31,282 bases of DNA, from IMG/VR virus record IMGVR_UViG_3300025141_000471, positions 1 to 31,282 of that record; one strand, 5' to 3'. The first letter of the stretch is position 1. Each line of letters starts with the position of its first letter. Below are positions 1 to 31,282 of this stretch, one piece after another. Both the position numbers and the translations under genes were made by a program. Under the pieces are notes generated by a model. It did no database searches. It was not told the origin of the DNA and saw only the letters and a program-made list of their open reading frames with translations. This DNA is from a virus.

Positions 1-1268
1 ATGTCGCACCACTTCTCCACGTTTTTGGTTGAGAACGGAAGTTTTTGTTGTTCCCATCGCATCTCTGCCAATTCAAAGATTTTGTCTTTGGGTCTCCTCA
101 AACTGTCGATCTTTTCGAGCAGATCTTTGCGGGCTGCGGCATCCTTTGCGTTCCCGTGGCACTCCCATCGCCCCTCGTCGTAATGCTGTTCAACCATCAA
201 GGTCGTCTTAGCAATACGCTTGGCTGATGCGATGAACATGCGGTCGCTATTTTTGCCCATGGCAGTCATTTCGACAACGACGTCAGGGATGCTGCCCAAG
301 GAGTTATGACCACCACCAGACGCTGCCACGCTTTGTCCTGTCGTGCGTGAAACGTGGTGCAGAACAATCGTGGTTGCCCCTGTATTAGCCATTGCCTTGC
401 TGAGGTCGCGCATGGGCTTAGCGAACTTCTGGGTACGTTCGTCTACCTCACCCATGAAATTGCTTAGGAGCGTGTTGTAGGCGTCGAAGACAAACAGGGC
501 CTGCTTACCTTCTGCCTGGGCGTCCAGGGCCAACTGGCGGTATTGGGCGATGTCCTGAGGGCTTAAGGATGCGCCGGTTTCCTGCGGGTAGAGAACGACC
601 TCGGGGATTGGTTCCCATTTTGTCCCTTCCGGTCCTTCCCAAATGACGGTTCCTAAGCCATAATTCAGGAGTGGCTCTTGCCACGCGTCGCGGGACATAT
701 CAGGTCCAATCAAATAAAGCTGCCAGTTCTTAGATGTAAGTACATCTAAGTCCAGGAATTGTCCTGTTTGTTGCTCAGAGAGCAACGCCCTAAACAGACC
801 CAAACAAAACGTCGATTTACCGATCCCTTGTTCTGCGTTCATCAAATGCAGACGACCTTTATTGACGTAACCAGGCAAAACAGAAACAGTTGGAGGCGTT
901 AGGACAGGTTGTCCTGCTTTGACCACCTGAGAATCCTTTTCGGGCCTGTTGTTTTCGACCTGTGCTTCATTCAGGTAGGTGGTTATATCTGGTTGTTTGA
1001 CTTGGAATTCGAGGTGTAAATTTGCGGCTGCGGCGCGCATCCTTACGTCCCACTCGTCCTCCGGGAAGTTCTTTACTAACCAGCGGGCGAACTCCTTTAG
1101 TTCCTTGATCGCCGCATCCATCGGCGGTTGGAACTCCTTGTTTACCTCTTCCCTGATCCTGTTCAGTTCTTCTGTTTGATCGTATGGTTTCATTTGTGTA
1201 GAATTGCGGTGTAGATCGTGGTTGATTTGAAGCAATGCCTCCTGGTCGCTTGGAACGATCAGGGGCAT
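1..1268 (-). CDS. RepA/RecA-like AAA ATPase, replication helicase type (3' end cut off by window edge)
   Basis: An open frame runs from an ATG at 1268 to the left edge without a stop (422 codons seen). A Walker A motif AEQGIGKST lies near residues 144-152 and a hydrophobic Walker B strand ALFVFDA near residue 256. They are followed by a VLHHVSRTTG segment and a Gly-rich GGGHNSLGSIPDVVVEM segment, which is the usual order in RepA-type hexameric helicases and RecA-fold ATPases of phages and plasmids. By family knowledge such proteins act in replication initiation or as DNA-unwinding ATPases; which of these applies here is inference. The start is uncertain. ATG 1268 sits directly after a run of eight A on the coding strand, and an upstream frame (1431 to about 1270) would fuse to this protein if the run were one base shorter. 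Another in-frame ATG lies at 1193. No Shine-Dalgarno site is visible. It is the last visible member of the leftward operon. Confidence 0.8.
   Translation of the reverse strand, partial: MPLIVPSDQEALLQINHDLHRNSTQMKPYDQTEELNRIREEVNKEFQPPMDAAIKELKEFARWLVKNFPEDEWDVRMRAAAANLHLEFQVKQPDITTYLNEAQVENNRPEKDSQVVKAGQPVLTPPTVSVLPGYVNKGRLHLMNAEQGIGKSTFCLGLFRALLSEQQTGQFLDLDVLTSKNWQLYLIGPDMSRDAWQEPLLNYGLGTVIWEGPEGTKWEPIPEVVLYPQETGASLSPQDIAQYRQLALDAQAEGKQALFVFDAYNTLLSNFMGEVDERTQKFAKPMRDLSKAMANTGATTIVLHHVSRTTGQSVAASGGGHNSLGSIPDVVVEMTAMGKNSDRMFIASAKRIAKTTLMVEQHYDEGRWECHGNAKDAAARKDLLEKIDSLRRPKDKIFELAEMRWEQQKLPFSTKNVEKWCD
729..750. repeat. Perfect 10-bp inverted repeat with 2-bp spacer inside the ATPase gene
   Basis: Arms CTTAGATGTA and TACATCTAAG flank the spacer AG. 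The palindrome lies inside the ATPase reading frame, about 35 codons after Walker A. It could be a protein-binding site or an mRNA hairpin, or simply chance; no second copy was noticed in the window. Confidence 0.5.
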
Positions 1269-1431
1269 TTTTTTTGTCCCATTCATCCAGGGCCTGATCA
1301 CTCCTCTGCTTTTGTACAGCGGTGTAAAACCCTGACTCTGCTAACTCCTCGTCAAAAGGTGCTAGCGGTGCCAAAGAAGCCCATTGGAGCAACAGGTAGG
1401 CCCGTTCCTCCTTATCGATGCGTGGGTCCAT
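967..1431 (-). CDS. ORF that is probably the frameshifted N-terminus of the AAA ATPase
   Basis: The first 53 or so residues (MDPRIDKEERAYLLLQWASL..., to about 1270) look like a normal acidic helical protein. Beyond the A8 run (T8 on the plus strand, 1268-1275) the translation becomes Arg/Gly/Pro-rich and reads out of frame over the well-formed ATPase gene for roughly 300 bases, so that part is unlikely to be real protein. A shift of one base at the A8 run joins the two frames into a single protein of more than 470 residues reading ...DEWDKK-MPLIVPSDQ.... Three explanations fit: a sequencing indel in a homopolymer, transcriptional slippage, or two genes with the ATPase starting at the ATG inside the run. 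The start at 1431 lies 22 bases after the previous stop, as expected in this operon. Confidence 0.5.
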   Translation of the reverse strand: MDPRIDKEERAYLLLQWASLAPLAPFDEELAESGFYTAVQKQRSDQALDEWDKKNAPDRSKRPGGIASNQPRSTPQFYTNETIRSNRRTEQDQGRGKQGVPTADGCGDQGTKGVRPLVSKELPGGRVGRKDARRSRKFTPRIPSQTTRYNHLPE

Positions 1432-1453
1432 CAGCCTAAGCCTCGCGGCCTTG

Positions 1454-1675
1454 TCAGCCTTTGGATTGAAAAAGAACGTTCGTGTCCTTCGCGTCCAATT
1501 CGGCCCATACCTCTGACAATGGTTCGTCGATCAAATCCAAAATGGCTCGACTGACCTGCCCTTCGTAGTGCTTCTGGGCGACCTCCTCCAACATCCGTGC
1601 CTGTACAACCGTTAGGCAGACCTGGCGAACCGTGTCCTTCCTCAAACTGTTGTCGCCTTTCTTCCGCGTTCCCAT
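1454..1675 (-). CDS. Small ribbon-helix-helix-like protein
   Basis: A 73-residue protein. A basic N-terminus (MGTRKKGDNSLRK) is followed by a short strand-like segment VRQVCLTVV, a helix ARMLEEVAQKHY and a second helix GQVSRAILDLIDE. That strand-helix-turn-helix order, with V-S-x-A-I before the last helix, resembles CopG/Arc-type ribbon-helix-helix DNA-binding proteins, which act as dimers and repress transcription or bind origins. The C-terminus (LSEVWAELDAKDT) is acidic. Lying just upstream of the replication ATPase, it could regulate that operon or bind its origin, but this is inference. The overlapping longer frame from 1715 is rejected because its sequence is low-complexity and Arg/Gly-rich. 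Confidence 0.6.
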   Translation of the reverse strand: MGTRKKGDNSLRKDTVRQVCLTVVQARMLEEVAQKHYEGQVSRAILDLIDEPLSEVWAELDAKDTNVLFQSKG

Positions 1676-1711
1676 TCCATTTTTGTTTTGGTAATAGGAT
1701 TATAAAGCAGT

Positions 1712-1900
1712 TCATTTTGGATTGATTACCCTAACGTTATCGTGCATTTCTTGAATATATTTTTGGTAATATCCTCTACCTAATGGCGTTAACCCTTCGG
1801 TAATTCCTGTCTTGATCGCAGCCCTTGCTGCTTCCTTTGCGTTCGTTTGGATCTCTGTCCAACGTTCAACAGTAATCCTTCCATCCACCTGTCCGCTCAT
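1712..1900 (-). CDS. Small hypothetical protein (62 aa)
   Basis: The product begins MSGQVDGRITVERWTEIQ and continues through an Ala-rich helix (KEAARAAIK) to a YYQKYIQEMHD segment. I recognise no family. Its ATG (1898-1900) overlaps the TGA of the upstream gene as ATGA, a coupled arrangement typical of phage operons that supports both frames. It lies between two other small minus-strand genes of the leftward operon. Confidence 0.65.
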   Translation of the reverse strand: MSGQVDGRITVERWTEIQTNAKEAARAAIKTGITEGLTPLGRGYYQKYIQEMHDNVRVINPK

Positions 1901-2244
1901 GATCCCCTCCTTGCCTTACGGGCTGATACATCAACGCGACGTAGATCCCTCACAACTGGCAACGTTGCGCCCTGGTCCCTCCTTTGCTGCCGGGCTCGTT
2001 CCTTAGAAAATGCTTCGTCAAACTTCTCCTCCCCGATCGAATTCATTAATTCGATAAGATCCAATAGCAAATTTCGATCCTCATCCGTCTTGCCAATTTT
2101 TTTACTTAAATGGCCTTTTGAATAGGAAATGATTCGGACAATCCCTTTCCTGTTTTGCTCTTGATCTGTAATCCGCAATAAGTCACCAAGCGTGATCTCA
2201 TCGGCCAGCCTTATGGCTGATTCGTCGATTGAAAATGATGCCAT
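1897..2244 (-). CDS. Hypothetical protein (115 aa), charged C-terminus
   Basis: The N-terminal half alternates hydrophobic and acidic stretches (SAIRLADEITLGDLLRI). The middle is a leucine-rich helix (NLLLDLIELMNSIGEEKFDEAF), and the last 35 residues are very Arg-rich, suggesting nucleic-acid contact. No known domain was recognised. It is the first gene of the leftward run that ends with the ATPase and is coupled to the next gene by an ATGA overlap. The upstream gap of about 155 bases holds inverted repeats and presumably the promoter: on the minus strand TATTAC lies about 10 bases before the ATG, a poor -10 match. Confidence 0.65.
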   Translation of the reverse strand: MASFSIDESAIRLADEITLGDLLRITDQEQNRKGIVRIISYSKGHLSKKIGKTDEDRNLLLDLIELMNSIGEEKFDEAFSKERARQQRRDQGATLPVVRDLRRVDVSARKARRGS

Positions 2245-2276
2245 TGTTCCTTGTAATAGGTTTGTTCGGTTGATTG

Positions 2277-2295
2277 GAACGGTCGCTAACCGTTC
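2277..2295. promoter_or_regulatory. Inverted repeat upstream of the 2244 gene (possible operator)
   Basis: Perfect 7-bp arms GAACGGT and ACCGTTC flank the spacer CGCTA, 33 bases upstream of the ATG at 2244. A dyad of this size just ahead of an operon's first gene would suit a repressor site, for example for the RHH-like protein of the same operon. This is inference from position only. Confidence 0.35.
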
Positions 2296-2355
2296 GAGGA
2301 CGTTGCCTACCGTTGTTGGATCGTTCGCGTAACGTGAACTACGTGCGCAAATGAA

Positions 2356-2380
2356 ACGCGCCTAGCGGTTGCTGGCGCGT
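2356..2380 (-). terminator. Strong hairpin downstream of the 2400-2612 gene, possible terminator
   Basis: On either strand the sequence folds as a 10-bp stem (ACGCGCC plus AGC, with one bulged base and a GGTT/AACC loop). It lies 19 bases after the stop of the minus-strand gene and is followed on that strand by TTTCATTT, a weak U-tract. It probably terminates the short leftward unit to its right and isolates the ATPase operon. Confidence 0.45.
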
Positions 2381-2399
2381 GGTAGGTGGGTTCGTAGAA

Positions 2400-2612
2400 T
2401 TAGCAGGATTCAACTTCGACCTTTAATCCGTTGCTTACCGCATCGTTGATCAGTTCAACCAGTTCATCCTCGTTAAGAGCCTGTTGTTGCCATATCATCT
2501 CTCCTGTCGCGTCAACGCAACTGAGCCACCATTGGGTTGGTTTTGGCTGAATCGCCAACGGCAATCTTGGATACGGATCATCTGTTGTACAAAAAATGAT
2601 TGAATCTTGCAT
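2400..2612 (-). CDS. Small hypothetical protein (70 aa)
   Basis: A 70-residue acidic protein with a Pro- and Trp-rich middle (PKPTQWWLSCVDATGEMIWQ) and an acidic C-terminal helix (NEDELVELINDAVSNGLKVEVE). The strand-strand-helix-strand look suggests a small compact fold, but I recognise no family. It ends in Cys just before the stop. It lies 39 bases after the preceding gene on the same strand and is followed by a hairpin, so it closes a short leftward unit. Confidence 0.6.
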   Translation of the reverse strand: MQDSIIFCTTDDPYPRLPLAIQPKPTQWWLSCVDATGEMIWQQQALNEDELVELINDAVSNGLKVEVESC

Positions 2613-2651
2613 GGTTAATAAAACAATTAGAACGTGTAGTTGTTAACGAAA

Positions 2652-2906
2652 TCAGCACCAGCGGGCTTTCGCCCGATAGCCCATTGCTATTGATTCGTTA
2701 TGGTTCGTTAGCTTATAAGTCGGGACTTGCATCGCGTTCAGATAACGCATCGCGTTATGGATGTCCCGCGTACCGCATTGAACCTCTCCCAATACTTCCC
2801 CAACCCGGCGATCGCTAATTAGCTGTTTCGCCTGCGCCGGAAACTCATTACCTATGCAACAAACTGTGATTGCTGCGATTGCGACGATCTGTTTTGTGAA
2901 TTTCAT
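2652..2906 (-). CDS. Small secreted or periplasmic protein with signal peptide
   Basis: The N-terminus has the form of a Sec signal peptide: basic MKFTK, a hydrophobic core (QIVAIAAITVCCIG) and a probable cleavage after AQA near residue 26. The mature part is only about 58 residues and has no recognised domain. Two cysteines remain after cleavage. A secreted product in the early arm of a phage is unusual and may act at the host envelope, for instance in superinfection exclusion, but nothing in the sequence shows this directly. Upstream on the minus strand is a T-rich tract with a possible TAAATT -10. Confidence 0.55.
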   Translation of the reverse strand: MKFTKQIVAIAAITVCCIGNEFPAQAKQLISDRRVGEVLGEVQCGTRDIHNAMRYLNAMQVPTYKLTNHNESIAMGYRAKARWC

Positions 2907-2942
2907 TTGTAAGAATTGATAATTTAGAAAAAAGTAGAAAAA

Positions 2943-3113
2943 CTAGGAAATTAAATTCTCTAGTTTTCCTAGGTGTGTATAAAGATCGGTAAGGAGTGAA
3001 TCAATACGATCGTTATCCACGTCATTAGCAGGATGTAATTCTGTACCCTCCAATGAATCGATCAGTTGTAGCAGATCTTCGCGATCGAAGGTTAACTTTG
3101 TTGTGTGGGTCAT
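2943..3113 (-). CDS. Small acidic hypothetical protein (56 aa)
   Basis: Read by eye on the minus strand from ATG 3111-3113 to TAG 2943-2945. The product starts MTHTTKLTFDREDLLQLIDS and continues as amphipathic acidic helices (DRIDSLLTDLYTHLGKLENLIS). Gene spacing on both sides (about 36 bases each) fits the row of small leftward genes. No family was recognised; small acidic phage proteins of this kind are often inhibitors of host proteins, which is only a general expectation. Confidence 0.6.
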   Translation of the reverse strand: MTHTTKLTFDREDLLQLIDSLEGTELHPANDVDNDRIDSLLTDLYTHLGKLENLIS

Positions 3114-3149
3114 TTGGTTAATACCTTTGGATTAATACGTTTGGATGAA

Positions 3150-3314
3150 TCAGGCGGCGAGATGTGCCTTTTTTGATGCGACGTGAAACTTGATTTTGCT
3201 AACGATGTAACGTCCACGCTCGTCGAATGAATCGCCGTGATCGGCTAGTTCGTTCATCCAACGGTTAATCTGTTGCTGGTTGTAATAAACGGCGGCGGCT
3301 GAAGATTGAAACAT
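3150..3314 (-). CDS. Small basic hypothetical protein (54 aa)
   Basis: Read by eye on the minus strand from ATG 3312-3314 to TGA 3150-3152. The product begins MFQSSAAAVYYNQQQINRWM, then ELADHGDSFDERGRYIVSKIKF and a basic Ala-rich tail. The W/Y content and predicted helices look like real protein. It is the first gene downstream of the repeated promoter-plus-inverted-repeat element at 3335-3374, which is oriented toward it with a predicted leader of about 36 bases. Confidence 0.6.
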   Translation of the reverse strand: MFQSSAAAVYYNQQQINRWMNELADHGDSFDERGRYIVSKIKFHVASKKAHLAA

Positions 3315-3334
3315 TTGGGGTAAACTCGTAGTAC

Positions 3335-3374
3335 GTCGGTTTCTTCCGACATATATATAATATCATTAAATCGA
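3335..3374 (-). promoter_or_regulatory. Extended -10 promoter with inverted repeat at predicted start site (copy A of a repeated element)
   Basis: The minus strand reads TCGATTTAATGATATTATA (3374 down to 3356), then five bases, then the dyad GTCGG-AAGAAA-CCGAC (3350 to 3335). The 19-mer recurs exactly at 9751-9769 on the plus strand, again five bases before a GTCG/CGAC dyad. TGA-TATTAT is an extended -10 hexamer, and counting seven bases downstream puts the transcription start on the first base of the dyad in both copies. On the opposite strand the same bases give TATAAT (3356-3361), only 12 bases before the ATG of the plus-strand gene at 3374, so the region may fire both ways. Confidence 0.6.
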
Positions 3375-3568
3375 TGCCTGCCCGCGCCCAGGGTTCACAA
3401 CCCCATCCGAACCCCCAACGTCCACCATGGACGAGATCCAAGCCATGGACACAAATCCTTGCCGATGCCAACATCCCCGATTCCCCTGGACGTACACAGG
3501 CCATAAATGAAGCCATACAATTCACCGAACTTAAGAAATCATGGCGGAAAAAAAAGAGGGGTAAATAA
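3374..3568 (+). CDS. Small hypothetical protein (64 aa), lone plus-strand gene in the left arm
   Basis: The N-terminal third is rich in Pro, Gln and Arg and likely disordered. The middle (WTQILADANIPDSPGRTQAINEAIQ) looks like a helical segment, and the C-terminus is very basic (LKKSWRKKKRGK), suggesting binding to nucleic acid. A consensus TATAAT lies 12 bases before the ATG, so the mRNA would have almost no leader. The gene ends inside the terminator hairpin of the converging minus-strand gene. The overlapping minus-strand frame at 3265-3525 is less protein-like. Family not recognised. Confidence 0.55.
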   Translation: MPARAQGSQPHPNPQRPPWTRSKPWTQILADANIPDSPGRTQAINEAIQFTELKKSWRKKKRGK

Positions 3569-3574
3569 CCCCTC
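3548..3574 (-). terminator. Rho-independent terminator for the ASCH gene
   Basis: A perfect 7-bp stem GAGGGGT/ACCCCTC with a 5-base loop (3556-3574) is followed on the minus strand by eight U (3555-3548). It begins just four bases after the stop of the minus-strand gene ending at 3578, so it terminates that unit. It also overlaps the 3' end of the plus-strand gene ending at 3568. Confidence 0.85.
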
Positions 3575-3577
3575 CAA

Positions 3578-4012
3578 TTAGATAAATATCTCGCCCTCTA
3601 AAATCTCCCTTAACTTCGGTTTAACTCTTACAATCCCCTGCGGCGCTGTAAAGCTATAACCCTCACGTAACTCTCCTAACGTTAGTGGTTCAAACTCCAC
3701 AAACTCCCTGATTAAAATCCCATACGTCAATGGCCGCCCTCTAAAATACTCAAAATAAGGTTCCTTCTCAATTCCTAATACCTTCTCATAATCGAACCAA
3801 AACCGATCTGGATCGCTAACCAGCGTATCTCCTGCCTCAAATGCTGCCCTGATGGAACCAGTCGGTAACGTTTCGTAGATCGCTACCCATTCCCCTGGTT
3901 CTATTCCAGGGTCATATTTCCTCAATTCAATCTGTTTAACTCCACTACGCATCTCATCCACGTAGCACGTATGGATGGACATACAGTGCATCCTTGATTC
4001 CTCCTCCGCCAT
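3578..4012 (-). CDS. ASCH-domain (PUA-like fold) protein
   Basis: The 144-residue product contains the features of ASCH domains: MHCMSIHTCYVDEMRSGVK, then QIELRKYDP, then GEWVAIYETLPTGSIRAAFEAG. In the family, the strand-helix start, the G-x-K-x-x-E-L-R motif (here GVKQIELRK) and the G-x-W/x-V-x-I-Y strand form a cleft thought to bind RNA or nucleotides, with some members acting as RNases or amidohydrolases. Which activity this one has is not known. The start at 4012 is supported by a one-base overlap with the upstream TAA (TAATG); internal Met at residues 8 and 11 are alternatives. It is last in its unit, followed at once by a strong terminator. Confidence 0.7.
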   Translation of the reverse strand: MAEEESRMHCMSIHTCYVDEMRSGVKQIELRKYDPGIEPGEWVAIYETLPTGSIRAAFEAGDTLVSDPDRFWFDYEKVLGIEKEPYFEYFRGRPLTYGILIREFVEFEPLTLGELREGYSFTAPQGIVRVKPKLREILEGEIFI

Positions 4013-4722
4013 TACGCAACCTCTGCTAACGGCTTAATTCGACCTGCTGTCGATCCATGCCCATTGATCACGATACCGGCAGATTGCCCGTCGCATAACC
4101 CACAGGTAACGCAATCAGTCTTACGACCCATCTCTTCCGAACTCGGACAATGGATCGCTCCCTTGGGCTTTGGGTCGTTCTTAGTCTTAACCAGATACGG
4201 CATCCATCCATGCGCAATCGCCTCCGTATAATCTGCAAACGAATCGCAACTCGCCTGCAATATCCCTTTCGCCCATTGCGCGAATCCTGCCCGCCATTGG
4301 TGCGTATATCCCGTATGACCTGCTGCGTGTTCTAACGCTGCATGCCAGATGTAACTAGGAACCATCGCTGGATCGCCTGCTGATCCAATCCGCAGCATCC
4401 GATCAGCAAACAGATCCCAACTCGGTATTAATCCATAACTGCCACGCCGATACGCTCTCCATACCGCTGTCGGGGCTGTGACCCAGTTGACGTAACAACT
4501 TCCATCGATACGATGAATACAATCCCCGCAATTGGAATAACCTTCTGAACCTTTAAATGCCTCAACAGGATGTACGTCTTGACGTAAAATCCACGTTTGA
4601 ATCATCGCTCCTGTCTTATTGTTTGCTGATGTAGTAGCAAACCCGGTCGCGATAAGAACCAAAGGCTTATTGTCGAGGGGGCTAAGCCCCTCCCACAGAA
4701 TGTAGCTGTTAGGTTTGGTCAT
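4012..4722 (-). CDS. Cysteine-rich phage protein of unknown function
   Basis: A 236-residue protein. It has a C-x2-C pair (NCGDCIHR), a further SCYV cysteine, a middle rich in Trp, His and Arg (AVWRAYRRGSYG, RIGSAGDPAMVPSYIW, AGHTGYTHQWR), and a C-terminal cluster ending CVTCGLC. I recognise the overall pattern as a family recurrent in phages of diverse bacteria, with no function that I know. The conserved cysteines suggest metal binding, possibly zinc or Fe-S, and the RIGS-GDP and THQWR segments look like an active site. It is translationally coupled to the ASCH protein, so the two may work together. Confidence 0.6.
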   Translation of the reverse strand: MTKPNSYILWEGLSPLDNKPLVLIATGFATTSANNKTGAMIQTWILRQDVHPVEAFKGSEGYSNCGDCIHRIDGSCYVNWVTAPTAVWRAYRRGSYGLIPSWDLFADRMLRIGSAGDPAMVPSYIWHAALEHAAGHTGYTHQWRAGFAQWAKGILQASCDSFADYTEAIAHGWMPYLVKTKNDPKPKGAIHCPSSEEMGRKTDCVTCGLCDGQSAGIVINGHGSTAGRIKPLAEVA

Positions 4723-4732
4723 TTGATAATGT

Positions 4733-5068
4733 TTAATGGAGAAATTCGTTAAGGCCGATCTTGTGCCATTGGTCCTTGTTAACGCTTAACAAACCCGGAT
4801 CAATACCAAGAAATTCGTACCCAATTCGATTGCAAAAATCTAGGAACGATTTAAACTCTTCCTTAAACTCTTCGACCGTCTCGCATTTGGTAACGGTGCA
4901 ATCGCCTTCGCAATAGCTTACGAACGTTAAACGCTGTGCTGACGCCCAATTCCCATACCATGACGCATCCTCTGACGTGTCAAGTTGTGCATAATCGGAT
5001 GGGAGCCGATTGTCGAAAATGTAGCGTGTGTCAGCAGAACTGCTGATTTCTTCTTTAGTAATAGTCAT
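4733..5068 (-). CDS. Hypothetical protein (111 aa)
   Basis: I place the start at ATG 5066-5068 rather than 5140, because it overlaps the upstream TGA as ATGA and because the extra N-terminal residues would read through the neighbour's coding region. The product begins MTITKEEISSSADTRYIF, carries an aromatic and acidic middle (DASWYGNWASAQRL), then TFVSYCEGDCTV and a helical stretch TVEEFKEEFKSFLDFCNRIGYEF. No family was recognised. It follows two coupled genes in a tight minus-strand trio and lies 10 bases ahead of the Cys-rich gene. Confidence 0.6.
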   Translation of the reverse strand: MTITKEEISSSADTRYIFDNRLPSDYAQLDTSEDASWYGNWASAQRLTFVSYCEGDCTVTKCETVEEFKEEFKSFLDFCNRIGYEFLGIDPGLLSVNKDQWHKIGLNEFLH

Positions 5069-5247
5069 TTCAACCAAGCGGGAAGTTTGTATTCGATAAT
5101 TGAGAATGTTTCCTGCGAAACTAATCTCATGTTCGCCCAAATACCTGTCGCGTGATCTATGTCCCGCGCAAATAACGTCTGAATACGTCCTTTGTTAATG
5201 ACGTGATCGAAGTAATGAACCTTGTACTCTTTAAGTCCTAAACTCAT
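5065..5247 (-). CDS. Small hypothetical protein (60 aa)
   Basis: The product reads MSLGLKEYKVHYFDHVINKGRIQTLFARDIDHATGIW and so on. A strand, turn, strand, then helix starting at ARDIDHATGIWAN resembles small mixed alpha/beta phage proteins that I cannot assign. ATGA overlaps at both ends (with genes at 5244 and 5068) support the frame and show that the three genes are co-translated. Confidence 0.6.
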   Translation of the reverse strand: MSLGLKEYKVHYFDHVINKGRIQTLFARDIDHATGIWANMRLVSQETFSIIEYKLPAWLK

Positions 5248-5468
5248 CGTGTTACCTCTAAATTAAATACGTTGACCATCTTTGGATCGTTGACGCCTGT
5301 AACCACGTCCCAATCCAATACCGCTAAACGGTTTGATGGATCCTTGCCTACGAATCGAACGATAACTCCACGCGCCTGTGGATACCATCCTGTATAAGCT
5401 CCGATGCATTGAAGGAAATTTCTTGTGTATCGGACGCGATCCCCGATCTTTAAAATTCGTTTGCCCAT
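5244..5468 (-). CDS. Small hypothetical beta-rich protein (74 aa)
   Basis: I choose ATG 5466-5468. The longer frame from 5555 adds a basic N-terminus and would consume most of the divergent promoter region. The product starts MGKRILKIGDRVRYTRNFLQ and has GAYTGWYPQARGVIVRFVG and LAVLDWD strands, ending NVFNLEVTR. The K-x-G-D-x-V-R-Y/W-T-R start and A-R-G-x-V-V pattern occur in small phage proteins with an SH3-like barrel appearance. No function is known to me. It is the first gene of the minus-strand trio and lies opposite the ParB gene. Confidence 0.65.
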   Translation of the reverse strand: MGKRILKIGDRVRYTRNFLQCIGAYTGWYPQARGVIVRFVGKDPSNRLAVLDWDVVTGVNDPKMVNVFNLEVTR

Positions 5469-5589
5469 AAGTCTGATAAATGCGATTGAACGTCGTTTTA
5501 GCGACAAATTACTTATAAGACGAAACCATCGATTGCATACGTCCACCCCGGACATCAGTCCATTGATATTATTGATATATCGTTTAAAC

Positions 5590-5598
5590 TGTTATAAT
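5590..5598 (+). promoter_or_regulatory. Extended -10 promoter driving the late/ParB block
   Basis: TG-T-TATAAT is a consensus extended -10 (TATAAT at 5593-5598). A TTGATA at 5572-5577 gives a short 15-base spacer, so the -35 is doubtful. The predicted start near 5605 leaves a leader of about 18 bases before the ATG at 5623. A small dyad ATTG-TT-CAAT (5599-5608) overlaps the predicted start. The same AT-rich gap must also serve the divergent minus-strand trio. Confidence 0.55.
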
Positions 5599-5622
5599 AT
5601 TGTTCAATACAGCTAACCTTGT

Positions 5623-6183
5623 ATGCCCAACTCCAGCCTAAAAACTACCGATCTAATACCCGATAAGAGAAATGCTCGTAAACGTACCGCACAATCCTCA
5701 CACCTAATCAAGGAATCTCTCAAACGTTACGGCACCGCTCGTTCTGTCGTCATCGACGAGAACAACATGTTAATAGCTGGTCACGGCACCGTTGAAGCTG
5801 CCAAGGCCCTGGGCATTGACAAGGTAAAAGTGATCGATGCCAAGGGCGATGAACTCATCGCTGTTCGTCGCTCCGGCTGGACCGATTCCGAAAAGGTAGG
5901 TGCCAACCTAGCCGATAACCGCTCCTCAGACTTATCTGAATGGGATGCGGAAATGCTAAATGACCTCGCCGCAGATCATGACATAAACCCTTGGTTTTCA
6001 GAAGATGACATCCTCGAACTCCTCGGAGAAACACCAGACTCAGACGATCTAGCAGATGATCAGTCTGATCAGTTAGAGGATAATTTCCAAATCCTAATAT
6101 CATTTGATTCAGAATTAGAGCAGTCCGCTGCGCTAGAAACTCTCATTAAACAAGGATTCTCATGCCGCGCCTTAAATTCCTAA
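5623..6183 (+). CDS. ParB/Srx-fold nuclease-domain protein
   Basis: The 186-residue product begins with the ParB N-terminal pattern: DLIPDKRNARKR, a helix HLIKESLKRYG, TARSVVIDENNMLIAGHGTVEAAKALGIDKVKVI, then ANLADNRSSDLSEWD. The I-x-x-G-H-G motif is the usual catalytic or nucleotide-binding loop, and the N-x-A-D-N-R segment is typical of phage members. An acidic linker leads to a small C-terminal module (FQILISFDSELEQSAALETLIKQGFSCRAL) that I know from phage ParB-domain proteins. In phages such genes often sit just before terminase or beside DNA-modifying enzymes. The stop overlaps the next gene by 22 bases, so the two are probably co-translated. Confidence 0.8.
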   Translation: MPNSSLKTTDLIPDKRNARKRTAQSSHLIKESLKRYGTARSVVIDENNMLIAGHGTVEAAKALGIDKVKVIDAKGDELIAVRRSGWTDSEKVGANLADNRSSDLSEWDAEMLNDLAADHDINPWFSEDDILELLGETPDSDDLADDQSDQLEDNFQILISFDSELEQSAALETLIKQGFSCRALNS

Positions 6184-7298
6184 GGGAATCATCCATCGAA
6201 CGTTCCCCACGGGTTATTCAGCTCGAAGGGCTTTTTGAACTTCCTCCCAGCCCCACAACTACCCTCCAATGGGATGTCAACATCCCTATCGATACCTTCG
6301 ATTGGAATATTGGCGTCATCGTCGGTCCTTCCGGTTGCGGTAAATCCACCCTCGCTCAAGAGCTATTTCCCGACGCTCTTTCCTCCTCCTACCACTGGGA
6401 CAAAAATAGATCCATCGTTGATAACTTCCCCAATAACCTCTCGATTAAAGAGATAACCTCTCTATTATCTTCCGTCGGGTTCTGCTCTCCTCCCTCCTGG
6501 TTACGGCCTTTCCACGTCCTATCCAATGGAGAACAATTCCGCGTCAACATCGCACGTGGCTTAGCTGAACATCCCGATATCCTCTGCTTTGATGAATTTA
6601 CTTCCGTAGTAGATAGACAAATCGCTAAAATAGGCTCAGCCGCTATCGCTAAAGCAGTAAGACGCCGTAATCAACAATTCGTCGCAATCTCTTGCCATTA
6701 CGATATCCTAGAATGGCTTCAACCTGATTGGGTATGGGATCCTTCCACCGCTAAATTTGCGCGAGATTGTCTTCAACGACCCCAAATCGCTCTCTCTGTT
6801 AAACCCGTACACCGCAACCTCTGGAATACTTTCTCCAAATATCATTATCTAAGCCATAATATCCATAAAGGTGCAAAATGTTTCGCCGCCTTCTACAACA
6901 ATCGCCCCGTAGCTTTCACTGCCGTCCTTCACCTCATGCATCCCACTGGCACCATGTGGAAAGAACATCGCACCGTTTGCCTCCCTGATTTTCAAGGCGT
7001 AGGTATCGGTAATAGCCTCTCTAATTACGTTGCCTCCGCTTTCCACGGCTTCCTCGGCAGAAATTACACCTCCGTTACTGCTAACCCCGCAATGGTTGCC
7101 TATCGCGCTAAATCCCCCCTCTGGAAAATGACCCGTAAACCTAAACTTAACCCTAACGCCAGAGCTAGAGGCAAAAAACCTGGACGCAATGGTGCTCAAG
7201 TCCTTCGTAAATCTTTCACAACTGACAGACTTACCGCTTCCTTTAAATATGTCGGCCCTAAAAATTCCGACGCTACTCTCTCTTTAGGATTGAATTAA
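6162..7298 (+). CDS. ABC ATPase fused to a GNAT domain (candidate DNA-modification protein)
   Basis: A 378-residue two-domain protein. Residues 1 to about 205 are an ABC-type ATPase: Walker A GPSGCGKST (55-63), signature-like LSNGEQ (120-125), Walker B ILCFDEF (140-146) and H-loop His 179. There is no transmembrane segment, so it is not a transporter. Residues from about 215 form a GNAT-like domain: RNLWNTFSKYHYLS, AAFYNNRPVAFTAVL, and a pyrophosphate-type loop QGVGIG (278-283), ending with ASFKYVGP. ABC-GNAT fusions next to ParB are known in phages. The Mu DNA-modifying protein Mom is also a GNAT-fold enzyme, so DNA base modification is a reasonable inference but not shown. Start choice is supported by AAGGA seven bases upstream. 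Confidence 0.75.
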   Translation: MPRLKFLRESSIERSPRVIQLEGLFELPPSPTTTLQWDVNIPIDTFDWNIGVIVGPSGCGKSTLAQELFPDALSSSYHWDKNRSIVDNFPNNLSIKEITSLLSSVGFCSPPSWLRPFHVLSNGEQFRVNIARGLAEHPDILCFDEFTSVVDRQIAKIGSAAIAKAVRRRNQQFVAISCHYDILEWLQPDWVWDPSTAKFARDCLQRPQIALSVKPVHRNLWNTFSKYHYLSHNIHKGAKCFAAFYNNRPVAFTAVLHLMHPTGTMWKEHRTVCLPDFQGVGIGNSLSNYVASAFHGFLGRNYTSVTANPAMVAYRAKSPLWKMTRKPKLNPNARARGKKPGRNGAQVLRKSFTTDRLTASFKYVGPKNSDATLSLGLN

Positions 7299-7299
7299 A

Positions 7300-7623
7300 A
7301 TGCCCGCTTCTGAAGACTATCAAGCCGAAGTTGAACAAAGAGTTAATCGCGTCGCCAGGCTCATAGCCAATGGTGGTAGGCGATCTGACGTACTCCAAAT
7401 GTGCGCGGAAAAATGGGGACTAAAAGATCGCCAGGCTGATCTCTATCTCGAACGGGCACGTAAGAAGTTAAAAGCTGATTTTGAAATTGATCGGCCACAA
7501 ATGCTTGCGGATTTATTAGCCCAACTGTCTACCATACAAATGGAGGCCCGGCGTTCTGGCAATCTCAACATTGCCTTAGGAGCTGTTAATACGGCAGCCA
7601 AACTCACCCAGCTTTGTTCCTGA
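7300..7623 (+). CDS. terS: Terminase small subunit
   Basis: A 107-residue helical protein. The N-terminal part (VARLIANGGRRSDVLQMCAEKWGLKDRQADLYLERARKKL) has the helix-turn-helix layout of DNA-recognising TerS proteins, and the rest (QMLADLLAQLSTIQMEARRSGNLNIALGAVNTAAKLTQL) is the oligomerisation region. TerS binds the packaging site and regulates the large subunit. It starts one base after the ABC-GNAT stop and lies about 190 bases ahead of TerL, with one small gene between. Position and fold both support the call. Confidence 0.75.
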   Translation: MPASEDYQAEVEQRVNRVARLIANGGRRSDVLQMCAEKWGLKDRQADLYLERARKKLKADFEIDRPQMLADLLAQLSTIQMEARRSGNLNIALGAVNTAAKLTQLCS

Positions 7624-7820
7624 TGCCACTTGAATTACGATCTGTCGATGACGGCCATATGTATGAAGTATGCCTAGAGGAAGGAGGAGTTAGGAAATGT
7701 ACGTTTGTCTCAAGTATGCATTTAGTGGATTCTAAAGAAAAGCAACTTAGGGCCGCAATTCGTAGAGAATCCTTTAACGCCTTAATTGAGAATGCCGCTA
7801 GTAATTGTCCTCCTTTATGA
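7623..7820 (+). CDS. Small hypothetical protein between TerS and TerL (65 aa)
   Basis: The start at 7623 overlaps the TerS stop as TGATG; a slightly longer frame from 7614 is possible. The product reads MPLELRSVDDGHMYEVCLEEGG, then a beta-rich CTFVSSMH and a helical KEKQLRAAIRRESFNALIENAAS. No family was recognised. Its TGA overlaps the TerL ATG (ATGA), so it is coupled on both sides. It may be a packaging accessory, but only its position suggests that. Confidence 0.6.
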   Translation: MPLELRSVDDGHMYEVCLEEGGVRKCTFVSSMHLVDSKEKQLRAAIRRESFNALIENAASNCPPL

Positions 7821-9181
7821 GTATCCTAAATCTGTGTAATGCTGGCTCAGTCTTAGAGAAACCTGTTCCTTCTATCGGTGAAAATAATCCCGTCGCCGAA
7901 CAGACATTGCGCGAACAAATTCTAAAAGATTGTTTACCAGCGCAGAGGGAATTTCTCGAAGATGAAGAACATAGAATGCTTTCTTACATTGGAGGATTTG
8001 GCTCGGGGAAGTCCTGGGCCTTGGCAGCAAAACTAATCTTCCTTGGTCTAAGGAACCCTGGAACCACAATGATGGCCTGTGAGCCAACATTTGTCATGGT
8101 TAGACAGGTATTAATGCCAGCTTTGGATAACGCCTTTGATCAGTGGAACATTGAATACAGTTTCAGAGCCAGTCCAACGCCTGAATATACGTTGATGCTA
8201 CCCACCGGGCAGGTCAACATCCTTTGTATGTCTGCAGAGAATTACCAGCGAATTCGTGGTCAGAACATTTCCGCTGCGGTATGGGATGAAGCGGATACAT
8301 CACCAGTAGAAACAGCGCAAAAGGCTAGTGAGATGTTATTGGCAAGGATGCGGGCCGGTGAGTTTAACCAACTTGCTATTGCATCCACACCTGAAGGATA
8401 CAAATTTTGCTTCAGATCCTTCGTTGAAAACGATGGCCCTGATAAGCGGTTGATTCGCGTTCAAACGCAGGATAACCCTTACCTGCCTGAGGATTTTATA
8501 CCGAGCCTTGAAAGGAATTACCCTAAACAATTAATTGCAGCTTATCTCCGAGGAGAATTTACTAACCTCGCAAGTTGTGCGTTATATCCTGAATTTGATC
8601 GGAGTCAGCATTACACTGATGCTGTTGCCACAAATACCGACACTGTTCACATCGGGATTGATCTCAATGTTGGATGTTGTTTAACACAACATATGATCCG
8701 GCGCGGTGATGAGTTTCACTTTTTCAATGAAGCTGTGTTCAGAGATACGCAGCAGATAGCTGTAGGTTTAAAAGAAATGTATCCTGAACATTTCCGCCGT
8801 GGTCAGCTGGTCTTAATTCCTGATGCAGCATCAAGGCAACGGTCTACAGCTGCGGCCCAGGAATCCGATTTGGGGATCTTAAAGCGGGAAGGACATCAGG
8901 TCAAAGTTCAGACCACCAATCCTTTGATCGCTGATAGGATTAATGCCGTCAATAGTTTGATAGAACAAGGACGGCTTCGTGTCAGTAACAAGTGTACGAA
9001 CCTGATCAGAACATTGGAACAGCATTCGTATGATGATTCTGGGCGACCTTTAAAAGGAGGAACTGGTGTCGAAGATCTGAGCCATGCAGGCGACGCGATG
9101 GGATATGCGATTTATAGATATGCAGCAATTAGGAGCTATAAAGTAGGATCGGGCAAAAGCCGTATGGCTTCAATTTATTAA
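7817..9181 (+). CDS. terL: Terminase large subunit
   Basis: The ATP-driven DNA packaging motor and headful or site-specific nuclease. Start taken as ATG 7817, which overlaps the upstream TGA; a TTG at 7805 is less likely. The 454-residue product has Walker A GGFGSGKS (59-66), Walker B AAVWDEAD (153-160, with Asp157 and Glu158), coupling motif AIASTPEG (187-194), and the RNase H-like nuclease acidic residues in IGIDLNVG (Asp282), IPDAASRQRS (Asp336) and HAGDAMGY (Asp426). Length and motif order are normal for the terminase family, and both domains look intact. Confidence 0.95.
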   Translation: MSILNLCNAGSVLEKPVPSIGENNPVAEQTLREQILKDCLPAQREFLEDEEHRMLSYIGGFGSGKSWALAAKLIFLGLRNPGTTMMACEPTFVMVRQVLMPALDNAFDQWNIEYSFRASPTPEYTLMLPTGQVNILCMSAENYQRIRGQNISAAVWDEADTSPVETAQKASEMLLARMRAGEFNQLAIASTPEGYKFCFRSFVENDGPDKRLIRVQTQDNPYLPEDFIPSLERNYPKQLIAAYLRGEFTNLASCALYPEFDRSQHYTDAVATNTDTVHIGIDLNVGCCLTQHMIRRGDEFHFFNEAVFRDTQQIAVGLKEMYPEHFRRGQLVLIPDAASRQRSTAAAQESDLGILKREGHQVKVQTTNPLIADRINAVNSLIEQGRLRVSNKCTNLIRTLEQHSYDDSGRPLKGGTGVEDLSHAGDAMGYAIYRYAAIRSYKVGSGKSRMASIY

Positions 9182-9205
9182 CGGCTTATTTCTCATCTAT
9201 CTCTC

Positions 9206-9394
9206 ATGTCGAACGCAGAACGATTCACTTACATGCTCGACGATATTATTGCCGAACAGGCACAAATGCGTCATAACGAGCGTGAAATGTTCCAGAGAAT
9301 TAACGTCTTAGAACAACGGATGGCACAGGTGGTTGTTATCGCTATATTAAGCTCACTTTGTTTGCCGATAGTTGTTGAGAGTTTACTTCGTTAA
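9206..9394 (+). CDS. Small membrane protein with coiled coil, XhlA-like
   Basis: A 62-residue protein. An N-terminal charged helix (ERFTYMLDDIIAEQAQMRHNEREMFQ) continues as a coiled coil (INVLEQRMAQ), followed by a single C-terminal membrane segment (VVVIAILSSLCLPIVVESLL). This layout is that of XhlA-type proteins and some small phage holin partners, which help lysis. Function by analogy only: no lysin gene was seen next to it. It lies between TerL and a small soluble protein, with a 24-base gap from TerL. Confidence 0.6.
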   Translation: MSNAERFTYMLDDIIAEQAQMRHNEREMFQRINVLEQRMAQVVVIAILSSLCLPIVVESLLR

Positions 9395-9706
9395 ATGTCA
9401 CCTAAACAAATGAACGGTCGTATCCCCATCCTTCCTACCGTACACATATCCAAGCCGCCAACAATAAAATCGTTGGAGAGTATAAGGCTGCCGGGTTATG
9501 ATGAAATTAGCCAAGTTATTGAGATGGCAAAAGATTCAACCCAAGGATTAGATGCTGCAAGAAGGATCTTAACCCAGTTAGCACATAAGGCATTAAAAAT
9601 ACCAGCAGCTGGAGAGTATTATAAACTTTACCAACTTGCACTAGAGGATATCGGCGAAACGTTTGATCACATTCACGAATCGCGAGAACTTTCTGAACGC
9701 GTTTGA
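9395..9706 (+). CDS. Hypothetical protein (103 aa)
   Basis: Begins at the ATG just after the preceding stop. A basic N-terminus (MSPKQMNGRIPILPTVHISKPP) precedes three amphipathic helices (YDEISQVIEMAKDS, GLDAARRILTQLAHKALK, GEYYKLYQLALEDIGETFDHIHES). No family was recognised. The adjacent small membrane protein starts its unit, so a role in lysis timing or head assembly is conceivable but unsupported. The region after the stop holds a separate promoter. Confidence 0.6.
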   Translation: MSPKQMNGRIPILPTVHISKPPTIKSLESIRLPGYDEISQVIEMAKDSTQGLDAARRILTQLAHKALKIPAAGEYYKLYQLALEDIGETFDHIHESRELSERV

Positions 9707-9750
9707 CGTAAATGTCACCTGGATAGCTGAACCCCCGCGCCGCGCAAACG

Positions 9751-9786
9751 TCGATTTAATGATATTATAGTTAGGTCGGAAACGAC
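9751..9786 (+). promoter_or_regulatory. Extended -10 promoter with start-site hairpin (copy B of the repeated element)
   Basis: The 19-mer TCGATTTAATGATATTATA (9751-9769) is identical to the minus-strand copy at 3374-3356. Five bases later a perfect dyad GTCG-GAAA-CGAC (9775-9786) follows; its loop is a GNRA tetraloop. TGA-TATTAT is an extended -10, and the predicted start falls at the first base of the dyad, so the RNA would begin with a small hairpin. In copy A the loop differs but the stem pairing and spacing are kept. Confidence 0.6.
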
Positions 9787-9978
9787 GCGTTCCCAATTCC
9801 CAGTATTCAGATTGGAGATGATCCAACGGCCTGGGTGGATAACCGGATTCGCGAGACGCTCCGGCGCAGAACTCGAAAATTAATTCCCGCAACGACACAG
9901 ATTTTCAGGGGGCTTTAATGTCCCGCTTGAGCCTGGAACCGATGGCTCGCGGGGCAAATTATTTCCGCCCTCTAAATC
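9775..9978 (+). other. Leader or untranslated region with no confident gene; possible small RNA
   Basis: About 200 bases between the repeated promoter and the membrane-protein gene. One frame is open from 9775 to a TAA at 9916-9918 and reads protein-like (DDPTAWVDNRIRETLRRR and on), but it has no ATG and only a late GTG. A second short frame starts at ATG 9918 (TAATG overlap with the first) and runs to 10028, overlapping the next gene. Either this is a degraded or unusually started small gene pair, or an RNA leader. I cannot decide from sequence alone. Confidence 0.35.
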
Positions 9979-10467
9979 ATGTTTACTGCACTCACTCCTT
10001 TAGTAGCAGGCATCGAGCTTGTTACTGAATTACTATCCGTCGCTGTTCTTCTGATGGCGCTGGATAAGTTGGCAACAGCAATCCGTTGGACTTACGCCGC
10101 TGGCAAGTTCACCGGGCGCCTCTGGTTCATATACGGCCTACCGTTATTTCTCCTAATCGCTGATGGTATTAGTTCCATTTGGTCCCGTATCGATTGGGTA
10201 GAAGTAGCAACCGAGGTTCGAGAGATCGCTGTCGTAACAACGACTTCAGCCATTACCATCGCGACGTTAATCCGCGATTGGCATGCTAAATGGATCGGCA
10301 CCGTTGATTGGTCGCTTCCAACTCCACCAGCGCCACCAGCAATTAATCCATTGCTCGATATCGCTCTTTCCATGGAACAGTTCACCTGCAAAGAGATCCG
10401 TAATCAATTCGGTCTTAAGCAAAAAGCTCGTAAGTCCAAGCTGATCGCGATCGCGATGGCTGGCTAA
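9979..10467 (+). CDS. Membrane protein with C-terminal SAP/Rho-N-like helix-turn-helix
   Basis: A 162-residue protein. Two or three hydrophobic stretches are visible: ALTPLVAGIELVTELLSVAVLLMA, then LWFIYGLPLFLLIADGI, then a weaker IAVVTTTSAITIATLI. A Pro-rich linker (PTPPAPPAINP) leads to a soluble C-terminus (SMEQFTCKEIRNQFGLKQKARKSKLIAIA). This tail has the two-helix T-x-x-E-L/I-R...K-S-K-L-I-x-x pattern seen in SAP or Rho N-terminal-like modules. I do not know the family. It follows its own promoter element and lies beside the NblA-like gene, so it may belong to a separately expressed host-takeover island within the late block. Confidence 0.6.
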   Translation: MFTALTPLVAGIELVTELLSVAVLLMALDKLATAIRWTYAAGKFTGRLWFIYGLPLFLLIADGISSIWSRIDWVEVATEVREIAVVTTTSAITIATLIRDWHAKWIGTVDWSLPTPPAPPAINPLLDIALSMEQFTCKEIRNQFGLKQKARKSKLIAIAMAG

Positions 10468-10490
10468 TTTACCTACCCCCTGAAAATCCC

Positions 10491-10661
10491 TTACCGCCTT
10501 CCGTTAATCATGGATTCATATACCTTTTGTTGATGCAATATGGTGGCATGCATTCTTATGGCTAACCGTCTTAACTCCTTCGCGTCTTCAATCTTGGCGA
10601 CCAATCTCTCAAAAACCGCCAAATTGAACTCTGACGCCAAGCGGTAACGGTCAGCCTGCAT
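10491..10661 (-). CDS. nblA: NblA-like phycobilisome degradation protein
   Basis: The 56-residue product from ATG 10659-10661 fits NblA length. It carries the family pattern E-F-x-L-x-x-F-x-x-x-V (ASEFNLAVFERLVAKI), a leucine-rich second helix (ELRRLAIRMHATIL), Q near the start of the last segment, and a final Y-x-x-x-I (KVYESMI). In cyanobacteria NblA binds phycobilisomes and Clp protease adaptors to trigger antenna degradation, and several freshwater cyanophages carry it, presumably to feed amino acids or alter light harvesting during infection. An in-frame upstream ATG at 10688 would add nine residues; no good Shine-Dalgarno sits before either. The gene opposes its neighbours, lying between a membrane protein and the portal, so it must have its own promoter. 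Confidence 0.62.
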   Translation of the reverse strand: MQADRYRLASEFNLAVFERLVAKIEDAKELRRLAIRMHATILHQQKVYESMINGRR

Positions 10662-10708
10662 TGTGCGGCATCCATGCTCCTTTCTCATTTACCATAGTCA
10701 TTGCAGAA

Positions 10709-10714
10709 TAGAAT
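10709..10714 (+). promoter_or_regulatory. TAGAAT -10-like box before the portal gene
   Basis: ATAGAATG here lies 25 bases before the portal ATG. The same ATAGAAT string precedes the genes at 12602, 18728 and 22449 at 20-27 bases, without a clear -35. This recurrence suggests a late phage promoter class. Confidence 0.4.
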
Positions 10715-10739
10715 GACCTTTAAAGTTCACGCGCAATAA

Positions 10740-12383
10740 ATGACCAGCTCCTATTACGAAGATCAGAATTTGGTCCCATATCCGGTCCCTGGCGTTCTGG
10801 ATCTGCCTGAGTCGCAGTCCTCCTTGGAACCCGAAAACCTGGAATATGACGTTGTAGGAAACGATCCGGCATGGATTTCTGGTCCGGTATTGGAGATGAG
10901 CCGTGACTGGAACGCTATTGAAGCCGTTATAGGCGGTACGCAATATCTGCGTGACCATTATGAAATCCTGTTACCGCAAGAGCCGCGTGAGGATCCAGAG
11001 GCTCATTTGAGGCGGGTGTATCACGCCGTCATGTCTCCGTTTACCGTTCGTATTGCAGAGCAAGCGGCATCCCTCATTCTGCGTAAACAAATCCAGCTAA
11101 CCTCTCGCGAACAAGATGCTGAGGTGGATCCCTATTGGGAGGAATGGAAGGAGAACGTTGACGGCCTGGGGGCAGATTTAGATACCTATGCTCGCAGAGT
11201 CGTTATTAGCTCATTGCTTTTCGGTCATGCCGCTACTTTGGTTGATTATCCCAATGCTGGCGATATTCCGAACTTACAGGCTGAACGTGAACTAAACTTA
11301 CGTCCTTATTTCATCCATATTGATGCCAAACAAATCCTTGGATTTAGGCGGTTAAACGAGATATATCCTAGCCAACCAATCTCTCAAATTCGTATTAACG
11401 AGTTAGTCTCTGAAGCTGAGGGTGCTTTTGGTGATCGCATTCTGCGTCAAATCCGGGTATTAGAGAAAGGGAAGTATTGCATTTACCGTAGACGTTTCAA
11501 TAGCGATAATGGACGTCCATTAGATCGTAATAACACCGAAGAGGATTCAGGTGGGTGGGTAAGGTATGCCGAAGGTACAACCAGCCTGGATACAATCCCC
11601 CTCGCAATTACTTATTCAAACAAAATCGGTGAACTGATCAGCAAGCCACCGCTTCTGCCTATCGCGCATTTGAACATTCTTCATACCCAACGTAGTGCAG
11701 ATTTAAGCCATAGTCTTCACGTCGCCAGTCAGCCGGTATTGGTGCTGAAAGGCTGGACGGACACTGAAAGTACCATTGGTTTATCTGTTAACAAGGCCAT
11801 ATTGATTCCGCCTGATGGCGATGCGTTTTACGTTGAACCTGCTTCATCAGCATTCGAGGCGCAGCAGTCGTTTATTACGCAATTGGAAGAGCAGATGAGT
11901 AGCCTTGGTATTTCTACCTTGTTCTCCCAGAAAATGGGAAGCGAAACCGCAGCGAGTAAGAGATTAAGCCGTACCGATTCTGATTCATTATTGTCAATTG
12001 TTTCTAAGAATCTTGAATCCAGTCTCCAATTAGCGTTCGATTACGCGGCTGAATATGTTGGCATTGAAAGTCCTCTGGTTCAAATTAGTCGTGACTTTGA
12101 TCTGCAGCAGTTAGACGGTAATCAGACCAATTCTTACCTCCAAATGTGGATGAACGGTGCGATATCACAGGAACTTCTCCTGCAAATGCTCAAGGAGGGA
12201 GAGGTTCTGCCAAGTGTTGACATTAATGAAGAGATCGAAAAGGTCGAGAACGAAAAGGATCAAGCGATGGGCCTTTTACCGGAAGATTATTCGCCTGCTG
12301 AAGAAGATCGCAATATGGTTGATTCTGTTGGCGATGTAGAACGTCAACAGATGCGCAGGGAAATCAAGGAAAAATTACCTTAA
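10740..12383 (+). CDS. Portal protein (DUF4055-type)
   Basis: A 547-residue protein in the portal position after TerL. Features I associate with DUF4055-type portals: the N-terminal W-x-x-I-E-A-V-I-G-G-x-x-Y-L segment, LLPQEPREDPEAHLRRVYHAVMS, a Trp-rich YWEEWKENVDGLG followed by YARRVVISSLLFGHAATLVDYP, PYFIHIDAKQILGFR, and the C-terminal helical EQMSSLGISTLFSQ...ETAASKRLSR stem and clip region. Portals form the dodecameric DNA channel at one capsid vertex and dock terminase and connectors. The length is in the usual range. A TAGAAT box lies upstream and the minus-strand NblA-like gene diverges from its start. Confidence 0.85.
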   Translation: MTSSYYEDQNLVPYPVPGVLDLPESQSSLEPENLEYDVVGNDPAWISGPVLEMSRDWNAIEAVIGGTQYLRDHYEILLPQEPREDPEAHLRRVYHAVMSPFTVRIAEQAASLILRKQIQLTSREQDAEVDPYWEEWKENVDGLGADLDTYARRVVISSLLFGHAATLVDYPNAGDIPNLQAERELNLRPYFIHIDAKQILGFRRLNEIYPSQPISQIRINELVSEAEGAFGDRILRQIRVLEKGKYCIYRRRFNSDNGRPLDRNNTEEDSGGWVRYAEGTTSLDTIPLAITYSNKIGELISKPPLLPIAHLNILHTQRSADLSHSLHVASQPVLVLKGWTDTESTIGLSVNKAILIPPDGDAFYVEPASSAFEAQQSFITQLEEQMSSLGISTLFSQKMGSETAASKRLSRTDSDSLLSIVSKNLESSLQLAFDYAAEYVGIESPLVQISRDFDLQQLDGNQTNSYLQMWMNGAISQELLLQMLKEGEVLPSVDINEEIEKVENEKDQAMGLLPEDYSPAEEDRNMVDSVGDVERQQMRREIKEKLP

Positions 12384-12422
12384 ATAAACTTGCGCTAATT
12401 TATTAGCAGTTCTCTGTTTGCT

Positions 12423-12572
12423 ATGGACATCCTTTCAAACCCCGTTTTCTGGATCGTGGTAACTGCTGCGTCAGAAATTATCGGCATGAACCCCAAATGG
12501 AAGAGTAATTCAGTTCTTCAGATGGCGCTTGGTTTGCTGATGAGGCTAAAACCAAAAAATCTGCCCAAATAG
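12423..12572 (+). CDS. Small membrane-associated protein (49 aa)
   Basis: Read by eye from ATG 12423 to TAG 12572. The product starts MDILSNPVFWIVVTAASEIIG, then MNPKWKSNSVLQMALGLLMRL and a basic end (KPKNLPK). Two hydrophobic helices with a W-x-x-N-S-V turn look like a short hairpin membrane protein. I recall similar small proteins in cyanophages, but know of no function. Holin-like activity is possible. Its stop TAG is part of the TAGAAT box used by the next gene. Confidence 0.6.
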   Translation: MDILSNPVFWIVVTAASEIIGMNPKWKSNSVLQMALGLLMRLKPKNLPK

Positions 12573-12575
12573 AAT
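12570..12575 (+). promoter_or_regulatory. TAGAAT -10-like box
   Basis: Overlaps the stop codon of the 49-residue gene and lies 26 bases before the ATG at 12602. It has the same ATAGAATG core as the boxes at 10709 and 18702. Confidence 0.3.
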
Positions 12576-12601
12576 GCAAGGGATCATTCTCCTTTTGACC
12601 A

Positions 12602-12790
12602 ATGGCTGCTCGCAAGAAACAAGGCTATAACTCACGCCTGGACGAATCCCTCGGGGCTCGTAACGGTAAAAAGAGCCAAAGCCTCAAATCTCGAAGGGAT
12701 GAGAGCAAAGGTACGGAGAAGGCTGCCGGAAAGAGATCCTATTCCGGCAATAAATCCAGTGCTCAGGGCAGCCGTAAGAAGAAAAAGTAA
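12602..12790 (+). CDS. Small lysine-rich protein (62 aa)
   Basis: Highly basic: begins MAARKKQGYNSRLDESLGARNG and continues with SLKSRRDESKGTEKAAGKRS, ending with SRKKKK. The N-terminal Y-N-S-R-L-D-E-S-L-G-x-R-N-G segment resembles a short conserved motif I know from small cyanophage proteins encoded near head genes. It may bind DNA inside the capsid or act as a morphogenesis helper; neither is shown. Confidence 0.65.
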   Translation: MAARKKQGYNSRLDESLGARNGKKSQSLKSRRDESKGTEKAAGKRSYSGNKSSAQGSRKKKK

Positions 12791-12829
12791 CCCGGTTAAA
12801 CTGGCAGTACCTGTTCCTTTCAACTTCCA

Positions 12830-14032
12830 ATGTCATTCACCGAAGTATTCCACCAGATAACAGGTAATGCCAGAGTTGCTGGAAGGAACATTTCTTATGT
12901 CAGAAAATTCACTAAACGTGGTGGAATTTTGGATGGCCATATGGGAATCCATATTGGTCTTATCTATAACAGCGATATTTATTTGTATCAGAATGATGAG
13001 CCGGTCTCGGGGCTGAACATCGTTCCTGATGCTCAGGCTATTTATGACGCCTTTTTTGCTCAGTCAATGTCTGAGGTTGTTCCCGGCCTGCTTCTAGCCA
13101 ATCCTCAGGCGATTGGTGAGCTGGATTACGACGATACGAAACTAAGAGCAACCGTTATTGGTGCTGGCGGATCCTGGGAGTTTGTTGCAGATCCTTCCGT
13201 TAGCGCCGAAACGGAGATTTCTGAAAGGGTATGGGCGATTCCAGAGGCAGCCTTTGGCGATTTCCGTAGTCTTGCATTACAACGCCTTTCGACTCTGCCC
13301 AGTGGCGTTCAGGCTTCTTCTTATATCGCTTTTGCTGGTTCTGATGATTACATCAACTTTACAGCAGGAAATACAGCTGCTGGTTATTTGGATTGGTCAA
13401 AAGATTGGACTCTTGGCATTACGCTGGTCGGCTATCCGCAATATGCCGATAATAAGTATCAGTGCCTATTCGCCAGTGGAAATAATGTTTTGATGATCCG
13501 TAGAGGTGGCACCAACCAAGCTCTCTATATCGCGTCAAACAACACGGGCTATGCCTCCCAAGGGATTAACACCTGGGCGCCCATCAACGATGGTGACCGC
13601 CTTCAGTTTGAGTACACCACATCAAATAACCATCTGAAGTACTTCAAAGGACAGCCAGGAGCCGCCCCGCAATTGGTTGGTATTTTGACTGTCAATGCAA
13701 CCAACCTGGCGGCTAACGATCCCGGCGATGATTTCGCAATCGGCAGAGGTAATGGTCTGACGAATTATCAGGAGCTACTGCATTGGGATGGTGGTCTAAA
13801 CAATTTCATCGGCATGGATGGCCCAATGGGCACCACTGATCGTCTGAGTTACTTCCAATCCGTTGGCGAAGCTTATGACGAGCAGACATGGTATCCAGAT
13901 CTGACCAGCTGGGCCAAATTAGGAGAAGACACCTATCCGAATGTGGTCGACACCAAAGGAGCCCTGACAGGCGGGGAGCTAATTAACGGTACAGAGGAGG
14001 ACTTTGTTCCGATTGAAACTCCTGCTCCATAA
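12830..14032 (+). CDS. LamG/concanavalin-like phage structural protein (possible head decoration)
   Basis: A 400-residue protein. The first 150 residues (VFHQITGNARVAGRNISYVRKF...) have no domain I know. From about residue 165 a jelly-roll-like module appears: SYIAFAGSDDYINFTAG, DWSKDWTLGITLVGYPQY, CLFASGNNVLMIRRGG, FEYTTSNNHLKYFKG, FAIGRGNG and a LHWDGGLNNFIGMDG strand. That order of beta strands fits a LamG or concanavalin-like lectin fold, which binds sugars or protein surfaces. Lying between portal and head morphogenesis genes, it is a candidate head fibre or decoration protein. The C-terminus is acidic and Pro-rich. The assignment of function is inference. Confidence 0.5.
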   Translation: MSFTEVFHQITGNARVAGRNISYVRKFTKRGGILDGHMGIHIGLIYNSDIYLYQNDEPVSGLNIVPDAQAIYDAFFAQSMSEVVPGLLLANPQAIGELDYDDTKLRATVIGAGGSWEFVADPSVSAETEISERVWAIPEAAFGDFRSLALQRLSTLPSGVQASSYIAFAGSDDYINFTAGNTAAGYLDWSKDWTLGITLVGYPQYADNKYQCLFASGNNVLMIRRGGTNQALYIASNNTGYASQGINTWAPINDGDRLQFEYTTSNNHLKYFKGQPGAAPQLVGILTVNATNLAANDPGDDFAIGRGNGLTNYQELLHWDGGLNNFIGMDGPMGTTDRLSYFQSVGEAYDEQTWYPDLTSWAKLGEDTYPNVVDTKGALTGGELINGTEEDFVPIETPAP

Positions 14033-14034
14033 GG

Positions 14035-14226
14035 TTATTGGTCGTCGGGGAGAGATTCGGCGGCCTTAACAGGTGCCTCAGCGGAAACTGGGGCCACTTT
14101 TTCTGATTTTTTACGTCCACGTTTGGGCTTAGCTGTTTCTTTGACTGGGACATCAATGTCAGGAATTTGAACCGGCGTTTCGATAGCATGACCGCCTATG
14201 ACCGTTCTAACGATTTTGCTTGCCAT
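14035..14226 (-). CDS. Small basic, AT-hook-like minus-strand protein (63 aa)
   Basis: Lies in the 225-base gap between two plus-strand head genes, in opposite orientation, so it is unlikely to be a shadow. The N-terminus (MASKIVRTVIGGHAIETPVQIPDI) is beta-like. The middle carries KPKRGRKKSEK, an AT-hook-like P-K-R-G-R-K motif, and the rest is Ala/Pro/Glu-rich and disordered. DNA binding in the AT minor groove is the expected role of such a motif. Its stop falls two bases after the end of the converging gene. Confidence 0.5.
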   Translation of the reverse strand: MASKIVRTVIGGHAIETPVQIPDIDVPVKETAKPKRGRKKSEKVAPVSAEAPVKAAESLPDDQ

Positions 14227-14257
14227 TAAGAGGATTTACGCTACCTAAAGTTTAGAC

Positions 14258-16561
14258 ATGAATGCTAAGCAGCTAGAGATTTTCATTCGCGAAGCATTTC
14301 AGGCGGAACGATGGGCATCTGAAATTATGGAGGAGGTAAGTCCTGCTTTTGTTCAGGCGATGGCAGAAGTTCGGCGAATTGTTGGACAGCTGCCGGAGGA
14401 AAGTTTATTACGAGATATGGAATGGCGTCGACGGTATTTGCCGTTAGTAGAGGATGCAATTCAGCCGTTTAATGATGCCTTAGCTGAAGCCGTAGTTCAG
14501 AAAATGGTGGCAGCGGGGCCTGGATTGGAGGTCGAGGCGTTAAATGGACTTCGTGCGGTTGGGCTAAGTCCTGCGAGGTTAGGCGGTCCATTGTCTGACT
14601 TTACGCGGATGGCATTGGAATCAGAGGTGGTGCAAGGCACCAGTTTGACCAGGCTGTTTGGCTATGGCCCAGACAGGAAACCACAAACCACTCCACCGTT
14701 TACCAAATCCAACATCCGCGTTATCAATCAAAAGGTGGCGACTGGGATTATGAACGGTACGTCAACAGAGGAGATAGCGAATCAAATTGCGCGTGAGGTT
14801 CCAGCACCTGGGCGTCGGCGTCTGCGCATCAACGAGAAGGGCACAGTGGCGCATGAGGTTAATGCCTGGGCTCGAACTATTGCCCGTACCGGTATTCAGG
14901 ATATGAATCGGCAGGTACACGAGCAGGTATGGGACGCAAATGAAGTTACAGGAGATGAATGGGGATATGAATGGGTATCAGCGTTAGATCCTCGTGTTTG
15001 CCCGATCTGCGCACCGATGGACGGGAAAGTAAGAGATAAGCGAAGTGATTTTCCAGAATGGCCTGCACATTTTAATTGTCGCTGTCAGGTTGTATTGATT
15101 AATAAGGACGAACGAGAAGATGTACGTTATGGAACTCAAGTAAAGAAAGAGGAGTTTACTTATAAGGGCACTCCAATTAGCGAGCTAACAGGTTCAGAGC
15201 GAAAAGAAGCATTAAGTTCAGGATTTTATGCGAGCAAAGTAAAAGTCAAAGGCAGACGTTTAAATCGGAAAATTAAAGAGTTTAATGCCGCGCCTGGGCA
15301 GCGTCGCGTGACCTATGGAGACTATTTAGCGGAATCCAATAACGAGACACAAGCTGCGTTTTTTGGTGGCGGGAAAGGAGGAGCAAAACGAGCGGCTGAT
15401 TTTCGTGCATGGATGAATGCTGGAAAAACGCCGATGCAAGCGATGCAGAAAACCATTATCAATATGCCTGGCACAACTGGAGCACTGAAGGACATCAATC
15501 CTCGAACGGTCAGATTCCGTCCGTTAAAGGATCTGAAGGTACCGGCGAAGAGCGTACCGGTGTCAGCACCAAGGCGGGCAACGTCAGTACCAATCCCGGC
15601 CACGAGCGTACCGGTGTCAGCTCCAAGGTCTCCAGAACCAGCAGCTCCAGCGACCGCCATCAAGGTTGCAAAGGAAGCCGAACAGAAAGCCCTTGCAAAG
15701 CTTTCCACTCAAATGGGTACGGCTGAACTTGATGAAGCATTAAAAGCTGTCAATACCAAGGTTGTCGCGAAACCGAGCAGACCACCAGCGACCGATATCA
15801 GAGGTATTAATCCTGTCGAAATCTTCTGGGATAGCAAGGATAGCCTTGGCCGTGGAGCTTTTGGCGAGGCGCGTCTAACACCCGAAGGTGTTGTTAAACG
15901 AGGTTGGCTATCAAAACAGGAATTAAAAATTACGGAGAGATTAAACGATACAGGTGTTACGCCTCGTCTACTTGGTTCGGCCTATGAAGGAGATTGGAAA
16001 CCGAAATTATTCCCTGGAATGAACGTTCGCCGGGGCTACATGTTACTGGAGAAGGCTCCTGGCGAATCGATGCAAAAATTGATTCAATACGCTGGTGGTT
16101 TGACAGATAAGCAGGCAAATAATGCGTTTGAATCTTTAATGAAGGCTCGTAAGAAGGTTCATCTGGCGGGTGTATCGCATCAGGATATGCACCCTGGCAA
16201 CATTATGTATGACCTAAAAAGTGAAAAGCTAACGATTTTAGATTTTGGGTTATCGCGATTAGATTCAAGGGCGGCATTGGTTGAAGCCCTTGGCGTTATG
16301 CAATCTCCTATTGGAGTTGTAGGCGACTTCCAATCTAAAGCCCTGTTTACCTATTTAAATCGAACAGGGGCTGTCAAGAAATCAGAAACATGGAAGCGAT
16401 TTAAGCAGAATAGGAAAACCGTCATTGACAAGCTTCAGGCCGAAGGTGCTGGTGATCTCGTTAACGCCAGTATTAGAGCACCATTGCCGAAAAGTGCAAC
16501 ATCGAACCTTTCGACCAAAAGGGCGTTAGAATTGCTGAAAGAATTGTATGAAGGAATTTAA
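14258..16561 (+). CDS. Minor head protein (Mu gpF/SPP1 gp7-like) fused to a protein-kinase-like domain
   Basis: A 767-residue fusion. The N-terminal 300 residues are a phage head morphogenesis domain: ARTIARTGIQDMNRQVHEQVW, then DPRVCPICAPMDGK with the usual C-x2-C near residues 248-251 and AHFNCRCQV near 270-278. A Pro/Ser/Thr-rich linker with a tandem repeat (about 430-480) follows. From about 525 comes a kinase-like module: LGRGAFGEARL (Gly-rich loop), VVKRG (candidate ATP-binding Lys), KQELKITERL (helix C Glu), YMLLEKAPGE (hinge), SHQDMHPGNIMYD (H-x-D-x-H-x-x-N catalytic loop, near 641) and ILDFGLSR (DFG). The HxDxHPGN form is nearer to UbiB/APH-type kinases than to classical Ser/Thr kinases. 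All key residues are present, so activity is likely; the target is unknown. Confidence 0.8.
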   Translation: MNAKQLEIFIREAFQAERWASEIMEEVSPAFVQAMAEVRRIVGQLPEESLLRDMEWRRRYLPLVEDAIQPFNDALAEAVVQKMVAAGPGLEVEALNGLRAVGLSPARLGGPLSDFTRMALESEVVQGTSLTRLFGYGPDRKPQTTPPFTKSNIRVINQKVATGIMNGTSTEEIANQIAREVPAPGRRRLRINEKGTVAHEVNAWARTIARTGIQDMNRQVHEQVWDANEVTGDEWGYEWVSALDPRVCPICAPMDGKVRDKRSDFPEWPAHFNCRCQVVLINKDEREDVRYGTQVKKEEFTYKGTPISELTGSERKEALSSGFYASKVKVKGRRLNRKIKEFNAAPGQRRVTYGDYLAESNNETQAAFFGGGKGGAKRAADFRAWMNAGKTPMQAMQKTIINMPGTTGALKDINPRTVRFRPLKDLKVPAKSVPVSAPRRATSVPIPATSVPVSAPRSPEPAAPATAIKVAKEAEQKALAKLSTQMGTAELDEALKAVNTKVVAKPSRPPATDIRGINPVEIFWDSKDSLGRGAFGEARLTPEGVVKRGWLSKQELKITERLNDTGVTPRLLGSAYEGDWKPKLFPGMNVRRGYMLLEKAPGESMQKLIQYAGGLTDKQANNAFESLMKARKKVHLAGVSHQDMHPGNIMYDLKSEKLTILDFGLSRLDSRAALVEALGVMQSPIGVVGDFQSKALFTYLNRTGAVKKSETWKRFKQNRKTVIDKLQAEGAGDLVNASIRAPLPKSATSNLSTKRALELLKELYEGI
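15550..15621 (+). repeat. In-frame direct repeat in the head-kinase linker
   Basis: GAGCGTACCGGTGTCAGC occurs at 15550-15567 and 15604-15621, 54 bases apart (18 codons), with one further mismatch in the following seven bases. It encodes repeated SVPVSAPR peptides in the linker between the head domain and the kinase domain. Such slippage repeats can lengthen or shorten the linker. Confidence 0.8.
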
Positions 16562-16713
16562 TGAGCAATTATGTAGAGCTAATGCAACTCAGAAAATTAG
16601 CCTTGATGACATGGGATGAGGAAACAGCGAAGGAATTGATGGATGCAGCGGAAGGATTGATCAAAGAGGGTGTGGTTACCGAGAAAGAATTGCTTGCAGC
16701 GTCATACCTTTAA
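16561..16713 (+). CDS. Small acidic protein (50 aa)
   Basis: Read by eye: its ATG shares one base with the TAA of the head-kinase gene (TAATG), ending at TAA 16711-16713. Product MSNYVELMQLRKLALMTWDE, then a helical ETAKELMDAAEGLIKEG and a helical VTEKELLAAS tail. No family was recognised. Coupling suggests it is made with the head-kinase protein. Confidence 0.6.
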   Translation: MSNYVELMQLRKLALMTWDEETAKELMDAAEGLIKEGVVTEKELLAASYL

Positions 16714-16780
16714 AAATTCAATCTGAGGTGGTTATATTGTTGGTTAGATCCTGTGGGTCTTCAATTCTCTATTTTCCTGT

Positions 16781-17488
16781 ATGTCCGACGCAAACGAGTT
16801 GAGCCCCGTGGGCGACAATACTCAGCAGCCCGTGGCTGTCGCGCCTAATGATCCCCGTGATATTGAACTAGAACGATTGCGAGCGCATAATCAGCAACTC
16901 GCATCGGAACAGTCTAAATATCGTGAGGAAAGGCGTTTAGCTGAAGAACGTGCAACAGCCGCAGAACAACAATTGAAAAGTGTGCCAAAACTGGGTAGCT
17001 CCCAGGCATTGGATGCAGATCAACTGGCGCGGTTGAACAGCTATGACGAACTGCAAAAACGAGTTTCAGGGCTGGAAACAGAACTGAAAACCCGTGATGA
17101 ACAGGTTCGATCAGAACGGATTAAAAGTGCAGCCCTTAGCGCCTTCAATCAAGGCGGCGCAATCAATGGAATGCACCTTTATGAAGCTAGGAAGAATGAT
17201 TTAGTCCTTCGCGATGATGGATCGGTTGTGGGCCTCGATGGGGGCGTCGAGCGGCCACTCGATCAGTTTGTCGAAGGGTTAAAAGCTCCAGGCAGTGCCT
17301 GGGCGTATCAATTCCAAGCATCCGGCGCTAGAGGAAGTGGAGCAGTTGGTTCACAACCCACGTCAACAGATGGGATTCCGAATCCCTATTTGACGGGGAA
17401 TTTTGCCCAGGCCGTAGCTCTTGAATCAGGTACGCCAGAGGAACAAGCCCTGGCGGCCAGATTTAAGGCTGAGGCAGGCAAGAAATAG
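16781..17488 (+). CDS. Head scaffold protein
   Basis: A 235-residue, Glu/Gln/Ala-rich helical protein directly before the major capsid gene. An acidic disordered N-terminus is followed by a long coiled coil (IELERLRAHNQQLASEQ..., YREERRLAEERATAAEQQLK) and a second one (YDELQKRVSGLETELKTRDEQVRSERIKSAALSAF). The C-terminal part is Gly/Ser/Pro-rich, then a short helix. Scaffold proteins guide capsid assembly and leave or are digested before packaging. Composition and position make the call; no catalytic motif for a protease was seen. Confidence 0.75.
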   Translation: MSDANELSPVGDNTQQPVAVAPNDPRDIELERLRAHNQQLASEQSKYREERRLAEERATAAEQQLKSVPKLGSSQALDADQLARLNSYDELQKRVSGLETELKTRDEQVRSERIKSAALSAFNQGGAINGMHLYEARKNDLVLRDDGSVVGLDGGVERPLDQFVEGLKAPGSAWAYQFQASGARGSGAVGSQPTSTDGIPNPYLTGNFAQAVALESGTPEEQALAARFKAEAGKK

Positions 17489-17527
17489 GCCCGTGGCCAT
17501 TTTGTTTAACCCTTACCTTTTCTTCTA

Positions 17528-18637
17528 ATGGGCGTCTTTCAAGGCAACGCCGGAACCTCTCCGAACCAATCGGTTTTTACCAGTGACATTGGGTCGCTGA
17601 CAAGGCTGGCAACTTCTGCCCCGTTTCAGAAATATCTGATCGAGGAAATTTTCCAGAAGTCTGCTTTCGTGCAATCAGGTGTCCTTTCGCCTGAAAGCCG
17701 TTTGAGCAACACGATCGGAACACGTATTGAAGTTCCTTTCTTTGATCCTCTGGATTACACCGAGGAAACGGTGGCTAGCTCCAACGATTGGGGCACAAAT
17801 GGCGCTGGTTTCTATACAACCCAGAAAACCACTGCTAGTACGCAGTACGCCACCATTACTAACCGTGGCGCGGCATTCGCCATGGACGATCTCTCACAGG
17901 TGCAAACCGGTGAGGATGCGTTGAATGCAATCCGTAGCCAATTGTCTACGGACATGGCGCGGAAAATGGAGCAGAAGCTCCTATTCATGCTCCAAGGGAT
18001 CCTTGGTCCTGCGGGTCCATTGGCTGCTACTAACAGCCTCGATGTATCCGGCACTGATGCCGGTGCATTGACTGAAGCGAATTACCTGACTGCACAGAAC
18101 GTTGTTGCGGCCAAGTATCTGCTTTCAGAGCGGGCCAATGATCTGAACGCCATTGCGATGCACCCTCTGTGTGCTGCGTATTTGGAGCAGATCGGGATGC
18201 TGACTTTCTCCACTGATTCTCTCGTTTCGGGTGGCAACATCCAATGGGGCGGCGGTGGCGTTGGTGTTACCAACACCCAGATTGGCTGGTTTGCTGGCCT
18301 TCGTGTTGTCGTTGACTCTCAGATGCCTGTTCGTGGCACTGCCGGTCAGGCGCAACAATTCGTTTCGTATCTGTTTAATGACGGGGCTGTAAAGACCGGT
18401 CAACAGTTCGCAATGAAGATCGAAAGCGAGCGCAACATCCTGAGTTTGCAGGACATCATGGCTGTTACTTATAACAACGTGATGCACATTCCAGGCATCT
18501 CCTGGGCTGGCTCTTTTGATGGTCCTACCAATGCTCAATTGGCAGAACCTACAAACTGGAGCCTTGCGTATTCAGTTCCTCAGCTTTGCGGTGTTGTTGA
18601 ATTGGTGACCAACTCACCATTCGGCGGTACAGTTTAA
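17528..18637 (+). CDS. Major capsid protein (HK97-fold coat protein)
   Basis: A 369-residue protein immediately after scaffold and followed by a strong terminator, as expected for the most expressed gene. The sequence has the coat-protein family layout: early QKYLIEEIFQKSAFVQSG, an E-loop-like region (TRIEVPFFDPLDYTEETVASSNDWG), RGAAFAMDDLSQVQTGEDALNAI, a spine helix (DMARKMEQKLLFMLQGIL), the peripheral and axial domain strands (IGWFAGLRVVVDSQMPV), and SLQDIMAVTYNNVMHIPGISW. This fits HK97-fold coat proteins of siphoviruses and podoviruses. It assembles the icosahedral head. No protease or covalent cross-link site can be claimed. Confidence 0.8.
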   Translation: MGVFQGNAGTSPNQSVFTSDIGSLTRLATSAPFQKYLIEEIFQKSAFVQSGVLSPESRLSNTIGTRIEVPFFDPLDYTEETVASSNDWGTNGAGFYTTQKTTASTQYATITNRGAAFAMDDLSQVQTGEDALNAIRSQLSTDMARKMEQKLLFMLQGILGPAGPLAATNSLDVSGTDAGALTEANYLTAQNVVAAKYLLSERANDLNAIAMHPLCAAYLEQIGMLTFSTDSLVSGGNIQWGGGGVGVTNTQIGWFAGLRVVVDSQMPVRGTAGQAQQFVSYLFNDGAVKTGQQFAMKIESERNILSLQDIMAVTYNNVMHIPGISWAGSFDGPTNAQLAEPTNWSLAYSVPQLCGVVELVTNSPFGGTV

Positions 18638-18649
18638 GAGTGGGAAGAG

Positions 18650-18680
18650 GGAGGGGATTAGTTACCCCCTCCTTTTTTTT
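18650..18680 (+). terminator. Rho-independent terminator after the major capsid gene
   Basis: Stem GGAGGGG (18650-18656) pairs with CCCCTCC (18666-18672), with a nine-base loop, followed by eight T (18673-18680). It begins 13 bases after the capsid stop and ahead of a TAGAAT box, so the connector genes need their own promoter or read-through. Confidence 0.85.
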
Positions 18681-18701
18681 GTCCATTATTTTCAGCAGTA
18701 A

Positions 18702-18707
18702 TAGAAT
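18702..18707 (+). promoter_or_regulatory. TAGAAT -10-like box after the capsid terminator
   Basis: ATAGAATG with TTGTCC 17 bases upstream (weak -35) lies 20 bases before ATG 18728, right after a strong terminator. Of the four boxes of this type it has the best-spaced -35. Confidence 0.45.
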
Positions 18708-18727
18708 GGTCTAACTGGCTAAATCTG

Positions 18728-18865
18728 ATGGTCGGCCTTGTGCGAATGGACTTCTACAAAAACGGAGTTCTAAAAGTCGTTCACCTCCCCACAGATGAGG
18801 CGAAACGGGAGCACAAACGTCGATTGGAAGAAGGCTGGGTTCTTGCGTTCAGCGTTCCTGTATGA
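18728..18865 (+). CDS. Small hypothetical protein (45 aa)
   Basis: Starts MVGLVRMDFYKNGVLKVV (an internal Met at 18746 is an alternative start) and ends at a TGA that overlaps the next ATG as ATGA (18862-18865). The middle, LPTDEAKREHKRRLEEGW, is a basic helix followed by VLAFSVP. No family was recognised. The coupling and the promoter box upstream make it a likely first gene of the connector unit. Confidence 0.6.
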   Translation: MVGLVRMDFYKNGVLKVVHLPTDEAKREHKRRLEEGWVLAFSVPV

Positions 18866-19434
18866 CCTTCAATTCTGTCTTGGGCGGCAGTGACGCCACC
18901 TCGTATATTTCCGTTGCAACAGCAGATGCAATATGGGCTAATACGTTGAATGATGTTGCTTGGTCGGCATTAACCGAAACGGAGAAACAGCAATCCTTGA
19001 TGGCTTCTACCAATGCGTTAGAAGCGTTGCGTTTTTCTGGTGTGCGTTGTTCGCCATCGACTGATGATGCGAACCTGCAACAAGCTCTGCAATGGCCTCG
19101 CAATGGCTACATGTGCAAAGGGATCCAGGCGACCTGTGGATTTATTCCACGGCAGGTAGAGGAGGCATGTGCGTATCTGGCGCTGAACCTCTATAACGAT
19201 CCAAATGCGATCATCCCTGGGGTGCCGACACCGACTCCACAACGTGGCGCCGTACAGAAGCAGAAATTAGGCGATTTGGAGCAGACGTATTTTGCGCCGT
19301 CTGACGTAGGGACGAAGATCGGGGTTAGTGCTCCTATCGTGTTACAAAAGTTCCCTTGGCTGGTGGATGTCCTGTCGTGTTGGCTGGACGGCAACTACGG
19401 TCAAAGTGGGATTATCAATCGCGTGAGGTCTTGA
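18862..19434 (+). CDS. Head-tail connector/adaptor (DnaT-like family)
   Basis: A 190-residue protein with the pattern of phage DnaT-like adaptors: SYISVATADAIWANT, then ALTETEKQQSLMASTNALEALRFSG, QALQWPRNGYMCKG, and IPRQVEEACAYLALNLYND. In known siphovirus maps this family is placed after the capsid gene and completes the portal vertex interface, despite the DnaT name. The C-terminal PTPTPQRGAVQKQKLGDLEQTYF segment is the usual flexible extension. The overlap with the upstream gene (ATGA) and the downstream small gene (TGATG) ties it into the connector operon. Confidence 0.75.
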   Translation: MTFNSVLGGSDATSYISVATADAIWANTLNDVAWSALTETEKQQSLMASTNALEALRFSGVRCSPSTDDANLQQALQWPRNGYMCKGIQATCGFIPRQVEEACAYLALNLYNDPNAIIPGVPTPTPQRGAVQKQKLGDLEQTYFAPSDVGTKIGVSAPIVLQKFPWLVDVLSCWLDGNYGQSGIINRVRS

Positions 19435-19574
19435 TGGCTCCTTTTAAAAGCGAAAAACAAAAGCGTTACCTGTTCGCCAACGAGCCGGAGATCGCTAACA
19501 GATGGGCGTCAAAATATGGAACGAAGCCCAAACCAAAGGCTAAACCCAAGTCAGCCAAGAAGAAGAAAAAATGA
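19434..19574 (+). CDS. Small basic phage protein (46 aa), SEKQRxYL motif
   Basis: The start at 19434 overlaps the preceding TGA as TGATG, so a longer frame from 19356 is not used. Begins MAPFKSEKQKRYLFANEPEIANRW and ends with a very lysine-rich tail. The F-K-S-E-K-Q-x-R-Y/F-L...P-E-I-A-x-R-W segment recurs as a short protein in many phages near connector genes; role not known to me. Confidence 0.7.
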   Translation: MAPFKSEKQKRYLFANEPEIANRWASKYGTKPKPKAKPKSAKKKKK

Positions 19575-19750
19575 GCATCCCTGATCCCAATCCGTACCCA
19601 CCTCAAACAGAACGTGAGTACATGATTTGCGCCAGTTCCTTCTGGTGGTGCGGTGGCATCGGAGAGTTGGCGAGGCGGTGGCAGATCAGTGTGCCTGAAT
19701 TGCGACGTATTCTCCAAGGGCCATATGGACCGGGCTCCTACAATGGCTAA
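19571..19750 (+). CDS. Small protein with Trp-rich HTH-like segment (59 aa)
   Basis: Its ATG overlaps the previous stop as ATGA. Product MSIPDPNPYPPQTEREYMIC, then a Trp/Gly segment (SSFWWCGGIGELARRWQISVPELRRIL) with a helix-turn-helix-like pattern. The C-terminus (YGPGSYNG) is Gly-rich. No family was recognised; it may be a structural small protein of the connector region. Confidence 0.6.
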   Translation: MSIPDPNPYPPQTEREYMICASSFWWCGGIGELARRWQISVPELRRILQGPYGPGSYNG

Positions 19751-19766
19751 AAAGGGAGGCTAACGA

Positions 19767-20135
19767 ATGAATATTGATGCCGAATTTTTGCCCATTGCGG
19801 TGGAATTAATTCAGGAAGTATTTCCTACTTCGATTGTTTATCATCGGACTGATGGTAAGAATTACGATCCAGCCACTGGAGATGTTGTCGATACAATTAC
19901 CGATTATGCAATCAGTGCTGGCGTATTAAAACGTGGTCGCACAGAAACCGGCGGTATCGGGGAGACTTATAGTTTATATGTTTGGCTAGACCATAGCGCA
20001 ACAGGTTTGCCTCATTTACCTACCACTTCTGATTCTATTACTTACGATTCAACAAAATGGAAGGTAACTGATGTTGATCCAACATATTCAAGCAAGCAGT
20101 TGATTGCATCAAAAATCACAGCGAGGAACCAGTAA
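19767..20135 (+). CDS. Head closure / stopper-type protein
   Basis: A 122-residue beta-rich protein in the head-completion position. Segments: IVYHRTDGKNYDPATGDVVDTITDYAISAGVLKRGRTE, then YSLYVWLDH, and DSITYDSTKWKVTDVDPTY. The layout resembles the head closure (gp16/FII-like) proteins that stop DNA leak after packaging. A good Shine-Dalgarno GGGAGG lies seven bases before the ATG, rare in this window. The assignment is from position and fold impression, not a specific motif. Confidence 0.55.
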   Translation: MNIDAEFLPIAVELIQEVFPTSIVYHRTDGKNYDPATGDVVDTITDYAISAGVLKRGRTETGGIGETYSLYVWLDHSATGLPHLPTTSDSITYDSTKWKVTDVDPTYSSKQLIASKITARNQ

Positions 20136-20563
20136 TGGCACAAAGTTACGCCGAATTTTTGGGAGTAGAAGTGGTCGAAGAAGTCGAAAAAGCGATGAAT
20201 CGGGCCTTAGTTAATTTCTTATTTAATACGCAGAGCGATCTAAGCAAAGCCGCACCAGTAGATACTGGACGATTGGCATCAGGATTTGTTTTAGGGAAGG
20301 ATACACCTAATCGTGAAGTTGAGCCTGAGAGGGAACAAAAAGGAGAGGTAACGCTTACCAGGCAATACAATAAGAGTGAAATAACGATGGATTCAGACTG
20401 GTATATTTCCAACAATGTACCCTATGCACGAAGGGTGGCCTATGATCCTATATACGGCAAAGGCGGTAGAGTTGGCTCGGCAGCTTGGTACACAACAATT
20501 GAAAACAATTTGCAGAGAAAGGCTAACGAAGCCTTTACTAGACAATTGAAAAAAGTTAAATGA
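20135..20563 (+). CDS. HK97 gp10-like tail completion or neck protein
   Basis: A 142-residue protein overlapping the previous TAA (TAATG) and followed by an ATGA overlap. Features: helical N-terminus (EEVEKAMNRALVNFLF), AAPVDTGRLASGFVLGKD, which is the conserved A-P-V-D-T-G-x-L motif of the HK97 gp10-like family, and a late YARRVAYDPIYGKGGR strand. These proteins form the neck or tail completion ring between head closure and tail terminator. The motif makes the family call fairly firm. Confidence 0.75.
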   Translation: MAQSYAEFLGVEVVEEVEKAMNRALVNFLFNTQSDLSKAAPVDTGRLASGFVLGKDTPNREVEPEREQKGEVTLTRQYNKSEITMDSDWYISNNVPYARRVAYDPIYGKGGRVGSAAWYTTIENNLQRKANEAFTRQLKKVK

Positions 20564-20970
20564 GCAGCCTTGCTTTAATTCGGAGCTACATTGAAACCCG
20601 TGTTGCGGCAGCCTTCCCTGGCATCACGATTGTCTATGAAAACGTTCAGGAGACGCCACCACCAGTTCCTTATGTAATTTGTCTGATCGGGTATCCATCA
20701 ACGACTGAACCAGTCCTGTGTCAAACAGAGTCAATGGTGGAACAGTTAAGAGGAAACCTCCAGCTCAGTTGCTATGCCGATCGTGGACAGGGCATGAAAG
20801 CATTGGAGGCAATGGGTGTTTCAGCGATAGCGCTAATGAATAACATGTATGAATGGGACAGCCCGGTCAGAGTTCGTTGCGGCCAAGTCCTCGGTCCAAC
20901 GTCTGTTTTAGGTGGAGCAGAGCCCTATGCCGTGGTTACGATCAGCTGTCCTTTTAACGCTTTGGTCTGA
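20560..20970 (+). CDS. Tail terminator protein
   Basis: A 136-residue alpha/beta protein directly after the gp10-like gene (ATGA overlap) and before the tail tube gene, the usual place of the tail terminator. Sequence: LALIRSYIETRVAAAFPGITIVYENV, then PPPVPYVICLIGYPS, LRGNLQLSCYADRGQGMKALEAM and YEWDSPVRVRCG. This order (helix, strand with E-N-V, strand with P-Y-V, then L-x-L-x-C-Y-A-x-x-G-x-G strand) fits gpU/gp17-like terminators that cap the tail tube at the right length. Confidence 0.65.
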   Translation: MSSLALIRSYIETRVAAAFPGITIVYENVQETPPPVPYVICLIGYPSTTEPVLCQTESMVEQLRGNLQLSCYADRGQGMKALEAMGVSAIALMNNMYEWDSPVRVRCGQVLGPTSVLGGAEPYAVVTISCPFNALV

Positions 20971-20987
20971 AGCAATAGACTGAATTT

Positions 20988-21005
20988 GTCTTTGCCCCCA
21001 AAGAC
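20988..21005. promoter_or_regulatory. Perfect 7-bp hairpin before the tail tube gene
   Basis: GTCTTTG-CCCC-CAAAGAC. No T-tract follows, so it is not a typical terminator. It lies within the 68-base gap between tail terminator and tail tube genes and could pause transcription or stabilise the tube mRNA. A TAGACT box lies just upstream at 20976. Confidence 0.35.
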
Positions 21006-21038
21006 GACGCCCCCGTTGTTCTTTATTTGGTGGCCTAA

Positions 21039-21803
21039 ATGCCTGTCGCATGTTCCACTAGCACCCTAACGGGTAGCTCTGGTGCGGTTTATTTCACTCC
21101 GGCAGCAACCCGGTTTTGTTTGTTAGCTGCTGATTTCAGCTCGGTTGATAATGACATCACCGTTGGTTCTAACAACGATTATCGCGTTGGCGATCCAGTT
21201 GTGTTTTCGGTCGAAGGCACAGCAACGCTGGATACCGGTTTGACTGCCGGTCAAAGCTATGTAATTGAGACTGTCGCAGGCGACAAAATCACGTTGGTCG
21301 GCGTGACAATTGCAGGCGATGGCAGTGACGGTACTGGTCATGTCGTCATTGAGTTTGATCCTCCTCAAGCGATTTGCGAATGCCGGGAGTTCACGGTTGA
21401 TTATTCCCGTGAGCAACTTGACGTCACGACTCTTCCCTGTGGCGTGAGTGCTTCTGCCGGTGGCCAAAAGTACGCCTCTACCAAGAGGATGCAACCTGGA
21501 TACGCAGAAATTACAGGGACCATGACTCTGTACATCACCTCAAGCGATTCAGCGATTTCAACCCGTTTGATGGAGAGCATTCACCTGAACAATCAGGATG
21601 GTGCCAAGGTCAAACTCTATGTTGACGCGGTTTCTGACGGCGCCACTCCACCATTGCCTGACGATTCAGCATCCCGTCTGATCGCCGGATCTGTGACCTT
21701 CTCAGATTTCAACACTGGTGTTAACCCTGATGATCCCACCCAGGCCGAGGTTACGTTCAACATGTTTGATCTAACCCACTGGATCGGCGTTGCTATCCCT
21801 TAG
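21039..21803 (+). CDS. Major tail tube protein (with inserted N-terminal domain)
   Basis: A 254-residue protein in the tail tube position. It begins LTGSSGAVYFTPA, then carries a roughly 90-residue insertion (SSVDNDITVGSNNDYRVGDPVVF to TGHVVIEF), and resumes with AICECREFTVDYSREQLDVTTL, the strand and turn shared with two other genes near the right end. The C-terminal half has YAEITGTMTLYITSSDSAI, GAKVKLYVDAVSD and SRLIAGSVTFSDFNTGVN, typical of the tail-tube beta sandwich. The product likely forms the tail tube, and the strong terminator after it is consistent with high expression. The inserted domain probably projects from the tail surface. Confidence 0.75.
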   Translation: MPVACSTSTLTGSSGAVYFTPAATRFCLLAADFSSVDNDITVGSNNDYRVGDPVVFSVEGTATLDTGLTAGQSYVIETVAGDKITLVGVTIAGDGSDGTGHVVIEFDPPQAICECREFTVDYSREQLDVTTLPCGVSASAGGQKYASTKRMQPGYAEITGTMTLYITSSDSAISTRLMESIHLNNQDGAKVKLYVDAVSDGATPPLPDDSASRLIAGSVTFSDFNTGVNPDDPTQAEVTFNMFDLTHWIGVAIP

Positions 21804-21830
21804 CGACAAATCTGTCAAATCGGGATTAGA

Positions 21831-21859
21831 AGCCTCTGTTAATTCAGGGGCTTTTTTTT
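21831..21859 (+). terminator. Rho-independent terminator after the tail tube gene
   Basis: Stem AGCCTCTG (21831-21838) pairs with CAGGGGCT (21845-21852), with one G-U pair and loop TTAATT, followed by a T-tract of eight. It sits 27 bases after the tail tube stop. Confidence 0.85.
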
Positions 21860-21889
21860 GCTATTGTGATTCTGTAGCAGGTTTAATTT

Positions 21890-22258
21890 ATGAGAGCGAT
21901 TGAACGATTGATGAAGATTGCGGGCACTGACCGCAAGATTCGCAAGTCAGTAGACATCAAAGGCGAGGATTTTAGCTTTTGGATGAAACCTCTTACGATC
22001 GCCGAACAGCAGTCTGCACAAAGGCAGGCAAAATCAGATGACGCAAACGATTTTGCGATCCAACTGCTGATCAAAAAGGCATTGGATGACAACGGTCAGC
22101 CGATGTTCCAGGCTGACGCTGGACCGATGCTAAAGAATGCGATTGAAAAGGCAGAAGTTGAAAAGCTATTACTGGCTCTGATTCAGGAGGAAGACGAGGA
22201 GGAGGCTGAGCCCTTGGACATGAAAAGCCTTAAAGGCACAGCTAAAGAAGGAAAATAA
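21890..22258 (+). CDS. Tail assembly chaperone, upstream part (gpG-like)
   Basis: A 122-residue protein between the tail tube and tape measure genes, where siphoviruses encode their tail chaperones. Sequence: IKGEDFSFWMKPLTIAEQQSAQRQAK, ANDFAIQLLIKKALDDNGQPMF, then a helical AIEKAEVEKLLLALIQEE and an acidic end. This is the standard layout of gpG-type chaperones: a strand region, a helical region and a frameshift-prone 3' end. The following ORF (22224-22418) is open in the +1 frame and carries the gpT part. Chaperones of this kind coat the tape measure during tail assembly. Confidence 0.75.
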   Translation: MRAIERLMKIAGTDRKIRKSVDIKGEDFSFWMKPLTIAEQQSAQRQAKSDDANDFAIQLLIKKALDDNGQPMFQADAGPMLKNAIEKAEVEKLLLALIQEEDEEEAEPLDMKSLKGTAKEGK

Positions 22259-22418
22259 TCTTCTAGCCGAAATGCACATCTGTAAGGAGCTTGGCCTCAC
22301 GTTGGGTCAGCTCCGGCGGGAAATGACCATGGCAGAGGTTTGGTTGTGGATGACGTATTTTGGTCTGATGAATGACGAGCAAGAAGCTCAAATGAAGAAG
22401 GCAAACCGACGCCGATAG
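22224..22418 (+). CDS. Tail assembly chaperone, frameshifted extension (gpT-like)
   Basis: Open from 22224 to TAG 22416-22418 in the +1 frame relative to the upstream gene. It reads ...AQLKKENNLLAEMHICKELG, then LTLGQLRREMTMAEVWLWMTYFGLMNDEQEAQ, a classical gpT sequence (G-L-T-L-x-x-L-R...W...Y). It has an in-frame ATG at 22272, but no Shine-Dalgarno, so both independent initiation and frameshifting are possible. The -1 frame is closed at 22243 by TAA, so the usual -1 slip cannot make the fusion; a +1 or -2 shift between 22224 and 22255 is needed. The fused product would be about 175 residues. Confidence 0.7.
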   Translation, partial: KALKAQLKKENNLLAEMHICKELGLTLGQLRREMTMAEVWLWMTYFGLMNDEQEAQMKKANRRR

Positions 22419-22421
22419 AAT
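22416..22421 (+). promoter_or_regulatory. TAGAAT -10-like box before the tape measure gene
   Basis: ATAGAATA overlaps the stop codon of the gpT-like frame and lies 27 bases before the tape measure ATG. It is the least exact of the four boxes. Confidence 0.3.
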
Positions 22422-22448
22422 AGAGCTATTGGCGTTTTTGGTTCTGTA

Positions 22449-25112
22449 ATGGCTACGGCACCTCTTGACCTAAAGATAGCGGTTGTTGGCGTTAATAAGC
22501 TTGACAAACTCGTCAAGCGCATGGATGTGCTTGAGAAGGAGGTCGAACGTTTAAACAAGACGCTGCCCAGGGCGGCCAATAATATCAAAAAGGTAGGAAC
22601 TTCTTCTGCTACTGCGGCAAGACAAACATCTACATTTGCCAAAGCGGTTAGAGGCTTAGGCGCAGCATTTGCCACAATCCAATTAGGTGCTGGATTTAAT
22701 GAGGCTATTAGGGATGCTCGTGCGTTACAACTTGCCGAGCGAAGGATCAACTTATTAACAAAGGAGTATAGCCAATTTAATGGGGTTCAAAAAGAAGCGG
22801 AAAGGTTGGCAGCAAAGTTTGAAGTAAGCGTTGCCGATAGCTCCAAAGCTCTGTTCAGTCTTGGATCCAGACTAGGAGCACAGGGGGCAACATTAACCGA
22901 TATTGTCTCTGTTTACGAAGGCTTAAATTCAGCGTTAATCGTTACAGGCCGAAGTGCGTCAGAAGCAGCGGCAGTAAGTTATCAGCTAGCCCAGGCGTTA
23001 GGTAGCGGGAAATTAACAGGGGATGAACTTAGGACAGTTTCTGAAGCATTGCCTGAACTGTTAAATGAAATAGCGAACCAGGCTGGTAGGAGCACCAAGG
23101 AAATTCGTCAAATGGCGAAGGATGGGTTGTTAACTACCGAAGTAATTATCAAAGCCACCGCTGCGTTAAGAGATAAATACAGCAAAGCTGTAGCAGAGAG
23201 TATCACGGTTAATCAGAAGTTTCAAAACGCAATACAAGGAGTATCGGAAAGGATAGGCGAGAGTTTATTGCCTGTTATTGATCCACTGCAGGAAACACTA
23301 ACCAAACTTTTAGTAACTGTCATTGAATTGCCTGATCCTATAATTGCGATCGGTACTGCGGCTGTAACAGCGGCGGCAGGTATTTTAGCCCTTCAAGGGG
23401 CATTGTTACTGCTTGGGCTGCCCGGAATTATTGCGTTATTTGGAAAATTAGCGGCCGCATTGGCGGCATTCTCTGGAGTTACTGCGACTGCTGTTACAGG
23501 ATTTACAGCAGCAGGTGCTGCAATTAAAACCACAACAGTTGCGATAAATGCTCAAACAGTGGCGTTAGGTGCTCTGAAGGGAGCAATGGCCGCCACGCCA
23601 TGGGTAGCCGCAGCAATCGCAGTTGGAGCTGTTGGTTACGCGACTTATCAGACCATTGATGCCGTCAATGAATTTAACCGAGTTCTTAGGGAATCTCCGA
23701 TCGCAGAAATTGACAAAAAGATAGAGGAATTAGAAAAGGAAATGGTCAAGGCGGAGAACAAAACGGTCTCTTGGACTGAGCAGTTTATTGATTTCATTTT
23801 TGGTGTAGATGGCGCTTCGACGGCGGTAGATGGCCTTGCTAATTCGATCGATCGGCTGAATAAAAGAAAAATTCAACTTACGGATCTGCGGCCAGACCAG
23901 GGAGCAGATTTGGATATGGAGGCAATTAAGAGACTTGCAGACATCTATGATCCCATAGTTACAGACAAACCAACACCAACTCCAACTGGCGGTGGTGGAG
24001 GTGGATCTGCTCCAAGACCGTCTGATGCTGCTCAATTAAAGCGAGATCTTGATTTAGCGCAGAAATTATTTACGTTAAATAGCGAATCGTTAACAGCTGA
24101 ACTTAAAAGGAATAAGTTAAGACTCGAAGGTATCCAGGTAACAAAGGTTGAACTCGAAACAGCGAAGGAGATCGCTGATATTAATGCCAGTGATTTATAT
24201 GACGAAGAAAAATCCCTTCAAATCAAAATCGCTCAGGTAAAACAAGCCGAACGGTTGCTTGCGATTGAGTCAGCCTCGGCGATCGAAGCAAGAGATAAAG
24301 CTGAGGCTGAGGCTGAGGCATTCCGTAACACCTTGCGTCCATTACAAGAACAACGTCGCATCCTTGATGCAACATTAAATGGGCGCGGCGAAGAGGAGCG
24401 GTTGTTGATTGATATAGAGAACGCTACGAAAGGGTTAGGGGTAGAACAAAAAGCATTGGTTGAGGAGTTAATTAGAGGCAATGCTGAACGCGTAAAAGAA
24501 GTGCTCAAATTACAGCAGATTGAAGTCTTTTATGATCAAATCTCGCAAACGATTCAAAATGGCATTGTTGATGGGATTATGGCCGCTATAGACGGTTCCA
24601 AGGAATTGTCAGAAGTGTTATCGGGCGTCTTAAGAACTTTGGGACAAATGTTCCTCAAACAAGGCGTAGGAATGGCGTTTAGCGGCTTAGGCTTTGCTGA
24701 TGGTGGCAGACCACCGATGAATCAAGCGAGTGTCGTTGGAGAAAGAGGGCCTGAGTTATTTGTCCCAGATACCGCAGGGACCGTTCTCCCTAACGAGGCA
24801 TTTGCTGCTGCTCGTGCGGCCCTGGGCGGCAGTGGTACTAACGATTCTGATGATGCATTCAACGAAAACGTTAGCTCAATAAACAATACGAATACTTATC
24901 TACAACAGCAGGCAATTGCGACTGAAAATCAGGGGATAATGAGAAATAGTAGCGGAATGCTAATTCAGACTCAGGTAATCAATAACGTAGAATATGCAAC
25001 GATTGATCAGGTTGCAGCGGCTTCAGCTGCTAGTGCCAAACAAGCTCGCGCCCAAGTCTTTAGCGATATGAAAAACCGACCAGCAATTCGTCGCCAAGTA
25101 GGAGTTAAGTAA
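22449..25112 (+). CDS. Tail tape measure protein
   Basis: 887 residues, the second longest gene in the window, directly after the chaperones. N-terminal 70 residues are coiled-coil (LDKLVKRMDVLEKEVERLNKTL). Residues about 75-290 carry the tape-measure domain (AERRINLLTKEYSQFNGVQKE, GDELRTVSEALPELLNEIANQAGRSTKEIRQMAKDGLL, SERIGESLLPVIDPL). Hydrophobic helices follow at about 290-375 and 383-402 and probably form the membrane channel during ejection. A Pro/Gly linker (about 507-525), a long coiled coil, and a C-terminal GERGPELFVPDTAG motif complete it. At roughly 1.5 angstrom per residue this predicts a tail near 130 nm. It also sets tail length. Confidence 0.9.
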   Translation: MATAPLDLKIAVVGVNKLDKLVKRMDVLEKEVERLNKTLPRAANNIKKVGTSSATAARQTSTFAKAVRGLGAAFATIQLGAGFNEAIRDARALQLAERRINLLTKEYSQFNGVQKEAERLAAKFEVSVADSSKALFSLGSRLGAQGATLTDIVSVYEGLNSALIVTGRSASEAAAVSYQLAQALGSGKLTGDELRTVSEALPELLNEIANQAGRSTKEIRQMAKDGLLTTEVIIKATAALRDKYSKAVAESITVNQKFQNAIQGVSERIGESLLPVIDPLQETLTKLLVTVIELPDPIIAIGTAAVTAAAGILALQGALLLLGLPGIIALFGKLAAALAAFSGVTATAVTGFTAAGAAIKTTTVAINAQTVALGALKGAMAATPWVAAAIAVGAVGYATYQTIDAVNEFNRVLRESPIAEIDKKIEELEKEMVKAENKTVSWTEQFIDFIFGVDGASTAVDGLANSIDRLNKRKIQLTDLRPDQGADLDMEAIKRLADIYDPIVTDKPTPTPTGGGGGGSAPRPSDAAQLKRDLDLAQKLFTLNSESLTAELKRNKLRLEGIQVTKVELETAKEIADINASDLYDEEKSLQIKIAQVKQAERLLAIESASAIEARDKAEAEAEAFRNTLRPLQEQRRILDATLNGRGEEERLLIDIENATKGLGVEQKALVEELIRGNAERVKEVLKLQQIEVFYDQISQTIQNGIVDGIMAAIDGSKELSEVLSGVLRTLGQMFLKQGVGMAFSGLGFADGGRPPMNQASVVGERGPELFVPDTAGTVLPNEAFAAARAALGGSGTNDSDDAFNENVSSINNTNTYLQQQAIATENQGIMRNSSGMLIQTQVINNVEYATIDQVAAASAASAKQARAQVFSDMKNRPAIRRQVGVK

Positions 25113-25580
25113 ATGCTGGCGATTGGGATTTACCTAAAGTTGTTGCTGCCTGACGGAACGGATAGTGGATACAGTTACCAAAATTTCTTTCAAGGTCAAA
25201 CGCGTAAGTATGAGGGGACCAATTACATGTTTGGTGCGTTTGGATTTAGCGGTGGAACGCTAGACCTCGAAGGCGGCAACATTTCAGCGACAATGATTTT
25301 CGCCGTCAATGAATTGTCTGCCGCTGTGTTTGGTCAAGCAGCACGTGATCTGTGGTTGGCTCAGATTCGGACCGTTTGGTTAGAGCCTGACACGTTGAAA
25401 GAAACGTCTCAGCACAGCGAAGAGTTATACGCGATTACGGGGATCGGTCATGATAATTCTCAGCTTTCTGTGAGACTTGGTAGCCCGTTAGATGCAGTTC
25501 AAGCAAACCTCCCTCGGCGTGTACTTACCACGGCGTTGGTAGGGGAGTTACCTAGCACTGGTTCTATTAACCTGAGCTAA
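25113..25580 (+). CDS. Minor tail protein (distal tail type)
   Basis: A 155-residue beta-rich protein starting one base after the tape measure gene and overlapping the next gene by one base (TAATG). Sequence features: GIYLKLLLPDGTDSGYSYQNFFQG, YMFGAFGFSGGTLDLEGGNISATMIFAVNELS, then LAQIRTVWLEPDTLKETSQ. The position (after tape measure, before tip protein) and strand-rich profile fit distal tail or gpM/gpL-like proteins that close the tube at the tip. No catalytic motif. Family assignment is from position and composition only. Confidence 0.55.
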   Translation: MLAIGIYLKLLLPDGTDSGYSYQNFFQGQTRKYEGTNYMFGAFGFSGGTLDLEGGNISATMIFAVNELSAAVFGQAARDLWLAQIRTVWLEPDTLKETSQHSEELYAITGIGHDNSQLSVRLGSPLDAVQANLPRRVLTTALVGELPSTGSINLS

Positions 25581-28500
25581 TGGATATCACAAAACGCCAG
25601 ATCGTATTCCTGCCGCAGGATCGGCAGATTATGGAGCTGACGGGAATGACCCCGGCTCAGTACAGGGATTTTTGTTTGTATTGCTATAAGGCAAGCCGTG
25701 ACATACCAAGCGATGAACCAACGGCTTTTCTGAATTTCCTTGTCCCGTTAGTTATCGGGATTGCATTGAGTTTTGCGGCATCGCTCTTAGCGCCAAAACC
25801 GAAGCCAAATGAGCCACCACCGGACCAAAAGAAGGAAGGCGGCCAAAAGTTCGTTACGGGCGACAGAGCCGCGCCTACCAGCGGGTTTGACACGGTTCAG
25901 AACGTTGTTGAACTGGGTTCTGTCATTCCAGTGATCTACGCCAATCGGCGGGAGATCGACGGCATTTGGTATGGAGGCGTGAGGGTTAATACCTCCCTTT
26001 TGTGGAGTCAGTTGTATTCCATTGGTGGTGGTCAACTGTTACGCGCAATGTTCTCTATTGGAGAGGGGACGTTGCCTAAGCCGAATCCTGAGCAATTTGC
26101 GATAGGAAATAATCTGATTAGGAATTTTGATTTAGTTGATAATAATGTTTCCAGGATTAGCTTATATTATGTAGACGGGTCAAGAGAAGACAATCGTATA
26201 AAGTCAGCTGATCATATTGCAGGACGATTGCCAAGTAGTGACTTAGGCAATGCTGAAAATGATGGAGCTAGTGATGTATTTCAGGCACAAACAGCGACGG
26301 GGTATGCACCAGATTTTTGTTATGTTTCGATTCCATCCAATCAAACCGTTTTTGGGGTTAGTGGATTCATTGGCAATAACATGCCATTCCGTCCCAACGT
26401 TCGAGTTAAACCAACTGAAAACTATGATGAGCAACCTCGTGAAATAGACACACAAGGCAAATCAGATCGCGTAAAAGATATTTATCGCTATTTTGGGAGG
26501 TGCGGCGTTCATGCTGTTAATGGTGTGCCAACGGCTGAGGAATTAAGAGCATTAAACGTAGGAGACACAATTACATATACGTTGTTTAACGACAGTGATT
26601 TTGATGGCTTGTTTCAGTACCAAATCGACGGACCTGACGGTTTTACCGCTACCTCGGACATTGCCAACAGTGTCGCGAGCAGGCAGAACCAATATGACGA
26701 TCAGATTGCTACGGGAGACAAATATCTGCTAGGGACCGCGCAAGGTATCTGCATTAGCCGGACCGCAGCTCCTTTCAATTCGGAGGTCAATAACATTCCT
26801 GTAGGCGGTGGCAATTCAGTTACAGCCGTGTTTGAAGTTACGAAGGCTGGAAGTATTCATACGTGGGTTGAAGCTGATTTACATCCACCATTGGGACCAG
26901 AGGATATTGGAGACAATAATTTAGTGGGAAACCTTGTCCCTAAATTCTTCTTAGATGGCGGCACCAATACATCTGTTAATGCTTCAAGGTATAGCCACAT
27001 AATGAGACTAACTGAGGGATCATTTACCACTGAACGTCAAACCCGTTATGTGGAGGTTGGTCTTAAAAGTAGGGTTAACTTGCAGGTAAGCGGCATTTGT
27101 TATTACAGGGGAATTGTTAAAGGTGAAAATGTAAGAACGTTCTCAGATGTTGACGCCGATATGCAAAACGACAACATTTCATATACTAATGGCATTTATA
27201 CTTCCCCAGAGACTAGGTTAAGCGGATTCAAGGTTAGTTGGAGGCAATCAGCCGCTCTTGAATACACCGAACTTCCGTTCATTTTCGCTGTGCGTTCAAT
27301 GATGGATACAGCGGTTTATAATTACTTGCGGTTTGAATTTAGCACGGAAGGAACCTATGAATTAAAGCTGACTCCCGTTTCTAGTTACGAAATGAGGAAT
27401 GATACGTCAATCCCTATTCATGTTTTAGATTACAAGAAAGACAACAGGGTAACAGTTTCCAGCGGCGGAGTAACGGTTATCTTTACGGGTGAAGCAAATG
27501 TGGCAAGGGATGCAGATAATTTTGCCATTCCGTCATTAACGACAGTCAATGGCGATCCTATTGTGGATAACGATGGCCCTAATCTTTTCTTTGATGATGA
27601 GATTTCAAGCCGCAGCTATTTCAGCGATGCTTTCGCCCGTGCTGCTGAAAAGTTCATGCACGAAGAACTACAAGCGACAACAAATAGCCCTGAACATGAG
27701 ATCGTTTACGTCAACACTCAATCTTCTAATAATCAAATCCCTGAATATGAAGACCTAGCAGTAGTAGGCATGAATATAAGAAGCAGTAACGAGATCACAT
27801 CGCTTCAGCAATTCAGCGTTTACTGTGATCAAGGGATCAATTCAACTAACAGCTTCCCTGAAGTGCTGTTGGACATGTTTACGAACAAAAGATATGGCAC
27901 AGGCAAGATTCTAAACGAACGACAAATCGATTTTCAGAGTTTTGCTGAAATGGCTCAATGGTGTAATGAGCGCCGATACTTCTTCGACGGTATGGTTGAC
28001 TCTAAAGTCAACATCCGTAGTTGGGGAACTGATACGGCTAAGAATTACTTATTAGATCTTATCGTGAGGAACGGTCGTTTTGCTCTTCAGCCTGTCGCTG
28101 ATTTTGATCGTTTGCCGGTGGTAAGTGCTCTGTTTACGAGTGGGAACATTATTGAAGAGACGTTTGAATATACAACCGCAGACGAACAGGAAAGGATTCT
28201 GCCTAGGGTCTCAGTTCAATGGCGTGAGGAGAAGAGGGACACCCAGGATGGTTTGTTTCCAGTCGTTCGTCAGGTTACTGTTCGTGAGAGTGCGACCCCC
28301 GAAGATGCTCCACTGGAGACGATTGACTTATCGGAGTATTGCACTTCTCAAAAACATGCAATCGATGTGGGTAAGTGGAACTGTCGCCAACGTCGTTTTC
28401 TAACTCATTCAATTTCGTTTGAAACTACTCCTACGGAAGCGGCGTTAGACATTGGCGCGGTCTTTAAATTAGGCATGGAATCAGTTGCCTACGACCAGCC

Positions 28501-28840
28501 TCAAAATGGTGCGATTGCATCTGATGGAACCGTTACGTCATGGCCTCCATTGGCTGATGGCAAGTATTCCGTTTTGCTATGGAATGGCGTCTCAGAATCG
28601 ATTCAAGAAGTCTCGTTAATTATTTCAAACGGCAAAGCCGAAGGTTACCAGAACGCAGTTTTTTGTTTAAAAACAAGTACGCAAAAATCTGAGACTTATA
28701 AAACCCAAGCTCTGAGTTATACATCAGATGGAAACATCAGCGTAGAAGCCTCGGTTTATCCAACTAATGATGCAGGCTTTTCTCTGTTAACTGAAGGCTG
28801 GGATGATCCCTTAAACTGGGTAATCGACGGCGAGATCTGA
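25580..28840 (+). CDS. Tail tip / central fibre protein (gpJ-like, with N-terminal membrane segment)
   Basis: The longest product here, 1086 residues. The first 45 residues are soluble; a hydrophobic segment (about 50-71, ending before a Lys/Pro-rich APKPKPNEPPPDQKK) is followed by the tip protein proper (VQNVVELGSVIPVIYANRREIDGIWYGGVRVN). This resembles the N-terminal hub region of phage tip proteins (IPVIYG motif). The large middle is beta-rich with likely receptor-binding or attachment domains (about 260-640), and the later part (TSLQQFSVYCDQGINSTNSFPEVLLDMFTNKRYGTGKI, about 740-790) is a hub-like segment. It probably recognises or pierces the host outer membrane. The membrane segment is a feature of lambda gpI-like parts fused to the tip. 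Confidence 0.75.
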   Translation: MDITKRQIVFLPQDRQIMELTGMTPAQYRDFCLYCYKASRDIPSDEPTAFLNFLVPLVIGIALSFAASLLAPKPKPNEPPPDQKKEGGQKFVTGDRAAPTSGFDTVQNVVELGSVIPVIYANRREIDGIWYGGVRVNTSLLWSQLYSIGGGQLLRAMFSIGEGTLPKPNPEQFAIGNNLIRNFDLVDNNVSRISLYYVDGSREDNRIKSADHIAGRLPSSDLGNAENDGASDVFQAQTATGYAPDFCYVSIPSNQTVFGVSGFIGNNMPFRPNVRVKPTENYDEQPREIDTQGKSDRVKDIYRYFGRCGVHAVNGVPTAEELRALNVGDTITYTLFNDSDFDGLFQYQIDGPDGFTATSDIANSVASRQNQYDDQIATGDKYLLGTAQGICISRTAAPFNSEVNNIPVGGGNSVTAVFEVTKAGSIHTWVEADLHPPLGPEDIGDNNLVGNLVPKFFLDGGTNTSVNASRYSHIMRLTEGSFTTERQTRYVEVGLKSRVNLQVSGICYYRGIVKGENVRTFSDVDADMQNDNISYTNGIYTSPETRLSGFKVSWRQSAALEYTELPFIFAVRSMMDTAVYNYLRFEFSTEGTYELKLTPVSSYEMRNDTSIPIHVLDYKKDNRVTVSSGGVTVIFTGEANVARDADNFAIPSLTTVNGDPIVDNDGPNLFFDDEISSRSYFSDAFARAAEKFMHEELQATTNSPEHEIVYVNTQSSNNQIPEYEDLAVVGMNIRSSNEITSLQQFSVYCDQGINSTNSFPEVLLDMFTNKRYGTGKILNERQIDFQSFAEMAQWCNERRYFFDGMVDSKVNIRSWGTDTAKNYLLDLIVRNGRFALQPVADFDRLPVVSALFTSGNIIEETFEYTTADEQERILPRVSVQWREEKRDTQDGLFPVVRQVTVRESATPEDAPLETIDLSEYCTSQKHAIDVGKWNCRQRRFLTHSISFETTPTEAALDIGAVFKLGMESVAYDQPQNGAIASDGTVTSWPPLADGKYSVLLWNGVSESIQEVSLIISNGKAEGYQNAVFCLKTSTQKSETYKTQALSYTSDGNISVEASVYPTNDAGFSLLTEGWDDPLNWVIDGEI

Positions 28841-29217
28841 TGACGGTCGACTTTCCGGCCATAAGCCCAACACAACGGAGTTATACGCCTGGGGAGTATC
28901 CAACCAAGCGGTTTACTAGCGTCAGCGGTGCCGGGTCAACGCGGTTATATGGAAGCAAAGCGTTTAATGCCACTCTTAAATTGGAGTTTTTGCAGGATGA
29001 TGCTGGCACCCAATCCATTTTAAAAAGTTGGCATGAGAGCTACGGCGGGGCAAGGATCCTGTCCTTACCCGCTACCCTTTTTGAAGGTATGAACGGACCA
29101 GAGGAAGAAATCCCAAACTATCTCAACTGGCGATGGGAGAGCGTTCCTGTCGTTCAATCATTGTTTCCAGGGCGCTCTAAAATACAGGTAGCCTTAGTTG
29201 CAACACTGGACGATTAG
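28840..29217 (+). CDS. Tail tip-associated protein (125 aa)
   Basis: Its ATG overlaps the gpJ-like TGA (TGATG). Product MTVDFPAISPTQRSYTPGEY, then TRLYGSKAFNATLKLEF and a helix DAGTQSILKSWHESYGGARILSLP, ending NWRWESVPVVQSLFPGRSKIQVALVA. The strand-helix-strand pattern and Trp-rich WRW motif are found in tail or baseplate proteins I cannot name. Coupled to the tip gene and just before a tube-like protein, it likely sits at the tail tip. Confidence 0.6.
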   Translation: MTVDFPAISPTQRSYTPGEYPTKRFTSVSGAGSTRLYGSKAFNATLKLEFLQDDAGTQSILKSWHESYGGARILSLPATLFEGMNGPEEEIPNYLNWRWESVPVVQSLFPGRSKIQVALVATLDD

Positions 29218-29613
29218 ATGGCAGTTTTAACAGGCAGCGATGGTCAGCTCCGATACAACGGGAACGTGGTTGGAAAGTGCCGCGAGTGGGCTCTCTCTGT
29301 TGCCAAAGATGCGTTAGAGGACACGACCATCGGTAGTTATGATCGAACCTATGTGGAAGGGCTGAGGGGAACTTCTGGAACAGCAACCGTTTTATATGAT
29401 CCAAGCAACCAAACGGCGGCTGCTTTATTAAACTCAATTTTTGAAAATGATGAGCCCAATGCGAATGTAGGGTTTGTCTTTAACCGTAAAGATGGGACAA
29501 GCTTTTATTGCGACGGGTTTGTCACCAGCGTTAGCCAAACTGTTTCAGTAGGAAACGTGCAAGGCGTTTCTGTTGGTTTCCAGGTAACCGGTAAGCCCTC
29601 TGGTGGTTTCTAA
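29218..29613 (+). CDS. Tail tube-like protein (second copy)
   Basis: A 131-residue protein starting one base after the preceding stop. It begins MAVLTGSDGQLRYNGNVVGK and continues CREWALSVAKDALEDTTIGSYDRTYVEGLRGTSGTATVLYD. The CREW-strand, the D-T-T turn and the GTSGTATVLYD strand correspond to the tail-tube fold, in the same order as in the major tube protein. The C-terminal SFYCDGFVTSVSQTVSVGNVQG matches the same tube strand region. It has no insertion, so it looks like the minimal form. A second tube protein may form a specialised end of the tube or a baseplate ring. Confidence 0.65.
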   Translation: MAVLTGSDGQLRYNGNVVGKCREWALSVAKDALEDTTIGSYDRTYVEGLRGTSGTATVLYDPSNQTAAALLNSIFENDEPNANVGFVFNRKDGTSFYCDGFVTSVSQTVSVGNVQGVSVGFQVTGKPSGGF

Positions 29614-30746
29614 TGGCTGTTTTAGGTGTAGGCGGGCGTCTCTTTTTAAGGCGTGAAGCTCCGAGCCCATGCCTCATCAATGAGTCAGCGATTGACGCGG
29701 CCAATAATGTCATCCGCTCAATTTGCGATGGCTACTGGAACGGCGACCACATCAGCGTTGATTGTCTGCCGGTTCCCGATCCCGTTTTTCCTCCTAACCC
29801 TGACGGATACGCGAGTTATTACGGCAGCAAGTGGTTCTTGGGGCCAAACCGTACCCAGATCACATCGAATCAGGATGCGTTTTATAAGACAAACCTCGAA
29901 GAATATCCTGATGGGCAGTTTGGCGATGACGCGCAGTTTTACTGCCGAACGGGCGATTCCTCCGGCGGCGATGTTATCCCGCCCTGTAAACCAAGAGATT
30001 ATTGGATTCACATCGATGAATTAGGGCAGGTCAGTTTCTATACAACCCGATGCGCTGCATTGTCTGGTTGCCCCGATGACCGGGTGGAGTTTGACAGCGT
30101 TGGCGGTGGTCTAACAATTGCGCCATATGGGCATCTGGAATACTCCAATGCGGTTTGGCAGTGTGTCAAAGCCAAATTTGGAGATTATGAGTTCAGCGAT
30201 TTCAGGGATAGCGTCACATTGGTAAGTATTTGTGCTGATCCACCGCTGTATCAACAGCCAGTGGCTGGGACCGGGGAGTATGACAATGCCAACCTGTTGC
30301 CCCGTGGAGTTAACCAAGGAAAGGCGGCGCCGTTATGGGAGGTGCTTTGCGAGGTTCGCGAATGGAATTTAGAATTAAGTGCGCCTGCTGTAGAAACTAC
30401 GAGTGTCGCTGAGAAGTTCGGCAATTCTGTCAAAAGCCTTGTAACCGGTGGCGGTTCGACTGAATTTTTCATTGATCGGGCTTGCCGCCCCGAAGGCGAA
30501 TCAGACGGTTTGGAGCTGATGAAACTCCTATTGATGACTGAAAAAGGAGCTAAGGCCGAGGCCCAGTTCTGGATGATTGATCGTCCAAGCTGTGAGACAA
30601 CGTGCGGTTTAGTAGCTGGCGATCTCTATTATTCGACGGAAATTTTAGTTACTCAAACCGCTGTCAATCTCAGACCAACGGAGATAGTAGCCGGAACTGC
30701 GCAATTCGTTACGACGGGAGAGATTAGACTGGTTGAATCATCGTAA
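29613..30746 (+). CDS. Tail tube-like protein with large inserted domain (third copy)
   Basis: A 377-residue protein overlapping the second copy by one base. It begins MAVLGVGGRLFLRREAPSPC, then has about 220 residues of extra sequence with many Cys and Asp (YYGSKWFLGPNRTQI, DYWIHIDELGQVSFYTTRCAAL, DRVEFDSVGGGLTIAP), before LWEVLCEVREWNLELSAPAVETTSVAEKFGNS. The REW strand, E-T-T-S-V turn and GGGSTEFFID strand match the tube core of the other two genes. The insertion lies at the same loop as in the major tube protein but is longer. It may expose a large domain on the tip of the tail. Confidence 0.6.
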   Translation: MAVLGVGGRLFLRREAPSPCLINESAIDAANNVIRSICDGYWNGDHISVDCLPVPDPVFPPNPDGYASYYGSKWFLGPNRTQITSNQDAFYKTNLEEYPDGQFGDDAQFYCRTGDSSGGDVIPPCKPRDYWIHIDELGQVSFYTTRCAALSGCPDDRVEFDSVGGGLTIAPYGHLEYSNAVWQCVKAKFGDYEFSDFRDSVTLVSICADPPLYQQPVAGTGEYDNANLLPRGVNQGKAAPLWEVLCEVREWNLELSAPAVETTSVAEKFGNSVKSLVTGGGSTEFFIDRACRPEGESDGLELMKLLLMTEKGAKAEAQFWMIDRPSCETTCGLVAGDLYYSTEILVTQTAVNLRPTEIVAGTAQFVTTGEIRLVESS

Positions 30747-30758
30747 GTCGTTCTAAGC

Positions 30759-31282
30759 GTGACCGAATTAAATCGAGCCGGTCAACCTGCATCATTGGGG
30801 GACATCGACAGCACCCAGCAGGTTTTCCGCAATCAGATCGACGCGCTGACGGATACTGTCAGACAGCTCGGCGGTAAACCTTTTGTAGGCCCTGGGAACG
30901 GCTCAGACCCTTTAACTGCCCCGTTCATCCTTTACGTCAACCCTTATATCGGATCAGATACCTACGTTGCGGGAGAATATAACAGCCAGGACGATGGGAC
31001 ATTTGAATCTAAAATGCGGCGAATTTCGCTGCAACAACTTGAGTGCGGTTATGCAGAATCAAGACCGTTTAAAACTATCTCACGGGCAATAATCGAAGCG
31101 GGGATCATTACCAGTTATGCCTATTTAAATCTTGATCCGGCACCTTGTGGCGATCTTGTCAGTATTGTGCTTGCGCCTGGTTTAACTATCGCAAATAATG
31201 CGCCAGGAGATTTATCAACGCCGGTTTGGGATGACGGCAAAGAGCCGACGTTAGCCGAATTGACAGCGTTTAACTCTACTGA
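30759..31282 (+). CDS. Tail fibre protein, cyanophage type (3' end cut by window edge)
   Basis: Starts at GTG 30759 (no upstream in-frame ATG) and has no stop in the remaining 174 codons. Residues about 1-40 (TELNRAGQPASLGDIDSTQQVFRNQIDALTDTVRQLGG) are an N-terminal helical anchor. Then follows PGNGSDPLTAPFILYVNPYIGSDTYVAGEYNSQDDGTFESKM and CGYAESRPFKTISRAIIEAGIIT, a sequence type I know from cyanophage tail fibres with right-handed beta-helix (pectate-lyase-like) domains. The rest is strand-rich and continues beyond the window. It is expected to bind the host surface. Confidence 0.7.
   Translation, partial: MTELNRAGQPASLGDIDSTQQVFRNQIDALTDTVRQLGGKPFVGPGNGSDPLTAPFILYVNPYIGSDTYVAGEYNSQDDGTFESKMRRISLQQLECGYAESRPFKTISRAIIEAGIITSYAYLNLDPAPCGDLVSIVLAPGLTIANNAPGDLSTPVWDDGKEPTLAELTAFNST

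What the first reader, a model, noticed from the sequence alone, without database searches (positions are those of the whole stretch)
14258..16561. Minor head protein fused to an intact kinase-like domain
The Mu gpF/SPP1 gp7-type head domain with its C-x2-C and N-C-R-C cluster is joined by a repeat-bearing linker to a complete kinase-like module: Gly loop, Lys, helix C Glu, H-x-D-x-H-P-G-N catalytic loop and DFG. Seen directly in one uninterrupted frame. Because minor head proteins can be injected with the DNA (established for some phages), the kinase could act on host proteins at the very start of infection, or phosphorylate capsid parts. The target and timing are inference.
Basis: partly seen in the sequence, partly recalled or inferred. 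Interest (0 to 1): 0.78.

Follow-up and report, generated by a model that had tools for sequence, protein, structure and literature searches.

The report
Phage head protein carrying a kinase cassette
A phage head protein carries an intact kinase domain on a floppy tether, followed by the gene for a tiny partner protein; kinase and partner recur together in dozens of phage contigs and look built to be packed into the virus particle and released into the host cell at infection, although no activity has been shown.

Summary
One open frame (14258-16561, 767 aa) joins a MuF (Mu gpF/SPP1 gp7) head domain to a complete kinase domain (model pLDDT 92.9, pTM 0.91). Kinase, linker and a 50-aa gene overlapping the kinase stop (16561-16713) form one cassette. 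Five close relatives carry the same head protein without it; in two, homology resumes at the base after the small gene's stop. An unrelated MuF backbone in another contig carries the same cassette (kinase 83%, small protein 66%, MuF about 26% identical). The kinase recurs in dozens of viral contigs, 15 of them MuF fusions. Seven catalytic positions are invariant in 36 of 36. The small partner is encoded beside it in 46 of 47 loci, in seven on the opposite strand with overlapping stops. T4-like cyanophages carry the same pair unfused, and in S-CREM2 both proteins were reported from virions by mass spectrometry. Best reading: a virion-delivered kinase effector with a dedicated regulator, tethered to the head. 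Kinase activity, substrate and injection are not shown. MuF effector fusions and cyanophage virion kinases are known; their union and the conserved partner appear new.

The parts
14258..16561 (+). MuF-kinase fusion gene, 767 aa
   Evidence: single open frame; Pfam Phage_Mu_F + Pkinase
14723..15091 (+). MuF (Mu gpF / SPP1 gp7-like) head domain, aa 156-278, with CPIC and NCRC
   Evidence: Pfam E 1.3e-12, PHROG 241/595/115
15467..15796 (+). Pro/Ala-rich linker region, aa about 404-513, mostly predicted disordered, with a 33-nt direct repeat at 15542-15574 and 15596-15628
   Evidence: repeat; low pLDDT in the full-length model
15812..16558 (+). kinase domain, aa 519-767, with K547, E555, H641, D643, N648, D662, G664 and C-terminal LYEGI
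   Evidence: model pLDDT 92.9, pTM 0.91; invariance 36/36; fold matches
16561..16713 (+). small partner gene, 50 aa, start overlapping the kinase stop (TAATG)
   Evidence: conserved in L008 33/50 with mostly third-position change; homologous to the protein after cyanophage kinases; adjacent in 46 of 47 loci
15539..16713 (+). inserted cassette (most of the linker + kinase + partner) absent from relatives L002 and L003; homology to L004 resumes at about 16728
   Evidence: blastn: homology to L002/L003 ends at 15538 and resumes at 16714
15677..16700 (+). DNA shared (71%) with the otherwise different contig of L008
   Evidence: blastn
10740..12383 (+). portal protein (context)
   Evidence: phrog_145 E 1e-86
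16781..17488 (+). probable scaffold (context)
   Evidence: weak Phage_scaffold, E 1.3e-4, below cut-off
17528..18637 (+). major head protein (context)
   Evidence: phrog_247 E 1e-43

Best explanation
It is a mobile two-gene effector cassette attached to a structural head protein. The MuF domain joins the head near the portal during assembly (established for SPP1 gp7; inferred here). The long, mostly disordered linker tethers an intact kinase inside the head. On infection the kinase reaches the host cell with the DNA and phosphorylates host molecules, most likely proteins, before phage genes are expressed (inferred). The 50-aa partner binds the kinase and restrains or escorts it in the producing cell and perhaps in the virion (inferred from near-obligate linkage, correlated divergence, its occurrence as a separate reverse-strand gene, and its reported presence in S-CREM2 virions). 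Shown: the fusion, intact catalytic motifs and predicted fold, purifying selection, cassette insertion and sharing between unrelated MuF backbones, and near-universal kinase-partner linkage. Not shown: catalytic activity, partner binding, packaging or injection of this protein, and the substrate.
For: Head-gene context: portal upstream, scaffold-like and capsid genes downstream. Kinase model pLDDT 92.9, pTM 0.91; catalytic residues 36/36; nearest viral models are cyanophage S-H34 kinase (TM 0.78) and F5B400 (TM 0.79). Differences between window and L008 fall at codon positions 1/2/3 as 20/11/54% in the kinase and 28/14/68% in the partner, so both are read as proteins and constrained. Empty sites in L002-L005 and exact return of homology after the partner stop in L002/L003. 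Cassette shared with L008 on a different MuF backbone. Partner homology between cyanophages and window: 24.2 bits against 11.6 for the best of 10,000 shuffles. Partner next to the kinase in 46 of 47 loci, seven on the opposite strand with overlapping stops. Kinase-partner distance correlation r 0.87, 0 of 5000 permutations; within MuF fusions 0.85 against 0.51 for partner-MuF. S-CREM2 ORF14 (kinase, 21 peptides) and ORF13 (partner, 1 peptide) in the virion proteome (PMC10665884; homology). Disordered tether. One member also carries a zeta toxin between MuF and kinase (L029).
Against: No activity or substrate is known. The catalytic loop has His645 where protein kinases usually have Lys, and there is no canonical APE motif, so the substrate could be a small molecule. 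The S-CREM2 authors say their virion proteins might be carry-over in CsCl purification, and the partner rests on one peptide. The window is a 31-kb metagenomic fragment with no known host. Related contigs are partly near-duplicates, so counts are not independent events, and the distance permutations do not correct for shared ancestry.
Confidence: 0.55

Rival explanations
1. It is a MuF polymorphic toxin in the strict sense: the kinase is a growth-inhibiting toxin used against competitors or superinfected cells, and the small ORF is its immunity protein.
For: Same anatomy: MuF, C-terminal extension, small ORF. Jamet et al. report a small ORF after 89.4% of MuF toxin genes against 25.5% of short MuF genes. 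MuF toxins Bxa and Apk2 have inhibitor proteins encoded next door. A zeta toxin co-occurs in L029. The partner can be a separate reverse-strand unit.
Against: That family is described as confined to temperate phages. No tyrosine integrase was found in the window, L008 or eight related contigs, but all are fragments, and the same pair occurs in T4-like cyanophages. The partner family is uniform across all members, whereas immunity proteins are usually diverse. The partner was reported in virions.
Confidence: 0.25
2. The kinase acts on phage parts: it phosphorylates portal, scaffold or capsid during assembly, and the partner is an assembly regulator.
For: It sits in the head operon, fused to a head protein, and is presumably made late with its neighbours.
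Against: Close relatives with 70-89% identical MuF proteins lack it, and the cassette serves unrelated backbones and T4-like phages, so a conserved capsid substrate is unlikely.
Confidence: 0.1
3. It is a small-molecule kinase of the APH/choline-kinase type acting on a metabolite or antibiotic.
For: APH and ABC1 profiles also match (E 1e-4 and 5e-5), the loop is HxDxH, and homologues are annotated APH-like.
Against: Pkinase scores far better (E 3e-12; 38 of 40 members), and profile and fold searches of the PDB rank protein kinases first; PDB composition biases this.
Confidence: 0.1

Closest known systems
MuF polymorphic toxins (Jamet 2017; Apk2; Bxa)
   Same: MuF domain, variable C-terminal enzyme, small adjacent gene, exchange of the C-terminal module
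   Different: C-terminus is a protein-kinase-like domain; the main text of Jamet 2017 does not contain the word kinase; uniform partner family; the pair also occurs outside MuF fusions in T4-like phages
Virion-associated kinases of T4-like cyanophages (S-CREM2 ORF14, S-CRM01, S-H34)
   Same: homologous kinase (25-29% identity, TM 0.78-0.79), similar LYEG/LYDG/LWEG motif after the C-lobe in most, same small gene next to it
   Different: there the kinase is the C-terminal part of a separate 650-820 aa protein with an unrelated N-terminus; here it is fused to MuF
Kinase domains of polyvalent proteins (Iyer 2017)
   Same: kinase domain in proteins thought to be delivered with phage DNA
   Different: those are described as lacking the whole C-lobe, with an insert between His and Asp and a conserved Gln; none of these applies here
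MuF-zeta toxin fusions (Iyer 2017)
   Same: MuF with an effector kinase; L029 carries both
   Different: zeta toxin is a P-loop sugar kinase, unrelated in fold
T7 gp0.7 kinase
   Same: phage kinase acting on host proteins (from literature)
   Different: made after infection, not a head fusion

Membership tests
MuF head proteins | Phage_Mu_F domain in the portal-capsid gene block | tested here: met
MuF polymorphic toxins | C-terminal extension of at least 100 aa after MuF, exchangeable | tested here: met
   kinase cassette present or absent on the same backbone, shared with another
MuF polymorphic toxins | small ORF under 150 aa directly downstream | tested here: met
   16561-16713
MuF polymorphic toxins | temperate phage or prophage | tested here: inconclusive
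   no tyrosine integrase found, but the records are fragments
MuF polymorphic toxins | toxic C-terminus neutralised by the adjacent protein | not testable with these tools
   needs an expression assay
Protein kinase superfamily | N-lobe with Gly loop, Lys, helix C Glu; HxD, Asn, DFG | tested here: met
Protein kinase superfamily | canonical HRDxK loop Lys and APE motif | tested here: not met
   HQDMH and no APE in the sequence; an invariant Glu676 twelve residues after the DFG Gly might replace APE (inference)
T4-like cyanophage virion kinases | homologous kinase plus the small partner gene | tested here: met
T4-like cyanophage virion kinases | present in the virion | not testable with these tools
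   S-CREM2 data read in PMC10665884; nothing for this phage
Iyer polyvalent-protein kinases | loss of the C-terminal subdomain; insert between catalytic His and Asp; conserved Gln in last N-lobe strand | tested here: not met
   C-lobe helices predicted at high confidence, HxD without insert, no Gln in YMLLEKAPG; definition

The most novel reading that the evidence does not exclude
Kinase and small partner form a previously undescribed, widespread phage effector-regulator pair carried in virions. It has been grafted onto MuF and other virion proteins and phosphorylates host proteins at the moment of infection, held inactive by the partner until then.
Probability: 0.35. Interest if true: 0.82.

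Novelty: new variant of a known kind. Interest (0 to 1): 0.64.

Why it matters
Virion-packed kinases are rarely reported in phages, and how they get into the head or are kept quiet is unknown. This module suggests a delivery route (a tether on a head protein) and names a candidate regulator, and it makes both testable with two small genes. It also links the MuF effector literature with scattered reports of kinases in cyanophage virions.

Tried and rejected
Chance or chimeric assembly: rejected, as the fusion recurs in 14 other loci. SHOCT or other Pfam identity for the partner: no credible match; phrog_3582 (unknown function) matches weakly (8e-4). Polyvalent-protein kinase subgroup: features not met. 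Cellular origin: a genome-contig scan with two sequences found nothing, and one with 36 sequences found only four weak kinase matches. Apparent absence of the partner in seven MuF-kinase loci was a search artefact: it lies on the other strand. UbiB, APH and RIO kinases are not among the rows shown by the PDB fold searches, which says nothing against them. A kinase-partner read-through alignment meant for a pseudo-complex misaligned and was not folded. tblastn of the window partner alone against isolated phages found nothing. The full-length model has pTM 0.38: the arrangement of the domains is not predicted. Literature searches for a MuF-protein kinase fusion found none in the open-access library; most subscription papers and preprints were not searchable.

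Full report
Observation. Window 14258-16561 encodes 767 aa in one frame. Pfam places Phage_Mu_F at 156-278 and Pkinase at 593-668, both above curated cut-offs. The gene lies in a standard head block: terminase 7805-9181, portal 10740-12383, scaffold-like 16781-17488, capsid 17528-18637, adaptor 18862-19434. Portal and capsid are close, among isolated phages, to cyanophage S-2L (36-37%), so a cyanobacterial host is plausible but not shown. The window is a 31,282-base viral metagenome record.

The kinase is a cassette. Five relatives (L002-L006) carry a 70-89% identical MuF protein that stops near aa 430 to 440. Compared with L002 and L003, window homology stops at 15538 and resumes at 16714, the base after the stop of a 50-codon gene. 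That gene starts inside the kinase stop (TAATG, 16561). A second contig (L008) has a MuF protein about 26% identical in its head part but a kinase 83% identical, with the small gene following at 33/50 identity. Nucleotide similarity between the two contigs covers 15677-16700, the cassette without its repeat-bearing linker half. Differences fall mainly on third codon positions in both genes.

The pair is widespread. Isolated T4-like cyanophages S-CREM2, S-B68, MA01, S-H34, S-N03 and S-CRM01 carry a homologous kinase in the C-terminal part of 650-820 aa proteins, each followed by a 74-79 aa protein. A profile of those six small proteins ranks the window's small ORF first of 11,909 sequences (24.2 bits) and L008's second, against 11.6 bits for the best shuffle. 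A scan of viral contigs with the kinase alignment gave 64 loci. In the 54 examined, 47 have the partner: 46 directly beside the kinase and one (L026) one gene later, after a second kinase of the same family. Of the seven without, one runs off its contig and six are weak, partial kinase matches. In seven MuF-kinase loci the partner is on the opposite strand, stop codons overlapping; these were found with a profile not trained on them (E 5e-12 to 4e-17). In two loci (L041, L059) an additional kinase gene of the family has its own additional partner; a third extra copy (L068) follows a non-kinase gene. Kinase and partner distances correlate (r 0.87 over 35 pairs, 0 of 5000 permutations; 0.85 among MuF fusions against 0.51 for partner-MuF).

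Architecture. 15 loci including the window fuse the kinase to MuF; Pfam confirms MuF in 14 of 40 aligned members and a zeta toxin in one (L029, between MuF and kinase), and PHROG a portal in one. Another large group has Cys-motif N-termini (CQRPDGSVYGTQGQCRKG or CxxGKxCGAxCI) of unknown role; L036 has two kinase domains.

Kinase. The model (249 aa, 36 sequences) has pLDDT 92.9 and pTM 0.91. Best viral matches are cyanophage kinases; best re-aligned PDB matches are eukaryotic-type kinases such as Pim1 (Z 13.6, rmsd 3.5 over 185 residues), a list limited to chains Foldseek ranked highest. K547, E555, H641, D643, N648, D662 and G664 are invariant in 36 of 36. The loop lacks the usual Lys, and no canonical APE is present, so substrate class is open. 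In the full-length model the kinase folds and residues 404-475 and 489-513 have pLDDT under 50, consistent with a flexible tether; domain arrangement is unresolved (pTM 0.38).

Mechanism. PMC10665884 lists S-CREM2 ORF14 (kinase, 21 unique peptides) and ORF13 (the partner homologue, 1 peptide) in the virion proteome, and warns of possible carry-over. MuF toxins Bxa and Apk2 have adjacent proteins that block their enzymes. I therefore favour a virion-delivered kinase effector with a dedicated partner. The partner's uniformity, its occurrence with T4-like kinases and its reported presence in virions make it look more like a regulator or escort than a typical diverse immunity protein, but this is inference. 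Activity, binding, packaging and injection were not tested.

Novelty. MuF effector fusions and cyanophage virion kinases are each known. Their union in MuF-kinase fusions, the cassette's sharing between backbones, and the conserved partner family were not found in the papers searched, a library without preprints or most subscription journals.

Noticed in passing
window 6162-7298: Gene joining an ABC-ATPase-like half to a GNAT acetyltransferase-like half; matches phrog_11143 (unknown function) at E 6e-106.
   Followed up: no
window 12830-14032; L008 5689-6897: A conserved gene without Pfam match lies between portal and MuF in the window and L003/L004/L006 but after the MuF-kinase gene in L008.
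   Followed up: no
L029 2304-5156: One protein carries MuF, a zeta toxin and the kinase in a row.
   Followed up: partly
L036 1326-5705; L059 4599-8534; L026 4437-7618; L041 683-5940: Double or tandem kinases of this family, with partner genes after some of them.
   Followed up: partly
L068 3370-3567: An extra partner-like gene follows a non-kinase protein with the CQRPDGTTYGTAGTCRKG motif.
   Followed up: no
L010 4080-6711 (S-CREM2): Kinase and partner genes are followed by a gene annotated as a Cas9-like nuclease, also listed in the virion proteome.
   Followed up: no
window 16505-16558 and 16675-16710: Kinase C-tail (NLSTKRALELLKELYEGI) and partner C-tail (VTEKELLAASYL) look alike; MAFFT aligned them. 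Could be mimicry or chance.
   Followed up: no
window 5623-6183: ParB-like / methyltransferase-associated domain protein (phrog_620 E 2e-27) upstream of the terminase.
   Followed up: no
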